A stretch of 64,000 nucleotides of DNA, taken from contig NZ_CP117866.1 of the NCBI RefSeq assembly GCF_028736035.1, forward strand, positions 248,001-312,000, written 5' to 3'. The translations under genes and the position numbers were made by a program. Source of the DNA: Streptomyces sp. T12 (GTDB lineage Bacteria > Actinomycetota > Actinomycetes > Streptomycetales > Streptomycetaceae). Within the stretch, counting starts at the first letter, position 1; the number at the start of each line of letters is the position of its first letter. Below are positions 1-64,000 of this stretch, in pieces. Below the pieces are notes generated by a model, which made no database searches, had not been told where the DNA came from, and worked only from the letters and a program-made list of their open reading frames with translations.

Positions 1-2
1 GG

Positions 3-1343
3 GCGGTGACCGGAGTGGTGCCGCGCCTGATGCTGCCGTACGAGATCACCCACACGGGACTCACCGACCTCGTGGTGGTCGGCGACATCCATGAGCGCAA
101 GGCGCGGATGGCCGCCGAGGGCGATGCCTTCGTGGCCTTGCCGGGCGGGCTGGGCACGGCGGAGGAGCTGTTGGAGGTGCTGTCCTGGGCCCAGCTGCGG
201 ATCCACCACAAACCGTGCCTGCTCCTCGACCCGTCCGGCTTCTATCGCCCTCTGCTGTCCTTCCTGGAGCACGCGCGGGACGAGGGCTTCCTGTATCCCG
301 GGGATCTGGAGCGGATCGTGGTGTGCGCGTCGGTCGAGGAGGTGGTGGCGCGGCTGACGCAGGCGCGCGACGTGCCTGCGCAGGCGCCGGCCGCGGTGCG
401 GATACCGAAGGGGCGTGTCGCGTTCCTGTTCTCGGCTGCCGGATCGCAGCAGCCGGGCATGGGGCGCGCGTTCCATGGCTCGTCCCCGGTGTTCGCCGAT
501 GCCCTCGACGAGGTGTGCGCGCTGCTCGATCCGTACGTCGGCGTGCCGTTGCGGGACGTGATGTTCGCCGAGGCGGGGACGCCCACCGCCGCCCTGCTCG
601 ACCGGGTCGCGTTCGGGTATCCGGCGGTCTTCGCGCTGCAGATCGCGCAGTACCGGCTGCTGGAGAGCCAAGGGGTGCGCCCGGACGTGCTGTTCGGGTA
701 CTCGGCCGGTCACATGGCCGCCGCGCACACGGCGGGGGTGCTGTCCCTGCCGGACGCCTGTCGTGCGGTCGGCGCGCTGGCCCGGCTCGCGGACGCGCTG
801 CCGAAGACGGGGGGCATGGCGGCCGTGGAGGCGTCCCCCGCGGAGCTCAGCCCTGGGCCGGGGGCGGTGATCGCGGCGGTCAACGGGCCACGGTCGGTGG
901 TCGTGTCGGGAGACCGTGCGGCGGTGCGGCGGATCTGCGAGGAGTGGGCGGCCCGCGGTCGCCGTACGCATCCGCTCCGCCTGGACGTGGCACCCCACTC
1001 CCCCCATTTCGACGCCCTGCTGGACGACTACCGCCGCGCCCTGGAGTCGCTCGACCTGCGTGCCCCGCGCCTGCCGCTGCTCTCCGACACCACCGCCGAG
1101 CCGGTCGGGGCCGAGGCGGCCACGCCGGACTTCTGGGTGCGGGCGATGCGCGAGCCGATCCGTTTCGCGGACGCCGCCGGCCGACTGCACCGCGACGGTG
1201 TGACGGTCTGCGTCGAGCTCGGGCCGGGTGCCGTCCTGACCGGCATGCTGGACGGCTGTCTGCCCGAGGGCGCGCAGCGGCCCCTGGCGCTCGCCGTGGC
1301 ACGAAACTGGCAGGCTCCGCGGGAGGGGGCCGACGTAGCCTGA
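3..1343 (+). CDS. LOG-family phosphoribohydrolase / malonyl-type acyltransferase fusion (5' end outside window)
   Basis: The reading frame is open to the window edge, and the first visible residues already align with the middle of a LOG (lysine decarboxylase-like) domain, so the true start lies upstream. Residues 1-120 carry the LOG signature [10 protein letters not shown], which in that family binds a nucleotide phosphoribosyl group, preceded by HERK. From about residue 138 the protein is an acyltransferase of the FabD/polyketide AT fold: GSQQPGMG at the start, the nucleophile elbow as GYSAG instead of the usual GHSxG, and APHSPHF supplying the likely catalytic His. The two domains are continuous with no stop. 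A TTG-start ABC exporter follows 29 bases downstream. The substrate is unknown. A link to the siderophore locus further on is only positional. Confidence 0.75.
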
Positions 1344-1372
1344 ATGCTCCGTACGACTCCTGAGGAGCCTCG

Positions 1373-3133
1373 TTGAGCATCGCAGCGACCGAAACCGCCC
1401 CGCCCACCTGGCGGCTGCTTCTGGGCTACGTGCGCCCGCACCGCTGGGCCCTGCTGGCGGGCGCCGTGCTCTCCCTGGTCACGGGTGCCACCGGGCTGTT
1501 GCTGCCGCTGGTGGCGCGGGAGTTGATCGACGACCTGTCCCACGACCGGGCCATCACCGGGGCACTGCTGATCATGTCCGGGCTGGTGGTCGCGAACGCC
1601 GCGGTCGGCGCGCTGGGTTCGTACGTGCTGCGGCGCACCGCCGAGTCGGTGGTGCTCGGGGCGCGGCGCGCCCTGTCGTCGTATCTGCTGCGGCTGCGCA
1701 TCACCGCCGTGGACCGCAGTGAGCCGGGCGATCTGATGGCCCGTATCACCTCGGACACCACCCTGCTGCGCGAGGTCACGACCGACTCGCTGGTGGGTCT
1801 CGGGACCGGAGGCCTGACGCTCGTGGCGACGGTGGTGATGATGGGCCTGGTGGATCCGGTGCTGCTGGCGGTCACGCTGGCCGTGATCCTGGGCGCCGGC
1901 ACGATCCTCGGCGTGATCGTGCCGCGCATCAACCGGGCCAGCCGGCAGGCGCAGGACGCGGTCGGGGTGATGGGGGCCTCGCTGGAGCGGATCCTCGGCG
2001 CGCTGCGCACGGTGAAGGCCTCGGGCGCCGAGCACCGGGAGGAGCAGACGCTGCACGAGGCGGCCGAGGAGTCGTGGCGGCAGAGCGTGCGGGCCGCCAA
2101 GTGGTCGGCGGCGGCGGGCAACACGGCCGGGCTCTCCATGCAGATCGCGTTCATCACGGTGCTCGCGGTGGGCGGGGCGCGGGTGGCGACCGGGGCGGTC
2201 GACATCGGCACGCTGGTCGCCTTCCTGCTGTACGTCTTCTATCTGATGTCGCCGATCCAGCAGGTGGTCGGCGCGATCACGCAGTACCAGACGGGCTCGG
2301 CGGCGCTCGCCCGGATCCAGGAGGCGCTGCGGCTGCCCGCCGAACCGGCCGCCGCGCCCGCGCCGTTGCCCACCGCCGGGGCGGAGCCGGCCGCGGTCGC
2401 GTTCGAGGACGTGCGCTTCCGGTACGCCGACGATCTGCCGTACGTCCACCACGGGGTGACGTTCGCCGTGCCGGCCCAGGGCATGACGGCGTTCGTCGGC
2501 CCGTCCGGCGCGGGCAAGACGACCGTGTTCTCCCTCATCGAGCGGTTCTACGACCCCGAGGGCGGGACCATCACGCTCGACGGGCGGGACCTCGCCGACT
2601 GGGAGCTGCCCCAACTGCGTTCGGCGATCGGCTATGTGGAGCAGGACGCCCCGGTCCTGTCCGGCTCGCTGCGGGACAACCTGCTGCTGGGCAACCCGGA
2701 CGCGGACGACGACGCCCTCACGCGCGTACTGAAGACGACCCGCCTGGACGGCCTGGTCTCCCGGCTGCCGGCCGGCCTCGACACGCTCGTCGGGCACCGG
2801 GGCACCAAGCTCTCCGGCGGCGAACGCCAGCGCGTCGCCATCGCCCGCGCCCTGCTGCGCCGCCCCCGCCTGCTGCTCCTCGACGAGGCCACCTCGCAAC
2901 TCGACGCGGTGAACGAGGCGGCGCTGCGCGACACCGTCGCCGACGTCGCCCGTACGACCACGGTTCTGGTCGTCGCGCACCGGCTGTCGACGGTGACGAT
3001 GGCCGACCGGATCGTGGTGATGGACGGGGGCCGGGTGCGCGCGGTGGGCACCCACCGGGAACTCGTGGCGGCCGATCCGCTCTACGCGGAGCTCGCGGCG
3101 ACGCAGTTCCTGGCGACGCGCTCCGCCGGGTAG
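1373..3133 (+). CDS. ABC exporter, fused permease and ATPase
   Basis: 586-residue half-transporter of the MsbA/LmrA type. An N-terminal six-helix membrane domain (about residues 20-310) is followed by a nucleotide-binding domain with Walker [10 protein letters not shown], signature [15 protein letters not shown] and Walker [13 protein letters not shown], then the H-loop VAHRLST. It should work as a homodimer exporting a lipid, peptide or small molecule. The start is a TTG at 1373 with a GAGGAG ribosome site just before it (1362-1367), and the gene follows the LOG/AT fusion by 29 bases, so the two are probably co-transcribed. Its cargo cannot be read from the sequence; an acylated product of the upstream protein is an inference. 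Confidence 0.85.
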
Positions 3134-3154
3134 TGCCGCGATGAGGAGTGCCGC

Positions 3155-3250
3155 GTTGTGTTGTCGGGCGTCTGCGGCGCCATCGTGGCTTGTCGCGCCC
3201 ACGCGGCGAAGCCGCATGTTCCATGCAGCCCCGCGCCCCTTGAGGGGCGC
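3155..3250. repeat. Streptomyces-type intergenic repeat ending in a terminator hairpin
   Basis: This stretch between two convergent genes ends in the hairpin GCGCCCC-TTGA-GGGGCGC (3233-3250), suited to bidirectional termination. Read on the minus strand it begins with the hairpin, then GGGGCTGCAT, a short variable part, and ATGCGGCTTCGCCGCGTGG. The same order, shortened, recurs at 44757-44798, so both look like copies of one dispersed intergenic element. Confidence 0.55.
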
Positions 3251-3265
3251 TGCCGATAGGCCGTT

Positions 3266-4111
3266 TCAGCTCTGGAGACGGCGCAGGCGTTCCGTGTCGC
3301 AGGTGCGGGGGCAGGTGGCGCACGCCTCGTCGGGGCGGATCGTGTAGTACATGCAGCAGCCGGTCCGGGTGCGTGTCGGGTGCCGACGGCCGTCGTCGGT
3401 CGTCAGGTACCGGAAGTCTGCGCCGCCCGGGTAGGGAGCGCGCCCGGTCGGCAGCAGTTCGGTGGCCGCCCGTACGGCGTCGTCCTCGCGGCCGAGTGTG
3501 CGGCCGAGGTACCAGATGCCGGAGACCAGGTCGTCGGCGACCATGCCCCACAGGGCGCGTGAGCCACGCCGTGCGGTGGGGCCGATCGCGGTCAGGAGCG
3601 GCTCCATGTGCTCGGCGACCGCGACCCTCAACTCGGCGCGCAGCGCCTCTTCATGAGGGACCGTCACCACTCCCGGGAGCGCCCCCGCAGGGTCGTCGGC
3701 CAGGCAGGTCAGATCGACGCCGGGAACGAGCGTGAACTCGGCGGTGGCGAGGTCCAGCCGCAGGTCCTCGGGCCGGATCCGGGGCACCCGGCGCTCCAGA
3801 TACCAGACCCCGCTCATCAACAGCGAGACGGACCAGGCGTAGTCGTGCAGCGCGCGGGAGGCGGCGACGTGACGGCGCGGCACCGTCCCGTAGCGCTCCT
3901 GGATGCGGGCCGCCTCGGCCTCGACGAAGGCGTCCAGCACAAACTGGTCCTTCGTCAGCTCCGCCGCGGTCACCCCCGCTCGGGCCACCTCGGTGCCGGG
4001 CTCCGCGACACGCACCGACAGGACTTCGCACAGGTCCGCCAGGCGCCCGTAGACGTCACCGAGCGTGCGCGCGACGGCGCCGGTCGGCGAGGTCTTCAGG
4101 GCCACGGACAT
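3266..4111 (-). CDS. FhuF-like ferric-siderophore reductase ([2Fe-2S])
   Basis: 281 residues. The C-terminus ends in a GCCMYYTIRPDEACATCPRTC-type motif, that is CC-x10-C-x2-C, the iron-sulfur ligand set of FhuF-like ferric reductases. The rest is the helical siderophore-binding part typical of the family. It would reduce the iron of an imported ferric siderophore in the cytoplasm and so release it. AGGAG lies a few bases upstream of the ATG at 4111. The gene diverges from the siderophore importer at 4286, and an iron box sits 36 bases upstream of its start, so low-iron induction through a DmdR/DtxR-type repressor is expected. Confidence 0.85.
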   Translation of the reverse strand: MSVALKTSPTGAVARTLGDVYGRLADLCEVLSVRVAEPGTEVARAGVTAAELTKDQFVLDAFVEAEAARIQERYGTVPRRHVAASRALHDYAWSVSLLMSGVWYLERRVPRIRPEDLRLDLATAEFTLVPGVDLTCLADDPAGALPGVVTVPHEEALRAELRVAVAEHMEPLLTAIGPTARRGSRALWGMVADDLVSGIWYLGRTLGREDDAVRAATELLPTGRAPYPGGADFRYLTTDDGRRHPTRTRTGCCMYYTIRPDEACATCPRTCDTERLRRLQS

Positions 4112-4146
4112 CGGCGCTCCTGTTGCGAGGTTTCAACGAAAACCAA

Positions 4147-4165
4147 CTAGGTAAGGCTTACCTTA
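4147..4165. promoter_or_regulatory. Iron box (DmdR/DtxR-type operator) for the FhuF-like gene
   Basis: The 19-mer CTAGGTAAGGCTTACCTTA matches the Streptomyces DmdR1 iron box TTAGGTTAGGCTCACCTAA at 15 of 19 positions by eye and is close to palindromic. It lies between the divergent reductase and importer genes, nearer the reductase start. Confidence 0.8.
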
Positions 4166-4247
4166 CATCCATGATCACATGGAAACAGCCAGGCGGCACA
4201 GGGTGCGGCGATCATCTATTGCGCATGTCACAGCGAACTCACAGCAG

Positions 4248-4286
4248 TTGTAATCTAAAGGAAGCCTAACCTAATCTCACCGCTTG
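4248..4286 (+). promoter_or_regulatory. Importer promoter with embedded iron box, probably leaderless
   Basis: A -35-like TTGTAA (4248-4253), an 18-base spacer and a -10 TAATCT (4272-4277) place the start of transcription at about 4284-4286, which is the GTG start codon itself. The spacer and -10 are covered by an iron box at 4256-4274, whose minus strand reads TTAGGTTAGGCTTCCTTTA and matches the first 12 bases of the DmdR1 consensus exactly. There is no ribosome site before the GTG. The layout therefore predicts a leaderless transcript silenced by iron-loaded repressor sitting in the promoter. Confidence 0.65.
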
Positions 4287-5314
4287 TGACTGCGACCCAA
4301 CAGGACGCACCCCCCACAGGTGTGTCCTTCCGTGCCCTGAGGCACATACCGCTCTTCCTCATCGGCATCGCGGCCCTGGCGCTCTGCACCGCCCTGAGCC
4401 TCGCCCTCGGCGCCCGTTCGGTGCCCCTGTCCACAGTGACGGACGCGCTGTTCGGCGACGCCCATGGACGCGACGCCCTCGTGGTGACCGGGCTGCGCCT
4501 GCCGCGCACCGTCATCGGGCTCGCCGTCGGAGCCGCTCTCGGGGTCGCCGGAGCCGTCGCCCAGGGCATCACCCGCAATCCGCTCGCCTCGCCGACCACG
4601 CTCGGCATCAACGCGGGCGCCGGCTTCGCAGTCGTCGTCGCCATCTTCGCGCTGAAACTCAACAGCCCTGCCCAGTACGTGTGGTTCGCGTTCGCCGGAG
4701 CGGCCGGCGCCGCCCTGTTCGCGCAGGCCCTCGCCCGCCGCGCCGGAGACATCGATCCCATACGGCTGGCGTTGGGCGGCACCGTCCTCCAACTCGTGCT
4801 GCTGTCCTGGACGTGGGCGGTCATGCTGATGAACCAGCGCACCCTGGACGAGGCCCGCTTCTGGCTGGCTGGTTCGCTGTCCGGCCGCACCCTCGACGTG
4901 CTGTGGCCGGTGCTGCCCACCCTGGTGCTCGGGCTGGTGGTGGCTCTGGCCGTCTCCCCCGCCCTCAACGCCCTTGCCCTGGGCGACGATTCGGCCCAGG
5001 CGCTCGGCGTTCCGGTGGCCCGGATCCGCCTGGCCGGCGGCATCGCGGTCGTCCTGCTCGCCGGTTCGGCGGTGGCGGTGGCCGGTCCGATCGCCTTCAT
5101 CGGGCTGGCTGCGCCCCACCTCGTACGGCCGCTGCTCGGCGGCGACCACCGACTGCTGGTGCCCGGCTGTCTGATCGCGGGGCCCCTGCTGCTGCTCGCG
5201 GCCGATGTGCTCGGCCGGATGGTGACCCGCCCCTCGGAGTTGGAGGTCGGCATCGTGACCGCGTTCCTGGGTGCGCCGCTGCTGGCGCTGCTGGCACGGA
5301 GGGTGGCCCGATGA
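4286..5314 (+). CDS. Ferric-siderophore ABC importer permease (FecCD family), first subunit
   Basis: 342-residue polytopic protein of the BtuC/FecCD family, with hallmark segments GAVAQGITRNPLASPTTLGI and GPIAFIGLAAPHLVR, the latter near the loop that contacts the ATPase. It would form half of the membrane channel for a ferric siderophore. The GTG at 4286 is chosen because it fits the family N-terminus; it has no ribosome site, in keeping with a leaderless message. Its stop overlaps the ATG of the next permease (ATGA), so the two are translationally coupled. Confidence 0.9.
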   Translation: MTATQQDAPPTGVSFRALRHIPLFLIGIAALALCTALSLALGARSVPLSTVTDALFGDAHGRDALVVTGLRLPRTVIGLAVGAALGVAGAVAQGITRNPLASPTTLGINAGAGFAVVVAIFALKLNSPAQYVWFAFAGAAGAALFAQALARRAGDIDPIRLALGGTVLQLVLLSWTWAVMLMNQRTLDEARFWLAGSLSGRTLDVLWPVLPTLVLGLVVALAVSPALNALALGDDSAQALGVPVARIRLAGGIAVVLLAGSAVAVAGPIAFIGLAAPHLVRPLLGGDHRLLVPGCLIAGPLLLLAADVLGRMVTRPSELEVGIVTAFLGAPLLALLARRVAR

Positions 5315-6360
5315 GCGCCGCGGTCGTGTCCGTGCGTACGAAGTCCACGTCCCGTGCCCGGGTCCGGCGCCGCGTCCTGGTGTTCGCCACGACCGGCCTG
5401 GCCCTCCTGTTCGTGCTGCTCACCGTGTCCCTGACGACGGGTGAGATACCGATGCCCGCGGGCACGGCGCTGCGTGCGCTGGTCGGGCTCGGGGATCCGG
5501 GGGACGTGCTGGTGGTGCAGCAGTTCCGGGCGCCGCGGTCGGTGGCGGCGATCGTCGCCGGTGCCGGGCTGGGCGCCGCGGGCCTGGTGCTGCAACGCCT
5601 GTTCCGCAATCCGCTCGCGTCTCCCGATGTCATGGGCGTGACCGGCGGCGCCTCGCTGGGCGCGGTCGCGTTGATCGCCGCCGGGGCCTCGCAGGTGCTG
5701 ATCCCGGTCGGGGCGCTGGGCGGCGGGCTGCTCGCGGCGCTGCTGCTGGGCGTGTTCGCCTGGCGCTCGGGGCTCGCGGTCACCCGGCTGGTGCTCACCG
5801 GGCTCGCCGTGCAGGCGGGCCTCGCCGCGGCCGTGAACCTGATGATCGTGCGCTTCCCGGCCGAGCTCGCCGGATCGGCCCTGCAGTGGACGACCGGTTC
5901 GGTGTACGGGCGGACCTGGACGGAGGTGTGGGGAGCGGGCGGCGCCATGGTGCTCGCGCTCGCCGCCGCGCTGGTGATGCACCGGCAGCTGGCGGTGCTC
6001 GACCTCGGGGACGACTCGGCGGGGGCCCTGGGCCTGCGCACCTCCGCCACCCGTCTCCAACTGCTGGTCGTCGCCGTCGTGTTGACGTCGCTGGCGGCCG
6101 CGCTCGCCGGGCCGGTGACGTTCGTCGCGCTCGCCGTGCCGCACATCGTGCGGTTCGTCACCGGGCCGCCGACCGCCGCGTCCCTCGCCCTCGCCGGGCT
6201 CACCGGGGCGGTGCTGCTGCTCGCCTCCGACCTGGTCGTGCAGCACCTGCTGCCGATCGAGGGTCTGCCGGTCGGCGCGGTCACCGCCACGCTCGGCGCG
6301 CCGTGGCTGCTGGTGCTGATGCTGCGCCAGAGCTCGCCCGTCCAGAGGAGTCACCGATGA
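5311..6360 (+). CDS. Ferric-siderophore ABC importer permease (FecCD family), second subunit
   Basis: 349 residues. It shares the family segments of its neighbour: GAAGLVLQRLFRNPLASPDV early on and GPVTFVALAVPHIVRF late, the latter near the coupling loop. A short basic N-terminus precedes the first membrane helix. The start at 5311 overlaps the stop of the first permease; the frame is open further upstream, but that part is antisense-like sequence inside the first permease and has no family similarity. Its own stop overlaps an ATG at 6357. The pair would form the heterodimeric channel. Confidence 0.9.
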   Translation: MSAAVVSVRTKSTSRARVRRRVLVFATTGLALLFVLLTVSLTTGEIPMPAGTALRALVGLGDPGDVLVVQQFRAPRSVAAIVAGAGLGAAGLVLQRLFRNPLASPDVMGVTGGASLGAVALIAAGASQVLIPVGALGGGLLAALLLGVFAWRSGLAVTRLVLTGLAVQAGLAAAVNLMIVRFPAELAGSALQWTTGSVYGRTWTEVWGAGGAMVLALAAALVMHRQLAVLDLGDDSAGALGLRTSATRLQLLVVAVVLTSLAAALAGPVTFVALAVPHIVRFVTGPPTAASLALAGLTGAVLLLASDLVVQHLLPIEGLPVGAVTATLGAPWLLVLMLRQSSPVQRSHR

Positions 6361-6404
6361 CCGGCGCCCGGCACGAACTCTCCACCGGTCTTCAGGAGCC
6401 GCAC

Positions 6405-7223
6405 ATGTCCCCCACCACCAACCAGCTCTCCACGCAGGGCCTCGATCTGCGCTACGGCGACCGGATCGTGGTCGGCGGTCTCGATCTGACGCTGCCGGGC
6501 GGCGCCGTCACGGCGATCGTCGGCCCCAACGCCTGTGGCAAGTCGACCCTGTTGAGGGGGCTCAGTCGGCTTCTCGCCCCGGCCGCCGGCACCGTGACGC
6601 TCGACGGCGCCGACATCCACCGTATGTCCGCCCGTTCCCTCGCCCGCCGCCTGGGTCTGCTGCCGCAGCAGCCGGTGACTCCCGAGGCGATCACCGTCGA
6701 GGCGCTCGTACGACTCGGCCGCTATCCCCATCAGCGGCTGCTCAGCCCCTGGTCGGCCGCCGACCAGAAGGCCGTCGACGAGGCCCTGGAGCGCACCGGC
6801 ACCACGGCGCTGCGCGACCACCCCGTGGACCAGCTCTCCGGCGGTCAGCGGCAACGCGCCTGGATCGCGCTGGCGTTGGCGCAGGACACCGAGCTGCTCC
6901 TGCTCGACGAACCGACCACCTTCCTCGACCTGCGGCACCAGCTCGACGTCCTCGACCTGGTCGCCGCCCTGCACGCCGAGGCGGGCCGCACCGTGGTGAT
7001 GGTGCTGCACGACCTCGGCCAGGCCGCCCGCTACGCGGACCACATGGTGGTCCTCAAGGACGGCCGCCTCGCCGCCGCCGGCGCCCCGGCCGACATCCTC
7101 GACGCGGAGCTGGTCAAGTCCGTGTTCGAGGTCGACTGCCGGGTGATCCCCGACCCGGAGACCGGCACCCCGCTGGTCATCCCGAAGAGCAGCGCGGTAC
7201 GGCATACCGCCGCGACCGCCTGA
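6405..7223 (+). CDS. Ferric-siderophore ABC importer ATPase (FecE/FepC type)
   Basis: 272 residues with Walker A GPNACGKST, a Q-loop near LLPQQPVTP, signature LSGGQRQRAWIALAL, Walker B LLLLDEPTTFLD and the switch histidine in VLHDLGQA. It energises uptake by the two permeases. Two starts are possible: an ATG at 6357 that overlaps the permease stop and has AGAGGAG upstream, and the ATG at 6405 with AGGAG seven bases before it. I chose 6405 because it gives the usual short N-terminus of the family. The alternative adds 16 residues. Confidence 0.88.
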   Translation: MSPTTNQLSTQGLDLRYGDRIVVGGLDLTLPGGAVTAIVGPNACGKSTLLRGLSRLLAPAAGTVTLDGADIHRMSARSLARRLGLLPQQPVTPEAITVEALVRLGRYPHQRLLSPWSAADQKAVDEALERTGTTALRDHPVDQLSGGQRQRAWIALALAQDTELLLLDEPTTFLDLRHQLDVLDLVAALHAEAGRTVVMVLHDLGQAARYADHMVVLKDGRLAAAGAPADILDAELVKSVFEVDCRVIPDPETGTPLVIPKSSAVRHTAATA

Positions 7224-7249
7224 TCAGTCCCCACTCACAGAAAGACCCC

Positions 7250-8269
7250 ATGTTCATGCGCTCTCCCCTGCGCGGAATCGGCCGGCTCCTCGCCGTGCTG
7301 CTCTCCGTCCTGCTCGGTACAGCCGTTCTGGCCGCCTGTGGCAGCGAGGACTCCTCCGACAAGACCGACGCGGCCAAGGCCGCGGCCGACAGCTCCGCCT
7401 TCCCGCGCACCCTCAAGACCGTGATGGGCGACGTGAAGATCCCGTCCCAGCCGAAGCGGGTCGTCGTGCTCGACACCGGTGAGCTGGACGACGTCACCCT
7501 GCTCGGCATCGACCCGGTCGGCGCGGTCGCCCCGCACTTCAAGACTTCGGGCGGCTTCCCGACGTACCTGGACGGCGAGCTCAAGAACACCGTCGACGTC
7601 GGTCCGCTCCTGGAGCCGAACCTGGAGAAGATCGCCTCGCTGAAGCCCGATCTGATCCTGTCCTCCAAGGTCCGGCACGAGAAGGTCTACGACAAGCTCA
7701 GCGCCATCGCCCCGACCGTCTTCACCGAGACCACCGGCGGTGTCTGGAAGGAGAACCTGAAGGTCCACGCCGAGGCGCTGGGCCTGGAGAAGGAGGCCGC
7801 GGCCAAGCTGAAGGAGTACGAGACGCAGGCCAAGGCGCTCGGTGCGGCCATCAAGAAGAAGGACGGCGGCACCATGCCGACCGTCTCCGTGGTCCGCTTC
7901 ATCGCCGGCCCGACCCGCCTGTACCAGACCAACTCCTACAGCGGTGTCGTCCTGAACGACATCGGCTTCCAGCGGCCCAAGTCGCAGATCTCCAGCGACC
8001 CCGAGGTCACGATGAAGGACGTCAGCCCCGAGGAGATCGACCAGGCCGACGCCGACCTGATCTTCGTCACGGCCGCCGACGCCGAGGACAAGACCCAGAA
8101 GAAGGAGGTCGTCTCCAACCCGGTGTGGAAGGACCTGCCGGCCGTGAAGGACGGCAAGGTCTTCGAGGTGCCGGACGAGACGTGGATGTCCGGCATCGGC
8201 GTCCAGGCCGCCGAGGAGATGCTCAAGGACGTGGCGAAGGCCACCGGCGTGGAGCTCCCGGCGAAGTAG
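7250..8269 (+). CDS. Ferric-siderophore-binding lipoprotein of the ABC importer
   Basis: 339 residues. A signal peptide ends in the lipobox LAAC at about residue 30, so the mature protein is lipid-anchored outside the membrane, as expected for a Gram-positive solute receptor. The body fits the FecB/TroA-type binding-protein fold (PSQPKRVVVLDTGELDDVTLLGI near the start, LKPDLILSS in the middle). It captures the ferric siderophore for the permeases just upstream. The start could be ATG 7250 or ATG 7256. A long GC-rich hairpin follows the stop. Confidence 0.9.
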   Translation: MFMRSPLRGIGRLLAVLLSVLLGTAVLAACGSEDSSDKTDAAKAAADSSAFPRTLKTVMGDVKIPSQPKRVVVLDTGELDDVTLLGIDPVGAVAPHFKTSGGFPTYLDGELKNTVDVGPLLEPNLEKIASLKPDLILSSKVRHEKVYDKLSAIAPTVFTETTGGVWKENLKVHAEALGLEKEAAAKLKEYETQAKALGAAIKKKDGGTMPTVSVVRFIAGPTRLYQTNSYSGVVLNDIGFQRPKSQISSDPEVTMKDVSPEEIDQADADLIFVTAADAEDKTQKKEVVSNPVWKDLPAVKDGKVFEVPDETWMSGIGVQAAEEMLKDVAKATGVELPAK

Positions 8270-8283
8270 CCGCCGCTGTTCAC

Positions 8284-8323
8284 GGGGGCGGGCCGCACGC
8301 CCGGACCGGCGTGGCCCGCCCCC
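8284..8323 (+). terminator. Strong hairpin between uptake and biosynthesis genes
   Basis: GGGGGCGGGCC (8284-8294) pairs perfectly with GGCCCGCCCCC (8313-8323) around an 18-base loop. It has no U tract, as is common in Streptomyces. It lies between the binding-protein stop and the ATP-grasp start. It may end part of the transcripts or protect their 3' ends, giving more importer than biosynthetic message. Confidence 0.7.
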
Positions 8324-8359
8324 AACCCCCCACCCGCTAGCGGAAGTTGTTCCTCTGCC

Positions 8360-9535
8360 ATGCGCCTGTACCTGCTCGCGCTCAATCCGACCGACTCCGT
8401 CACCGAGGGCTTCCTGCCCGCCGCGGCCCGGCTCGGACTGGACGTCACCGTCCTGACCGACCAGCCGGAGGCCCACCGCCGCGTCTACCCGGACGTCGAG
8501 ATCCTGCAGTGCGACGTCCGTGACTTCCGCGCCGTGATCACCCGGATCTCGACGCATCACCGCCCCGACGCCGTCTTCACCAACAGCGACCACCTCCAGA
8601 CCCAGGCCGCCCTGGCCGCCGCCTACTTCGACCTCCCCGGCAAGGACTGGCGGGCCACCCTGCGCTGCAAGGACAAGGCCGAGATGCGCCGCCGGCTCGC
8701 GACGGCCGGCGTGGACACCGTGTGGTCGGCCGAGCTGACCGAACCGGTCGCGCCCGGCGACGCGCCGTACCCCTGTGTGGTCAAGCCGCGTGAGGGCGTG
8801 GCCTCCGAGGACGTGGTCCTCGTCGACGGCCCCGAAGAACTGGTGACGCGTACCAAGGAGATCCTGGAGCGTCGGCCGGGCGCCGTCCTGGTCGTCGAGG
8901 AGTACCTCCCGGGCGACCTGTTCACCCTGGAGACCCTCGGCGACGGCAGCGTCCGCCATGTGCTGGGCGGCTTCCACACCGAGCTGTCGCCGCCGCCGTA
9001 CTTCATCGAGGAGCGTCTCACCTTCGTCCCCGCCCACCCCGAGCCGGTCGTCGCGCAGGTCCTGGCGCAACTGGACGCGCTGGGCGTCGGGTTCGGCGCC
9101 TGCCACACCGAGTTCGTGGTGCACGACGGGCGGGCGCGGATCATCGAGGTCAACTACCGCGCCATCGGCGACCAGTGCGATCTGCTGCTGGCCCGGCTGC
9201 TGGAGATCCCGCTCTTCGAGCACATCCTGCGCACCCATCTCGGCGAGCCCCTCCCGGCCGGCCTGGGCGCCCGCCGCGACGGCGCCGCCCGTCTGGAGTA
9301 CCCGTGCGCCGACCGCGCCGGCACGCTGGCGGGTGCCCCCGAGGCCACGGATCTCGATGTCGACGGCGTGCGTCTGACGTACCGTCCCCTGCGTGCGGTG
9401 GGTGAGCGGCACGAGCTGTACGGGACCAACCGCGACTACCTCGGCGTCCTGCGGGCCTGCGGCACCGACCAGCCGACCGTGGACCGGGTGGTGGCCGACT
9501 TCCTGGCCGAGCGGCGCTGGGAGATCCAGCCGTGA
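8360..9535 (+). CDS. ATP-grasp ligase of the siderophore pathway
   Basis: 391 residues of the ATP-grasp superfamily: a Rossmann-like N-terminus (MRLYLLALNPTDS), a central ATP-grasp core with PCVVKPREGVASEDV for nucleotide binding and VVEEYLPGDLF, and the metal-binding strand IIEVNYRAIGDQ. Enzymes of this fold form amide bonds by way of acyl phosphates. It leads a run of overlapping siderophore genes (its stop overlaps the GTG of the first NIS synthetase), so it probably joins an amino acid or diamine unit to a carboxylate during assembly. Typical citrate-type clusters do not need such an enzyme, which makes it the least predictable step. Confidence 0.8.
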   Translation: MRLYLLALNPTDSVTEGFLPAAARLGLDVTVLTDQPEAHRRVYPDVEILQCDVRDFRAVITRISTHHRPDAVFTNSDHLQTQAALAAAYFDLPGKDWRATLRCKDKAEMRRRLATAGVDTVWSAELTEPVAPGDAPYPCVVKPREGVASEDVVLVDGPEELVTRTKEILERRPGAVLVVEEYLPGDLFTLETLGDGSVRHVLGGFHTELSPPPYFIEERLTFVPAHPEPVVAQVLAQLDALGVGFGACHTEFVVHDGRARIIEVNYRAIGDQCDLLLARLLEIPLFEHILRTHLGEPLPAGLGARRDGAARLEYPCADRAGTLAGAPEATDLDVDGVRLTYRPLRAVGERHELYGTNRDYLGVLRACGTDQPTVDRVVADFLAERRWEIQP

Positions 9536-11211
9536 CCGCACCGCCTGTGACGGACACCTGCGAGGCGGAGCTGCTCACGCGGGTGCTCAGCGCCCTGCTG
9601 CGCGAGGACGTGGTCGGGCTGCGCACGAAGGGCACGCTGACGCAGCGGCCCGACGGCCCCTGGATACGGCTGGCCGCCGCAAGCGACGACGCCCTGTTGC
9701 TGCCCGTCGCCGAGGACGGCTACCAGTGCGAGTACGCCGCCCGGCTGCCGCTCCTCGTGCGCGAGTCGGACGGCGCCGAGCTGACGTCGTACGACACCGT
9801 GCTGAGCGCGCTGCGTGCGCTGGCCGAGCCGGAGGACCAGGGCGGCTTCGACGCCTTCGCCGAGGAGTGCCGGCAGACGCTGGCCACCCTGCGGCTGCAC
9901 GCGGCGACGCGTACCGAGGTCATGGACAGGCTCGGGAACCGGACCGGGCTCGGCGGCACTCTGGCGTACGAGACCCTCGCCGCCCGCATCGACCATCCCG
10001 TCTACCCGACCGCGCGCGGCCGCTCCGGGCTGAGCGAGGAGCAACTGCGCGCGTACGCCCCGGAGTTCCATCCGCGTTTCGCGCTGCGGTGGCTCGCCGT
10101 GCCCCGCGAGTCGGTCACCCTGGCCGGTGCCCTCCCGCAGTCCTGGCCCACGCCCGCGACGCTCGGGCTGCCCGGGGTGCGCGACACCCATGTGGCCCTG
10201 CCCGTCCATCCGCTGACCGTCGATGCTCTGTCGGCCGCCGCTCTCCCCGAGGGCGCGGTGCTCGCCGACCGCGCCCATCTGGACGTCGTACCGACCCTGT
10301 CGATGCGTACCGTCGCCACGGTCGCGGATCTCACGCTGCATCTCAAACTCCCCCTCGCCACCGCCACGTTGGGCCTGCGCAACAAGCGGACCGTCAAGCC
10401 CGGCACGCTGATCGACGGCGCGGCGGGACAGCGACTGCTGGAGGCGGTGATCGCCCGGGAGCCCCGCTTCCGGGACACGATCCTGCACGCCGACGAGACG
10501 ACGTACGCGCACGCCGGTCACGAACTGCTGGCGGTCCTGTGCCGCCGCTACCCGGCGGGACTCGACGACGCGGTGGTCGTACCGTTGGCGGCCCTGCTCG
10601 CCGAGGCACCCGACGGGCGGCCGGTCGTCGGCCATCTCGCCGACCGCTTCTACGGCGGCGACCCGCTCGCCCTGCTGGACGCCCTCCTGACGCTGCTGTT
10701 CGACTGGCAGACGACGCTGTTCGGGTACGGCATCGCGCTGGAGTCACACCAGCAGAACATCTCGGTGGTGCTGCGGCCGGGAAGTCTGCGGCTGCTGTTC
10801 AAGGACAACGACGGGCCGCGCATCAACACCGAGCGGCTGGCCGCCGTGCTCCCCGGGCCGTGGGACTTCGACGACGCGCGGATCTTCGGTACGGACGACG
10901 GGCCGGTCGCCGACGTGTTCGCCACCATCACGGTTCATCTGTGCGCCGGGTCCTACGCGTTCGGGCTCACCGGGCACCGCCAGGCCCTGCTGGACCTCAT
11001 CCGTGACCGGCTGACCGAGGCGGTGGACCGGCTCGGCGGCGACGCCGGAGCCGTCCTGCGCGCTCGCGTGCTGGACGCGCCGCGACTGCCGGTGAAGGCG
11101 ATGGTGACGGCCGGGACACTGCTGTCCAAGGAGCGTTCCGGCGCCGCCGACATCAACAAGCACTACACGACCGGCCCCAACTACCTCCTGCCCGGCGGTG
11201 GTTCGGCATGA
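9532..11211 (+). CDS. NIS (IucA/IucC-family) siderophore synthetase, first
   Basis: 559 residues of the NRPS-independent siderophore synthetase family. Conserved points are PVHPLT, SMRTVA followed by LHLKLPLATATLGLRNKR, and ESHQQNIS in the C-terminal thumb. The C-terminal part also holds FKDNDGPRI and the segment PVKAMVTAGTL, as in the FhuF-like C domain of the family. It activates a carboxylate, typically citrate, as an adenylate and condenses it with an amine or alcohol. It uses a GTG start overlapping the ATP-grasp stop, and its own stop overlaps the MFS start, which indicates one operon. Confidence 0.9.
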   Translation: MTAPPVTDTCEAELLTRVLSALLREDVVGLRTKGTLTQRPDGPWIRLAAASDDALLLPVAEDGYQCEYAARLPLLVRESDGAELTSYDTVLSALRALAEPEDQGGFDAFAEECRQTLATLRLHAATRTEVMDRLGNRTGLGGTLAYETLAARIDHPVYPTARGRSGLSEEQLRAYAPEFHPRFALRWLAVPRESVTLAGALPQSWPTPATLGLPGVRDTHVALPVHPLTVDALSAAALPEGAVLADRAHLDVVPTLSMRTVATVADLTLHLKLPLATATLGLRNKRTVKPGTLIDGAAGQRLLEAVIAREPRFRDTILHADETTYAHAGHELLAVLCRRYPAGLDDAVVVPLAALLAEAPDGRPVVGHLADRFYGGDPLALLDALLTLLFDWQTTLFGYGIALESHQQNISVVLRPGSLRLLFKDNDGPRINTERLAAVLPGPWDFDDARIFGTDDGPVADVFATITVHLCAGSYAFGLTGHRQALLDLIRDRLTEAVDRLGGDAGAVLRARVLDAPRLPVKAMVTAGTLLSKERSGAADINKHYTTGPNYLLPGGGSA

Positions 11212-12404
11212 CCGTGCAGACTCTGCGGATGCCGCGCACCGGGTTCGGACGCGGGCACGTGCAAGCGGTGGCCGGCTGCTACTTCGTGGCGTCGTTCGCG
11301 GCGCTCGGCCTGCCGCCGTATCTCACCCAGATCCTGCCGGAGCTGGGCGACCACGGTGCCCGCTGGGCGGGCGTGCTCTACATCGTGCCGACCGTGTTCG
11401 GTGCGCTCGGCGCCCCACTGTGGGGGCGGCTCGCGGACCGGTTCGGCCGCAAACGGCTGCTGCTGCGCGCCCAGTTGGGGCTCACCGTGTCCTTCCTGCT
11501 CGCGGGCTGGGCGGACTCGCTGGCCACGTTCACGGTGGCGCTGGTGCTCCAGGGCATCCTGGGCGGCACCTTCGCCGCGTCCAACGGCTATCTGGGCGCC
11601 GCTCTTCAGGGCCCTGCGCTGTCCAAGGCGCTCACCCTGATGCAGGGAAGCGCGCGGGCCGCGCTGGTGGTCGCGCCGATCGTGGTCGGCTCGCTGTCCG
11701 GCTGGCTCTCCCCGCACCGGCAGTACGCCCTGCTCGCCGTACTGCCGCTCACGGCCGCCCTGTTGCTCGCGGCGCTGCCCGAACCCGAACCCGTCGAGCA
11801 GCGTCGGACCAAGCCCGAGACGGCGGACGACACGCCCGCGGTGGTCTCGCTCAGGGCGCTGTACGCGCTGGAGTTCGCCTTCGTGTTCTCCACCGTCATC
11901 TCCTTCCCCTATCTGATCGCGCTCGTCGACGACCGGATCCCGGGGACCTCGCCGGCGCTGTCCGGTGTGCTGTTCGCCCTGCCCCACCTGGTCTATCTGG
12001 TGGCGGCGCTGGCGGTGCACGCCGCGTTCCGCAACCGGCCGCGGGCCGGGATCGCGCTCGGCTTCGCCTGTATCGCGCTCGGGCTCGCCGGGCACGGGGT
12101 CGCCGGGTCCCTGACCACGCTGATCGCCGTACGGCTGCTGCTCGGCGTGGGGCTCACCCTCGGCCTGGTGTGCCTGTCGGTGCTGGCCGCCGACTGCGCG
12201 AGGGGCCGTGCGCCGGGCGGGATGTTCGGCTCGCTGGAGTTCTTCTCCAAGGCCGGCGCGGTCGCCGCCGGCGTGGCCGCGGCGGTGGGCAGCGCCCGCT
12301 TCGGACCGGCCGCACCCGTGCTGACCGGCGGCGCCGCCGCCGCGGTCACCGTCGTCGTGATTCTTCTCCCCACACTGAACCACCGCACCCGCCGGAGCCG
12401 CTGA
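11208..12404 (+). CDS. MFS exporter, probable siderophore efflux pump
   Basis: 398 residues with about 12 hydrophobic segments. The typical MFS loop motif between helices 2 and 3 is present as GRLADRFGRKRLLL. It is embedded between two NIS synthetases with overlapping starts and stops, as the exporter is in the sfa (staphyloferrin A) and fsl (rhizoferrin) loci, so export of the finished siderophore is the best reading. Confidence 0.87.
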   Translation: MTVQTLRMPRTGFGRGHVQAVAGCYFVASFAALGLPPYLTQILPELGDHGARWAGVLYIVPTVFGALGAPLWGRLADRFGRKRLLLRAQLGLTVSFLLAGWADSLATFTVALVLQGILGGTFAASNGYLGAALQGPALSKALTLMQGSARAALVVAPIVVGSLSGWLSPHRQYALLAVLPLTAALLLAALPEPEPVEQRRTKPETADDTPAVVSLRALYALEFAFVFSTVISFPYLIALVDDRIPGTSPALSGVLFALPHLVYLVAALAVHAAFRNRPRAGIALGFACIALGLAGHGVAGSLTTLIAVRLLLGVGLTLGLVCLSVLAADCARGRAPGGMFGSLEFFSKAGAVAAGVAAAVGSARFGPAAPVLTGGAAAAVTVVVILLPTLNHRTRRSR

Positions 12405-14158
12405 TGCCCTCCCTGACCGACTCCCTCGGGAGCTCCTCCTCCAAGCTCTCGACGGCCGAACTCCCCACCGCCGACGAAGCGGTGGCCCACACCCTGCTCA
12501 ACTGCCTGCTGCGCGAGGTGTCCGGCCCCGAACACCAGACGGTCGTCACGGACGGCAACCTGCTGCTGCGCCTGCCCCGCCGCGGGGTCCTCCTGCGCGT
12601 CGCCCTGCGCAGGTCCTCGCTCCTCGGGGCGCACCGGTTCACCGGCCCGGTGAGCGAGCAGCGTGACGGCGACTGGGCGGAGGTGGGCTGGCGGCGTCTG
12701 GCCGAGTACACGCACGACGAGCTGTCGCTGCGCACGGGTGTGCGCAACGAGGAGTTCCTGGAGCAGATCGCCTCCAGCCACGAGGCCGTGGCGACCGCGC
12801 TGGCCGGCCCGCGGGCGGCTTCGCCCTCGGCCGGCCCGCTCGCCCCTCTCCCGGCCTATCTCGCCTCCGAGCAGTCCCTGCTGTTCGGCCACCGCTTCCA
12901 CCCCACGCCCAAGGCCCGCACCGGCGACCCGCGCGCCTGGTCGGCGTACGCCCCGGAGGTCGGGGCCGCCTTCCCGCTGCGGCACCTTGCCGTGCGCGCC
13001 GACCTGATCGCCGAGGAGTACGTCGAGGCCTCGGCCGTCGCCCCGCTGGACCGGCAGCGCACGGACGTCCCCGACGGCTACCGTCTGCTGCCCGCCCACC
13101 CCTGGCAGTACGAGACGCTCCGCGAGCACCCGTTGCTGCGCGCGGCCTTCGACCGCGGCGACGTCCTCGACCTCGGCCCGGGCGGACGGCCCTTCGCCGC
13201 GACGGCATCGGTGCGCACCCTGTACGACGGCGAGACGTTCCTGAAGTTCAGCCTGAACGTGCGGATCACCAACTGCCTGCGCAAGAACAGCACGTACGAG
13301 CTGTCGGGCGCCGTCGCCCTCACCCGTGTCCTGGCCCCGGCGCTCGCCGACCTGGCCGAGCGTTTCCCCGGCAGCGCGGTGCTGCGCGAGCCCGCCTACC
13401 GTACGCTCGCCCTCCCCGGCCCGGACGGCACGCCGGACCGCGAGCTGTTCGAGGGCTTCGGGGTCATCGTCCGCGAAGGCCTGCCGCAGCGCCTCGCGCC
13501 GGGCACCACTCCCCTGCTGGCGGCCGCGGTGGCCGACGAGTACCCGACCAGTCCCGCGCACATCTCCCGCCTCCTGCGGGGCGCGGACGCCCGCACCGCC
13601 CTCGCCTGGTGGTCGGCGTACCTGGAACTGCTCGTCCCGCCGGTCATGTCCGCCTACTTCGACCACGGCCTGGTCCTGGAGCCGCACCTGCAGAACGTCC
13701 TGGTCTGTGTCGACGGCGACGGCATGCCCGCCCAGGTCCTCTTCCGCGACCTGGAGGGCACCAAGCTCGTCCCCGACCACCACGGGGACACCCTCGCCGC
13801 GCTGCCGCCCGAGGTGGCGGGCCCTATGACGTACGACGCCCAGCGCGGCTGGGACCGGGTCGTCTACTGCCTGCTGGTCAACCACATCGCCGAGCTGCTC
13901 GCCGCGCTCGCCGACCTGCACCCCGAGGCGGAGGCCGCGCTGTGGGCGCGGGTGCGCGAAACGCTGCGGACGTACGCCGACCGGGACGGCTGCCCGCCCC
14001 GTCTCGCCGCCCTGCTCGCCGGGGTACCGCTGCCCGCCAAGGCCAACCTGCTCACCCGCTGGGAGCGCAAGGCCGACCGCGAGGCCGGTTACGTCCGGCT
14101 GCCGTCCCCCCTCGCCGCGGACATCCTGCGCGACACGAGCGGAAGTGCTGCCCGATGA
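12404..14158 (+). CDS. NIS (IucA/IucC-family) siderophore synthetase, second
   Basis: 584 residues. Family landmarks are LLPAHPWQYE, SVRTLYDGETFLKFSLNV followed by RITNCLRKNS, the thumb motif EPHLQNVLV, and KANLLTRW near the C-terminus. The ATG at 12404 shares one base with the MFS stop. With the first synthetase it would carry out two successive couplings, for instance adding two citrate units to one diamine. Which of the two acts on free citrate cannot be decided here. Confidence 0.9.
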   Translation: MPSLTDSLGSSSSKLSTAELPTADEAVAHTLLNCLLREVSGPEHQTVVTDGNLLLRLPRRGVLLRVALRRSSLLGAHRFTGPVSEQRDGDWAEVGWRRLAEYTHDELSLRTGVRNEEFLEQIASSHEAVATALAGPRAASPSAGPLAPLPAYLASEQSLLFGHRFHPTPKARTGDPRAWSAYAPEVGAAFPLRHLAVRADLIAEEYVEASAVAPLDRQRTDVPDGYRLLPAHPWQYETLREHPLLRAAFDRGDVLDLGPGGRPFAATASVRTLYDGETFLKFSLNVRITNCLRKNSTYELSGAVALTRVLAPALADLAERFPGSAVLREPAYRTLALPGPDGTPDRELFEGFGVIVREGLPQRLAPGTTPLLAAAVADEYPTSPAHISRLLRGADARTALAWWSAYLELLVPPVMSAYFDHGLVLEPHLQNVLVCVDGDGMPAQVLFRDLEGTKLVPDHHGDTLAALPPEVAGPMTYDAQRGWDRVVYCLLVNHIAELLAALADLHPEAEAALWARVRETLRTYADRDGCPPRLAALLAGVPLPAKANLLTRWERKADREAGYVRLPSPLAADILRDTSGSAAR

Positions 14159-15354
14159 CCGAGCCCACAGTCGCGGTCCGCGACCGCGTCCTGTCCCTGC
14201 CCTCCGTCGAACTCCCCGCGTACGTCTACGACTTGACGGCCCTGCGCACCCACGCCGCCGCCGTGCGGGACGCCCTGCCCGAGCGGGTCGAGCTGTACTA
14301 CGCCGCCAAGGCCAACCCGGAGCCGGAGATCCTCGCCGCGCTCGGCCCGTACGTCGACGGCTACGAGGTCTCCTCGGGCGGCGAACTCGCCCACGTCGCG
14401 GGGGCGGTGCCGGGCCGGCCGCTCGCCTTCGGAGGGCCCGGCAAGACGCCGGGCGAGGTGACGGCCGCGCTGGAGACGGGAGTCGAGCGCTTCCACGTCG
14501 AGAGCCTCCACGAGCTGTGCATGCTGGCGGAGTTGGCCCGGAGCTACGCGCCGGGTCGGCGGGTTGCGGTGCTGCCCCGGGTCAACCTGCCGGTGGCCGA
14601 CGGGTCGTTGGCGGGCAGCTCGCTGGCGATGGGCGGGCGTCCGACACCGTTCGGGATGGACCCGGCGCAGGCTGCCGACGCTGTCCGCGCCCTCACCGAC
14701 GGGACGTATCCGCACCTCGAACTGCGCGGCATCCACGCCCACTTGGCCAGCGGCCTTCAGGCGGCCGAGCAGGTGGCGGTGGCGGAGTCGGTCGTCGGCT
14801 GGGCGACGGGCCTGGGCGTACCGCTCGCCGAGGTGAACGTCGGCGGCGGCATGCACGTCGACTACGCCGACCCTCGGCGCCGCTTCGACTGGGCCACGTA
14901 CGGCAAGGGGCTCGCCCGGCTCGCCGAGGCGCACCCGGAGCTGACGCTGCGCATCGAGCCGGGCCGGGCGCTGACGGCGTACTGCGGCTGGTACGCCACC
15001 GAGGTGCTGGACGTCAAGCACAGCCACGGCGAGCAGTTCGGCGTCGTGCGCGGCGGCACGCATCATCTGCGGACCCCGGCGACGAAGGGCCACGACCAGC
15101 CCTGTTCCGTGCTGCCGGTGGACGCCTGGCCGCACCCCTGGCCGCGTCCGGCGGCCGACGGCGAGCAGGTCACCCTGGCCGGCCAGCTGTGCACGCCGAA
15201 GGACCTGCTGGCCCGCCATGTGCCCGCGCCCGGACTGCGGGCCGGGGACCGGGTGGCGTTCTCGCTGGCGGGGGCCTACGCCTGGAACATCTCCCATCAC
15301 GACTTCCTGATGCACCCCAGGCCGGGCTTCCACTTCCTGGGCGCCGCCGGGTAG
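14155..15354 (+). CDS. PLP-dependent decarboxylase (type III Orn/DAP fold), siderophore diamine supply
   Basis: 399 residues of the alanine-racemase-fold decarboxylase family (LysA, SbnH, FslC type). The lysine that holds pyridoxal phosphate is in YYAAKANPEPE; a glycine-rich phosphate-binding turn is VNVGGGMH, EPGRAL lies nearby, and the C-terminal CTPKDLL and AYAWNISHHDF fit the dimer-shared active site. In related siderophore clusters such an enzyme makes the diamine backbone from ornithine or from a citryl-amino acid intermediate. It overlaps the second NIS gene (ATGA) and closes the operon just before a strong terminator. Confidence 0.87.
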   Translation: MTEPTVAVRDRVLSLPSVELPAYVYDLTALRTHAAAVRDALPERVELYYAAKANPEPEILAALGPYVDGYEVSSGGELAHVAGAVPGRPLAFGGPGKTPGEVTAALETGVERFHVESLHELCMLAELARSYAPGRRVAVLPRVNLPVADGSLAGSSLAMGGRPTPFGMDPAQAADAVRALTDGTYPHLELRGIHAHLASGLQAAEQVAVAESVVGWATGLGVPLAEVNVGGGMHVDYADPRRRFDWATYGKGLARLAEAHPELTLRIEPGRALTAYCGWYATEVLDVKHSHGEQFGVVRGGTHHLRTPATKGHDQPCSVLPVDAWPHPWPRPAADGEQVTLAGQLCTPKDLLARHVPAPGLRAGDRVAFSLAGAYAWNISHHDFLMHPRPGFHFLGAAG

Positions 15355-15380
15355 TCGGCGCGTCACTCTCGGCACACACG

Positions 15381-15412
15381 AAGGGCCGCCCGGCGGGATC
15401 CGGGCGGCCCTT
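15381..15412 (+). terminator. Intrinsic terminator of the siderophore operon
   Basis: A 13-bp perfect stem, AAGGGCCGCCCGG with CCGGGCGGCCCTT, closes a six-base loop 27 bases after the decarboxylase stop. It lies between convergent genes and can serve both. Confidence 0.85.
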
Positions 15413-15428
15413 GCTGTGGGTCGGTGAC

Positions 15429-15671
15429 CTAGGGCAGCTGCTTCAGGCCGTTGAGGTGGTTGAGGTGGCCCAGGTGCTGGGAGACCCGCGGGACCCGGTG
15501 CTTGTGCTCCTCGGGGATGCCGGTCGCGGCGAGCGAGTCGAGCGTGGCGACCGGGTTCAGCGAACCGGCGTTGCGGGCGTCCACGTCGGCCGCGTTCGCC
15601 ATCGGCACGGTGAGTCCGGTGATTCCGGCGGCCAGACCAACGGCGGCGACGATACGTCGTGTTGAGATCAT
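15429..15671 (-). CDS. Small secreted protein of unknown function
   Basis: 80 residues from the ATG at 15671: a clear signal peptide, MISTRRIVAAVGLAAGITGL..., with probable cleavage after ANA at about residue 26, then a short mature part rich in His and Leu near the end (HLGHLNHLNGLKQLP). Reading further upstream to 15725 adds an Arg-rich stretch that would spoil the signal peptide, so the shorter form is preferred. It is not a chaplin: it has no paired cysteines. No function is claimed. Confidence 0.65.
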   Translation of the reverse strand: MISTRRIVAAVGLAAGITGLTVPMANAADVDARNAGSLNPVATLDSLAATGIPEEHKHRVPRVSQHLGHLNHLNGLKQLP

Positions 15672-15842
15672 GCTTTCTGCAACGCGGCGGGCCCTCGCCG
15701 GACACGGCCGCCCGGCGCCACTCACTCGACAGGCGCACCGCTCCGGCTGCGCTTGCCGAGTCCGCCGGGGCGGAGGAGCCTCGGAGGAGAGGCTTTCGCG
15801 GTCCTCACCTCGCCCCTGCCGCGGGCCTCGAAGGAGGTCACC

Positions 15843-16208
15843 ATGGGCACAGCCACCAGCCCCTCGTTCGACACCGAAACACTGCGCCGGGGTATAGAGG
15901 GACAGACCCCCGAGACGCTTCTGTCGCTGTACACGGACGACGCGGAGCTACGCGTCGTGAACCGCAACGCCCAGCCCAGCCACCCCAAGGTTCTGCACGG
16001 CCGAGGCGAGATCGCCGACATGCTGAGCGACGTCTACAGCCGCGACATGACGCACAAGCTGGAGGGATGCGTGATCCAGGGTGACCGCGCGGCCTACAGC
16101 GAGTCCTGCGAGTACGCGGACGGGGTGCGCGTCCTGTCCGAGTCGATGATCACGCTGCGCGACGGCAAGATCTCCCGGCAGATCCTGATCGAGGCGTGGG
16201 ACGAGTAG
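15843..16208 (+). CDS. SnoaL/NTF2-like domain protein
   Basis: 121 residues preceded by an excellent ribosome site, AAGGAGGT, a few bases before the ATG at 15843. The pattern of an early helix, YTDDAELRVVNRN, HGRGEIADML and a late beta hairpin with DGKISRQILIEAWDE fits the SnoaL-like NTF2 fold, a small cone-shaped barrel used by isomerases, hydrolases and binding proteins. No catalytic residues can be assigned. It stands alone, with its own terminator hairpin at 16231-16272. Confidence 0.75.
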   Translation: MGTATSPSFDTETLRRGIEGQTPETLLSLYTDDAELRVVNRNAQPSHPKVLHGRGEIADMLSDVYSRDMTHKLEGCVIQGDRAAYSESCEYADGVRVLSESMITLRDGKISRQILIEAWDE

Positions 16209-16230
16209 GAGACGTAGCAGGAAGGGACCG

Positions 16231-16272
16231 CCGAAGGCCCAGGTCGGCTCGTGACCGACCTGGCCCTTCTCG
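16231..16272 (+). terminator. Terminator hairpin after the SnoaL-like gene
   Basis: AAGGCCCAGGTCGG (16234-16247) pairs with CCGACCTGGCCCTT (ending 16268) with one mismatch around a short loop, about 25 bases after the stop at 16208. Confidence 0.8.
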
Positions 16273-16377
16273 GCTGCTCTTCGGTCGCTGTCGTAGACGC
16301 AGTTGTGGCCGTGGCCGTCGGTGGAGCGCTCGCGCGGCGGCGCTTGAGCAGGGTACGGCCGGGATACCCGGGGGAGC

Positions 16378-17478
16378 ATGACTCGGCTTCTCAAATCCAG
16401 GCGCAAAGATCACCGGGCGCGACGCAGTCCGCCCACGCCACCGGCCACCGACCGGGCAGGGCAGGGCGCAGCCGGTGCGCAGACCTCGCCGGAGCGCTTC
16501 GGGCCCGATCCGCAGGTGGAGCGGCAGGCGCCCGACACGCCGACCGAGCTGCCCCGACGGTCGTGGCGGGCGGTGTTGAAGGGCACCCTGCGGGAGTTCA
16601 AGGACGACGAGCTGACCGACCGCGCGGCTGCCCTGACCTACTACAGCGTGCTGTCGCTCTTCCCGGCCCTGCTGGTGCTGGTGTCCTTGCTGGGTCTGGT
16701 CGGCAGGTCGGCCACCGACAAGGTCCTGGACAACATCAACCAGCTCGCACCCGGCTCGGCCCGGGACATCCTCACGCGTGCGGTGGAGCAGTTGCAGGGC
16801 AACGGCGGTCTCGGCTCCGTCATGGCGGTCGTCGGTCTCGTCCTGGCGGTGTGGTCGGCCTCCGGCTATGTCGCGGCCTTCATCCGCACCGCCAACGCGG
16901 TCTACGACATGCCCGAGGGGCGCCCGGTGTGGAAGGTCCTCCCGATCCGGCTCGCGGTGACCGTCGTGCTCATGGTGCTGGCCGTGATCAGCGCGCTGAT
17001 CGTCGTCTTCACCGGCGCGCTGGCCCGCCAGGTCGGCTCCACGCTGGGCATCGGGGACACGGCCCTGACGGTCTGGGACATCGCCAAGTGGCCCGTGCTG
17101 GCCGTCCTGGTGACCACCATGATCGCGATCCTGTACTGGGCGACCCCGAACGCCAAGGTGCGCGGCTTCAGGTGGATCACTCCGGGCAGCTTCCTCGCCC
17201 TGCTGATCTGGCTGATCGCCTCCGCGGGCTTCGCCTTCTACGTCGCCAACTTCGCCTCGTACAACAAGACCTACGGCACCATGGCGGGCGTGATCGTCTT
17301 CCTGGTCTGGCTGTGGGTGGGCAACCTGGCCATTCTGCTGGGCCTGGAGTTCGACGCGGAGGCCGTACGACAGCGCGCGATCGCCGGCGGTCACCCACCC
17401 GACGAGGAGCCCTACACACCGCCGCGCGACACCCGCACGTGGGACGAACAGGACCGGCGACGCCTGCGCGGTCCCTGA
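16378..17478 (+). CDS. YihY/BrkB family inner-membrane protein
   Basis: 366 residues. A polar, basic N-terminal tail of about 65 residues is followed by the family core with six hydrophobic helices, including the diagnostic ALTYYSVLSLFPALLVLVSL and later TYGTMAGVIVFLVWLWVGNL. The C-terminal tail is polar and proline-rich. The family was once labelled ribonuclease BN, but members are integral membrane proteins whose role is not settled. The ATG at 16378 has GGGGGAG just upstream. Confidence 0.88.
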   Translation: MTRLLKSRRKDHRARRSPPTPPATDRAGQGAAGAQTSPERFGPDPQVERQAPDTPTELPRRSWRAVLKGTLREFKDDELTDRAAALTYYSVLSLFPALLVLVSLLGLVGRSATDKVLDNINQLAPGSARDILTRAVEQLQGNGGLGSVMAVVGLVLAVWSASGYVAAFIRTANAVYDMPEGRPVWKVLPIRLAVTVVLMVLAVISALIVVFTGALARQVGSTLGIGDTALTVWDIAKWPVLAVLVTTMIAILYWATPNAKVRGFRWITPGSFLALLIWLIASAGFAFYVANFASYNKTYGTMAGVIVFLVWLWVGNLAILLGLEFDAEAVRQRAIAGGHPPDEEPYTPPRDTRTWDEQDRRRLRGP

Positions 17479-17536
17479 CGGCCCGCGTACGGACGCGCTG
17501 TCCGGGCCTTGCGCCGCCTCCGTTAGGGTGGGCCGT

Positions 17537-17643
17537 GGGCCGTGACTGGCGCTGAGGTGGAGCACCACCGGGGAGCGGCCCTGACAAAGTCGACGCGGAG
17601 TCGATGCCGTGCGCCTGGGCGAACCGGACAACCAGCCCAGGAG
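17537..17643 (+). promoter_or_regulatory. ZTP (pfl) riboswitch controlling folD
   Basis: The leader of folD carries the ZTP/pfl aptamer signature. P1 pairs GGGCC (17537-17541) with GGCCC (17577-17581). Between them are CGTGACTGGCG, the P2 hairpin GGTGG (17556-17560) with CCACC (17565-17569), and GGGGAGC. After a linker comes the second conserved block GCGCCTGGGC (17611-17620). CCTGGGC (17614-17620) can also pair with GCCCAGG (17635-17641), which overlaps the AGGAG ribosome site of folD. Ligand binding to the CCTGGGC block should free that site, giving an ON switch for translation. ZTP (or ZMP) signals shortage of 10-formyl-tetrahydrofolate, in line with the regulated gene. Confidence 0.88.
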
Positions 17644-17649
17644 TGGATC

Positions 17650-18498
17650 ATGTCTCAGGCCCGGCTCATGGACGGCACCTCGCTCGCCCGGCGGATCGTC
17701 GACGAGACCGCCAAGAAGGCGGCCGACCTCACCGAACGCACGGGCACCGCGCCCTGCCTCGCGACGGTGCTGGTCGGCGAGGACCCCGCGTCCGTGACGT
17801 ATGTCCGCATGAAGCAGAACCGCTGCCGCAAGGCCGGCATCATCTCGCGCCACGTACCGCTGCCCGCCGACACCACCACGGAACGACTCGTGGGCACCCT
17901 GCGCGACCTGTCGGCCGACCCCGCCGTGCACGGCATCCTGCTCCAGCACCCCATGGGCCCGCACATCGACGAGCGGGCGGCGTTCGAGGCGATCGCGCCG
18001 GAGAAGGACGTCGACGGTGTCACCTTCGCCTCGTTCGCGACGATGAGCTTCGGGCTGCCGGGGTTCGTGTCGTGCACGCCCGGCGGGATCGTGCGGCTGC
18101 TCGACGAGTACGGCGTCGACCCGGCCGGCAGGCGCGCCGTGGTCGTCGGCCGCAGCGCGATCCTCGGCAAGCCGGCCGGCATGCTGCTCCTGGCCCGCGA
18201 CGCGACGGTGACGTACTGCCACTCCCGTACGGCGGATCTGTCCGCGGCCGTGCGTGAGGCGGACATCGTGGTCGCCGCCGTGGGCCGGCCGCGGCTGATC
18301 CGGGGTCAGGACATCAAGCCCGGCGCCGTCGTGATCGACGCCGGCTACAACGCGGGGAACGTCGGCGACGTCGACTTCGACTCCGCCGTCGAGCGGGCCT
18401 CGCTCATCACTCCGGTGCCGGGCGGCGTCGGTCCGATGACCATCGCCACGCTGCTGGAGCAGACCGTGGACGCGGCCGCCCGGCAGCTCGGGGTGTGA
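17650..18498 (+). CDS. folD: Methylenetetrahydrofolate dehydrogenase / cyclohydrolase
   Basis: 282 residues. FolD makes 10-formyl-tetrahydrofolate from 5,10-methylene-tetrahydrofolate with NADP. The catalytic lysine region reads SVTYVRMKQNRC, the KDVDGV aspartate is present, the nucleotide-binding loop is VVGRSAILGKPAGMLL, and PGGVGPMTIATL closes the fold. One change stands out: the usual QLPLPxH loop is LLQHPMGPHI, which keeps the Gln but loses the Pro-Leu-Pro. This marks a divergent paralogue. The ATG at 17650 has AGGAG upstream, inside the riboswitch expression platform. It ends 10 bases from a convergent gene. Confidence 0.92.
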   Translation: MSQARLMDGTSLARRIVDETAKKAADLTERTGTAPCLATVLVGEDPASVTYVRMKQNRCRKAGIISRHVPLPADTTTERLVGTLRDLSADPAVHGILLQHPMGPHIDERAAFEAIAPEKDVDGVTFASFATMSFGLPGFVSCTPGGIVRLLDEYGVDPAGRRAVVVGRSAILGKPAGMLLLARDATVTYCHSRTADLSAAVREADIVVAAVGRPRLIRGQDIKPGAVVIDAGYNAGNVGDVDFDSAVERASLITPVPGGVGPMTIATLLEQTVDAAARQLGV

Positions 18499-18508
18499 TG
18501 GCTCCGGG

Positions 18509-19465
18509 TCAGCGCATCCAGGCGCTGTACGACATCACGTCGCCGGCCTTGACGCCGTACTCCGGTTCCGCCTTCGTGAAGGTGGTCTCCAGCCCGAGTA
18601 CGGCACCGGTGGCCGGGTCCATGATCAGCATGCGGCGGGGGCCGGACCCGTCGTACACGTACGCCTGTCCGCGCCGCCCGAGCCGGTCCGTCACCTGCCC
18701 GACGGGCCTGAGCCCCTCGGTGTCCTCAAGGAGCCGTGCGAGCGTCGCCGACTCGCGGGCGCCGAGGGTCCAGGTGTCGAGCAGCGAGGCGACGGCGTCG
18801 AGGAGCTCGCCGGTGTTCAGTGCGGTCTTGCTGTACCCGGCCTCCTGCAGGTAGGCGCGCAGGCGTGCGACGTCGGTCGGAGGCGGCGCCTGCGGCGGGG
18901 CGTCGCTCCAACTGGGCGGGTAGGTCTGCCTGCTGAGGACATGGCCGTCCTCGACGAGTTCCCCTTCGCCGCCGAGGACCGGCCGGCCCGGGTGGCGGGG
19001 GTCGGTCGCCACGACGATCTCCGTGTGGCTGTCGTCGGCGTTCCAGCGCACGATGCGCTCCTCGGGAAGCGTGATCGGCGGCTTGTCGTCGCTCATGCCC
19101 ATGCTCCACGACTGCACGTGCGTGCCCTTGCGGAGCTTCGGCGCACCGTCGGCCGCGGCCGCCCGTGCCCGATCGGCCAGGGTTTGCAGGGCTACGGGGG
19201 TGGAGTCGGCCTGCACGAGCAGCGGGCGGGGTGCGGCGACCGCCGGGGCGGTGGTCTGGCCGGTGAACAGCAGCGCCGACACGAGCGCGGCGACGACGGC
19301 CGCGGCTGCCAGGCCCCAGACCAGCCGCGGGCGGTGGGAGGGCCGCTGCCGCATCAGGTGGTCGAGCTGCCGCTCGGCGTGGTGGTCGAGGGGGCCGTCG
19401 CCGAAGTGGGGACCGTCGACCGGGACCGGGTTGGCTCGGCGCAGAAGTTCGAGTTCGTCAGCCAT
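18509..19465 (-). CDS. CU044_5270 family membrane protein, sigma-factor partner
   Basis: 318 residues: a cytoplasmic N-terminus of about 47 residues, one membrane segment (LVWGLAAAAVVAALVSALLF), then an extracytoplasmic domain. This is the layout of the CU044_5270 family, whose members usually lie next to ECF sigma factor genes. Its start overlaps the 3' end of the sigma gene by eight bases, so the pair is co-translated. A role as anti-sigma or signal sensor is an inference from topology and position; no ZAS zinc motif (HxxxCxxC) is present. Confidence 0.78.
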   Translation of the reverse strand: MADELELLRRANPVPVDGPHFGDGPLDHHAERQLDHLMRQRPSHRPRLVWGLAAAAVVAALVSALLFTGQTTAPAVAAPRPLLVQADSTPVALQTLADRARAAAADGAPKLRKGTHVQSWSMGMSDDKPPITLPEERIVRWNADDSHTEIVVATDPRHPGRPVLGGEGELVEDGHVLSRQTYPPSWSDAPPQAPPPTDVARLRAYLQEAGYSKTALNTGELLDAVASLLDTWTLGARESATLARLLEDTEGLRPVGQVTDRLGRRGQAYVYDGSGPRRMLIMDPATGAVLGLETTFTKAEPEYGVKAGDVMSYSAWMR

Positions 19466-19991
19466 GGCTTCGTTCCTTGGACGCGGTCGGCGGGCACATA
19501 CGGTCGATCTCGGCTCTCAGCCGGCGCCGGGCCCGGTGCAGCCGCATGGCCGCGGCCCGGCTGCCGCAGCCGAGGGCCACGGCGACCTCCTCGACGCCCA
19601 GTTCCTCCCACGCCGTCAGCCGCAGCACCTCCTGGTCGGCCGGGGACAGCCGGTTCAGCGCCTCGTGCACCCAGGCGCCCGGCGCCTCCGAGTCGGGGCT
19701 GTCCACGATGTGCCGGCCGTGCGCGGTCTCGTCGTTGCCGAGCCGGTCGACCAGTCGGCGGCGTCGCCCGTAGCCGCGTACCGCGTTCGCCAGGCAGTTG
19801 CGTGCCACGCCGTACAGCCAGGGCAGCGGCGTGGCCGGGAGGTCGTCCCGGCGCCGCCAGGCGACGGTGAACACCTCCGCCACCACTTCCTCGACCTCAC
19901 TCGTGCGCCCGTCCAGTCGCCGCGCGACGTAGCGGCTGACCGCCCAGTAGTGCTCGCGATAGGCAGCGGCGAAGATCTCGTCGTTGCTCAT
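19458..19991 (-). CDS. ECF-type RNA polymerase sigma factor
   Basis: 177 residues from the ATG at 19991 (MSNDEIFAAAYREHY). Region 2 includes EEVVAEVFTVAWRRRDDLP and region 4 is LSPADQEVLRLTAWEEL followed by the helix-turn-helix VEEVAVALGCGSRAAAMRLHRARRRLR. A longer reading frame to 20153 adds a stretch with no family likeness and is rejected. It diverges from ctaD over about 106 bases and overlaps its probable membrane partner. Confidence 0.88.
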   Translation of the reverse strand: MSNDEIFAAAYREHYWAVSRYVARRLDGRTSEVEEVVAEVFTVAWRRRDDLPATPLPWLYGVARNCLANAVRGYGRRRRLVDRLGNDETAHGRHIVDSPDSEAPGAWVHEALNRLSPADQEVLRLTAWEELGVEEVAVALGCGSRAAAMRLHRARRRLRAEIDRMCPPTASKERSHG

Positions 19992-20097
19992 GTTCCGTTC
20001 GTGTCCGGCACCCGCGGGATCGTCACACCCGTTTCCGTGATTCTTGTCGCGTCCCTCGAGTGTGACGTGCGGGGTGGGGCGCGGACACAGGCGGGGC

Positions 20098-21722
<1,625 letters not shown>

Positions 21723-21726
<4 letters not shown>

Positions 21727-22046
21727 GCATCGCGGAGGAGTTCCTCAACGACATCGAGGGTCATCTGCTGCTGGCCGCGACCCGCGAGGAAGGCCGTACC
21801 GCCGCCGCGCGATTCAGTGCGCCGCTGCAGTGGCTGACGGAGGTTCAGCGCGGCGAGGTGGAGCGGCGGTTCGAGGCGGAATACCTCGCACTCGCCCGCG
21901 CCTCCTGGCAGCACACGGCGGCGCGTGCCGGAAGACTGCGGGACGAGTACGAGGCGAGATACCGCGGCCTGCGGCGCCGTCTGCTGGCCGGCTGGCTGCT
22001 GACCTGCGCCTTGGCTTTCGGTGTCCTTGCCGTGTGCCTTGCCTAG
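21723..22046 (+). CDS. Small C-tail-anchored protein coupled to ctaD
   Basis: 107 residues starting at a GTG that overlaps the ctaD stop (GTGA). A long charged helical part, rich in Arg, Glu and Ala, is followed by one C-terminal hydrophobic helix ([21 protein letters not shown]). Nothing identifies it beyond that. Coupled translation with ctaD suggests an accessory or stabilising role for the extra oxidase. Confidence 0.65.
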
Positions 22047-22053
22047 GACTGCG

Positions 22054-24015
22054 CTAGCTCACCGTCCACTTCTGGTTGTTCTGGCCGTTGCAGGTCCAGA
22101 GCACCAGCTTGGTGCCGTTGGCCGTGGCCGCGCCGTACGCGTCCAGGCAGAGCCCGGCGTTGACGTTGGTGAGGGTGCCGTCGCTGTTGAGGTTCCACTG
22201 CTGGTTGTTCTGGCCGTTGCAGTCCCAGATGACGACCCGGGTGCCGTTGGTGGTGCCGCGGTTGTAGGCGTCCAGGCACTTGTTGCCGTAGACCACCAGC
22301 TCCTTGCGGGTGCTGTTGTACTGCCAGACCTGGTTCTGGCCGCCGGTGCAGTCCCACAGCTGGGCGTCGGTGCCGTTGGCGATGGTGTTGTCGTTGATGT
22401 CGGCGCAGCGGCCGGACTGGGTGCCGGTGACCAGGGCGCCGTTCTTGCCCGGGAGCGGACGCACGACGATGCCGTCGAGCGTCGGGGCGCCGGAGAAGGA
22501 GATCGTGTTGGTGCTGCCCTTGACGAGGGAGACGTTGACGGAGATGTTGCCGGCGCTCGAACCGGTCGGCGGGAAGGAGACCTTGGTGGGGGTCTGGCCG
22601 TTGACGGTGAGGGTGGCGGTCCGGGCGGTGGACGTGTTGTTGGTGTAGGAGACGTCGACCGTCTTCAGGCCGGCGCTTCCGGCGACCACGCCGGAGAAGC
22701 TGGACGTGCCGCTGTAGGTGCTCGCGGACTGCTCGGTGCCCCCGGTGACGGTGAGCATGACGGAGCCGTTCGCCGGGACGCTGGTGGTGTAACTGGTACC
22801 GGTCGTGGCGACGTTCTGGCGGGCCCACAGGTCACGGACGGTCGCGGTGGCGTTCGTCAGCCCCAGGTCGGACCAGCGGACGGTCATGTTCTGCGTGGTC
22901 GACGTGCGGTTGAGGAGGACGACGGCACGGTTGCCGGTGCCGGCGAGGACCTTGCCGTACACCTGGAGACCGGAGGTGTCCTCGGCGACCTTCACGCCCT
23001 GGAGGCCGCGCGGATCCTGGTCGACGGCGATGACCTCGGGGTTGGTGAGGATGTTCGTCGTCTCGGTGGTGAGGGTGGTGAGGTCGAGGCCGGCGAGCAG
23101 CGGGGCGCCGGAGATCGCCCACAGGTTCATGTGGGAGCGGCTCTGTGCGGCGGTCAGGCCGTTCATCCCGACGACCATCATGTCGGGGTCGTTGTAGTAG
23201 CCGGTGTGCTGGGCCGTGGGGTGGATGTTGCGGTCGAAGGCGGTCAGGACGTTGCTGTACGACGGTGTGCCGCCGTGGAAGAAGATATCGGTGTTCGTCC
23301 GCCACATCGGGCCCATGCCCGGGGCCCAGTTCCAGGGGTTGGAGTAGCCCCAGTTGCACAGGGAGAGGGCGAGCGGGCGGCCGGTGGAGGCGGTCGCGGC
23401 GACCACGGCGTTACTGATCGCCTGGTAGGTCGTCTTCGGGTCGAGGCCCTCGGCGTCACCGCCGCACCAGTCGACCTTCACGAAGTCGAAGCCCCAGCGG
23501 GAGAAGGCCAGCATGTCCTGCTCGTAGTGGCCCTCGCTGCCGGAGCCGGGCGCGGCGGGGCGGCCGGTCGGGAAGTAGTAGCCGCAGCCGTCCTTGCCGG
23601 CGTCGGTGTAGATCCCGGCCTTCAGGCCCTTGCTGTGGATGTAGTCGGCGATGGCCTTCATGCCGCCCGGCCACTCGGCCTCGTCGACGGTGATGTTGCC
23701 GGCACTGTCGCGGGTGCCCTGCCACCAGCCCTCGTCGATGTTGATGTACTCGTAGCCGGCCGCGGGCAGACCCGCCGCCACGAACGCGTCGACCTGCCGC
23801 TTGATGACGTTGTAGTCGACCTTCGCGGCGAAGGCGTTCCAGGACGCCCAGCCCATCGGGGCCTCGGGCACCGGTATCTGACGGGCCGTCACCGCCTGGG
23901 CCGGGGCGGCCCCGGCGAACAGGAACGCGGCCGTCGCGACGAGCGCCAGGACTAGGGCGCGCGCGACGGCGGATCTACAACGGCGTACGAGACGGGGTCG
24001 AGGCGGGGGGTACAT
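22054..24015 (-). CDS. Secreted GH27 alpha-galactosidase with CBM35-like and ricin-type (CBM13) modules
   Basis: 653 residues. Signal peptide (1 to about 41, ending PAQA); GH27 catalytic barrel (about 45-330) opening with PMGWASWNAF, with the nucleophile Asp in FVKVDWCGG and the acid/base Asp in NDPDMMVVG; a beta domain (about 335-425); a CBM35-like module (about 430-520); and a C-terminal beta-trefoil (about 525-653) with repeated QxW-type motifs such as QNQVW, NNQQW and NNQKW. It should remove terminal alpha-linked galactose, or beta-L-arabinopyranose in some family members, from plant polysaccharides. TAAGGAG lies just before the ATG at 24015. Confidence 0.9.
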   Translation of the reverse strand: MYPPPRPRLVRRCRSAVARALVLALVATAAFLFAGAAPAQAVTARQIPVPEAPMGWASWNAFAAKVDYNVIKRQVDAFVAAGLPAAGYEYINIDEGWWQGTRDSAGNITVDEAEWPGGMKAIADYIHSKGLKAGIYTDAGKDGCGYYFPTGRPAAPGSGSEGHYEQDMLAFSRWGFDFVKVDWCGGDAEGLDPKTTYQAISNAVVAATASTGRPLALSLCNWGYSNPWNWAPGMGPMWRTNTDIFFHGGTPSYSNVLTAFDRNIHPTAQHTGYYNDPDMMVVGMNGLTAAQSRSHMNLWAISGAPLLAGLDLTTLTTETTNILTNPEVIAVDQDPRGLQGVKVAEDTSGLQVYGKVLAGTGNRAVVLLNRTSTTQNMTVRWSDLGLTNATATVRDLWARQNVATTGTSYTTSVPANGSVMLTVTGGTEQSASTYSGTSSFSGVVAGSAGLKTVDVSYTNNTSTARTATLTVNGQTPTKVSFPPTGSSAGNISVNVSLVKGSTNTISFSGAPTLDGIVVRPLPGKNGALVTGTQSGRCADINDNTIANGTDAQLWDCTGGQNQVWQYNSTRKELVVYGNKCLDAYNRGTTNGTRVVIWDCNGQNNQQWNLNSDGTLTNVNAGLCLDAYGAATANGTKLVLWTCNGQNNQKWTVS

Positions 24016-24020
24016 GCGGC

Positions 24021-24055
24021 TCCTTAGTGCGGGAGGATCACCAGTGCGGGAGGAT
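24021..24055. repeat. Short direct duplication in the GH27 leader
   Basis: AGTGCGGGAGGATCA occurs twice in tandem with a two-base gap upstream of the alpha-galactosidase start. It moves the promoter away from the gene by one repeat length; no function can be assigned. Confidence 0.5.
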
Positions 24056-24072
24056 CATCCAGACTGCCCGAT

Positions 24073-24109
24073 TGTTCGATATATCGCACATGATTCGTAA
24101 CATCGAACA
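24073..24109. promoter_or_regulatory. Inverted repeat, candidate operator between GH27 and the glycosyltransferase
   Basis: TGTTCGAT (24073-24080) and ATCGAACA (24102-24109) form an 8-bp inverted repeat with a 21-base AT-richer centre. It lies in the divergent promoter region of the alpha-galactosidase and the glycosyltransferase. A sugar-responsive repressor site is plausible. Confidence 0.45.
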
Positions 24110-24201
24110 TGATGGCGCTGAAAGTAGAGCCAGGAGACAGGGAAGTCAACGGATGGGACGGATCCGAAGTCCCTCTCGCCCACAGGCCCTTCGCACTCGG
24201 C

Positions 24202-25452
24202 ATGGGCGCCGCCATACTGGCCGACGTGCGCGTAGCGATCATGACGGCGGGCTCCCGGGGCGACGTGGCCCCCTACACCGGACTCGGGCACGCCCTGTCC
24301 CGGGCCGGACACGAGGTCACCCTGGTCACGCACGGCTGCTTCGAGCGGCTGGTCGCCGGGTCGGGCGTACGCTTCCATCCGATGCCGCTGGATCCACGGG
24401 CGGAACTGGAGTCCGCGCGCGGCCGCAATCTGCACCGCAGCGCGACCGGCGTCGGCAAGCTGGTGCGCGTGGTGGGGATGGCACGGACCCTGGCCGGCCG
24501 GATGACGGACGACATGCTGGCCGCCGCCCGGTCCAGTGACCTCCTGCTCCTGGCGGGCTCCACCGCGCCGCTGGGGCAGGTCATCGCCGAGGGCCTGTCG
24601 CTGCCGAGCATCGACGTCCCCCTGCAACCGCTCGCCCCCACCCGGGAGTTCGGTCCGCCGATGCTCGGGGGCCGCTCCTGGGGAGCCGTCGGGAACCGGG
24701 TCGCCGGGCACGGCGTGCAGCTGGCCATCGAGCGGGTCTTCTCGGCAGCCGTACCGGACCTGCGGGCACGCCTGGGGCTGTCTCGCGGCAAGGCACGCGG
24801 CACGCACGGGGGCCGCGTACTGCACGGCTTCAGCTCCCTGGTGGTGCCCCGGCCGCACGACTGGCGGCCGGGCCTGGAGGTGACGGGTTACTGGTGGCCG
24901 TACGACGGTGAGGCCCAACTCCCGCCCGAACTACGGGACTTCCTGGACGCGGGTCCACCGCCGGTCTTCGTGGGCCTGGGCAGCGCGACCGTGCCGGATC
25001 CGGCGCGGCTGAGTGCCGAGGTCGTGGGCGCCCTGCGCCGGGCCGGGCTGCGCGGGGTGATCCAGCGGGGCTGGGGTGGCCTGGAGGCCGCCGGGGACGA
25101 CGTACTGACCATCGGTGAGGTGCCGCATTCCGCGCTGTTCCCGCGGATGGCGGCCGTGGTCCACCACTGCGGGGCGGGCACGACCGCTGCCGGGCTGCGC
25201 GCCGGGGTGCCGGCCGTTGCGGTGCCGATCCAGTTCGACGAGGGCTTCTGGGCCGGTCGCCTGGTCACCCTCGGCGTGGCACCCGGCGCCGTACCGCTGC
25301 GGAACCTCACGGCCGAGGCGCTGGCAGCCGCCCTGCGGCAGGCGACCGGCGATCCGTCCTACGGCCGTCGCGCCCGGACCCTGGCCGAGCGACTGCGCGC
25401 CGAGGACGGCGTGGCTCCCGTCCTCGATGCGCTGAACCGGCTCCAGGGCTGA
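24202..25452 (+). CDS. GT1-type glycosyltransferase (UGT/MGT fold)
   Basis: About 416 residues. The GT-B fold is clear: the N-terminal AIMTAGSRGDVAPYTGLGHAL is the acceptor-side signature of sterol/macrolide-type glycosyltransferases, and the C-terminal half holds PPPVFVGLGS and HHCGAGTTAAGLRAGVP, the nucleotide-sugar motif. It would transfer a sugar from a UDP or dTDP donor to a lipophilic small molecule. The start is uncertain: ATG 24202 and GTG 24226 are both in frame, neither with a good ribosome site, and an upstream ATG at 24109 would run through the operator-like inverted repeat. Its C-terminal half resembles that of the chimera at 28127-28783. Confidence 0.83.
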   Translation: MGAAILADVRVAIMTAGSRGDVAPYTGLGHALSRAGHEVTLVTHGCFERLVAGSGVRFHPMPLDPRAELESARGRNLHRSATGVGKLVRVVGMARTLAGRMTDDMLAAARSSDLLLLAGSTAPLGQVIAEGLSLPSIDVPLQPLAPTREFGPPMLGGRSWGAVGNRVAGHGVQLAIERVFSAAVPDLRARLGLSRGKARGTHGGRVLHGFSSLVVPRPHDWRPGLEVTGYWWPYDGEAQLPPELRDFLDAGPPPVFVGLGSATVPDPARLSAEVVGALRRAGLRGVIQRGWGGLEAAGDDVLTIGEVPHSALFPRMAAVVHHCGAGTTAAGLRAGVPAVAVPIQFDEGFWAGRLVTLGVAPGAVPLRNLTAEALAAALRQATGDPSYGRRARTLAERLRAEDGVAPVLDALNRLQG

Positions 25453-25473
25453 GGCGAAGCAGAGCTGAATCGC

Positions 25474-25501
25474 CGTTCAGCTTCGTTCAGCAGGCGTTCA
25501 G
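25474..25501 (+). promoter_or_regulatory. Triple CGTTCAG direct repeat upstream of the PepSY gene
   Basis: CGTTCAG occurs at 25474, 25484 and 25495, that is at 10- and 11-base spacing on one face of the helix. This is the pattern bound by OmpR/PhoB-type response regulators. It lies about 80 bases before the PepSY gene. Confidence 0.6.
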
Positions 25502-25580
25502 CGGCGGCATCGCATCCTGGAAGCACAGGCCAGACCGCCCGACAGGGCGGGCGCGGCACCGCGCGGCACAGGGAGTGGAC

Positions 25581-25907
25581 ATGAGGCACAAGGGCAAGTG
25601 GATCGTCGCAGGCGTGATCTCTGCCGCGCTCATCGGCGGCGGCACCGGGCTCGCCGTGGCCACCGCCGGCGGGGACGACTCCGAGAAGCCCATCACGGGA
25701 AGCGCGCTCGACAGGGCGAGCGCCGCCGCGCTGGAGCACACCGGAGGCGGCAAGGTCACGGACACCGAGGTCGGCGACGAGGACGGGTACTACGAGGTCG
25801 AGGTCACGCTCGGCAACGGCAAGCAGACGGACGTCCACCTCGACAAGGACTTCAAGGTCATCGGCAGCTCGGCGGACAGCGAGAGCGAGAAGAACGACCA
25901 GGACTGA
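25581..25907 (+). CDS. Small membrane-anchored or secreted PepSY-domain protein
   Basis: 108 residues from the ATG at 25581, with GGGAG just upstream. A hydrophobic N-terminus (WIVAGVISAALIGGGTGLAVA) serves as signal or anchor; there is no lipobox. The rest is one PepSY domain: ALDRASAAALEHTGGGKVTDTEV, then YYEVEVTLGNGKQTDVHLDKDF, followed by an acidic tail. PepSY proteins are often controlled by two-component systems sensing the envelope, which agrees with the CGTTCAG repeats upstream. It is convergent with the TetR gene. Confidence 0.82.
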   Translation: MRHKGKWIVAGVISAALIGGGTGLAVATAGGDDSEKPITGSALDRASAAALEHTGGGKVTDTEVGDEDGYYEVEVTLGNGKQTDVHLDKDFKVIGSSADSESEKNDQD

Positions 25908-25911
25908 TCCC

Positions 25912-25934
25912 CGACGGTGCCGGCACCACCGTCG
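25912..25934. terminator. Bidirectional terminator hairpin
   Basis: CGACGGTG (25912-25919) pairs with CACCGTCG (25927-25934) around a seven-base loop, in the 37-base gap between convergent PepSY and TetR genes. Confidence 0.6.
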
Positions 25935-25944
25935 AGCCCCTGTG

Positions 25945-26607
25945 TCAGGGCCCGGCAAGCCGTGGGCCGGCCGGCTGCAGGATGCCGAGGAGGAGGCGGA
26001 CGAGTTCGTCGACGACCTCGTCGAGGGTCGCGTCCACCCACCCCGCGCTCCAGTCGTGCAGCAGCCCGTTGACGCTGCCGATGAACGCGGTCGCGGCGAG
26101 GCGGTAGTCGCGGGGCACCGCCTCGCCACGGGTGACGGCGAACGCCGCCTCGGCGCAGACGAGTTCGACCCAGCGGGCGCGCCGGGCGAGGCGCTGTTCC
26201 TCCAGGCGGGGGCTGACGCCGATGATCTCGACGAAGGTGATGCGGATGCGGCGCGGGTCGGAGGTGACGTTCGCGGCGTACGCGCGGAAGATCTCGGTGG
26301 CGCGTTCGGCGAGGGGCAGGTTCTCCGCGCCGGTCACCGCCGCCAGAACGGCCTCCTCCGCCCACGCGTTGACCTGGAGGTGGAGGGCGGCCAGGACGTC
26401 CTCGAGCGTGCGGAACTCCTCGTAGAACTGACGCGTCGACAGGCCCGCGGCCTCGCTCAGCGCCGCGACCGTCGTGCCCCGGTAACCGGGGCTGTCGCCG
26501 AACAGCTGGAGCGCGGCGTCGAGGAAGCGGCGCCGCCGCTCGGCCTGTCGCTCCTCGGCCGACTTGCCGCCGTAGCGGCCGGTGGGCGCCTTGAGCCTGC
26601 CCGCCAC
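25945..26607 (-). CDS. TetR-family transcriptional regulator
   Basis: 220 residues from the GTG at 26607, which has GGGAGGA upstream; a longer start at 26643 has no such site. The N-terminal DNA-binding domain runs from about RRRFLDAALQLF through YRGTTVAALSEAAGLSTRQFYEEF. The C-terminal ligand domain carries no recognisable specificity. The gene diverges from the beta-propeller gene at 26842 over about 230 bases that hold an inverted repeat at 26685-26700, its likely operator. Confidence 0.87.
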   Translation of the reverse strand: MAGRLKAPTGRYGGKSAEERQAERRRRFLDAALQLFGDSPGYRGTTVAALSEAAGLSTRQFYEEFRTLEDVLAALHLQVNAWAEEAVLAAVTGAENLPLAERATEIFRAYAANVTSDPRRIRITFVEIIGVSPRLEEQRLARRARWVELVCAEAAFAVTRGEAVPRDYRLAATAFIGSVNGLLHDWSAGWVDATLDEVVDELVRLLLGILQPAGPRLAGP

Positions 26608-26684
26608 ACTGTCCTCCCACCGCCTCGCCGACCCGACGGCCAATTTTGTCGTGTACGCAGTCTTGTGGAGAAGGGCACCCCCTC

Positions 26685-26700
26685 CTTACTTTTCAGTAAG
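26685..26700. promoter_or_regulatory. Inverted repeat, likely TetR operator
   Basis: CTTACT-TTTC-AGTAAG is a 6-bp inverted repeat with a 4-base centre, located in the divergent region between the TetR gene and the propeller gene. Its size and place fit a TetR-family operator. Confidence 0.6.
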
Positions 26701-26731
26701 TTGATTCTGAAAGCACCGGTGTTCAGATTCG

Positions 26732-26779
26732 CCGTGCTTCGGAGCTCACCGTGCTTCGGAGTTTCACCGTGCTTCGGAG
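26732..26779 (+). repeat. Three direct copies of CCGTGCTTCGGAG
   Basis: The 13-mer CCGTGCTTCGGAG occurs at 26732, 26749 and 26767 (17- and 18-base spacing), just upstream of the propeller gene. Copies two and three share the extended form CACCGTGCTTCGGAG. It may be a protein-binding array or a recent small duplication. Confidence 0.6.
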
Positions 26780-26841
26780 TCACCGTCCCGCTCTTGCCAT
26801 GCCCCACTCCTGACGCCCCACCTCAGAGGAAGAGAGCAGTC

Positions 26842-28098
26842 ATGCCTGCCATCAGACCCAGGCACCTGTGCTCCGTAGCCGCCGCCCTCGCCCTGACCGT
26901 GACCGCCCCCGCGACCGCCGCCACGGCCGCCGCCGACTCCTCCGCCGCCGCCCTGCGTGAGGTGCTGTTCGTCGGCAACAACTGGGACGGCACCGCCGAT
27001 GTCATCAAGTCCTCCGGCGACTTCGCGAAGATCGGCCGGATCGATGTCGTCCCCGACAAGGACGAGCGGATGGCGGAGATCAACGCCGATCCGATCAAGT
27101 GGATCTACTTCATGGCGATCCGCAACAGCGTCGGCGAGGGCCACGACCAGTTCGTCGACGACATGTACTCCACGCCGGACGGCACGTCGATGGTCGTCTC
27201 CCGGCCGAGCTTCGCCGACGTGGTCTCCATCGATCTGGCCACCGGTGCCATCAACTGGCGCTTTTCCGTGTCCGGTTACCGCGCCGACCACATGGCGGTC
27301 TCCCCCGACGGCAAGCGGGTCGCGGTGTCGGCCTCGACCGCCAACACCGTGCACGTGCTGGACATCAACTCCGGAAAGGAGTTGGGCAAGTTCGCCACCG
27401 GCGACAAGCCGCACGAGAACATCTTCACCCAGGACGGCAAGTACATCTACAACATGGCGATCGGCGACGTGAACACACAGACCGACGCCCCGTGGCTGGA
27501 CTGGACGAAGGGCGACCGGCGCATCACCGTCGTCGACGCGACCACGTACCAGCAGGTCAAAGTCATCGACATGCGCCCGCGCCTGGACGCGATCGGTCTC
27601 ACGGACTACTCCGACGCGGTCCGGCCCGCGGTGTTCTCGCCGGACGAGTCGAAGCTGTACTTCCAGGTGTCGTTCTTCAACGGCTTCTTCGAGTACGACC
27701 TGGCCACCGACAAGATCACCCGCACGAAGACCCTGCCGAAGAACGCGGCGACCAGCGACGACCGCACCACTTTCGTCAACGACTCACGCCACCACGGCCT
27801 TTCGATGAGCCCCGACGGCAGCAAACTGTGCGTCGCGGGCACGATGGACGACTACGCGACCGTGGTCAACCGCACCACCCTCCAGGAGGGCCCGCTCGTC
27901 ACCGCCTCCAAGCCCTACTGGGCCACGGTCAGCGGCGACGGCAAGTCCTGCGTGGTCTCCGAGAGCGGCACCGACCAGGTCACGGCCATCGATTTCGCCA
28001 CCGGCAAGAAGCAGGTGTCCGTCCCGGTCGGCGACCACCCGCAGCGGGTCCGGCTGGCTCATGTACCGGCCGACTGGACCAGCCCGTCGACCGGCTGA
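26842..28098 (+). CDS. Secreted YVTN/WD-like beta-propeller protein
   Basis: 418 residues. A signal peptide ends near ATAATAAADS. The body is made of repeated propeller blades such as HMAVSPDGKRVAVSAST, TVHVLDINSGKELGKF, AVFSPDESKLYFQVS, LSMSPDGSKLCVAG and VTAIDFATGKKQVSV, the pattern of surface-layer YVTN and nitrous-oxide-reductase-like propellers. It probably binds ligands or partners outside the cell; no catalytic centre is visible. AGAGGAAGAGAG precedes the ATG at 26842. The divergent TetR regulator and the operator-like repeats suggest inducible expression. Confidence 0.8.
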   Translation: MPAIRPRHLCSVAAALALTVTAPATAATAAADSSAAALREVLFVGNNWDGTADVIKSSGDFAKIGRIDVVPDKDERMAEINADPIKWIYFMAIRNSVGEGHDQFVDDMYSTPDGTSMVVSRPSFADVVSIDLATGAINWRFSVSGYRADHMAVSPDGKRVAVSASTANTVHVLDINSGKELGKFATGDKPHENIFTQDGKYIYNMAIGDVNTQTDAPWLDWTKGDRRITVVDATTYQQVKVIDMRPRLDAIGLTDYSDAVRPAVFSPDESKLYFQVSFFNGFFEYDLATDKITRTKTLPKNAATSDDRTTFVNDSRHHGLSMSPDGSKLCVAGTMDDYATVVNRTTLQEGPLVTASKPYWATVSGDGKSCVVSESGTDQVTAIDFATGKKQVSVPVGDHPQRVRLAHVPADWTSPSTG

Positions 28099-28126
28099 GC
28101 AGCCCAGGGACCGGGGCCCTTTGAGC

Positions 28127-28783
28127 TCAGCCCAGGGCCTTGAGCACCGCACCCACACCGTCCTCGGCCGCCATGTGCCGCGCGGCGACCGAGGCGGCCC
28201 GGGTGTACGCCTGCTGCCGTACGGCCCGACCGAGCGCGTCGGCGAGGCGTTCGGCGGTGAGGGACGCGAAGGGGACCGGGGCGGTGGCCGCACCGATCGC
28301 GGCCGGCCGCCCGGCCCAGAACGGCTGGTCCGCCGCCACCGGCACCGGGACGGCGGGGACCCCGGCGCGCAGAGCTGCCGCCGCGGTGCCCGCCCCGGCG
28401 TGATGGACCGCCGCGGCCACCCTCGGGAACAGCAGGTCGTGCGGTACGTCGCCGATCGTCAGGACGTCGTCGGCGTCGGCGTCGGCGTCGGCCGCGAGTC
28501 CGGCGCTGCCCGCCTGGAGGATCCCGCGCAACCCGGCGCGGCGCAGCGCCTCGACGGCGATCTCGCTCAGCCGCTCACCGTGGCCGCCCGCCCTACTGCC
28601 GAAGCCGACGAACACCGGGCGCGCTCCGGCCGCGAGGAAGTCCTCCAGGTCGGCGTCGCTGTACAGCCGGTAACCGGCGCCGCTGCGGCCACTGGGCGAG
28701 AGCAGTCCCGCCCGGTCGTAGTGGTGCAGCGTGCGCACGGTCACCCCGGCGAAGGCCGAGACCTGCCCCACGGAGTAGCTCAT
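28127..28783 (-). CDS. Chimera: MerR DNA-binding domain joined to the C-terminal half of a GT1 glycosyltransferase
   Basis: 218 residues in one frame. Residues 1-47 are a MerR winged-helix start (SVGQVSAFAGVTVRTLHHYD, AGLLSPSGRSGAGYRLYSDADL). The protein then passes at about residue 48 into DFLAAGARPVFVGFGS, the point where the donor-binding half of a GT-B glycosyltransferase begins, and ends with HHAGAGTAAAALRAGVP and AAEDGVGAVLKAL. The MerR linker and effector domain and the glycosyltransferase acceptor domain are both missing. The second part is clearly related to, but not a copy of, residues 270-416 of the glycosyltransferase at 24202. It may be a functional fusion or a deletion remnant. 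It lies downstream of GH5 on the same strand. Confidence 0.8.
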   Translation of the reverse strand: MSYSVGQVSAFAGVTVRTLHHYDRAGLLSPSGRSGAGYRLYSDADLEDFLAAGARPVFVGFGSRAGGHGERLSEIAVEALRRAGLRGILQAGSAGLAADADADADDVLTIGDVPHDLLFPRVAAAVHHAGAGTAAAALRAGVPAVPVPVAADQPFWAGRPAAIGAATAPVPFASLTAERLADALGRAVRQQAYTRAASVAARHMAAEDGVGAVLKALG

Positions 28784-28848
28784 TCACCTGCCCTTTCGTC
28801 GGCGTACAGCGTGCAGCCCGACGTAAGGGGAGGGTCGAACGACGTTGC

Positions 28849-30708
28849 CTATCCGGCAGTCCGCGCGGCCCACGCGGAGAGCTCGGACCGGGCGGCGTTC
28901 AACAGGGCGGTCGAGGGAGCGCTCGCCCCGTTCGTCACCAGCGCGTAGTGCAGGACGCCGGAGTCCGAGTCGGTGAGCAGCAGGCGGCGGCTTCCCGTGC
29001 CGCCCGGTTCCGCGGCCACGCCGACCGGGGTGGCCGCGGTGTACGACGGCGGCGCGTACGCCGTGCCCAGGTCGGAGACCACCGTGGCGGACCCGGTCGG
29101 GAAGGACGCGGGAAGGTGCAGTTCGGTCGGCGCCGTGCCGCTGTTGGAGCGCCAGAGCAGCAGCCCGTACTGTCCCGACCCCACCAGCTGCGCGACGTTC
29201 GGCAGTGAGCTGGGCACCGGGTTCCAGGTCAGGGTCGTGTCGCCGTCCCGGGAGCGGTCCTCGTAGGTGAAGGCGACCGTCGCGCCGGACGTGGCGCTCG
29301 GGTAGAGGCGGTCCAGCAGCCGGGCGTCCTGCCGCAGCACCGGTGTTCCCGAGTCGTCGAGGCGTACGGCGGACAGGTCCTCCTCGTTCCAGGCGTCACC
29401 GGTGGTGAGGACCTTGTCGGGGTTGTCGTTCATCAGCTCGTGGTGGCGTCCGTTGTAGATGTCCCACTGCCACTGCGAACCGGAGAGCACCGGGCCGGAG
29501 CCGGCCGGGTCGGACCACCAGCTCTTGCCCGGGACCCGGGAGTCGAGGGCTTGGTACATCGCCTTGAGCACGGTCGGTGCCTTGTCGGAGACCGATCCCG
29601 CCAGTGGGTGGCCGAACTCGCTGACGATCGCGGGTGTTTTCGTGGCCGAGGCGCGGTCGCGGACGGTGCCGAAGTCGCCGGCGTACTGGCCGTCGGCCGC
29701 CTTGCCCCACATGAAGACGCCCGAGATGGCCTTCTGGTCGTAGAAGTGGGTGTTGAAGACGTACCGCGGCCCGAGCGTGCCCGCGTCCAGTAGTCCGCCC
29801 TCCTGCTTCTGGAAGTCGATGTTGGCGTTCCAGAAGAGGTTCGGCTCGGCGAAGAGCGGCTTGTCCTGCCAGCCGGCCGCGTCCATGCGGGACCGGAACT
29901 TCTCGTAGAAGGGCCACAGGATGTCGCGTTCCCAGGTGCGGCTGGTCTGGCCGGAGTCGTAGGTGCCGGCGTGCGGTTCGTTGTAGGGGTCGAAGCCGAC
30001 GACGCCCGCGAACTCGGCGGCGGAGACGTTCTGTTTGACGTACGCCATCGTCTTCTGGGCGGTGGCCAGGAAGGCGTCCTGGAGGCCGTGCGCGTTGTGC
30101 CAGAAGTCGTGCGACGCCTGCTTCACGGCCTCGTTCTGGGTGATGTTCTGGCCCCAGAAGAGGCAGATCCCGCAGTTCTCGTCCGGGTAGTTCCCGGCGT
30201 CGACGGCCCACTTGGGGGCGCCGTCGCCCGTGTACCAGCTGTCCGGATCGAACAGGTGGCGGGAGTAGAGGTCCTGGTGGAAGTCGGGGTAGACGCGGAT
30301 GCCCGCGTCGAGGAAGGCGCGCATCTGGGCGGTGGCGGCGGCCAGATACGTGGTGTCCACCTGGCCGCGTACGGGTTCCGCGTAGGCCCAGGACAGCAGG
30401 AAGCGGATCGAGTTGCCGCCGCCGAGGGCGCGCAGCGCGGTCGCGGACTTCTTCGCGTCGGCGACCGAGGCGAAGGGCAGGCCCTTGTTCTCGGCCAGCT
30501 TGGTCTCGCCGGAGACGTTGTAGCCGCGCAGCACGACCTCGCGGCCGTTTCCGTCGGTGAAGCGGCCGTTCTGGACGGTGAGGGGCGTTTCGTCGAACCA
30601 GAGGGAGTCGGGAAGGGTCGCGGCGGTGGCGGGAGTGGGGCCCGCCACCGTCAGGGATCCGAAAAGGACGACCAGGACAACGAGCAGACGCGTCCGGATA
30701 TTCGGCAT
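28849..30708 (-). CDS. Secreted GH5-type glycoside hydrolase, endoglycosylceramidase-like
   Basis: 619 residues from the ATG at 30708; a GTG six bases upstream is an alternative. Signal peptide to about residue 31. The (beta/alpha)8 barrel holds the GH5 acid/base Glu244 in FDPYNEPHAG and the nucleophile Glu364 in IVSEFGHP. VYPDFHQDLYSR is the strand-end motif also seen in endoglycosylceramidases. A C-terminal beta-sandwich (about 450-580) completes the usual architecture of that group. It would hydrolyse a glycoside outside the cell; glycosphingolipid or sterol glucoside substrates are suggested by likeness only. Confidence 0.83.
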   Translation of the reverse strand: MPNIRTRLLVVLVVLFGSLTVAGPTPATAATLPDSLWFDETPLTVQNGRFTDGNGREVVLRGYNVSGETKLAENKGLPFASVADAKKSATALRALGGGNSIRFLLSWAYAEPVRGQVDTTYLAAATAQMRAFLDAGIRVYPDFHQDLYSRHLFDPDSWYTGDGAPKWAVDAGNYPDENCGICLFWGQNITQNEAVKQASHDFWHNAHGLQDAFLATAQKTMAYVKQNVSAAEFAGVVGFDPYNEPHAGTYDSGQTSRTWERDILWPFYEKFRSRMDAAGWQDKPLFAEPNLFWNANIDFQKQEGGLLDAGTLGPRYVFNTHFYDQKAISGVFMWGKAADGQYAGDFGTVRDRASATKTPAIVSEFGHPLAGSVSDKAPTVLKAMYQALDSRVPGKSWWSDPAGSGPVLSGSQWQWDIYNGRHHELMNDNPDKVLTTGDAWNEEDLSAVRLDDSGTPVLRQDARLLDRLYPSATSGATVAFTYEDRSRDGDTTLTWNPVPSSLPNVAQLVGSGQYGLLLWRSNSGTAPTELHLPASFPTGSATVVSDLGTAYAPPSYTAATPVGVAAEPGGTGSRRLLLTDSDSGVLHYALVTNGASAPSTALLNAARSELSAWAARTAG

Positions 30709-30805
30709 GTCCACTACAGTCCGGTGATTTCAGGACACAGTCAACACCCCTGACTCTGGAGTAAGTTCTGTCTCGGCCAGCACGCCGGTCTCATCCCTGC
30801 CGTCC

Positions 30806-31459
30806 CTACCCGGGCAGATCGAGGTCCTCACGAGCCTCGGCCACCCACCGCAGGACACCTTCCGCCCCGGACTTCTCGGCCGACTCCACCGCTTCCCGGA
30901 GGAGTTCCGCGGCTTCCTCCCGCCGGTCCTGCTGGGCCGCGACGTAGGCGAGCCCGATCAGGTTGGCGGCCACTCCCGGCAGGAATCCGAGCTCGCGGCG
31001 CAGCCGGGTGGACTCCTCGAAACGGTCTCGCGCCGCATCGAGCCGTCCGGCCATGTGCTCCGCGAAGCCCAGGTGCCGAAGGGCGTACGACATGGTCAGC
31101 CGGTCGTCGGCCCGGGTGGCGAGGTCGAGGGCGCGGGTGAAGGCGGGCAGGGCCGCCTCAGTGTCGTCACGGACCACCTGGTGGAAGGTGCCGACCCAGA
31201 ACAGCGCCTCCCCCTCGCCCCGCACGTCGCCGAGCCGCTCGTACAGCCGCGCCGCGCGCTCGAAGAGCTCCAGCTCCCGCGCGTCCTCGACCCGCTCCTC
31301 GAGGAATCGGGCATGGACGACCTTGCCGCGGGTCAGGGCGAGATCCGCCTCGACCGCGTCGAGCCCTCGCTCGGCGGGCGCCAGCGCACTGCTGTCACCT
31401 CCGAACACCGCACGCTCGTAAAGGAGTTGGGCTTGCTCTATCCGTGTGTCCGCAGTCAT
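30806..31459 (-). CDS. Tetratricopeptide-repeat protein
   Basis: 217 residues of paired helices. TPR-like units are ELFERAARLYERLGDVRGEGEALFW, TRALDLATRADDRLTMSYALRHLGF, ARDRFEESTRLRRELGFLPGVAANL and QDRREEAAELLREAVESAEKSGAEG. There is no signal or membrane segment, so it is cytoplasmic. Such proteins act as protein-binding scaffolds; a partner cannot be named. It lies between GH5 and the OtrA-like gene on the same strand. Confidence 0.75.
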   Translation of the reverse strand: MTADTRIEQAQLLYERAVFGGDSSALAPAERGLDAVEADLALTRGKVVHARFLEERVEDARELELFERAARLYERLGDVRGEGEALFWVGTFHQVVRDDTEAALPAFTRALDLATRADDRLTMSYALRHLGFAEHMAGRLDAARDRFEESTRLRRELGFLPGVAANLIGLAYVAAQQDRREEAAELLREAVESAEKSGAEGVLRWVAEAREDLDLPG

Positions 31460-31503
31460 CCGGCGATCGTACGAAAGCCGTCCCTCACCCTCCCAACGAC
31501 TTT

Positions 31504-33510
31504 TCAGCCGCCGACCCTGCGCGTCAGGTTCAACAGGTACTCCTTGCGGTTCAGCGGGTTGAGGTCGGTGCGCCGTCGCTCCGGGACGGTGCCGCGTGCG
31601 GCGGGGGCGTAGTGGTCGAAGGTGCTCTCCAGCTCACCCTCGCCGCGCGTCAGCCCGGGTAGTTGCTGCTCCAGCTCGTGCACGTGGGCCGCGGGCACCG
31701 ATCCCTCCAGCGAGCAGCAGGTGCCGCGCGTCTGCGTGCTCTGCGGCACCGCGCGCAGCCTGGTCAGCACCGGCAGCAGGGCGGCCAGGGTGTCGGCCGG
31801 GGCCTCGATACGGAAGCGGTGCATCGGCTCGTGCACCTGGGTGCCTGCCCGGCGCAGGGCCTCGGTCAGGACCAGCGGGGTGAGGCCACGGAAGTCGTAG
31901 CCGGTGCTGGACATGCTCTTGTCGAAGCCCTGGTGGGCGTGGCTCTGCCGGGGTGAGTAGCCGGAGTGGGTCATGGTGACGGTGCAGTCGGGGATCTGCC
32001 AGCCGCGCAGGCCCTGGCCGAGGGTCTCGCGGACGGTGTCCTCGACGGCCTTGAAGAAGGCGTACGGCATGGAGCCGAGCTCCACCTCCAGCCGGAAGGC
32101 CACGCCGGACCCGACCGGGGCGGGGTCGACGCGCAGGCCGACCGTCGCGAGGAAGGGGTTGCCGTCCTTCTTGTTGAACTCGACCGCCGCGCCCGAGCCG
32201 ACCGGCCGCTCGACACACAGCGGCGTCGTCTCGCGGAAGGTGACGTCGAGGCCGAACTCGTCGGCGAGCGTGGCCTGGATGACCTCCTTCTGTACCTCGC
32301 CGTAGAGGGAGACGAAGGTCTCCTGCCGTACCTCGTCGTGGCGCAGGTCGATCAGCGGGTCCTGTTCGGCGAGCAGGGTGAGCGCACGGTGCAGGGCGCG
32401 CCGGTCCGCTCCGTCGCCCGGGACGACGACGGTTTCGAGGGTGGGCGGCGCGAAGAAGTGCCCGTGCGTCTTGCGGGGTTCGCCGAGGGCGTCGCCGATC
32501 CTGATGTCGCCCAGGCCCCAGAGCTTGGCGATCCGGCCCGCCGCCACCAGATCGTCCCGGACGTCCGCGCCGTGATCGAAGACGCTGACCGCGGTGATCC
32601 GGCCCTCGGTGCGCAGGTCGGCGAGGCCGCCGGCGTCGCTCGATTCGCCGGGCGCGCCGAAGCGGATCCGGTCACGGGTGTGCAGGGTCCCGGAGAACAT
32701 CCGCGCGTACGCGACCTTCTCCCCCGCCGGACCCCGCTCCACCTTGAAGACGGTCCCCGAGACCGGTCCGTCGGGGTCACCGCCCGCGGCGGGCAGCAAC
32801 TCCCTGATCCCGCCGATCAGCGCGTCGACGCCCGCGCCCGTGACGGCGGAGCCGAAGTACACCGGATGGACGAAGGCCTGCCGGGTCCGGTCGGCGAGCG
32901 CGGCGTGGAGGCGGTCATGGGAGACCGTGTCCTCGACATAGGCGGTCAGCAGGTCGTCGTCGAGGTCGGCGAGGACGTCCAGCGCGGACGGGCCGAGGCC
33001 GGGCAGGAAGCGCGCGTCCCGTGTGCCGAGGGCAGCGGCCGTTCCCATGGGCACGACGGCCGCCGTCAGCCGTTGCGAGATGGCCCGCAGGACGGCGTCG
33101 TACCGCGCACCGCGTCGGTCGATCTTGTTGACGAAGACGAGGGTCGGAATGCGCAGCCGTTGCAGCGTGCGCATCAGGACGCGGGTCTGCGGCTGGACGC
33201 CCTCCACGGCGGAGACGACCAGCACGGCGCCGTCGAGGACGCCGAGCACCCGCTCCACCTCGGCGATGAAGTCCGGGTGGCCGGGGGTGTCGATGAGGTT
33301 GACCGTCACGTCGTCCAGCGCGAAGGAGACGACGGCGGACTTGATGGTGATGCCGCGCTGCCGCTCCAGCGCGAGGGAATCGGCCTGCGTGTTCCCGGCG
33401 TCGACGCTGCCGATCTCGTCGATCACGCCTGCCGTGTGCAGCAGGCGTTCGGTCAGGCTGGTCTTACCGGCGTCGACATGGGCGAGGATCCCGAGGTTGA
33501 GCAAGTGCAC
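31504..33510 (-). CDS. OtrA/TetM-type ribosomal protection GTPase
   Basis: 668 residues, a translational GTPase of the EF-G fold. G motifs: AHVDAGKTS, the switch region QRGITIKSAVVSF, DTPGHPDF and NKIDRRG. The C-terminal domains III-V resemble tetracycline ribosomal protection proteins, and the length matches S. rimosus OtrA. Such proteins dislodge tetracyclines from the 30S decoding site. The GTG at 33510 gives the family start (HLLNLGILAHVDAGKTS), but the AAGGA ribosome site is 11 bases away and better placed for an ATG at 33520 in another frame. Confidence 0.87.
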   Translation of the reverse strand: MHLLNLGILAHVDAGKTSLTERLLHTAGVIDEIGSVDAGNTQADSLALERQRGITIKSAVVSFALDDVTVNLIDTPGHPDFIAEVERVLGVLDGAVLVVSAVEGVQPQTRVLMRTLQRLRIPTLVFVNKIDRRGARYDAVLRAISQRLTAAVVPMGTAAALGTRDARFLPGLGPSALDVLADLDDDLLTAYVEDTVSHDRLHAALADRTRQAFVHPVYFGSAVTGAGVDALIGGIRELLPAAGGDPDGPVSGTVFKVERGPAGEKVAYARMFSGTLHTRDRIRFGAPGESSDAGGLADLRTEGRITAVSVFDHGADVRDDLVAAGRIAKLWGLGDIRIGDALGEPRKTHGHFFAPPTLETVVVPGDGADRRALHRALTLLAEQDPLIDLRHDEVRQETFVSLYGEVQKEVIQATLADEFGLDVTFRETTPLCVERPVGSGAAVEFNKKDGNPFLATVGLRVDPAPVGSGVAFRLEVELGSMPYAFFKAVEDTVRETLGQGLRGWQIPDCTVTMTHSGYSPRQSHAHQGFDKSMSSTGYDFRGLTPLVLTEALRRAGTQVHEPMHRFRIEAPADTLAALLPVLTRLRAVPQSTQTRGTCCSLEGSVPAAHVHELEQQLPGLTRGEGELESTFDHYAPAARGTVPERRRTDLNPLNRKEYLLNLTRRVGG

Positions 33511-33520
33511 GAAGCGTCAT
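33464..33520 (-). CDS. Possible 18-codon leader ORF overlapping the OtrA-like start
   Basis: An ATG at 33520 sits four to five bases after AAAGGA and reads MTLRALAQPRDPRPCRRR before a TAA at 33464-33466. It overlaps the first codons of the OtrA-like gene in another frame. It is Arg/Pro-rich, a composition known to slow ribosomes. It may be a control ORF or chance; nothing besides the ribosome site supports it. Confidence 0.35.
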   Translation of the reverse strand: MTLRALAQPRDPRPCRRR

Positions 33521-33763
33521 GTCCTTTGAAGTGGGGGTCGTTCCTTCCTGGGGGGACATGAACGCAGTGCGCATTGCTGCTCCTCTGTGTGTGGCGACGG
33601 GTCCCGTGCAGTGCAGCAGGACAGGCCCCGCACAGGCAATGGATTAATGCTCAACGAACCCTGCCCGCAGCACTCGCCGCGTCACCGCCACAGCCATAGA
33701 GTGACGTACATCACGCCCGGCCGATGTTTCCCCCTCTCCCCCCGATCGGCCTCTGGAGGGCAC
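33521..33763. promoter_or_regulatory. Divergent promoter region, OtrA-like gene and cox-like operon
   Basis: 243 bases without a gene. TGGAGGG (33754-33760) is the ribosome site of the cox S gene. I see no convincing -35/-10 pair or operator, though transcription in both directions must start here. Confidence 0.5.
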
Positions 33764-34234
33764 ATGACTCACATCTCGGTGAAGGTGGACGGCACGACGT
33801 ACGAGGACGACGTGGAGCCCCGCCTCCTCCTGATCCACTATCTGCGCGACCGCCTCGGTCTGACCGGCACCCCGATCGGCTGTGACACCACGAGCTGCGG
33901 GAGCTGCACCGTCGAACTGGACGGCACCGCCGTCAAGAGCTGCACCGTGCTCGCCGTCCAGGCGGACGGGTGCGAGGTGACCACCGTCCAGGGACTGGCC
34001 CACGACGGCGACTGGACGGCCCTGCAGCGGGCCTTCCACGAGCGGCACGCGCTGCAGTGCGGCTACTGCACCCCAGGGATGATCATGGCGGCCCGCGATC
34101 TGCTGCGCGAGCACCCCCATCCCACGCCGGACGAGGTACGGCACGGCCTGGAGGGCAATCTCTGCCGCTGCACCGGCTACCAGAACATCGTGCGGGCGGT
34201 GCTGGACGTCTCCGAGGAGGAGGTCACGGCATGA
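33764..34234 (+). CDS. Molybdenum hydroxylase small subunit (2x[2Fe-2S], CoxS-like)
   Basis: 156 residues. The N-terminal plant-type cluster is bound by CDTTSCGSC and KSC; the C-terminal cluster by CGYC and CRC in QCGYCTPGMIM and NLCRCTGYQN. The subunit passes electrons from the molybdenum site to the FAD subunit. The ATG at 33764 follows TGGAGGG. Its stop overlaps the start of the large subunit (ATGA). It leads a seven-gene run. Confidence 0.93.
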   Translation: MTHISVKVDGTTYEDDVEPRLLLIHYLRDRLGLTGTPIGCDTTSCGSCTVELDGTAVKSCTVLAVQADGCEVTTVQGLAHDGDWTALQRAFHERHALQCGYCTPGMIMAARDLLREHPHPTPDEVRHGLEGNLCRCTGYQNIVRAVLDVSEEEVTA

Positions 34235-36597
34235 GCGAGACCGTCGAACGCGAGGTCGGCCGCGCCCGGACCCGCAAGGAGGACGCCCACCTGATCACCG
34301 GGCAGACCAACTGGACCGACAACATCAGCGTCAACGGACTGCTGCACCTGTCGATCCTGCGCAGCCCGATGGCGCACGCCCGCATCGACCGCGTCGACGT
34401 GTCGGCGGCCCTCGAACTCCCCGGCGTCATCGCCGCGTTCAGCGGACGCGACCTCGCGGAGGCGATGGGCTCGCTGCCGTGCGCCTGGCCCGTCGCAGAG
34501 GACACCGTCGTGCCGGACCACCCGCCGATCGCCGTCGACGAGGTGCGCTACGCCGGCGACCCGGTGGCCGTCGTGGTGGCCCGCGACCGGTACACGGCCG
34601 CCGACGCACTGGAGGCCATCGAGGTCGACTACACCCCGCTGCCCGCCGTCCTGGACATCGAGGGGTCGCTGGCCGAGGGCACCGCGCTGGTCCACTCCGA
34701 CAAGGGCACCAACCGCTGCTACGACTACCACTCCGCGAGCGGCGACTACGCCGCCGCCAAGGCACGGGCCGACGTCGTCGTGACCCGTCGCTACCACCAG
34801 CAGCGCCTCATCCCGACCGCGATGGAGCCCCGCGCCGTCGTGGTCACCCCGCTCGCCGCGTCCGGCGACTTCACCCTCTACTCCTCCACCCAGATCCCGC
34901 ACGTCCTGCGGGTCCTGCTCGCCGTCACCACCGGCATCCCGGAGAACAAGATCCGCGTCGTCGCCCCCGACGTGGGCGGCGGATTCGGCTCGAAGCTCCA
35001 GGTCTACGGCGAGGAAGTGATCACCCTCGTGCTGGCCAAGCGCCTCGGCCGGCCCCTGAAGTGGACCGAGTCCCGCTCCGAGGCCAACGTCGCCACCCAC
35101 CACGGCCGCAGCCAGGTCCAGGACATCGAGATCGCCGCCCGCAGCGACGGCACCGTGCTGGGCCTGAAGGTCTCGCTGCTGGCCGACATGGGCGCCTACC
35201 TGATGCTGCTCAGCCCGGGCATCCCGGTCCTCGGCGCCTCCATGTACCCGGCGATCTACAAGATGGGGGCCTACGACTTCTCCTGCACCGGCGTCTTCAC
35301 CAACCGCACCCCGATCGACGCCTACCGCGGAGCGGGCCGCCCGGAGGCCACGTACGCGATCGAGCGGATCATGGACGACCTCGCCGCCGAACTCGGCATG
35401 GACCCCGTCGACCTGCGGCGCCACAACTGGATCCGGCACGAGGAGTTCCCGTACACCACGATCGCGGGGCTCACCTACGACAGCGGCAACTACGAGGCCG
35501 CCACCGACAAGGCGCTCGCCCTGTTCGACTACGACAAGCTGCGCGCCGAGCAGGCCGACCGCGTCGACCACGGGGACACCGTACGCCTCGGCATCGGCGT
35601 CTCCACGTACACCGAGATGTGCGGCCTCGCGCCGAGCCGCTGGCTGGGCGAGATGCGCTACGCCGCGGGCGGCTGGGAGGCGGCGAGCATCCGGGTGCTG
35701 CCCACCGGCAAGGTCGAGGTCGTCACCGGCACCAGTCCGCACGGACAGGGCCATGTGACGTCCTGGAGCCAGATCGCCGCCGACGCCCTCGGGGTGCCGT
35801 TCGAGGACGTCGAGGTGATGCACGGCGACACCATGCTGGCGCCCCACGGCATGGACACCTACGGATCGCGCTCACTCGTCATCGGCGGCGTCGCCGTCCA
35901 CGAGGCGGCACGCAAGGTGGTGGACAAGGCCCGCAAGGTCGCCGCCCACCTGCTGGAGGCGAGCGAGGCGGACCTCGACTTCGCGGACGGCGCCTTCACC
36001 GTCAAGGGCTCTCCCGAAGCCCGCAAGACCATCCAGGAGGTGGCCTTCGCGGCCTTCGCCTCGCACGACCTGCCCGACGGCATGGAACCGTCGATCAACG
36101 CCGAGCACGTCCTGGACCCCGACACGTTCTCGTTCCCGCACGGCACCCACCTGTGCGCGGTCGAGGTCGACACCGAGACGGGTGCCGTGCACATCCGGTC
36201 GTACGTGTGCGTCGACGACGTCGGCAAGGTGATCAACCCGATGATCGTGGAGGGCCAGCTGCACGGCGGCATCGCGCAGGGCATCGCCCAGGCACTGTAC
36301 GAGGAGGCCCTGTACGACGAGGACGGCAACCTGGTCACCGGCACGCTGGCCGACTATCTGGTGCCGGGCGCCCCGGACCTGCCCGAGTTCGTCACCGACC
36401 GCACCGAGACACCGGCGACCTCCAATCCCCTGGGCGTCAAGGGGGTGGGCGAGGCGGGCACGATCGCCTCGACGCCCGCCGTGGTCAACGCGGTCGTGGA
36501 CGCCCTGCGCCCCTTCGGTGTCCAGGACATCCGGATGCCCTGCACACCCGAACGGGTCTGGCAGGCCGTTCGCTCCGGGAAGGAGACGTCGGCATGA
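34231..36597 (+). CDS. Molybdenum hydroxylase large subunit (CoxL-like, form II loop)
   Basis: 788 residues of the xanthine oxidase/CO dehydrogenase large-subunit family, holding the molybdenum-pterin-cytosine dinucleotide site. Visible parts are PDVGGGFGSK, DAYRGAGRPEA and, near the end, GVKGVGEAGT with the catalytic Glu. The active-site loop is AYRGAGR, the mark of form II enzymes; true CO dehydrogenases (form I) have AYRCSFR with the Cys that binds copper. So CO is unlikely to be the substrate, and an aldehyde or N-heterocycle is more probable. It overlaps CoxS and CoxM genes by four bases each. Confidence 0.93.
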   Translation: MSETVEREVGRARTRKEDAHLITGQTNWTDNISVNGLLHLSILRSPMAHARIDRVDVSAALELPGVIAAFSGRDLAEAMGSLPCAWPVAEDTVVPDHPPIAVDEVRYAGDPVAVVVARDRYTAADALEAIEVDYTPLPAVLDIEGSLAEGTALVHSDKGTNRCYDYHSASGDYAAAKARADVVVTRRYHQQRLIPTAMEPRAVVVTPLAASGDFTLYSSTQIPHVLRVLLAVTTGIPENKIRVVAPDVGGGFGSKLQVYGEEVITLVLAKRLGRPLKWTESRSEANVATHHGRSQVQDIEIAARSDGTVLGLKVSLLADMGAYLMLLSPGIPVLGASMYPAIYKMGAYDFSCTGVFTNRTPIDAYRGAGRPEATYAIERIMDDLAAELGMDPVDLRRHNWIRHEEFPYTTIAGLTYDSGNYEAATDKALALFDYDKLRAEQADRVDHGDTVRLGIGVSTYTEMCGLAPSRWLGEMRYAAGGWEAASIRVLPTGKVEVVTGTSPHGQGHVTSWSQIAADALGVPFEDVEVMHGDTMLAPHGMDTYGSRSLVIGGVAVHEAARKVVDKARKVAAHLLEASEADLDFADGAFTVKGSPEARKTIQEVAFAAFASHDLPDGMEPSINAEHVLDPDTFSFPHGTHLCAVEVDTETGAVHIRSYVCVDDVGKVINPMIVEGQLHGGIAQGIAQALYEEALYDEDGNLVTGTLADYLVPGAPDLPEFVTDRTETPATSNPLGVKGVGEAGTIASTPAVVNAVVDALRPFGVQDIRMPCTPERVWQAVRSGKETSA

Positions 36598-37448
36598 TTC
36601 CCCCCGCATTCGAGTACGCCCGTCCCAGCAGCGTCGACGAGGCGGTGCGCACGCTCGCCGACGCGGGCGAGGACGCCAAGGTGCTGGCCGGCGGGCAGAG
36701 CCTGCTGCCGCTCATGAGGCTGCGGCTGGCCTTCCCGGAACTGGTCGTCGACGTCAACCGCATCCCCGAGCTGCGCGGGGTGCGGGAGGACGGCGACACG
36801 CTGGTCATCGGTGCGATGACCACGCACCACGACGTCATCGCGGATCCGCTGGTCCGGCGGCACGCGGGACTGCTGGCGGCCGCCACCTCGACGGTCGCGG
36901 ACCCGGCCGTACGGCATCGCGGCACCCTCGGCGGCTCGCTCGCACACGCCGACCCGGCCGGAGACCTGCCCGCGGTGGTACTGGTGATGGACGGTGAGCT
37001 GGTGGCCCAGGGACCGCGCGGGCAGCGCACGATCCCGGCGCGGGAGTTCTTCGTCGACTATCTGCAGTCCGCGCTGGCGCCCGACGAGCTGCTGGTCGAG
37101 GTGCGGATCCCGAAGGCGGACGGCTGGGGCTTCCGCTACGAGAAGTTCCACCGGGTCGCCCAGGCCTGGCCCATCGTCGGCGTGGCCGCGCTGGTACGGC
37201 GCGACGACGGGCACATCGCCGAGGCACGGGTCGGGCTGACCAACATGGGCACCACGCCCCTGCGGGCCCCATCCGCCGAGGAGGCGCTGTCCGGCGCCGG
37301 GGACCCGGACGCCGTGGCGCAGGCCGCCCAGGAGGCGGCACAGGGCACCCGGCCGTCCCAGGACACCTCGGCCTCACCCGAGTACCGGGCGCATCTGGCG
37401 CGGGTGCTCACCAAGCGGGCGGTGCTGGCGGCCGCCGGGATGGGGTGA
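36594..37448 (+). CDS. Molybdenum hydroxylase FAD subunit (CoxM-like)
   Basis: 284 residues. The FAD-binding signatures AGGQSLLPLMRLRL and TLGGSLAHADPAGDLP are intact. It takes electrons from the iron-sulfur subunit and passes them to a final acceptor. The ATG at 36594 overlaps the large-subunit stop. The gene order S-L-M differs from the M-S-L order of classic CO dehydrogenase operons, which supports the form II reading. Confidence 0.92.
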   Translation: MIPPAFEYARPSSVDEAVRTLADAGEDAKVLAGGQSLLPLMRLRLAFPELVVDVNRIPELRGVREDGDTLVIGAMTTHHDVIADPLVRRHAGLLAAATSTVADPAVRHRGTLGGSLAHADPAGDLPAVVLVMDGELVAQGPRGQRTIPAREFFVDYLQSALAPDELLVEVRIPKADGWGFRYEKFHRVAQAWPIVGVAALVRRDDGHIAEARVGLTNMGTTPLRAPSAEEALSGAGDPDAVAQAAQEAAQGTRPSQDTSASPEYRAHLARVLTKRAVLAAAGMG

Positions 37449-37463
37449 GCGGCGATCACCGGC

Positions 37464-38360
37464 GTGGGCGGGTCGATCACCGGCATGGACGGCCCGGAGC
37501 AGGTGCGGGACCGCCTGGAGGCGACGGGGTACCTCGTCGACGACGGGCTGGCCGTCGCCTGCTTCCTCGCCCTGCGGCTCGGCCGGCCGCTCTTCTGCGA
37601 GGGCGACGCGGGCGTCGGCAAGACCGCGCTCGCCTCCGCCCTCGCCGAGGCGCTCGACGCCCCGCTGATCCGGTTGCAGTGCCACGAGGGCATCGACGCC
37701 TCGCAGGCCCTGTACGACTGGGACTTCCCACGTCAGCTGCTGCACCTACGGGCCGCCGAGGCCGCCGGCGTCACCGACTCCGACCTTCTTGAGGGTCAGC
37801 TGTACGACCGGCGCTTCCTGGTCGCCCGGCCCTTGCTGCGCGCCCTGGAGACCCAGCCGTCCGTGCTGCTGGTCGACGAGATCGACCGGGCCGACGACGA
37901 GTTCGAGGCGTTCCTGCTGGAGCTGCTGTCGGAGTACTCGGTGACGATTCCGGAGCTGGGCACCCTGCGGGCCGAGGTGCCGCCGGTGGTCGTGCTCACC
38001 TCCAACCGCACGCGCGAGGTCCACGACGCGCTCAAGCGGCGGTGCCTGTACCACTGGTTCGACCATCCCGGCTTCGCCCGCGAACTGGCCATCGTGCGGC
38101 GGCGGTTGCCACAGGTGTCGGCGCGGCTGGCGGAGCAGGTGACGGCCCTGGTGCAGGCGCTGCGCGCGCAGGACCTGCTCAAGCCGCCCGGTGTCGCCGA
38201 GACGATCGACTGGGCCGAGGCCCTGGACACGCTGGGCGCGAGCGAGGTGGACGCGGAGCTGGCGGTGGCGACGCTGGGTTCGGTGCTGAAGTACCGGGAG
38301 GACGCCGAGCGGGCACGGGGGCTGGACTTCGCGGCGGTGCTCGCGACGCGAGGGGCGTGA
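37464..38360 (+). CDS. MoxR-family AAA+ ATPase (CoxD-like)
   Basis: 298 residues. Walker A is GDAGVGKTAL, Walker B is VLLVDEIDRAD, and sensor 1 is VVLTSNRTRE. MoxR ATPases work with von Willebrand domain proteins to mature metalloenzymes; CoxD helps build the metal-sulfur site of CO dehydrogenase. The GTG at 37464 is used here; an in-frame ATG at 37485 is a good alternative. Its stop overlaps the GTG of the VWA gene. Confidence 0.88.
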   Translation: MGGSITGMDGPEQVRDRLEATGYLVDDGLAVACFLALRLGRPLFCEGDAGVGKTALASALAEALDAPLIRLQCHEGIDASQALYDWDFPRQLLHLRAAEAAGVTDSDLLEGQLYDRRFLVARPLLRALETQPSVLLVDEIDRADDEFEAFLLELLSEYSVTIPELGTLRAEVPPVVVLTSNRTREVHDALKRRCLYHWFDHPGFARELAIVRRRLPQVSARLAEQVTALVQALRAQDLLKPPGVAETIDWAEALDTLGASEVDAELAVATLGSVLKYREDAERARGLDFAAVLATRGA

Positions 38361-39568
38361 CCGGCATGACTGACGGGACCGGCATGACAGGCGGCACCGG
38401 CATGACAGGCGGCACCGGCATGACAGGCGGCACCGGCATGACAGGTGTGACGGGCGTGACGGGCGTGTTCGCCGCGGACGCCGCGCTTCTGGGCTTCGCC
38501 CGTGCCCTGCGCGCGGCGGGCGTCGACGCGAGTGCCGAGCGGGTGCACGCGTTCCTGTGCGCGGTGGACGTCCTGCGGCCGGGGCTGCGGGCCGACGTGT
38601 ACTGGGCGGGGCGGCTGACGCTGTGCGGGGACCGGGACGACCTGGAGCGGTACGAGCGGGTGTTCGCTGCCTGCTTCGGTGGCGGTGAGCGGGTCAGCCG
38701 TACGGTGCCCACTCCTCCCCCACCTCGACTGCGGCTGGTCGTCAGCGGCGGCACCGGCACCTCCGCAAGTGCCGAGCCCAAGGCCCCGCCGACGGCCTCC
38801 CTGGCCAGCACCGCCGAGGTCCTGCGCCATCGCGACGTCGCCGACCTGGACGCCGCCCAACGCGAGCAGGTGCGCCGGCTGCTGGCCGCGTTCGCGTTGC
38901 GCGGCGAGACACGCCGCTCCGCGCGCCGGAGCCCGGCCAGACGCGGCGAGGTCGATCCGCACCGGACGGTGCGGGAGCTGTTGCGGCGCGGTGGGGAGCC
39001 CGCACGCCTGCGGCGGCACGCGCGGGCGGAGCGGCCCCGCCGGGTCGTGCTGCTCGTGGACGTCAGCGGCTCCATGGCGCCGTACGCAGATGCGCTGTTG
39101 CGCTTCACGCACGCGGCCGCCCACACACGAGGCACCGAGGTGTTCACGATCGGCACCCGGCTGACCCGGGTGACCAGGCAGATGTCGCACCGTGATCCGG
39201 ACCTGGCGATGGCCGCGGTCGCGGCGGCGGTGCCCGACTGGCGCGGGGGTACCCGGCTGGGCGAGCTGCTGCGGGCGTTCCTGGATCGCTGGGGGCAGCG
39301 CGGCATGGCGCGCGGTGCGATCGTGGTGGTGCTGTCCGACGGCTGGGAGCGCGGCGACCCGGAGCTCCTGGCGGCCCAGATGCGCCGCCTGCACCGGCTG
39401 GCGCACCGGGTGATCTGGGCCAATCCGCGCAAGGCGCGCCCCGGCTACGCGCCCCTGGCGGCCGGGATGGCGGCGGCGCTGCCGAGCGTGGACGCCTTCG
39501 TCGAGGGGCACAGCCTGGCCGCCCTGGAGCGGCTGGCGGCGGTGGTGAGAGGAGCGGTCGATGCGTGA
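38357..39568 (+). CDS. VWA-domain maturation protein (CoxE-like) with a repeat at its N-terminus
   Basis: Up to 403 residues. The C-terminal von Willebrand A domain has the MIDAS motif DVSGSMAPY and later VVLSDGWERGD. CoxE proteins pair with the MoxR ATPase in enzyme maturation. The N-terminus holds five units of a GMTGGT-type hexapeptide coded by an 18-bp DNA repeat (38363-38452), each with its own in-frame ATG. The real start is therefore unclear among GTG 38357 and ATG 38366, 38384, 38402, 38420 and 38438. Family likeness begins only after the repeat, at about FAADAALLGFARALR. The stop lies inside the start of the XdhC gene. Confidence 0.85.
   Translation: MTGMTDGTGMTGGTGMTGGTGMTGGTGMTGVTGVTGVFAADAALLGFARALRAAGVDASAERVHAFLCAVDVLRPGLRADVYWAGRLTLCGDRDDLERYERVFAACFGGGERVSRTVPTPPPPRLRLVVSGGTGTSASAEPKAPPTASLASTAEVLRHRDVADLDAAQREQVRRLLAAFALRGETRRSARRSPARRGEVDPHRTVRELLRRGGEPARLRRHARAERPRRVVLLVDVSGSMAPYADALLRFTHAAAHTRGTEVFTIGTRLTRVTRQMSHRDPDLAMAAVAAAVPDWRGGTRLGELLRAFLDRWGQRGMARGAIVVVLSDGWERGDPELLAAQMRRLHRLAHRVIWANPRKARPGYAPLAAGMAAALPSVDAFVEGHSLAALERLAAVVRGAVDA
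38363..38452 (+). repeat. 18-bp coding tandem repeat
   Basis: Units begin at 38363 (variant), 38381, 38399, 38417 and 38435 (partial). The exact unit is GGCATGACAGGCGGCACC. The three central copies are identical, which indicates recent slippage. Confidence 0.85.
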
Positions 39569-40685
39569 CATTCTCCCGGTGCTCGGCGGCTGGTACGCGG
39601 CCCGCGCGCCGTTCGGACTCGCCACGGTGGTCGCCACGAGCCGCAGCGCCCCGCGCGACCCCGGCGCCGCGATGGCGGTGGGACCGGACGACGAGGTCGT
39701 GGGCAGTGTGTCCGGCGGCTGTGTCGAAGGGGCCGTCTTCGAACTCGCGCAGGAGGTGGTGGCGAGCGGCGAGGCGCGGCTGGAGACCTTCGGGTACAGC
39801 GACGAGGACGCGTTCGCGGTGGGGCTCACCTGCGGCGGCGAGATCACCCTGCTCGTGCGTCCGGTCACGGCCGTCTCGGATCCCTCCTTCGGCGAGGTCG
39901 CGGAGTCGGTCGCGGCGGGCCGGCCGGTGACCGTGGCGACGGTGACCGACGGGCCCGCCCCGCGCGGAGCGGCGCTGGCGGTGTGGCCGGACCGGGTCGC
40001 GGGCACGCTCGGCACGTCCGGCCTCGACGTGGCGGTCACCGCCGACGCGCGCGGTGAACTCGCCCTCGGCGCCACGTGTTCGCGGCACTACGGTCCCCGC
40101 GGTGAGCGCCGCGAGGACGCGGTCACCGTCTTCCTGCACTCCTTCGCGCCGCCGCCGCGCATGCTGGTGTTCGGCGCGATCGACTACGCGGCCGCGGTCG
40201 CCCGCATCGGCGACTTCCTCGGCTACCGGGTCACGGTGTGCGACGCCCGCCCGGTGTTCGCCACGCCGAAACGCTTCCCGGACGGCGTGGAGGTGATCGT
40301 GGACTGGCCGCACCGCTATCTGAGCGGCACCGACACCGACGAACGCACCGTGATCTGCGTGCTCACCCACGACCCGAAGTTCGACGTACCGCTGCTCGAA
40401 GAGGCACTGCGCCGGCCGGCGGCGTACATCGGGGCGATGGGCAGCCGCCTTACACACGACGACCGGATGAAGCGGCTGGCCGAAGCCGGGCTCGGCGAGG
40501 ACGAGTTGGCCCGACTGCGCTCCCCGGTCGGGCTCGACCTCGGGGCCCGTACGCCCGAGGAGGTCGCCGTGTCCGTCGCCGCCGAGATCGTCGCCCTGCG
40601 CTGGGGCGGCAGCGGCACTCCGCTGACGGCGACCGCCGGCGCCATCCATCCGCACGGAACGCGGGTGCGCCCGCGGGGAGCATGA
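39561..40685 (+). CDS. XdhC/CoxI-family molybdenum cofactor sulfuration and insertion protein
   Basis: 374 residues. The N-terminal XdhC domain has APRDPGAAMAV and GSVSGGCVEGAV; the C-terminal Rossmann part has MLVFGAIDYAAAVARIGDFL and later AYIGAMGSRLTHDDR. XdhC-type chaperones bind the molybdenum cofactor, support its sulfuration and deliver it to the large subunit. The ATG at 39561 overlaps the VWA gene by eight bases. Confidence 0.9.
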   Translation: MRDILPVLGGWYAARAPFGLATVVATSRSAPRDPGAAMAVGPDDEVVGSVSGGCVEGAVFELAQEVVASGEARLETFGYSDEDAFAVGLTCGGEITLLVRPVTAVSDPSFGEVAESVAAGRPVTVATVTDGPAPRGAALAVWPDRVAGTLGTSGLDVAVTADARGELALGATCSRHYGPRGERREDAVTVFLHSFAPPPRMLVFGAIDYAAAVARIGDFLGYRVTVCDARPVFATPKRFPDGVEVIVDWPHRYLSGTDTDERTVICVLTHDPKFDVPLLEEALRRPAAYIGAMGSRLTHDDRMKRLAEAGLGEDELARLRSPVGLDLGARTPEEVAVSVAAEIVALRWGGSGTPLTATAGAIHPHGTRVRPRGA

Positions 40686-40696
40686 GGGAGGAAGTC

Positions 40697-41317
40697 ATGG
40701 AACTGCACCACGAGTTCACCGTCCCCGTCCCGGTCGACGAGGCCTGGCGCACGCTCCTCGACATCGAACGCGTCGCGCCCTGCATGCCCGGGGCGAGCGT
40801 CGAGGAGTACGACGGCAAGACCGTGACCGGCGCGGTGAAGGTCAAGGTGGGCCCGATCACCGTGACGTACAAGGGCACCGCGGTCTTCGAGGAGCAGGAC
40901 GAGTCGGCGCACCACATGGTGCTGACCGCGCGTGGCCGGGAGACGCGGGGGCAGGGCACCGCACGGGCCACGATGACCGGCACGCTCAGCGAGCGCGACG
41001 GCGGTACGGCCGTGTCGGTGGACACCGATCTCACCGTGACCGGGCGGCCGGCGCAGTTCGGGCGTGGGGTCATGGCCGAGGTGGGTGACCGGCTGGTCGG
41101 GCAGTTCGCCGCGTCCCTGTCACAGCGGCTGACCGAGCCCGCGGGGGGTGCGGCGGTGGCCGAGGAGCAGCTGGAGCAGCCGCTCGATCTGCTCCGCACG
41201 GCCGGGGTGCCGGTGGCGAAGCGGGCCGCGATGGCGGTGGTGACGGCAGGCGTGGTGTTCGGGGTGGTGCTCGGGGTGGCGCGCATCCTGCGGTGGCGGC
41301 GGGCCCACCGCGCCTGA
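40697..41317 (+). CDS. CoxG-like SRPBCC protein with C-terminal membrane helix
   Basis: 206 residues from the ATG at 40697 with GGAGGAAG upstream; an ATG at 40682 adds five residues. The N-terminal 150 residues are the CoxG domain (ELHHEFTVPVPVDEAWRTLLD, VAPCMPGA, VKVGPITVTYKGTA). A hydrophobic helix near the C-terminus (AMAVVTAGVVFGVVLGVARIL) followed by RWRR anchors it to the membrane. CoxG recruits the cytoplasmic hydroxylase to the membrane, where electrons can enter the respiratory chain. It closes the operon. Confidence 0.9.
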   Translation: MELHHEFTVPVPVDEAWRTLLDIERVAPCMPGASVEEYDGKTVTGAVKVKVGPITVTYKGTAVFEEQDESAHHMVLTARGRETRGQGTARATMTGTLSERDGGTAVSVDTDLTVTGRPAQFGRGVMAEVGDRLVGQFAASLSQRLTEPAGGAAVAEEQLEQPLDLLRTAGVPVAKRAAMAVVTAGVVFGVVLGVARILRWRRAHRA

Positions 41318-41445
41318 TCCCGGCGTCACACCTGGTCCCGGCGTCACACCTCCTGATCCCGGCGTCCCGATGAGCCCGCGAGTGACTCGATTCCGGGGGT
41401 GTAAGGCGGGCGAGAAGGGGTACGGGGCTCCACAAGGAGGCATAC

Positions 41446-41487
41446 GTGCCCCCGAACAACGCCTCTGAGCGGGAAGGAGGTCCATGA
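41446..41487 (+). CDS. Tiny ORF (13 codons) with strong ribosome site
   Basis: CAAGGAGG lies a few bases before the GTG at 41446, which reads VPPNNASEREGGP and then TGA. The stop overlaps the ATG of a second tiny ORF (ATGA). The coding sequence also contains the ribosome site of that second ORF, so the two look coupled. No known peptide is recognised. Confidence 0.5.
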   Translation: MPPNNASEREGGP

Positions 41488-41546
41488 CAGCGCATTACCG
41501 AGTCCGGGCCGCTTCCCTTCGCATGGGGCGGCCCGGATCTTGTTGA
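41484..41546 (+). CDS. Tiny ORF (20 codons) overlapping a terminator hairpin
   Basis: GAAGGAGG precedes the ATG at 41484, which reads MTAHYRVRAASLRMGRPGSC and ends with TGA at 41544-41546. The codons after Arg6 form the two arms of a perfect 10-bp hairpin. This is the layout of a leader peptide whose translation decides whether a terminator folds. No same-strand gene follows for 650 bases, so a self-contained small RNA is also possible. Confidence 0.5.
   Translation: MTAHYRVRAASLRMGRPGSC
41503..41537 (+). terminator. Hairpin inside the tiny ORF
   Basis: TCCGGGCCGC (41503-41512) pairs perfectly with GCGGCCCGGA (41528-41537), followed by TCTTGTTG. It can also end the convergent phosphodiesterase transcript, whose stop is at 41573. 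Confidence 0.75.
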
Positions 41547-41572
41547 GGCGCGTGCCCCGTTGACGCCGGCTG

Positions 41573-42073
41573 TCAGCGCGGTGGCAGCCGGTGCAGTTCC
41601 ACGTCCGTGAGGCGGCCCTCGGCCACGGCGGCGGTCATGTAGGTGCAGTGGGGCTGGCGACGGCGGTCGGTCGGCGAGCCGGGGTTGAGCAGGCGCAGGC
41701 CGGCCGGGGCGGTGGTGTCCCAGGGGATGTGGCTGTGCCCGAAGACCAGCACGTCGAGGTCGGGGAACCGGGCGGCGCAGCGCGTCTCGCGGCCCTGTGC
41801 GGGCCCGGTCTCATGGACCACGCCGAAGCGCAGACCGCCCAGCTCGACGTACGCCACCTCCGGCAGCCGGGCGCGCAGGTCCGGTCCGTCATTGTTGCCG
41901 TGGACCCCGACGAGCCGGGCGCAGCGGCTCTCCAACAGGTCGAGCGTGGCCGCGTCGACCCAGTCCCCGGCGTGGAACACGACGTCCGCGCGCGGGAGTT
42001 CGGCGAGCAGCGGATCAGGCAGTGCCTTGGCGCGCTTGGGCAGGTGGGTGTCGGACATCAGCAGGAGGCGCAC
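41573..42073 (-). CDS. YfcE/MJ0936-family metallophosphoesterase
   Basis: 166 residues from a GTG at 42073 that gives the family start RLLLMSDTHLPKRAK; an ATG at 42091 adds six residues. Metal ligands of the calcineurin-like fold are visible: MSDTHL, FHAGDW, GVHGNNDG, VVHETG and FGHSHIPW. Such enzymes hydrolyse phosphodiesters with Mn or Ni. The reading frame runs far upstream, but that part is antisense to the GT2 gene and is not coding. Single gene, divergent from GT2. Confidence 0.87.
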   Translation of the reverse strand: MRLLLMSDTHLPKRAKALPDPLLAELPRADVVFHAGDWVDAATLDLLESRCARLVGVHGNNDGPDLRARLPEVAYVELGGLRFGVVHETGPAQGRETRCAARFPDLDVLVFGHSHIPWDTTAPAGLRLLNPGSPTDRRRQPHCTYMTAAVAEGRLTDVELHRLPPR

Positions 42074-42196
42074 GGCGTCAACGTACGGCATCGATCGTTG
42101 AGCAGTGGACAAAAGGCGTGGCAGGGTTAGGATTTGGCCACGAACGCCGCAATCCGACGCAAACGCCCAGCGACCCCCAGGGGGGCTCGGAGACCG

Positions 42197-44134
42197 ATGC
42201 CGGTCAAGGTCAGCGTGGTCGTCCCCGTGTACAACCCCGGGGTCTATGTCGAGGACTGCATCGCGTCGCTGTTCAGGCAGTCGCTCCCCCCGGACGCGTA
42301 CGAAGTGATCTTCGTCGACGACGGTTCCACCGACGACACACCCGCCCGGCTCGACGCGCTCGCCGCCACGGATCCCCGGGTGACCGTCGTCCACCAGGCG
42401 AACTCCGGCTGGTCGGGCAAGCCCCGCAACGTCGGGATCGCCGCCGCTCGCGGCGAGTACGTGATGTTCGTGGACCACGACGACCACCTCGGCGACGAGG
42501 CCCTGGAGCGGATGTACGACTACGGCGTGGCCCACGGCGCCGATGTCGTGGTCGGCAAGATGGCCGGCAAGGGCCGCGCGGTGCCGGTGGAGCTGTTCCG
42601 CCGCAACCACCCGCGTGCCACCGTCGCCGACGCGCCACTGATCGACAGCCTCACCCCGCACAAGATGTTCCGCCGCGCCTTCCTCGACGACATCGGCCTG
42701 CGCTTCCCCGAGGGCAGACGGCGCCTGGAGGACCACGTCTTCGTCACCGAGGCGTACCTGCGCGCGAGCAACGTCTCGGTGCTCAGCGACTACGTCTGCT
42801 ACTACCACGTCCGCCGGGACGACGCCTCGAACGCCGGCTTCCGGCGCTTCGACCCCGGCGGGTACTTCAAGAACCTCCGGGAGGCCCTGGACGTCGTCGA
42901 GCGGTACACGGAGCCGGGCCCCCTGCGCGACCGGCTGCTGCGCCGCTGGCTGCGCGTGGAGATGGTCGAGCGGCTGCGCGGGCGGCGTTTCCTCGCCATG
43001 CCGGCGGACTATCGCCGGGAGCTGTTCGAGGAGATCCACCAGGTCGCCGTGGAGCGGTTCGGGCCCGGGGTCGCGGCCGGGCTGCAGCCGACACAGCAGG
43101 TCGTCGCCGCGCTGATCGCGGCGGATCGGTACGACGACGTGGAGGCCTTCGCCGAGTGGGAGGCCGGCATCGCGCTCACGGCTGTCCCCGGGCGCGTGGC
43201 GTGGGAGGACGGCACGCTGCGGGTCGGCTTCTCGGCCGAGTTCGCGGCCGCCGGCGAGGCGATGGCCTTCGCCGCCGACCCGGCCGCCCGTACGCCACTC
43301 GACGGCCCGCCCGGGGACCTGGCCGCGGCCATCGCCTGGGTGGGCGAGGACACCGTCGCCCGGTTCGGCGAGGCCACCGCGGACCTGCTGCTGCGTGAGC
43401 GCTCCAGCGCCGCCCAGTACTTCCAGCCGCTTGCGTTCACCCGGGAGGAGGTGCCGGCCGGCGACGACCGCCGGGTCCGCCTGGTCCTGCACGCCACCGC
43501 CGCCGTCGATCCCGTCACCCTCACCCGCGACGGCCTGTGGGACGCCTTCGTCCGCGTCAAGCTGGGCGGCTGGACCAAGGAGTGCCGTCTCGGCCCCGCG
43601 CCGCGCGAGGACCGCCCCGCCCCGCACGCCGGCATCGTCGGCGGCCACGTGGTCCTGCCGTACTGGACCGCACCGCGGGCGAACCTCGCCCTGGACGTGG
43701 ACCGCGCGACCCGCCGACTCGGCCTCGGCACCCTCACCCCGGACGACGTCACGGTCTCGGGCGCCCGACTGCGCGCGCTGCTCCCCCTGCACGTCCCCCA
43801 CGACGGCACGGACGTCTCGCTCCGCCTCACCTCGTCCGGCACCGCCCGTGACGTGCCCGCCACCCTCTCCCCGCAAGGGTCCGGGGCCCTCCTGGACGCC
43901 CTGCTCCCCCTGGGCGACCTGCGGGGAACGACCTGGCGGACGGCGCTCGGCGCACCTGGCCCGCGCTTCCTCACGCTGCCGTTCGCCCTGCGCGCCGGCG
44001 CCGGCGGAGTGCGCGCGGTCCGGACTCCCCGCCCCAGTGCCCTGCGACGACTTGTCCGTAGGGCACGGCGCGGGCTCGGTACGGCGCTGGGGCGAACGGC
44101 GGCCCGGCTGCGGGCCCGGGCCCGGCGGCGGTGA
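42197..44134 (+). CDS. GT2 glycosyltransferase, surface polysaccharide
   Basis: 645 residues. The N-terminal GT-A domain has VSVVVPVYNPGVYVEDCI, FVDDGSTDDT and a metal-binding DHDDHLGD, and the RRLEDHVFV segment provides the probable catalytic base. Residues from about 320 to 610 form beta-rich modules of unknown role, and the C-terminus is very basic (RRARRGLGTALGRTAARLRARARRR region), perhaps for contact with membrane phosphates. The next gene, rfbC, begins four bases after its stop, so a rhamnose-containing wall glycan is a reasonable product. Confidence 0.85.
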   Translation: MPVKVSVVVPVYNPGVYVEDCIASLFRQSLPPDAYEVIFVDDGSTDDTPARLDALAATDPRVTVVHQANSGWSGKPRNVGIAAARGEYVMFVDHDDHLGDEALERMYDYGVAHGADVVVGKMAGKGRAVPVELFRRNHPRATVADAPLIDSLTPHKMFRRAFLDDIGLRFPEGRRRLEDHVFVTEAYLRASNVSVLSDYVCYYHVRRDDASNAGFRRFDPGGYFKNLREALDVVERYTEPGPLRDRLLRRWLRVEMVERLRGRRFLAMPADYRRELFEEIHQVAVERFGPGVAAGLQPTQQVVAALIAADRYDDVEAFAEWEAGIALTAVPGRVAWEDGTLRVGFSAEFAAAGEAMAFAADPAARTPLDGPPGDLAAAIAWVGEDTVARFGEATADLLLRERSSAAQYFQPLAFTREEVPAGDDRRVRLVLHATAAVDPVTLTRDGLWDAFVRVKLGGWTKECRLGPAPREDRPAPHAGIVGGHVVLPYWTAPRANLALDVDRATRRLGLGTLTPDDVTVSGARLRALLPLHVPHDGTDVSLRLTSSGTARDVPATLSPQGSGALLDALLPLGDLRGTTWRTALGAPGPRFLTLPFALRAGAGGVRAVRTPRPSALRRLVRRARRGLGTALGRTAARLRARARRR

Positions 44135-44138
44135 CGGC

Positions 44139-44750
44139 ATGCGATCGCTCGGCATCGAAGGCGCCTGGGCGCTGGAGCCCAAGGTCTTCCCGGACGACCG
44201 AGGCAGTTTCCACGAGTGGTACCGGGGTGCCGAGTTCCGCGAGGCCACCGGCTACGACCTGTCCCTGGCACAGGCGAACTGCTCGGTCTCCCGCCGGGGC
44301 GTACTGCGCGGCGTGCACTTCTCGGACGTGCCGCCCGGCCAGGCCAAGTACGTGACGTGTCTGCGCGGCGCCGTCCTGGACGTGGTGGTCGACCTCCGCG
44401 TCGGCTCCCCCACCTTCGGGCGCTGGGAGGCGCTGCGCCTCGACGACGACGGCCGACACGCGCTGTTCCTCGCGGAAGGCCTCGGGCATGCCTTCATGGC
44501 GCTCACCGACGAGGCCACCGTGATCTACCTGTGCTCGACGGGCTACGCCCCGGAGCGCGAACACGGGGTGCACCCGCTCGACCCGGACCTGGGCATCGCC
44601 TGGCCGGAGCACATCCCGCCGGTACTGTCACCCAAGGACGAGCAGGCACCGTCACTGGCAGAGGCGCGAGAGGCCGGCCTGCTCCCGTCGTACGAGACCT
44701 GCGCCGCCCACTACGCCCAACTGCGCACGGGGCGACTCGACGGCGGCTGA
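44139..44750 (+). CDS. rfbC: dTDP-4-dehydrorhamnose 3,5-epimerase
   Basis: 203 residues of the RmlC cupin family: the catalytic His in RGVLRGVHFSD, the catalytic Tyr in STGYAPEREHGV, and the FHEWYR and GHAFMAL segments. It converts dTDP-4-keto-6-deoxyglucose to dTDP-4-keto-L-rhamnose. It is separated from rfbA, rfbB and rfbD, which lie on the opposite strand and converge on it, but together they make a complete pathway. Confidence 0.93.
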   Translation: MRSLGIEGAWALEPKVFPDDRGSFHEWYRGAEFREATGYDLSLAQANCSVSRRGVLRGVHFSDVPPGQAKYVTCLRGAVLDVVVDLRVGSPTFGRWEALRLDDDGRHALFLAEGLGHAFMALTDEATVIYLCSTGYAPEREHGVHPLDPDLGIAWPEHIPPVLSPKDEQAPSLAEAREAGLLPSYETCAAHYAQLRTGRLDGG

Positions 44751-44756
44751 CGCCAA

Positions 44757-44798
44757 CGCCCCCGAGGGGCGCGGGGCTGTATCGATATGGGGCTCCGC
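44757..44798. repeat. Second copy of the dispersed intergenic repeat with hairpin
   Basis: CGCCCC-CGA-GGGGCG (44757-44771) is followed by GGGGCTGTATCGATATGGGG and CTCCGC. It mirrors the minus strand of 3155-3250. It lies between convergent rfbC and the methyltransferase gene and can serve as a terminator. Confidence 0.55.
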
Positions 44799-44823
44799 AG
44801 AGGAACGACGACACATCGCGGCA

Positions 44824-45630
44824 CTACGGACGGCTGCCGGCAACCCCCTCGACCGCCTTCCGCAACGGCTCCCACCCCCGCGCCCGCCGCACACCCAGCC
44901 CCCGAGCCCGCCCGAGCGCCCGCCAGAACCCCGCGCCGAGCAGCACCTCGGGCGCCACCGCCCCCGCCCGGTCCAGGATCGTCTCGGGGACCTTCTGCGG
45001 ATCGGGAACGTCGTACTCGGCGACGATCTCGTCGTACCGGTCACGCAACACCCGGTTGCGGGGATCGGCACCGAAGACGACGAGCTGCCCGGTCGGCCGG
45101 GTGTCGACGAGAACGGTCACCAGATCAGGGCGATAGCGCCCGAGAATCTCGGCGATCTTGTAGACGTCCCCGGTCCAGGCACCGGTGTGCCGGTCCCGCG
45201 CCGCCTCGTCGACGTTGCGCGGCAGCATGTCGTCGAAGACGATCACGCTGGTCCAGTCGGAGTGCCGCTCGATGTTCATGAAGTCCCGCAGCGCGTACTC
45301 GAACAGGTGCATGCCGTCGATGAACGACAGGTCGAGGACGGTACGCCGCCAGTACCCGAGCGGACTGCGGCCCCGGCGCAGGTTGCGCAGCGGGTGACGG
45401 CCGCCCTTGAGGTGGATGAGCGGGTTGTCGCGGGCGAAGAAGTCGTCGCTGGTGGCCTTGACCAGGTGGACGTCGCAGCGGATCTCCGTGACGACCTTGA
45501 AGGCGGGATCGACGGCGATGGTCGGGACGCGGGAGAGTCTGAGGCTGCGGCCGTCGTTGACGCCGATCTCCAGGTAGTTGCGGTTTCCGCTGACCTTGTG
45601 CAGGTCCCTCAGGAACTCATGGCGTTTCAC
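44824..45630 (-). CDS. Class I SAM-dependent methyltransferase-like protein in the rhamnose operon
   Basis: 268 residues from a GTG at 45630 with AAGGAG upstream. NYLEIGVNDGRSL is the SAM-binding loop, IAVDP fits the end of strand two, and DLSFIDGMHLFEYALRDF with VIVFDDMLP matches the Methyltransf_24 pattern. It overlaps rfbD by 14 bases, so it is the fourth gene of the rfbA-B-D operon. It may methylate a deoxysugar or glycan end; the acceptor is not known. Confidence 0.78.
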   Translation of the reverse strand: MKRHEFLRDLHKVSGNRNYLEIGVNDGRSLRLSRVPTIAVDPAFKVVTEIRCDVHLVKATSDDFFARDNPLIHLKGGRHPLRNLRRGRSPLGYWRRTVLDLSFIDGMHLFEYALRDFMNIERHSDWTSVIVFDDMLPRNVDEAARDRHTGAWTGDVYKIAEILGRYRPDLVTVLVDTRPTGQLVVFGADPRNRVLRDRYDEIVAEYDVPDPQKVPETILDRAGAVAPEVLLGAGFWRALGRARGLGVRRARGWEPLRKAVEGVAGSRP

Positions 45631-46498
45631 GAAGGGTCTCCTTGCGGATCCGGGGCAGTGCTTCCTGCAGAGCGGTGCGCCAGTCGCGCGCTCGGGCGAG
45701 ACCGAGCCGCCGGACACGGCCCTGCGCGAGGACGCTGTACGCGGGGCGGGGCGCTGGCCGGGGGAAGGCCTCGCTGGTGACGGGGCGCACCCGGGCGGGA
45801 TCGGCGCCGAGGAGCTGGAACACCTTGCGGGCCAGGTCGTACCAGGTGGCCTCGCCGGAGTCGGTGGCGTGGAGGATGCCGGTCGCGTCACGGCCGACGC
45901 GCGGGCCGAGGTCGGCGATGAGCGCGGCGACATCGGCGCTCCAGGTGGGCTGCCCGCGCTGGTCGTCGACGACGTCGACGGTGTCCCGGCTCGCCTCCAG
46001 CTCGATCATCGTACGGACGAAACTGCGGCCGTGGACGCCGTACAGCCAGGCGGTGCGCACGATGGCGCTCGCCGCCGGGAGTTCGTCCAGTACGGCCCGC
46101 TCGCCGGCGAGTTTGGTGCGGCCGTAGGCGGTGCGCGGGGCGGTGGGATGGTTCTCCGCGTAGGGGGTCCGGGCGTCGCCGGCGAAGACGTAGTCGGTGG
46201 AGACGTGGATCAGGCGGGCCTCGTAGGTGGTGCAGGTGTGGGCCAGGAGGCCCGGGCCGTCGCCGTTGATGCGCAGGGCCCGTTCCTCGTCCTTCTCGGC
46301 GTCGTCCACGGCCGTGTACGCGGCGCAGTTGACGACCACGTCGGGGTGGTACGCGGCGAGGGCGCGGTCCACGGCGTCGGGGCTGGTGACGTCGAGGCCG
46401 CCGTGGTCGAGGCCGGTCACCTGTTCACCGCGGGCACGGAGTTCCTCGACCATGTCGTGGCCGAGCATGCCGCCCGCGCCGGTGACCAGCCACCTCAT
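45617..46498 (-). CDS. rfbD: dTDP-4-dehydrorhamnose reductase
   Basis: 293 residues, RmlD family: NAD(P)-binding WLVTGAGGMLGHD, HVSTDYVFAGD with the Thr of the triad, and YGRTKLAGE with Tyr and Lys. It makes dTDP-L-rhamnose, the last step of the pathway. Its ATG overlaps the rfbB stop by four bases. Confidence 0.93.
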   Translation of the reverse strand: MRWLVTGAGGMLGHDMVEELRARGEQVTGLDHGGLDVTSPDAVDRALAAYHPDVVVNCAAYTAVDDAEKDEERALRINGDGPGLLAHTCTTYEARLIHVSTDYVFAGDARTPYAENHPTAPRTAYGRTKLAGERAVLDELPAASAIVRTAWLYGVHGRSFVRTMIELEASRDTVDVVDDQRGQPTWSADVAALIADLGPRVGRDATGILHATDSGEATWYDLARKVFQLLGADPARVRPVTSEAFPRPAPRPAYSVLAQGRVRRLGLARARDWRTALQEALPRIRKETLRETP

Positions 46499-47493
46499 CC
46501 GTGCTCCTCACCTACGCGGCGCTTGAGGGGTTCCCACCAGGCGCGGTGGTCGCGGTACCAGGCGACGGTGTCGGCGAGGCCCGACGCGAAGTCGTGGCGG
46601 GGCCGGTAGCCGAGTTCGGTGCGGGCCTTGGTCCAGTCGACGCAGTAGCGCAGGTCGTGGCCCTTGCGGTCCTCGACGTGCCGCACCCGGTCCCGGTCGG
46701 CGCCGCAGGCGTCCAGCAGCAGGGCGGTGAGGTCCCTGTTGCTCAACTCGGTGCCGCCGCCGATGTTGTAGATCTCGCCGGGGCGGCCCTTGGTGCGGAC
46801 GAGTTCGACGCCGTGGCAGTGGTCGTCGACGTGCAGCCAGTCGCGGACGTTGAGTCCCTCGCCGTAGAGGGGGACCTGCTCGCCGTCGAGGAGGTTGGTG
46901 ATGAACAGCGGGACGACCTTCTCGGGGAACTGGCGCGGGCCGTAGTTGTTGGAGCAGCGGGTGACGCGGACGTCCAGGCCGTGGGTGCGGTGGTAGGCGA
47001 GGGCGAGCAGGTCGGAGGAGGCCTTGGAGGCGGAGTACGGCGAGCTGGGCCGCAGGATGCCCCCCTCCGTGGCCGAGCCGGTTTCGACGGAGCCGTAGAC
47101 CTCGTCCGTCGATATGTGCACGAAGGGTGCGACGCCGTAGCGCAGGGCCGCGTCCAGCAGGGTCTGGGTGCCGAGCACGTTGGTGAGGACGAAGTCGGCG
47201 GCGCCGGTGATCGAACGGTCCACATGGGACTCGGCGGCGAAGTGCACCACCTGGTCGGCCTCGGCCATCAGCTTGTCGACCAGCTCGGCGTCCCGGATGT
47301 CGCCGCGCACGAACTCCAGCCGGGGGTGGTCGAGTTCGAGGTTGTCGAGGGTGCCGGCGTAGGTGAGCTTGTCCAGCACCGTGATGCGTGGTGCCTCGGG
47401 TGCGCCGGGTGCGCTCGGTGCGTCGCGGGCGAGCAGCGTGCGGACGTAGGTCGAGCCGATGAAGCCGGCGGCGCCGGTGACGAGAAGGTTCAT
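46495..47493 (-). CDS. rfbB: dTDP-glucose 4,6-dehydratase
   Basis: 332 residues, extended SDR family: the NAD loop VTGAAGFIGSTYVR, the HISTDEVYGS segment with the Thr/Asp/Glu active-site residues, and YSASKASSD with Tyr and Lys. It makes dTDP-4-keto-6-deoxyglucose from dTDP-glucose. Its start overlaps the rfbA stop by four bases. Confidence 0.94.
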   Translation of the reverse strand: MNLLVTGAAGFIGSTYVRTLLARDAPSAPGAPEAPRITVLDKLTYAGTLDNLELDHPRLEFVRGDIRDAELVDKLMAEADQVVHFAAESHVDRSITGAADFVLTNVLGTQTLLDAALRYGVAPFVHISTDEVYGSVETGSATEGGILRPSSPYSASKASSDLLALAYHRTHGLDVRVTRCSNNYGPRQFPEKVVPLFITNLLDGEQVPLYGEGLNVRDWLHVDDHCHGVELVRTKGRPGEIYNIGGGTELSNRDLTALLLDACGADRDRVRHVEDRKGHDLRYCVDWTKARTELGYRPRHDFASGLADTVAWYRDHRAWWEPLKRRVGEEHG

Positions 47494-48557
47494 GTGTGGA
47501 TCTGCACCTTGCTGTGGTCTCCGAGGACGAGGCGGTGGGCGCTGGGGACACTGGGCGCGGGGGTGACCTCGACGTGCCGTCCGATGAGCGAGGACTCGAT
47601 CCGGCCCACCCCGTCGATCGAGGAGTCCCGCAGCACGATGGAGAACTCCAACTCGCTGTCGGTGATACGGCAGTTCTCCGCGATGGAGGTGAAGGGGCCG
47701 ACGTAGGAGTCCTCGACGACGGTGCCGGTGCCGACGACGGCGGGGCCGACGATGCGCGAGTTGACGATGCGCGCCCCCTCCTCGACGACCACCCGACCGA
47801 CGGTCTCAGACGCGTCGTCGACGTCGCCGTCGATGCGGCGTGCGAGGCCCTCCAGGACGGTCCGGTTGACCTCCAGCATGTCGGTGACGTTCCCGGTGTC
47901 CTTCCAGTAGCCCTTGATGACCGTGCAGCGCACGTCGGCGCGGGCGTCGATCAGGTGCTGGAGGGCGTGGGTGATCTCCAACTCGCCGCGCCAGGACGGT
48001 GTGATGGCGCGGACCGCGTCATGGATCCTCGGCGTGAACAGATAGACGCCGACCAGGGCGAGGTCGCTCTTGGGGTGCTCCGGTTTCTCCTCCAGGCCGA
48101 TCACCTGTCCCGTGTCGTCGAGTTCGGCGACGCCGAAGGAGCGCGGGTCCTGGACGCGGGTGAGCAGGATCTGGGCGTCGGGGCGGTTGCCGCGGAACTG
48201 CTCGACGAGGTCGGTGATTCCGCCGACGATGAAGTTGTCGCCGAGGTACATCACGAAGTCGTCGTCGCCGAGGTAGTCGCGGGCGATGAGGACGGCGTGG
48301 GCCAGGCCCAGCGGGCGTTCCTGAGGGATGTAGGTGATCTCCAGACCGAACTTGGACCCGTCACCGACCGCCTCCTGGATCTCCGCGGCGGTGTCACCGA
48401 CGATCACGCCGACGTCGGTGATGCCGGCCGCGGCGATGGATTCCAGTCCGTAGAAGAGCACGGCCTTGTTGGCCACCGGCACGAGCTGTTTGGCCGAAGT
48501 GTGCGTGATCGGCCTCAAGCGCGTACCGGCGCCGCCGGACAGCACGAGAGCCTTCAT
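47490..48557 (-). CDS. rfbA: Glucose-1-phosphate thymidylyltransferase, long type
   Basis: 355 residues. LSGGAGTRLRPITHTSAKQL and PVANK are the nucleotide-binding signature, with YLGDNFIVGG and GLEEKPEHPKSD further on. At 355 residues it belongs to the long RmlA/StrD type, which adds a C-terminal left-handed beta-helix (VVEEGARIVNSRIVGPAVVG). It makes dTDP-glucose, opening the rhamnose pathway, and is first in a four-gene overlapping operon. Confidence 0.93.
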   Translation of the reverse strand: MKALVLSGGAGTRLRPITHTSAKQLVPVANKAVLFYGLESIAAAGITDVGVIVGDTAAEIQEAVGDGSKFGLEITYIPQERPLGLAHAVLIARDYLGDDDFVMYLGDNFIVGGITDLVEQFRGNRPDAQILLTRVQDPRSFGVAELDDTGQVIGLEEKPEHPKSDLALVGVYLFTPRIHDAVRAITPSWRGELEITHALQHLIDARADVRCTVIKGYWKDTGNVTDMLEVNRTVLEGLARRIDGDVDDASETVGRVVVEEGARIVNSRIVGPAVVGTGTVVEDSYVGPFTSIAENCRITDSELEFSIVLRDSSIDGVGRIESSLIGRHVEVTPAPSVPSAHRLVLGDHSKVQIHT

Positions 48558-48651
48558 CGGTTCACCTTAGCCCCGATTCCCCCGATTTGACGGTGCGGGG
48601 ATTGGCTTGTTCGCAGCTTCCGCGCCGCCGGACGTTCACCGGCATCCGGCC

Positions 48652-51108
48652 TCACCCGCCCAGTGCGATCTCGCTCCACACCTGTTTTCCGCCACTGACC
48701 GGCACCGTTCCCCACGCCGCCGACACGGCCTCGACCAGGAGGACGCCGCGGCCGCCGGTGGCCTCCCAGCTGATGCTGGTCGGTTTGACCGGCGTGCGGG
48801 GTGAGGCATCGGCGACCGCCACCCGCAGCCGGTGGTTGACGAGGGTCAGGTCGAGGCGGACCCGGCCGTCGGTGTGCACGAGGGCGTTGGTGACGAGCTC
48901 GGAGACGACGAGCAGAACGGCGTCCATGTCCTGCGGCGGCACGCCCCAGGAGCGCAGGGTGCGCCGGGTGAAGCGGCGGGCGTGGCCGACGGCCTGCGGG
49001 ACGCGCCACACCGTCCAGCTGTCGCGCAGCGGGCGCACGGCCATGCCCTCGTAGCGCATGAGGAGCAGGGCGATGTCGTCGGTGCGGCGCGCGCCCACGA
49101 GCAGGGCGTCGGCGACGAGGCCGAGGTGGGCGGGGTCGGCGAGGGCGAGTTCGTGCGCGAACCGGTCCATTCCGGCGTCGATGTCGGCGTCGGGGGACTC
49201 GACGAGGCCGTCGGTGGTGAGGGCGATCACCGTGCCGGGCTGGAGGCTGAGCGGGCTCATCGGGAAGTCGGCCTCCCGCATCACGCCGAGCGGGGGTCCG
49301 CCCTCCGCCTCGGCGATCTCCGTGCTGCCGTCCGGGTGGCGCAGCACCGGCGGGAGGTGGCCGGCGCGCACGCACCAGGCGGAGCCCTCCTCCAGGTCGA
49401 CGTCCACGTAGCAGCAGGTGGCGAAGAGGTCGGTCTCCATGTCCATGAGGAGGCGGTTGGCGTGGTGGACCACCACGTCCGGCGGGTGCCCTTCGACGGC
49501 GTAGGCGCGCAGCGCGGTGCGCATCTGGCCCATGAGGGTGGCGGCGGCCGCGCTGTGGCCCTGGACGTCGCCGATGACGAGGGCCACGTGGTTGTCGGAC
49601 AGCGGGATCACGTCGTACCAGTCGCCGCCGACCTCCAGCCCTGCCGTGGTGGGCAGATAGCGGGCGACGGCCTCCGCGCCGGGCAGCCGGGGCAGCCGGC
49701 GGGGCAGCAGCTGGCGCTGGAGCATGCCGACGAGTTCGTGTTCGGCGTCGAAGGCGTGGGCCCGCAGCAGGGCCTGGCCGGCGAGGCCGGCGGAGGCGGT
49801 GAGCAGGGCGCGTTCGTCGGGGCCGAAGTCGTGCGGGGCGTCCCAGCCGATCAGGCAGGCGCCGGCCATGCGGCCCCCGGCGGGCAGGGGCAGGACCGCG
49901 AGACCGCCCGGGCCGACATCGGCGAGGGCGGGCTCCAGCGGGGTGCCGGCGGGCCAGATCTGGGCGCGGCCCTCGCGCAGGGCGGCGGCCAGGGTGGGCA
50001 TGGCCCGTACCGGCGCGTCCGGCCACTCGGCACGCCACTCCATGCGCCACAGCTCCGGCCAGTACTCGGGTTCGGGCGGGTCGAGGACGATGACGACGAG
50101 ACGGTCGTTCTCCAGCTCGGCGAGCGCGATGCGGTCGGCACGCAGTGGCTTGCGCAGGGCGGTGACCACGGCGTGGCTGACGTCGCGGACGGTGCCCGCG
50201 GTGGCGAGGGCGGCGGCGAGGCGCTGCACGCGGGCCACGTCGGTGACCTCGGCGCGCAGTGTGGAGGTGTCGGCGACGGTGCCGACGAGGCGGGCCGGCT
50301 GACCCTCGCCACCGGGCAGGAGGCGGCCGCGCAGCCTGAGCCACTTGGGCGGTCCGGTGGGCTGCAGGACCCGGAACTCCAGCTCACGGTCGCCGATGGA
50401 CATGTGACCGGCCTCGACGACGGACATCAGCGACGGCAGGTCCTCCGGGACGGTCAGGCCCAGCAGCGTCTCGACCTTGCCGTCGAACTCGTCCGGGCCG
50501 AGGCCGAACAGCTCCAGGATGTCGTCGCCGACCTCGACGCGGCCGCTGTCCATGGCGAGGCTGAAGGCGCCCGCCGACAGCTCGCCGCCCTCGGCGGCCA
50601 CAGACAGGGCGGGCAGGGCGACGGCCTCGGCGACCAGCTCCAGGCACGCGCGGTCCGCGGTGTCGAAGCCGCCCGGGCTCTCGCTCACGGCCAGCAGACA
50701 GCCACCGCCGTCGTCGCCCTGGGCGGGGAGGACGGCCAGGTGGAAGTCCCGCGACGGCGCCCGTCGCGACGCCGCGGAGTCGGCGATCTCCTCCGGGGCG
50801 AGCCACACGAAGCGGCCGGTGCGGTGGGCGTCGGCGACCGGGGAGCGTCCGGCCAGGGCGTATCCGTCGCGCAGTCCGTACAGGGTCCGGGGCACACCGA
50901 CGGACTCGATCAGGCACAGCAGCTCGCCGTCCTCACTCGGCGTGTACACGGCGGCGAAGGAGGCTCGGGCGAAGACGAGCGCCTGCTCCAGGACCCGGCG
51001 CAGCCGCTCGGGCGAGTCCGGCTCGACGGCAAGCGCCTTCAGGGCGCCTTCGGCACGCAGACTCCTCGTCCTGCGTCCCGCGGCGCCCTCATTGACCACG
51101 TCCGCCAT
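48652..51108 (-). CDS. SpoIIE-type phosphatase with GAF, PAS and ATPase domains
   Basis: 818 residues: GAF-like (about 30-170), PAS (about 180-285), second GAF (about 300-455), PP2C/SpoIIE phosphatase (about 480-680; GGDWYDVIPL, IGDVQGHSAAAA, TTDGLVESPD, RTDDIALLLM) and a C-terminal HATPase_c domain (about 695-818; VVSELVTNALVHT, GGRGVLLVEAV). This is the layout of Streptomyces regulators that act on anti-sigma-factor antagonists, with the ATPase part resembling an anti-sigma kinase. It diverges from ramC over 187 bases. Confidence 0.9.
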   Translation of the reverse strand: MADVVNEGAAGRRTRSLRAEGALKALAVEPDSPERLRRVLEQALVFARASFAAVYTPSEDGELLCLIESVGVPRTLYGLRDGYALAGRSPVADAHRTGRFVWLAPEEIADSAASRRAPSRDFHLAVLPAQGDDGGGCLLAVSESPGGFDTADRACLELVAEAVALPALSVAAEGGELSAGAFSLAMDSGRVEVGDDILELFGLGPDEFDGKVETLLGLTVPEDLPSLMSVVEAGHMSIGDRELEFRVLQPTGPPKWLRLRGRLLPGGEGQPARLVGTVADTSTLRAEVTDVARVQRLAAALATAGTVRDVSHAVVTALRKPLRADRIALAELENDRLVVIVLDPPEPEYWPELWRMEWRAEWPDAPVRAMPTLAAALREGRAQIWPAGTPLEPALADVGPGGLAVLPLPAGGRMAGACLIGWDAPHDFGPDERALLTASAGLAGQALLRAHAFDAEHELVGMLQRQLLPRRLPRLPGAEAVARYLPTTAGLEVGGDWYDVIPLSDNHVALVIGDVQGHSAAAATLMGQMRTALRAYAVEGHPPDVVVHHANRLLMDMETDLFATCCYVDVDLEEGSAWCVRAGHLPPVLRHPDGSTEIAEAEGGPPLGVMREADFPMSPLSLQPGTVIALTTDGLVESPDADIDAGMDRFAHELALADPAHLGLVADALLVGARRTDDIALLLMRYEGMAVRPLRDSWTVWRVPQAVGHARRFTRRTLRSWGVPPQDMDAVLLVVSELVTNALVHTDGRVRLDLTLVNHRLRVAVADASPRTPVKPTSISWEATGGRGVLLVEAVSAAWGTVPVSGGKQVWSEIALGG

Positions 51109-51295
51109 TACAGCGCTTATGAGACACCTGCGCAGCCCCTGTGACCATTCGATGGAGCGTCAACGAGGGCCACAGTCGAAATCCTCCGAACAGTTCTTGA
51201 CGCATGCGTTCCGCACGGTGATCTCGTGACAGCCGTGACTGTCCGCGCCCGGCCGGCCGCTGGAAGTCTCGGCGTCGGGCCACGGAGGGGGACGC
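51109..51295 (+). promoter_or_regulatory. ramC: ramC promoter region
   Basis: 187 bases between the divergent phosphatase gene and ramC. A TTGACG (51197-51202) with GATCTC 17 bases on is the best promoter match, but the -10 is poor. That would suit a promoter needing an activator such as RamR. GGAGGGGG precedes the ramC ATG. No RamR site can be named with confidence. Confidence 0.4.
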
Positions 51296-53893
51296 ATGGA
51301 CAAGCGGTACGAGGTGTACGCGCTCGCCGACCGGCACTTCTACGAGACGCCTGAACGCATGTCGGCAGGGACACCGGGCACCGGGCTCGGCTACGAGACG
51401 GCACGGCGCGAGGTGCCGGAGGGCTGGGACGCGGCGCGGATCGGCGACTGGCTGACGCTCACGCCGCTCGGCGCGGACGGGGCGCCCGTGCCCGGTCCGG
51501 CCCAGGGCTGGAAGATCCACGCCTCGGCCACCCGGGACAACGCGGAGCGGATCGCCGCGATCGTGTGGGACTACTGCGTGCCCCGGCGCATCCCGTTCAA
51601 GTTCGTGCCGGCCCCGCATCTGCTGCATCTGCGCAACACCAAGTACGCCGCCCGCGACACCAGCGGCAAGTTCGTCACGATCTACCCGGCCGACGAGGAG
51701 CAGCTGCACGTCGTGCTGCGCGAGCTCGGGGGGCTCCTGGAGGGCTTCGAGGGGCCGTACATCCTCACCGATCTGCGGTGGTACGAGGGCCCGCTCTACG
51801 TCCGCTACGGCGCGTTCGCGCGCACCTTCGTCGTCGACGAGCGCGGCTCGCTCGTGCCGGCGGTGCGCGACGGCGAGGGCAAGCGGGTGCCGGACCGGCG
51901 GGCGCCGTCCTTCCAGGTGCCGGAGTGGGTGACGCTGCCGGCCTTCCTGGAGCCGCATCTGACGGCACGCAACACCACGACGGTGGGCGAGCTGCCGTAC
52001 CGCATCGAGAAGGCGCTGCACTTCTCCAACGGCGGCGGGGTGTACGCGGGCACCGACACCCGGGACGGGCGCAAGGTAGTGCTGAAGGAGGGGCGGCCGC
52101 ACGCGGGGCTGGCGGCCGACGGGGCGGACGCGATAGCGCGCCTGGAGCGGGAGAAGTCCGCCCTGGAGCAGGTGGCGGGGACGGGCGTGGTGCCCCGGGT
52201 GCGGGACTGGTTCACGCTCGGCGACCACCGGTTCCTGGTCATGGACTTCCTGGAGGGTCGCCCGCTGAACTCGTTCTTCGCCGAGCGGCATCCGCTGCTC
52301 ACCCCGGACCCCGACCCGAAGGCGGTGGCCGAGTACACGGCGTGGGCGGTGCGCATCCACGGCGCGGTTCAGCGGGCGGTGGAGGCGGTGCACGCGCGCG
52401 GGATCGCCTTCAACGACCTGCACGTCTTCAACATCATGGTCGGCCCCGACGAGGAGTCGGTGTCCCTGCTCGACTTCGAGGCGGCGGCGCCGATCTCCGA
52501 ACAGGGCCGGCAGGTGGTCGCCCACCCCGGCTTCTTCGCCCCGCCGGACCGCACCGGCGCCGACGTCGACCGCTATGCGCTGGCCTGTCTGCGGCTCGCC
52601 CTGTTCCTGCCGGTCACCACCCTGTTCGTGGTCGACCGGGGGAAGGCGGCCCACCTCGCCGAAGTGATCACTCGTCAGTTCCCGGACGTACCAAAAGAGT
52701 TCCTGGACGAGGCGGTGGCGGAGATCACGCGGGGCAGCACGGCGCCGGCACCGGCGTTCGTGGAGCCCGGGGACTGGCCCTACAGCCGCGACTCCATGGT
52801 CAAGGCGCTGCTCGCCTCGGCGACCCCGGAACGCGACGACCGGCTCTTCCCCGGCGACATCACACAGTTCAACGACGGCGGCGGCCTCGGGCTGGCGCAC
52901 GGCGCGGCCGGGGTGCTGTACGCGCTGGACGCGGTCGGCGCCGAGCGGTACGAGGAGGGCGAGCGCTGGCTCCTGGCCCGCACCGCGCCGCCGCCGACGG
53001 GCACGCCGCTGGGGCTGTACGACGGTCTCGCGGGCGTCGCCCACGTCCTGGACCGGCTCGGCCACCGGCAGCGCGCCCTCGACCTGATCGAGCGGATCCT
53101 CGCGGAACGGTGGCAGAACCTCTCCTCCGACCTGCACGGCGGGCTGGCCGGACTCGGGCTGGTCCTCGGTGAACTGGCCCGCACGACCGGCGAGTCGGAG
53201 CTCGGGGACCGTGCCGCCGAGGCCGCCGACATCCTCGTACGACGACTCGCGCAGCCCCTTGCGGACTCCCCGAAGCGACGCCGGGCCGGGCTGCTGCGAG
53301 GGGCGAGCGGGCCCGCGCTGTTCCTGCTGCGGCAGTACGAACGGACCGGTGAGCCACTGCTGTTGAAGGCTGCCGAAGTGGCGCTGCGCCGGGACCTGGA
53401 CTGCTGCATGACGCACCCGACCGGCTCGCTGGAGGTCGACGAGGGCTGGCGGACGCTGCCGTACCTCGGTGACGGGAGCGCGGGCATCGGGATGGTCCTG
53501 GACGACTACCTCGCCCAAGGCGCCGACTCGGAGGGAGAGTTCGAGCGGGCGCGCGCCGGCATCCTGACCGCCGCCACCAGCCGCTTCTACGTACAGCCCG
53601 GCCTGTTCCAGGGCCGTGCCGGGATGATCCTGCACCTCGCGCGCACGGACACGCCCGGCGCGAGCAAGGAGCGGCTCGCCGAACAGATCGACGGGCTCGG
53701 CTGGTTCGCGATGGACTACCAGGGCCAACTGGCCTTCCCCGGCCACCAGATGATGCGGCTGTCGATGGACCTGAGCACCGGAACGGCAGGGTGCCTGCTC
53801 GCGCTCGGCGCGGCCCTCGACACCCCGGACACCGCTCACCTGCCGTTCCTGCCGCCGCTCGGGCGGCCCCACATACGCGGTTCCGCGACTTGA
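51296..53893 (+). CDS. ramC: Class III lanthipeptide synthetase (LanKC), SapB-type
   Basis: 865 residues in three domains: an N-terminal phospho-Ser/Thr lyase (about 1-215; KFVPAPHLLHLRNTKYAARD and FVTIYPADE), a protein kinase (about 230-500; Lys264 in VVLKEG, catalytic Asp374 in FNDLHVFN, Asp393 of LLDFE) and a cyclase (about 520-865; LHGGLAGLGLVLG, STGTAGCLLALG) that lacks the zinc-binding Cys-Cys-His set of class I-II LanC, as expected for class III. It phosphorylates Ser residues of RamS, eliminates phosphate and closes lanthionine or labionin rings. ramS follows 58 bases on. Confidence 0.95.
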   Translation: MDKRYEVYALADRHFYETPERMSAGTPGTGLGYETARREVPEGWDAARIGDWLTLTPLGADGAPVPGPAQGWKIHASATRDNAERIAAIVWDYCVPRRIPFKFVPAPHLLHLRNTKYAARDTSGKFVTIYPADEEQLHVVLRELGGLLEGFEGPYILTDLRWYEGPLYVRYGAFARTFVVDERGSLVPAVRDGEGKRVPDRRAPSFQVPEWVTLPAFLEPHLTARNTTTVGELPYRIEKALHFSNGGGVYAGTDTRDGRKVVLKEGRPHAGLAADGADAIARLEREKSALEQVAGTGVVPRVRDWFTLGDHRFLVMDFLEGRPLNSFFAERHPLLTPDPDPKAVAEYTAWAVRIHGAVQRAVEAVHARGIAFNDLHVFNIMVGPDEESVSLLDFEAAAPISEQGRQVVAHPGFFAPPDRTGADVDRYALACLRLALFLPVTTLFVVDRGKAAHLAEVITRQFPDVPKEFLDEAVAEITRGSTAPAPAFVEPGDWPYSRDSMVKALLASATPERDDRLFPGDITQFNDGGGLGLAHGAAGVLYALDAVGAERYEEGERWLLARTAPPPTGTPLGLYDGLAGVAHVLDRLGHRQRALDLIERILAERWQNLSSDLHGGLAGLGLVLGELARTTGESELGDRAAEAADILVRRLAQPLADSPKRRRAGLLRGASGPALFLLRQYERTGEPLLLKAAEVALRRDLDCCMTHPTGSLEVDEGWRTLPYLGDGSAGIGMVLDDYLAQGADSEGEFERARAGILTAATSRFYVQPGLFQGRAGMILHLARTDTPGASKERLAEQIDGLGWFAMDYQGQLAFPGHQMMRLSMDLSTGTAGCLLALGAALDTPDTAHLPFLPPLGRPHIRGSAT

Positions 53894-53951
53894 CGGAGCC
53901 GTGACCCAACCCCGTCCCCACGGGTGGACGACACCGAAGGAAGGAAACGAG

Positions 53952-54068
53952 ATGGCACTTCTCGACCTGCAGGCGATGGAGTCCGATGAGCTGACCGGCG
54001 GCGGTGGCGCCAGCACGCTCAGCCTGCTGTCCTGCGTCAGCGCGGCGAGCCTGACGCTCTGTCTCTGA
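53952..54068 (+). CDS. ramS: SapB-type class III lanthipeptide precursor
   Basis: 38 residues; GAAGGAAGG precedes the ATG. The leader has LLDLQAME, matching the LFDLQ-type recognition box of RamS/AmfS. The core follows a GGGG run and holds two S-x2-S-x3-C ring motifs: Ser21-Ser24-Cys28 and Ser30-Ser33-Cys37. Each should become a SapB-type lanthionine plus dehydroalanine, or a labionin. Only Val29 separates the two rings, against Gly-Asp in S. coelicolor SapB. The modified peptide is a surfactant for aerial hyphae. Confidence 0.93.
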   Translation: MALLDLQAMESDELTGGGGASTLSLLSCVSAASLTLCL

Positions 54069-54163
54069 CCAGCACCGTGCGTCCATGACTTCGGGCGGTC
54101 CACTCCCGCGAGGGAGGGGCCGCCCGGGGTCCTGCACACACCGAGGGGTGAGGCGTGCGGCCC

Positions 54164-55855
54164 ATGACACAAGCCATCAGGACGCTCCCCGGGCCGCTCG
54201 GCCCGGCCCCCGCCCGCTGTCTGGTCCTGTGCCTGGTGAGCACGGCCGCCACCGGCGCCGGTCTGCTGCTGCCCGCCGCGCTCGGGCACACCCTGGACCT
54301 GCTGCTGTCCCGGTCCCCGGCGACCCGCTGGGTGCTGTACTGCACCGCGATCGTCGTGCTGCTCGCCCTGTTCGACGCCTGCGAGACCGTGCTCGGCGGC
54401 ACGGTGGACGCCCGCACCACCGCCTGGCTGCGCCGACGTCTGACCGGGCATGTCCTGGCCGTCGGCCCGCGCGCCGGCGCCCGCTTCGGACCCGGCGACC
54501 TCGTCGCGCGTCTCGTCGGCAACGCCGCCCAGGCCGGCACGGCACCGACCGCCCGGGCCGCTCTGCTCGCCGCGCTCGCCGGACCGGTCGGGGGCGTGGT
54601 GGCCCTCGCTCTGATCGACCCGTGGCTCGCGGCGGTGCTGCTGGCCGGGGCACCCGTGCTGGCCCTGCTGCTGCGCGCCTTCGCCCGCGACACCAGGGAA
54701 TGCGTGACGCGCTACCAGCAGGCGCAGGGGCGGATCGCGCGGGCACTCTCGGAAGCCGTCGGCGGACACCGCACCATCGAGGCGGCGGGTACGGCCGACC
54801 GGGAGACGGCACGGATCCTGCGGCCGTTGCCCGAACTGTCCGACGCCGGGCACCGCATGTGGCAGGTGCAGGGGCGGGCCGCCGGCCGGTCCGTCGCGGT
54901 GGCCCCGCTGCTCCAACTCGGCGTCGTCGCCGTGGCCGGGGTCCTGCTCGCCCGGCACCGGCTGACGGTGGGCGAGGTGCTCGCGGCCTCCCGGTACGCG
55001 GTCCTCGCCACCGGCGTCGGCGTCCTGGTCGGTCATCTCGCGGGCCTGGCCCGGGCCCGGGCGGCGACCGGCCGCCTCGGCGAGGTGCTCGCCGAGCCCG
55101 CCCCCCGCTACGGCGACCGCTCGCTTCCGCCCGGTCCGGGCCGACTGGAGCTGCGCGGGGTGACCGCCCGGCGCGGTGGGCGTGCCGTGCTCGACGGAGT
55201 CGACCTCGTGGTGCCCGGCGGGACGACGCTGGCCGTCGTGGGCCGGTCGGGCGCGGGTAAGTCGCTGCTCGCCGCGGTCGCCGGCCGGCTGGCCGAACCG
55301 GACTCGGGAGAGGTGCTGCTCGACGGGGTGCCGCTGCTTGAACTCACCCACGACGCGCTGCGCCGGGCCGTCGGTCACGCCTTCGAGCGCCCCGCCCTGC
55401 TGGGCGGCACGGTCGAGGAGGAGATCGGCCTCGCCCTGTCGTCCCCCTCCCCCGACCGTGTCCGCGAGGCGGCCCGTACGGCCCACGCGGACGACTTCGT
55501 GCGCCGTCTGCCCCGGGGTTACGCCACCGCCGTCGCCGACGCCCCGCGCTCCGGCGGGGAGTCCCAACGCCTCGGCCTCGCCCGGGCGTTCGCCCACGGC
55601 GGCCGGCTGCTGATACTCGACGACGCCCTCTCCAGCCTCGACACGGTGACCGAGGCCCGCATCACCGCGGCCCTGGCGAACGGCGGCCCGCACGGCGGCA
55701 CCCGGCTCCTGATCGCCCACCGCGCCGCGACGGCCGCCCGCGCGGACGCCGTGGCCTGGCTGGACGGGGGCCGGGTGCGGGCGGTGGGACCGCACGAGCG
55801 GCTGTGGCGGATGCCCGAGTACCGGGCGGTCTTCGTGGACGGGGAGCGGCCATGA
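54164..55855 (+). CDS. ramA: ABC transporter for the SapB-type peptide, first half-transporter
   Basis: 563 residues from the ATG at 54164; a GTG at 54155 is possible. A membrane domain with about six helices (to about residue 290) is followed by an ATPase domain: Walker A GRSGAGKS, signature RSGGESQRLGLARA, Walker B LLILDDALSSLD with Asp in place of the usual catalytic Glu, and IAHRAAT. It is paired with ramB to export the mature peptide. Its stop overlaps the ramB start (ATGA). Confidence 0.9.
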   Translation: MTQAIRTLPGPLGPAPARCLVLCLVSTAATGAGLLLPAALGHTLDLLLSRSPATRWVLYCTAIVVLLALFDACETVLGGTVDARTTAWLRRRLTGHVLAVGPRAGARFGPGDLVARLVGNAAQAGTAPTARAALLAALAGPVGGVVALALIDPWLAAVLLAGAPVLALLLRAFARDTRECVTRYQQAQGRIARALSEAVGGHRTIEAAGTADRETARILRPLPELSDAGHRMWQVQGRAAGRSVAVAPLLQLGVVAVAGVLLARHRLTVGEVLAASRYAVLATGVGVLVGHLAGLARARAATGRLGEVLAEPAPRYGDRSLPPGPGRLELRGVTARRGGRAVLDGVDLVVPGGTTLAVVGRSGAGKSLLAAVAGRLAEPDSGEVLLDGVPLLELTHDALRRAVGHAFERPALLGGTVEEEIGLALSSPSPDRVREAARTAHADDFVRRLPRGYATAVADAPRSGGESQRLGLARAFAHGGRLLILDDALSSLDTVTEARITAALANGGPHGGTRLLIAHRAATAARADAVAWLDGGRVRAVGPHERLWRMPEYRAVFVDGERP

Positions 55856-57780
55856 CCGAGGGCGTCCACCGGCGCGGCCTGCGCTTCCTGTTGGACCGGT
55901 GGCGGGTCTTGGTGCGGCTGGCCGGCTGGTCCGTTCTGGAGACCGGGCAGACCTTCCTCACCGGGTACGCGCTCGCCCGCGCCCTGGACGAGGGGTTCCT
56001 GGCCGGACGGCCCGGGATCGGGCTCGCCTGGCTCGGGGTGGCCGGACTCGGCGTGCTGGTCGGGGCGTACGGCACGGCTCGGGTGTACGGCGCGGTCGCC
56101 GCGTTGGTCGAACCGCTCCGGGACCGGCTGGTCGCGCGGGTCGTCTCGCGCGGGGTGCGGGAGGCGGACGCCGGAGCGCTGTCCGGGCTGACCCAGCAGG
56201 TCGAGATCGCGCGGGACACCTTCGCCGGGCTGGTGATGGTGTCGCGTTCGTTCGTGTTCACCGCGATCGGCGCCGTCGCGGGACTGGTGTCGCTCGACCC
56301 GCTGCTCCTGCTGGTCGTCGGGCCCCCGCTCGCCGCGGGTCTGGGCCTGTTCGCGGCGACACTGCGACCGCTGGCCCGCCGGCAGGAGGCGTTCCTCGTC
56401 GCCGACGAGGCGCTGGCCGACCGGCTCGGCGCGGTCTGCCCGGGGCTGCGGGACATCACGGCGGCCGGTGCGGAGGAACGGGTCGCCGCGGCCACGGGGA
56501 GCCGTGTGGATGCCGAGTTGCGGGCCGCCTCCGCCCTCGCCCGCTGGGGTGTCCTGCGCGCGGCCTCGCTCGCACTCGGCGGCCAGCTCCCGATCGTGCT
56601 GCTCCTCGCCTGCGCGCCCTGGCTCCTCGACCACGGCGTCACCGCCGGCGCACTGGTGGGCGCCCTCGCCTACGTCACTCAGTCCCTCCTCCCAGCCCTC
56701 CACAACCTGGTCCACGGCCTGGGCACAAGCGGCTCACGGCTGGTGGTGGTACTGCACCGACTGACCCGCGAAACGTCCTCCGGGGCGGGCGGGGCCGGGA
56801 CCGGGGCCAGGGCTGAGGGCGCCACCGACGAACCTCCCGCTCCCCCACCCCACACCGCCGACGAACCCCCCGCGCACCCCGCCCGCCCGGCCAACGCGGC
56901 CGCCGCCCCGCCCGCCCTCGCCCTCACCTCCGTCACCTTCGCCTACGGCCCCGACGCGACCCCCGTGATCGACGACCTGGACCTCACCCTCCGGCCCGGT
57001 GCCCACCTGGCAGTCGTGGGGCCGAGCGGTATCGGGAAGTCCACGCTCGCCGCGCTGGTCGCCGGGTTGCTGGAACCGGGACACGGCACCGTCCGGCTGT
57101 GCGGGCACCCGGTGCCCGGGCCCGAGGCCGCCGCGTCGCGGGTGCTCATCCCGCAGGAGGCGTACGTGTTCACCGGCACGCTCGCCGAGAACCTCGGGCA
57201 CCTGCGGCCGGACCCCGTACCCGAGGGGGAGCTGCTCGCCGCGGCCGAGACGGTGGGGCTCCTGCCGTTGCTCGAGGCGCTCGGCGGGCCCGGCGCGACC
57301 GTGGATCCGGCGGCGCTCTCCGCAGGCGAACGGCAGCTCGTCGCCCTGACCCGGGCCTATCTCTCGCGCGCCCCGCTCGCCCTGCTCGACGAGGCGACCT
57401 GCCACCTGGACCCGCGGGCCGAGGAGCTGGCGGAGCGGGCCTTCGCCCAGCGGCCGGGCGGCACCCTGGTGGTCGTCGCGCACCGCATCAGCTCGGCCCG
57501 CCGCGCCGACCGGGTACTCGTCATGGACGGCCGGCACACGGCGTACGGCACACACGACGACCTCGTACGCCGCTCGGCGTCGTACCGCGCTCTCGTCGGC
57601 AGCTGGACGCCCGAGCCGTCAGAGCCAGCCCTCGCCCTGCGAGATCCGGATCGCGTCGATGCGATTGCGGGCACCGGTCTTGCGGGTGATGGCGGCCATG
57701 TAGTTGCGCACGGTCCCGTGGGACAGATGCAGGCTCCCCGCGATCTCCGCCACCGAGGCTCCCTCGGCGGCGAGGGATAA
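55852..57780 (+). CDS. ramB: ABC transporter for the SapB-type peptide, second half-transporter
   Basis: 642 residues. Membrane domain (about 15-310), then a Pro/Ala-rich linker of some 50 residues (EPPAPPPHTADEPPAHPARP region), then the ATPase domain with Walker A GPSGIGKST, a weakened signature LSAGERQ, Walker B LALLDEATCHLD and VAHRIS. The last 54 codons run past the normal end of the domain and lie antisense to the 3' end of ramR. The TAA stop at 57778-57780 is the exact complement of a TTA codon in ramR. Confidence 0.9.
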   Translation: MTEGVHRRGLRFLLDRWRVLVRLAGWSVLETGQTFLTGYALARALDEGFLAGRPGIGLAWLGVAGLGVLVGAYGTARVYGAVAALVEPLRDRLVARVVSRGVREADAGALSGLTQQVEIARDTFAGLVMVSRSFVFTAIGAVAGLVSLDPLLLLVVGPPLAAGLGLFAATLRPLARRQEAFLVADEALADRLGAVCPGLRDITAAGAEERVAAATGSRVDAELRAASALARWGVLRAASLALGGQLPIVLLLACAPWLLDHGVTAGALVGALAYVTQSLLPALHNLVHGLGTSGSRLVVVLHRLTRETSSGAGGAGTGARAEGATDEPPAPPPHTADEPPAHPARPANAAAAPPALALTSVTFAYGPDATPVIDDLDLTLRPGAHLAVVGPSGIGKSTLAALVAGLLEPGHGTVRLCGHPVPGPEAAASRVLIPQEAYVFTGTLAENLGHLRPDPVPEGELLAAAETVGLLPLLEALGGPGATVDPAALSAGERQLVALTRAYLSRAPLALLDEATCHLDPRAEELAERAFAQRPGGTLVVVAHRISSARRADRVLVMDGRHTAYGTHDDLVRRSASYRALVGSWTPEPSEPALALRDPDRVDAIAGTGLAGDGGHVVAHGPVGQMQAPRDLRHRGSLGGEG

Positions 57781-58227
57781 CACGCTCAGCTCCCGCCGCG
57801 TCAGCGGCATCTCGGCGGCCTTGAGGAAACCGAAACCCAGCGAGTCATCGACGAAACGTTTTCCCTCGGAGACGTGCCGGATCCCGTCCACGAGCTGCTC
57901 GGGCGGGCTCTCCTTGTCCACGTAGCCGAGCGCCCCGGCCTCGGCGGCCCGCTTCAGCAGGCCCGGTCTGTGCGCGCTGGCCAGCACGAGGAGCCGGGGC
58001 GGGGTCCGGCCCGCCTCGCGTGCGCAGAGGTCGCCCAGCGGCGGGATGCCATAGGCGTCGGAGCAGTCGAGGTCGGCCGCGCAGACGTCCGCACGCACCG
58101 ATCGCAGACGGCCGGGCGCGCTCTGCCACGAGGCGTCGAACACCCCGAGGTCCGGTTCCCGGCGCAGCCACTCCGCCAGGACCGATCTGACCAGACACGC
58201 GTCGTGCACCAGAAGCACCCGGATCAC
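57619..58227 (-). CDS. ramR: NarL/LuxR-type response regulator, activator of the ram operon
   Basis: 202 residues. The receiver domain (about 1-118) has the acidic pocket as VHDACLVR (His8-Asp9 instead of Asp-Asp), candidate phospho-acceptors Asp52/Asp54, and Lys105 in YVDKESP. The LuxR helix-turn-helix (about 140-202) reads LTRRELSVLSLAAEGASVAEIAG and HLSHGTVRNYMAAITRKTGARNR. Leu150 is coded by TTA (57780-57778), the only TTA codon I noticed in the window, so translation should need the bldA tRNA. It is convergent with ramB and shares 162 bases with it. Confidence 0.93.
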   Translation of the reverse strand: MIRVLLVHDACLVRSVLAEWLRREPDLGVFDASWQSAPGRLRSVRADVCAADLDCSDAYGIPPLGDLCAREAGRTPPRLLVLASAHRPGLLKRAAEAGALGYVDKESPPEQLVDGIRHVSEGKRFVDDSLGFGFLKAAEMPLTRRELSVLSLAAEGASVAEIAGSLHLSHGTVRNYMAAITRKTGARNRIDAIRISQGEGWL

Positions 58228-58591
58228 TGCCCGCCCCTTCGACTCGCCCTACACCGGTTCTTTGGTGAAATGCGCGTGCCCCATTGTTCGCGTCCGGCAC
58301 CATCCCCGGTCGCGAAGAACCGGCCATCAGGGTGCGCGGGGGCGCACGCACGGCGCCCGTACACCGCGCCGCGCTTCGACTGTGGGGGCATGACCCGGGG
58401 CCGAGGGGGTACGCGGCGGATCTCGCCGTGCCGCGGATACCCGTGTGCCCGTACCCAGGCCCGCGCCGGGGCCGCCGGGCGCTCGCCGTGCGCGAAGGGC
58501 CGGGAGGGGGGAGATTTGAGCCCTGGGGGCCCGGCACGCGTGAGCGGCTCGGGTCGCCTCCGGGACGCGCCCGTGCGAGGAGGTGGTCGGC
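58228..58591. promoter_or_regulatory. Divergent region between ramR and the second phosphatase
   Basis: 364 bases with no supported gene. It must hold the promoters of ramR and the phosphatase gene. TTCGCG and CGCGAA flank CCGGCACCATCCCCGG near 58284-58314 as a loose inverted repeat. GAGGAGG (58577-58583) is the ribosome site of the phosphatase gene. I see no sigma-WhiG type promoter and no clear BldD box. Confidence 0.45.
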
Positions 58592-60736
58592 GTGTCCGAC
58601 GGGCAGACGTCCGCCCAGGCACCGGCGGCCGCGAGGACGCGGGTCGGCCGGCCGCTGCTGTCGCTGGCGCTGGCGTCGATGATGGACGAGGTGCACGCGC
58701 ACTCCGGTGCCGTGTACCTGCTGGCGGCCGACGAGCCCGTACTGGAGATGGCGGTGATGGCGGGGCTGCCCCGGGCCTTCGCGGCGCCGTGGGAGCGGGT
58801 CGGGCTGAGCGCGCCGATCCCCGTCGCGGAGGCGGTGCGTGAGCGGAGCCTGGTGTGGGTCGGGGGCGAGGAGGACATGGCGGCCCGGTATCCGCGTATC
58901 GCCGTCGTGCTGCCCTACCCCTTCGCGCTGGCCGCGCTGCCCGTGGCCACCGAGACCACCGTCTACGGCGCGATCTTCGTGACCTGGCCAGGTTCGCATC
59001 CCCCGGAGCTGTCGGAGCGGGAGCGGGAACACCTGACCGCGGCCTGCCGTCGGCTCGCGGTGCGGCTGGAGCGCGCCAAGGAGGACAGCCGCCCGCCGCT
59101 GCCCGAGCCCGATCTGCTCGCCGGGCCGGCGTTCGGCGGCGCGGCCGGCACGCTCGGCACGGTGGAGGCGGCCCGGATGGTGTCGCGGCTGCCGTACGGG
59201 CTGTGCTCGCTCGACCTGCACGGCCGGATCAGCTTCGCGAACCCGGCGGCGGCCGAGCTGATCGGCGTCCCGGCCAGTCGGCTGCTCGGCAACCAGCTGT
59301 GGGCCTCGGTGCCCTGGCTCAACGACCCCGTGTACGAGGACCGCTACCGGGCCGCGCTGATGAGCCAGCACACGACGTCGTTCGTGGCGCTGCGCCCACC
59401 CGGCGACTGGCTGTCCTTCCGCATGTATCCGAGCACCACCGGCCTGAGCGTGCGGATCAGCAGGGCTCGCGCGGTGGCCGAGATGGGTCGTAGCGAACCA
59501 CAGCCCGACGATGCGCCGGCCCGGCTGGTGACCATCTCCCAGGTCCTGAGTCTGGCCGGTGCGCTCACCGAGGCGGCGGGTGTGCAGGACGTGGTGCAGC
59601 TGGTCGCGGACGAGATCGTGCCGGCCGTCGGCAGCCAGGCCCTGGTGGTCCTGGGCTCGCGGGCGGGCCGGCTGCATGTGCTCGGCCACCGCGGCTATTC
59701 GGATCCGCAGATCGTGGAGCGGTTCGACGGAATGCCGCTGACCCAGCAGACTCCGGGCACGCACGCCCTGAGTACCGGGGTGCCCGCGTTCTTCGATTCC
59801 CAGGAGCAGCTGGAGCGCCTGTATCCGGTGCGGCACGCGACCCCGGACGGCTTTGCGGCCTGGGCGTATCTGCCGTTGATCGCCTCCGGCCGGCCGGTCG
59901 GCACCTGTGTGCTCGCCTACGCCGAGCCGCATCCGTTCCCGGCGGACGAACGGGCGGTCCTGACCAGTCTGGGCGGGCTGATCGCGCAGGCCCTGGAGCG
60001 GGCCCAGCTCTATGACGCCAAGAACCAGTTGGCGCACGGCCTGCAGGCCGCCCTGCTCCCCCACTCGCTGCCGACGCTGCCCGGCGTCGAAGCGGCCGCG
60101 CGCTATCTGCCCGCCATGCAGGGCATGGAGATCGGCGGCGACTTCTACGACCTGGTGCCTACGGAGCAGGGCCTGACGGCGGCGGCGGTGATCGGGGACG
60201 TACAGGGCCACAACGTCACCGCGGCCGGCCTGATGGGCCAGATCCGCACCGCCGTACGCGCGTACACGACCGTCGGTCAGGCGCCCGAGGAGGTCATGCG
60301 CAGCACCAACCGGCTGCTGCTCGACCTCGGTTCCGACCTGTTCGCCAGCTGCCTGTACCTGCGGCTCGACCCGGAACACGGGCGGGCGGTGATGGCCCGC
60401 GCCGGGCATCCGCCGCCGCTGCTGAGACGGCCGGACGGACGGGTGCGGGTGCTCGACCTCGCCGGTGGCCCGCTGCTGGGCATCGACGGCTCGCCCACGT
60501 ATCCGACCACGGAGGTGGACCTCACGCCCGGCTGTGTGCTCGTCCTCTACACCGACGGACTGATCGAGTCGCCCGGCGTCGACATCGAGGACGCGCTCGC
60601 CGATCTCGGCCAGGTGCTAACGGAGTCCGGGGAGCGCCCCTTGGACGAACTGGCCGATCTGCTCATCCAGCATGCCGCGTCGGTGCGGGAACGGGTCGAC
60701 GACGTGGCGCTGCTGCTGTTGCGGGCACGGGGCTGA
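58592..60736 (+). CDS. SpoIIE-type phosphatase with GAF and PAS domains
   Basis: 714 residues from a GTG at 58592, eight bases after GAGGAGG. GAF-like domain (about 20-160), PAS (about 190-285; GLCSLDLHGRISFANPAAAEL), second GAF (about 310-470) and a C-terminal PP2C/SpoIIE phosphatase (about 490-714; GGDFYDLVP, IGDVQGHNVTAAG, YTDGLIESPGVD, RVDDVALLLL). It lacks the HATPase domain of the phosphatase at 48652 but is otherwise alike. The 3' end runs into the 105-bp repeat region. Confidence 0.9.
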   Translation: MSDGQTSAQAPAAARTRVGRPLLSLALASMMDEVHAHSGAVYLLAADEPVLEMAVMAGLPRAFAAPWERVGLSAPIPVAEAVRERSLVWVGGEEDMAARYPRIAVVLPYPFALAALPVATETTVYGAIFVTWPGSHPPELSEREREHLTAACRRLAVRLERAKEDSRPPLPEPDLLAGPAFGGAAGTLGTVEAARMVSRLPYGLCSLDLHGRISFANPAAAELIGVPASRLLGNQLWASVPWLNDPVYEDRYRAALMSQHTTSFVALRPPGDWLSFRMYPSTTGLSVRISRARAVAEMGRSEPQPDDAPARLVTISQVLSLAGALTEAAGVQDVVQLVADEIVPAVGSQALVVLGSRAGRLHVLGHRGYSDPQIVERFDGMPLTQQTPGTHALSTGVPAFFDSQEQLERLYPVRHATPDGFAAWAYLPLIASGRPVGTCVLAYAEPHPFPADERAVLTSLGGLIAQALERAQLYDAKNQLAHGLQAALLPHSLPTLPGVEAAARYLPAMQGMEIGGDFYDLVPTEQGLTAAAVIGDVQGHNVTAAGLMGQIRTAVRAYTTVGQAPEEVMRSTNRLLLDLGSDLFASCLYLRLDPEHGRAVMARAGHPPPLLRRPDGRVRVLDLAGGPLLGIDGSPTYPTTEVDLTPGCVLVLYTDGLIESPGVDIEDALADLGQVLTESGERPLDELADLLIQHAASVRERVDDVALLLLRARG

Positions 60737-61800
60737 CGGCACAGCGGCGGAAGGGGCGACGACACGGCGGCGGGCGCCGGACGAGGCTGACGACACGGCT
60801 GCGGGCGCCGGACGAGGCTGACGACACGGCTGCGGGCCGGGGCCGAAGACCCGGTGCGGGTCGGGACTGACGGCACGCTGCGGGCACGGGGCTGACGACA
60901 CGGCGGCAGGCGCCGGACGAGGCTGACGACACGGCTGCGGGCCGGGGCCGAAGACCCGGTGCGGGTCGGGACTGACGGCACGCTGCGGGCACGGGGCTGA
61001 CGACACGGCGGCAGGCGCCGGACGAGGCTGACGACACGGCTGCGGGCCGGGGCCGAAGACCCGGTGCGGGTCGGGACTGACGGCACGCTGCGGGCACGGG
61101 GCTGACGACACGGCGGCAGGCGCCGGACGAGGCTGACGACACGGCTGCGGGCCGGGGCCGAAGACCCGGTGCGGGTCGGGACTGACGGCACGCTGCGGGC
61201 ACGGGGCTGACGACACGGCGGCAGGCGCCGGACGAGGCTGACGACACGGCTGCGGGCCGGGGCCGAAGACCCGGTGCGGGTCGGGACTGACGGCACGCTG
61301 CGGGCACGGGGCTGACGACACGGCGGCAGGCGCCGGACGAGGCTGACGACACGGCTGCGGGCCGGGGCCGAAGACCCGGTGCGGGTCGGGACTGACGGCA
61401 CGCTGCGGGCACGGGGCTGACGACACGGCGGCAGGCGCCGGACGAGGCTGACGACACGGCTGCGGGCCGGGGCCGAAGACCCGGTGCGGGTCGGGACTGA
61501 CGGCACGCTGCGGGCACGGGGCTGACGACACGGCGGCAGGCGCCGGACGAGGCTGACGACACGGCTGCGGGCATGGGGCTGACAACGCGGCTGCGGGTAA
61601 GGACTGACGGCACGGTGCGGGCACGGGGCCGAAGACCCGGCGCGGGTCGGGACTGATGGCACGCTGCGGGTGCCGGGCGAGGCTGGCAACGCGGCTGCGG
61701 GCCCGAGGCAGGTGATCCGGCGCGGGTGAAGACTGACGGCACATTGCGGGTGCCGGGCCGACAACGCGACTGCGGGCCCGGCGGCGATGGCCCGGCGTGG
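60737..61800. repeat. 105-bp tandem repeat array with degenerate flanks
   Basis: About 1.06 kb without a supported gene. Near-identical units of 105 bp recur; the marker GCCGAAGAC begins at 60842, 60947, 61052, 61157, 61262, 61367 and 61472, giving seven full copies between about 60763 and 61575. Degenerate pieces extend to about 61800. Each unit is itself four versions of a 25-bp motif of the type CTGACGGCACGCTGCGGG. The stretch GCGGGCACGGGGCTGACGGC at the end of the phosphatase gene, including its TGA, matches this motif, so the array appears to have grown from the gene end. Each unit has a GACCCG-GTG-CGGGTC hairpin. Confidence 0.92.
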
Positions 61801-61858
61801 ATGGACGGCCGACGACCCGGCTGTTGCGGGCGCGAGGTCCACGACCCCGAAACGGAGC

Positions 61859-61888
61859 GGTCCGGCCCTCCCGCCGGAGGGCCGGACC
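61859..61888. terminator. Terminator of the serine protease gene
   Basis: GGTCCGGCCCTCC pairs perfectly with GGAGGGCCGGACC (13 bp) around CGCC. It lies 46 bases past the protease stop on the minus strand. Confidence 0.85.
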
Positions 61889-61933
61889 ATGTTCTCGTCC
61901 GGATCACTCGGATCCGTGCGTCGGTGTCAGGCG

Positions 61934-63241
61934 TCAGTTCCCGACGCCGTTGCCGACGATCTCGCCGAGGCCGTTGCCCGTGCCGTCGGCGTTGCCGTTG
62001 CCGACCTCTTCACCGGCTCCGGCCTCTTCACCGGCTCCGGCTTCCTCACCGGCTCCGGCCTCTTCACCAGCGCCCGCTTCCTCACCGGCGCCGGCCTCCT
62101 CGCCCGCGCCCGCGCCGCCCGCGGCGTCGCCGCCGAGGGTCGCGCCGACCGCCTCCAGGGCGGTGGTCACCGGCTGGAAGAACGTCTCGCCGCCGACGGT
62201 GCAGTCACCGCTGCCGCCGGAGGTGAGGCCGATCGCCAGGCCGTCCTGGGTGAACAGGGAGCCGCCGCTGTCGCCGGGCTCGGCGCAGACGTCGGTCTGG
62301 ATGAGCCCGGTGACCGTGCCCTCGGGGTAGTTCACGGTGGCGTCGAGTCCCGTGACCTGGCCGTCGTTCAGCCCGGTGGTGCTGCCCATCCGGAGGACCT
62401 GGAGACCGACCTCGGCGTCCGCGGCCTGGCTGATCGCGAGGGTCTGGTCGCCGAGGTTGACCTCGCTCGGCGCCTCGGTCGCCGGGTCGTCGTACTTGAC
62501 GAGCGCGAAGTCGCCGTCGCCGGGGAAGGTGGCCTGGTCGACGGTGGCGATCGGCTGACCGCCCTCGGCGTCCGACCACTGCTCGGCCGCGACCCCGCAG
62601 TGTCCGGCGGTCAGGAAAGCGGGGGTGCCGTCGCCCGCGGTGACGTTGAAGCCCGCGGAGCAGCGTGAGCCGCCGGCGAAGATGGCGTCGCCACCGGAGA
62701 GGAAGGTCTTGAAGGTGCCGGCCGACTTCTTGATGGTCGCCATGCCGGAGCCGAGGCTCTCGACGGTCGACTCCAGCTGGTCCCAGTTGTCGCCGGAGAC
62801 GGTGCTGTCGGCGGTGACGAGGATCTTGTTCGTTCTGGGGTCGACCGCCCAGGCCGTGCCCGGGATGGTCGCCTCGGACTTCAGGGTCTGCGCGCCGGAC
62901 GCGAGCTCGGTCAGGCTGTTCTCGACCTCGCGGACCTTCGCGCCCGCCTTCTTCGCCTGGACGACCACGTTGTTGTTGTCGCCGGGGACGACGTTGACGA
63001 CGAGCTGCCGGCTCTCGCTGTCGTAGTACGAACCGGCGAAGGCGTCGCCGAGCAGTCCCTCGAGCTGCGAGGCGAGATCCGACGCGTCCGCCGCCTTCAG
63101 GGTCTTGGGGGCGGCGGCATCGCCCGACGCGCCGTCCTGGGACGCGTTGGCGTTGGGCAGCAGGATCGCGGCCGCTCCGAGCGCCACCACGCTGCCCGCG
63201 GCTATCGCGGCCTTGCGCTTCGGAATTCGCTTGTGACTCAA
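61934..63241 (-). CDS. Secreted S1 serine protease, streptogrisin/alpha-lytic type, with GAGEEA repeat tail
   Basis: 435 residues: signal peptide (1-33), a pro-domain of the alpha-lytic type (about 40-180), and a chymotrypsin-fold protease from about residue 185 (DAIFAGGSRCS). The triad is His214 (LTAGHCG), Asp244 (GDFALVKYD) and Ser325 (EPGDSGGSL). From residue 377 to 412 the hexapeptide GAGEEA is repeated about six times, followed by a Gly/Asn-rich end. The pro-domain should chaperone folding and then be removed. The acidic tail is unusual for streptogrisins and may bind the wall, cations or partners. Confidence 0.9.
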   Translation of the reverse strand: MSHKRIPKRKAAIAAGSVVALGAAAILLPNANASQDGASGDAAAPKTLKAADASDLASQLEGLLGDAFAGSYYDSESRQLVVNVVPGDNNNVVVQAKKAGAKVREVENSLTELASGAQTLKSEATIPGTAWAVDPRTNKILVTADSTVSGDNWDQLESTVESLGSGMATIKKSAGTFKTFLSGGDAIFAGGSRCSAGFNVTAGDGTPAFLTAGHCGVAAEQWSDAEGGQPIATVDQATFPGDGDFALVKYDDPATEAPSEVNLGDQTLAISQAADAEVGLQVLRMGSTTGLNDGQVTGLDATVNYPEGTVTGLIQTDVCAEPGDSGGSLFTQDGLAIGLTSGGSGDCTVGGETFFQPVTTALEAVGATLGGDAAGGAGAGEEAGAGEEAGAGEEAGAGEEAGAGEEAGAGEEVGNGNADGTGNGLGEIVGNGVGN

Positions 63242-63430
63242 ACTTCTCGACCTCCTGGGGGGACGGGGTCTGTGCCGCCGTTCGTCCGGCAGCTTTTCGG
63301 GGCGCCTGGTTGGCAGTTGGTACGCACGGTTCGAGTGGAGCGTTCAACTCCGTTCGCAAACACCCCGCTCGAAACACCGAATCGGCCAAGGACCGCGCCC
63401 GGAGACCCGGCGGCGGGAACAATCCCCCAT
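63242..63430. promoter_or_regulatory. Divergent promoter region, protease and thioesterase
   Basis: 189 bases between divergent genes. GGAGG lies just before the protease start on the minus strand. TTCGAG and CTCGAA flank about 30 bases near 63330-63375 as a weak inverted repeat. No firm promoter can be read. Confidence 0.35.
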
Positions 63431-63844
63431 ATGACGATGACCACCGCCGAAGCCGACAAGATCCTCTCCGCCAACTTCGCCCCCTGGGTCCTTCAACTGG
63501 GTCTGTCGGTCGAGGCGGTGGAAGAACGCCGCGCGATCCTGCGCATGCCCTGGTCGGACGGGCTCGCCCGGGAGGGCGGCGCGCTGTCGGGGCAGGCGCT
63601 GATGGCCGCCGCCGACACCGCCACCGTGATCGCCGTGTCGGCGGCACGCGGGGCGTACGGGCCGATGACGACGGTGCAGCAGTCGACGTCTTTTCAGCGC
63701 GCGGTGATCGGTTCGGATGTCCTGATCGAAGCGGTCGTCACCAAGCTGGGCCGTCGTATGGCATTCGCCGACATCACGATGACCGCCGAGGGATCTGGAG
63801 AAATCGCCGCCCGGGCGAGCACGGTGTACGCACTATTGGGCTGA
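63431..63844 (+). CDS. PaaI-type hotdog thioesterase
   Basis: 137 residues from the ATG at 63431; the open frame upstream to 63233 has no family likeness. The hotdog fold is shown by the pattern REGGALSGQALMAAADTATVIAV (central helix with the Gly-Gly turn), TTVQQSTSFQRAV and the late strands KLGRRMAFADITMTAEGSGEIAARASTVYAL. Such proteins hydrolyse acyl- or aryl-acyl-CoA thioesters. No ribosome site is clear. A 20-bp palindrome follows its stop by seven bases. Confidence 0.82.
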   Translation: MTMTTAEADKILSANFAPWVLQLGLSVEAVEERRAILRMPWSDGLAREGGALSGQALMAAADTATVIAVSAARGAYGPMTTVQQSTSFQRAVIGSDVLIEAVVTKLGRRMAFADITMTAEGSGEIAARASTVYALLG

Positions 63845-63850
63845 CACGAT

Positions 63851-63870
63851 CCGCTACCGATCGGTAGCGG
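63851..63870. promoter_or_regulatory. Perfect 20-bp palindrome, operator or terminator
   Basis: CCGCTACCGATCGGTAGCGG is a perfect palindrome with no loop. As DNA it suits a dimeric repressor (CTACCGATCGGTAG core, as in TetR operators); as RNA the central bases would open into a loop and leave a 7-8 bp stem. The remaining 130 bases to the window end hold no gene that I can support. Confidence 0.55.
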
Positions 63871-64000
63871 TCAGTCGTGAACACCGATCGGAATCCCAGC
63901 TTCAGGGAATCTGCACATTCAATACTCAACGAAGTCACCGTGGACCAGGGTTCTGCACAAGGCGCTACCCACGGTCACCCCCTTGGGGCGGGAGTGTCGG

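What the first reader, a model, noticed from the sequence alone, without database searches (positions are those of the whole stretch)
4286..15354. Siderophore operon combining an ATP-grasp ligase with two NIS synthetases and a PLP decarboxylase
Nine genes run in one direction from importer to decarboxylase, most with overlapping ends. MFS, two NIS synthetases and a racemase-fold PLP enzyme recall the sfa (staphyloferrin A) and fsl (rhizoferrin) loci, where two citrates are joined to a diamine or ornithine. The ATP-grasp ligase is not part of those pathways and points to an extra amide bond or different building block. It is neither the desferrioxamine set (no lysine hydroxylase or acyltransferase) nor an NRPS siderophore. 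The product may be new or may belong to a common but unassigned Streptomyces type.
Basis: partly seen in the sequence, partly recalled or inferred. Interest (0 to 1): 0.7.

Follow-up and report, generated by a model that had tools for sequence, protein, structure and literature searches.

The report
Vibrioferrin-type siderophore operon in Streptomyces
This Streptomyces gene cluster has the same five genes in the same order as the known bacterial recipe for vibrioferrin, a citrate-based iron-scavenging molecule, so it is most likely a known kind of pathway in a less studied host rather than a new type of siderophore.

Summary
In detail: nine co-directional genes at 4286-15354, six of eight junctions overlapping. 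The reading is half right. Vibrio, Pantoea (annotated PvsA), Cupriavidus and Rhodococcus loci share it. All five Vibrio proteins have their best genome-wide hit in these five genes, by wide margins. NIS1 falls in one clade with a V. harveyi PvsB; NIS2 is AcsD/PvsD-like and keeps AcsD's serine-recognition residues. So the ATP-grasp enzyme is the PvsA of that pathway, not an addition to rhizoferrin or staphyloferrin A chemistry. Two iron boxes precede the operon (none in 100 shuffles); 70 of 76 relatives have one upstream. Expected product: vibrioferrin or a close congener; no chemistry was tested. It is common in Streptomyces: of the 80 best relatives of NIS1 kept from 254, 75 show the four biosynthetic genes in order. 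Side finding: importer and MFS exporter are absent together in 23 of 69 operons.

The parts
3266..4111 (-). FhuF-like ferric-siderophore reductase (C-terminal 2Fe-2S motif), divergent from the operon
   Evidence: Pfam FhuF_C 27.1 bits over cut-off 20.5; NCBIfam FhuF models only weak, below cut-off; a homologue lies in 61 of the 80 Streptomyces loci, some of the other 19 being short contigs
4147..4165 (+). iron box 1 (IdeR/DmdR-type, 1 mismatch to a consensus recalled from memory)
   Evidence: 2 matches in the window at up to 3 mismatches, 0 in 100 shuffles
4256..4274 (+). iron box 2 (2 mismatches), 11 nt before the first start codon
   Evidence: 70 of 76 relatives with enough upstream sequence carry a box within 450 nt upstream of the operon
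4286..5314 (+). FecCD-family permease 1 of siderophore importer
   Evidence: Pfam FecCD 298.7 bits
5311..6360 (+). FecCD-family permease 2
   Evidence: Pfam FecCD 251.9 bits on the longer mechanical ORF; NCBIfam; start read
6357..7223 (+). FecE/FepC-like importer ATPase
   Evidence: NCBIfam FecE model 312.1 bits, below its cut-off 375
7250..8269 (+). iron-siderophore periplasmic-type binding protein
   Evidence: Pfam Peripla_BP_2 119.5 bits
8360..9535 (+). PvsA-like ATP-grasp amino-acid ligase (proposed: couples L-alanine to O-citryl-ethanolamine)
   Evidence: best hit of the Vibrio counterpart in the whole genome, 217.8 vs 71.9 bits for the next; 36-49% identical to the four reference loci
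9532..11211 (+). PvsB-like type B NIS synthetase (proposed: adds 2-oxoglutarate to the alanine amine)
   Evidence: 253.2 vs 31.8 bits; clade with V. harveyi PvsB, 99/100 support
11208..12404 (+). PvsC-like MFS exporter
   Evidence: (208.1 vs 34.8 bits)
12404..14158 (+). PvsD/AcsD-like type A NIS synthetase (proposed: makes O-citryl-L-serine)
   Evidence: best solved relative AcsD, 244.9 bits; (269.1 vs 97.2 bits); residues equivalent to AcsD R305, E442, H444, R501, K563 conserved; start read
14155..15354 (+). PvsE-like PLP decarboxylase (proposed substrate O-citryl-L-serine)
   Evidence: best solved relatives 6knh (272.3 bits) and 6knk (269.6 bits; SbnH by PMC7857480); (321.4 vs 111.4 bits); start read

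Best explanation
It is a vibrioferrin-type (pvsABCDE) operon with its own FecBCDE-like importer, in Streptomyces. Proposed route (each step inferred from relatives, none shown here): the type A synthetase (12404-14158) adenylates citrate and esterifies it with L-serine; the PLP enzyme (14155-15354) decarboxylates O-citryl-serine to O-citryl-ethanolamine; the ATP-grasp ligase (8360-9535) couples the carboxyl of alanine to that amine; the type B synthetase (9532-11211) adds 2-oxoglutarate to the alanine amine, and the product cyclises to the hydroxy-pyrrolidinone of vibrioferrin (structure recalled; C16H22N2O12, calculated mass 434.117). The MFS protein exports it, the ABC importer takes the ferri-siderophore back, the FhuF-like protein may reduce the iron, and an IdeR/DmdR-type repressor (recalled) shuts the region between the divergent genes when iron is plentiful. 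Class membership is well supported; exact product identity (vibrioferrin rather than a congener) is less certain, about 0.6.
For: Same five genes, same order and strand in Vibrio sp. THAF190c, Pantoea soli, Cupriavidus necator H16 and Rhodococcus sp. WAY2, i.e. 4 of 5 plasmid loci opened for this; the fifth, S. chartreusis L015, has A, B, D, E without the MFS. The Vibrio NIS1 is 78% identical to a V. harveyi protein named 'Vibrioferrin amide bond forming protein PvsB'. Each of the five Vibrio proteins has its best hit in the whole host genome at the matching window gene, next-best hits far below. NIS tree: NIS1 with PvsB (12 rows, 99/100). [quoted passage not shown] The decarboxylase keeps SbnH R304, K347 and H379, which lie at the citryl part (passages of PMC7857480; alignment). 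Iron boxes; 70 of 76 relatives; 111 boxes in 38,760 nt upstream against 16 in 1,375,492 nt elsewhere. Literature: pvsABCDE linked to vibrioferrin by gene disruption and by expression in E. coli (passage of PMC5577590); identical gene order noted in Azotobacter (passage of PMC4465626).
Against: Identity to the Vibrio proteins is only 33-44%, so substrates may have shifted. The V. parahaemolyticus proteins were not compared directly. NIS2 alone does not tell vibrioferrin from achromobactin: the Sodalis achromobactin-type synthetase groups inside the D proteins (98/86 with Vibrio and Pantoea), the 13-row D group has only 93/83, and another synthetase of this genome (L106 8916-10433) also falls inside it. 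At SbnH S308/W309 the window decarboxylase has T/K while Vibrio and Sodalis have A/Q, and its HAHLASG motif (shared with Rhodococcus) differs from HFHLMSH of Vibrio, Pantoea and Cupriavidus. The amino-acid pocket of the ATP-grasp enzyme was not examined. Two reviews assign the steps otherwise (PvsE on serine, PvsA as ester former); my order follows homology. The Pantoea, Cupriavidus and Rhodococcus loci have an extra aldolase/citrate-lyase-family gene, absent from the window operon. No product was measured.
Confidence: 0.85

Rival explanations
1. A vibrioferrin congener: same enzyme logic, but one building block changed, e.g. another amino acid chosen by the ATP-grasp ligase, 2,3-diaminopropionate in place of serine, or another 2-oxoacid. 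(This is a sub-case of the vibrioferrin-type reading, so the odds overlap.)
For: 33-44% identity to the Vibrio proteins and a changed decarboxylase motif in the window and in Rhodococcus; AcsD itself accepts 2,3-diaminopropionate and other nucleophiles.
Against: Serine-recognition residues kept; no diaminopropionate synthase gene among the nine operon genes.
Confidence: 0.3
2. Achromobactin- or staphyloferrin B-like product.
For: NIS2 is close to AcsD, the decarboxylase to SbnH and to the Sodalis homologue, NIS1 has its best NCBIfam score with SbnC (62.8 bits, cut-off 700); NIS2 is not separated from the Sodalis type in the tree.
Against: Two NIS synthetases where the Sodalis locus has three; no aminotransferase or diaminopropionate synthase among the nine operon genes; NIS1 groups with PvsB apart from the Sodalis synthetases; the MFS matches the Sodalis MFS only weakly, 26 bits; the ATP-grasp ligase would be unexplained.
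Confidence: 0.04
3. One reading: a rhizoferrin/staphyloferrin A-type pathway with an added ATP-grasp step, product new or unassigned.
For: MFS has an FslB match of 64 bits against a cut-off of 600; architecture loosely alike.
Against: NIS proteins match FslA at only 29 bits (cut-off 1000); a gene-for-gene homologous operon with a known product exists.
Confidence: 0.03

Closest known systems
pvsABCDE, vibrioferrin operon of Vibrio (and Azotobacter)
   Same: Five homologous genes in the same order (Vibrio sp. THAF190c compared); FecCD/ATPase/binding-protein importer nearby in that Vibrio locus
   Different: 33-44% identity to that Vibrio locus; no TonB receptor gene in the window operon; importer upstream in the same direction; product not measured. 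Azotobacter sequences were not compared (paper passage only)
pvs-like loci of Rhodococcus sp. WAY2 and Cupriavidus necator H16
   Same: Same five genes and order; Rhodococcus 46-57% identical, the closest of the four reference loci (Embleya records gave nearer hits but were not opened)
   Different: They carry an additional aldolase/citrate-lyase-family gene
Achromobactin (acs)
   Same: AcsD-type synthetase plus O-citryl-serine decarboxylase
   Different: The Sodalis locus L102, which I take for achromobactin-type from its gene content, has three NIS synthetases and a diaminobutyrate transaminase and no annotated ATP-grasp ligase
avs cluster of S. avermitilis, called 'vibrioferrin-like' in PMC9394381 (passages)
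   Same: Described as polyhydroxycarboxylate siderophore cluster with siderophore synthetases and a DAP-type decarboxylase
   Different: Listed there as three synthetase components plus decarboxylase, four genes; its sequence was not compared here

Membership tests
Vibrioferrin operon (pvsABCDE) | Five genes in the order ATP-grasp, NIS, MFS, NIS, PLP decarboxylase on one strand | tested here: met
Vibrioferrin operon (pvsABCDE) | Each gene orthologous to the Vibrio counterpart | tested here: met
   proteins of the Vibrio sp. locus against the own genome, best hits at all five window genes; the reverse search against a whole Vibrio genome was not run
Vibrioferrin operon (pvsABCDE) | PvsB-clade (type B) synthetase | tested here: met
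   tree of 30 rows, 99/100; use of 2-oxoglutarate itself not tested
Vibrioferrin operon (pvsABCDE) | Type A synthetase able to use citrate and L-serine | tested here: inconclusive
   all five AcsD residues checked are conserved, activity not assayed; tree does not separate it from the achromobactin type
Vibrioferrin operon (pvsABCDE) | Decarboxylase of a citryl-amino acid | tested here: inconclusive
   R304, K347, H379 of SbnH kept; S308, W309 not
Vibrioferrin operon (pvsABCDE) | Iron-dependent regulation | tested here: inconclusive
   two iron boxes; a box upstream in 70 of 76 relatives; expression not measured
Vibrioferrin operon (pvsABCDE) | Product is vibrioferrin | not testable with these tools
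   needs LC-MS
Staphyloferrin A / rhizoferrin (sfa, fsl) | SfaB/SfaD- or FslA-type synthetases, no ATP-grasp ligase (definition recalled) | tested here: not met
   FslA model 29 bits against cut-off 1000; ATP-grasp present; no sfa synthetase model appeared in the NCBIfam answer and none was compared directly
Achromobactin (acs) | Three NIS synthetases and diaminobutyrate aminotransferase (definition recalled; so in Sodalis L102) | tested here: not met
   two NIS and no aminotransferase among the nine operon genes
Desferrioxamine (des) | Lysine decarboxylase, N-hydroxylase, acyltransferase, DesD (definition recalled) | tested here: not met
   no hydroxylase or acyltransferase among the nine operon genes; another synthetase of this genome (G000:C1:3754802) groups with the second Sodalis synthetase, 100/99, and is DesD-like only by my label

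The most novel reading that the evidence does not exclude
Streptomyces carry two forms of a vibrioferrin-type pathway: one with private export and import genes, and one with biosynthesis only, in which the importer cassette and the MFS exporter, although they sit at two separate places in the operon, have come and gone together several times; in the genomes checked neither the exporter nor a close binding-protein homologue is found elsewhere. The stripped form would make its siderophore for use through shared or unrelated transporters, and the product may be a congener of vibrioferrin and not vibrioferrin itself.
Probability: 0.25. Interest if true: 0.5.

Novelty: new member of a known kind. 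Interest (0 to 1): 0.3.

Why it matters
It gives an assignable product class to a siderophore locus present in many Streptomyces species (75 of the 80 best loci kept show it). If confirmed, vibrioferrin, known as a weak, photolabile chelator of marine bacteria, would also be a common soil actinobacterial product, and the repeated joint absence of export and import genes would make sharing of this siderophore testable.

Tried and rejected
Rejected: sfa/fsl kinship (FslA 29 bits); achromobactin and staphyloferrin B (gene content and the NIS1 tree); the S. avermitilis avs cluster as the same locus (it lists three synthetases; sequence not compared). Relocation of the exporter or binding-protein gene in the stripped form was tested and not found; permeases and ATPase were not searched genome-wide.

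Led nowhere: Sinorhizobium meliloti pSymA stretch L103, fetched as a rhizobactin yardstick, gave no NIS hit in the stretch chosen. The founding vibrioferrin paper is not held. A terminator and promoter scan after the operon found none. No structure was predicted: by the tool's description proteins from annotated plasmid records are not accepted, and the other rows at hand were too alike; this was not tried.

Full report
Anatomy. The window is G000:C1:248001-312000; its nearest named protein relatives are from Streptomyces. Nine genes run on the + strand from 4286 to 15354: two FecCD permeases, a FecE-like ATPase, a periplasmic-type binding protein, an ATP-grasp ligase, a NIS synthetase, an MFS protein, a second NIS synthetase and a PLP decarboxylase of the ornithine/DAP/arginine fold. 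Six of eight junctions overlap, five by four bases and one by one. A FhuF-like gene faces away at 3266-4111. The region between has two iron boxes at 4147 and 4256; 100 shuffles of the window gave none at the same stringency (the consensus is recalled).

Identity of the system. The last five genes have the order ATP-grasp, NIS, MFS, NIS, PLP decarboxylase, that of pvsABCDE. I opened five plasmid loci: Vibrio sp. THAF190c (L011), Pantoea soli with the first gene annotated PvsA (L012), Cupriavidus necator H16 (L013), Rhodococcus sp. WAY2 (L014) and S. chartreusis (L015, no gene annotation). The first four have the five genes in this order; L015 has A, B, D, E without the MFS. Other plasmid records with hits (V. 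fortis, Piscirickettsia, Embleya, Nonomuraea, R. oxybenzonivorans) were not opened. The Vibrio NIS1 is 78% identical to a V. harveyi protein named vibrioferrin amide bond forming protein PvsB (P0146). The V. parahaemolyticus proteins themselves were not compared. Window against the four references: A 36-49%, B 33-46%, C 36-47%, D 33-48%, E 44-57%.

Orthology. The five Vibrio proteins were searched against the whole host genome. The best hits were the five window genes, in order, with 217.8, 253.2, 208.1, 269.1 and 321.4 bits; the next-best places had 71.9, 31.8, 34.8, 97.2 and 111.4. The genome has six NIS-domain places, two of them in this operon. In a tree of 30 NIS rows, NIS1 sits with the Vibrio, Pantoea, Cupriavidus and Rhodococcus B proteins (12 rows, 99/100), apart from the three Sodalis synthetases. 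NIS2 sits with the D proteins, but that group (13 rows, 93/83) also holds the Sodalis AcsD-type enzyme and another synthetase of this genome, so NIS2 alone does not separate vibrioferrin from achromobactin. Four rows have long branches, three of them other synthetases of this genome, and the deepest forks are weak. The Sodalis locus (L102) is taken as achromobactin-type from its gene content.

Enzyme logic. NIS2's closest solved relative is AcsD (244.9 bits), which esterifies citrate with L-serine. PMC3323832 (passages read) gives E442 as binding the amine and R501 and K563 as proposed to recognise the serine carboxylate, and mentions earlier H444 and R305 mutants. Counting along the HMMER alignment all five are conserved in NIS2, and they are identical in all six aligned sequences. 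The decarboxylase's closest solved relatives are 6knh (272.3 bits) and 6knk (269.6 bits); PMC7857480 (passages read) identifies 6knk as SbnH, an N-citryl-diaminopropionate decarboxylase, and AcsE as an O-citryl-serine decarboxylase. SbnH R304, K347 and H379 are kept, S308 and W309 are not (T and K here). The ATP-grasp protein's best PDB hits are L-amino-acid ligases. Type B synthetases act on 2-oxoglutarate (passage of PMC6836290). Placed on the vibrioferrin skeleton (recalled) this gives citrate-serine ester, decarboxylation, alanine amide, 2-oxoglutarate amide and cyclisation. This is inference; two reviews assign PvsE to serine and PvsA to the ester, and the first adds that the enzymes' specific functions remain untested.

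Spread. A protein search gave 2645 relatives of the ATP-grasp enzyme among 8000 scored candidates; the 120 listed are 87% or more identical. In 61 genomes a strong orthologue (66% identity or more) was found in 12: 10 of 37 of the same genus including its own, and 2 of 24 others. In GTDB species representatives 254 stretches encode a relative of NIS1; the best 80 were kept, all titled Streptomyces, and the other 174 were not seen. Of the 80, 75 have all of A, B, D and E, in the same order and strand in 75 of 75; 5 were incomplete in the locus or below the threshold (L046, L052, L061, L092, L093) and were left out. A FhuF-like homologue lies in 61 of the 80.

Regulation in relatives. Of 80 loci, 76 had 450 nt upstream; 70 of 76 have an iron box there at up to 3 mismatches (none in L036, L051, L062, L069, L077, L093); 111 boxes in 38,760 nt upstream, 16 in 1,375,492 nt elsewhere.

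Side finding. In 49 of the 75 complete loci an MFS hit lies between B and D (in L059 only a 228-nt piece); in 26 there is none, the gap being 69-523 nt. Among 68 loci with at least 5.6 kb upstream plus the window: both MFS and importer 41, neither 23, MFS only 5, importer only 0. On a tree of the four biosynthetic proteins, about 9 independent contrasts go the same way and none the other way (8.8 on average; sign test median p 0.004); the direction, loss or gain, was not determined. In whole genomes, 7 of 12 carriers lack the MFS at E 1e-15, and the same 7 have no binding-protein match above 48% identity at E 1e-30; the D orthologue is present in 12 of 12. Permeases and ATPase were not searched genome-wide, and in G032 the A and D genes lie on different contigs, so its operon form was not seen.

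Literature. Listings with titles and abstract starts were seen for vibrioferrin with Streptomyces (41 papers, 30 listed), with Actinobacteria or NIS synthetase (33, 20 listed), with actinomycetes and gene cluster (18) and with Streptomyces, siderophore and antiSMASH (14). Passages were read in PMC7385001 (antiSMASH table giving vibrioferrin 18% for a Streptomyces region), PMC9022529 (cites the vibrioferrin paper among references for siderophore clusters of a Streptomyces), PMC9394381 (avs of S. avermitilis called vibrioferrin-like), PMC11219617 and PMC12093950 (vibrioferrin not from a Streptomyces). I saw no report of vibrioferrin isolated from a Streptomyces in these, but most subscription papers are not held.

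Verdict. Real, well-formed siderophore operon; a new member of a known kind.

Noticed in passing
L015-L095 (Streptomyces relatives); G009, G030, G031, G032, G034, G035, G036: Importer cassette and MFS exporter are absent together in 23 of 69 operons although they sit at two separate places; in the 7 genomes checked the MFS and a close binding-protein homologue are not found elsewhere.
   Followed up: partly
window 8284-8323: Strong G+C-rich inverted repeat (GGGGGCGGGCC ... GGCCCGCCCCC) in the gap between the binding-protein and ATP-grasp genes, without a T run; could set the ratio of transport to biosynthesis transcripts.
   Followed up: no
window 6-1343: ORF with a LOG-family (PF03641) stretch joined to an acyltransferase domain (PF00698), an odd combination at the left edge of the window, next to an MsbA-like ABC exporter at 1373-3133.
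   Followed up: no
L106 (G000:C1:8762000-8780000): Two divergent NIS-domain genes in the same genome, one of them (8916-10433) a shorter relative of the PvsD-like synthetase, about 41-47% identical.
   Followed up: partly
L012, L013, L014: Pantoea, Cupriavidus and Rhodococcus pvs-like loci carry an aldolase/citrate-lyase-family gene that is not annotated in the Vibrio locus and absent from the window operon; it may supply citrate in the manner recalled for SbnG.
   Followed up: no
L076, L081, L083: Three Streptomyces loci keep the MFS but have a different importer set next to the operon, permeases and ATPase on the other strand (38-61% identical).
   Followed up: no
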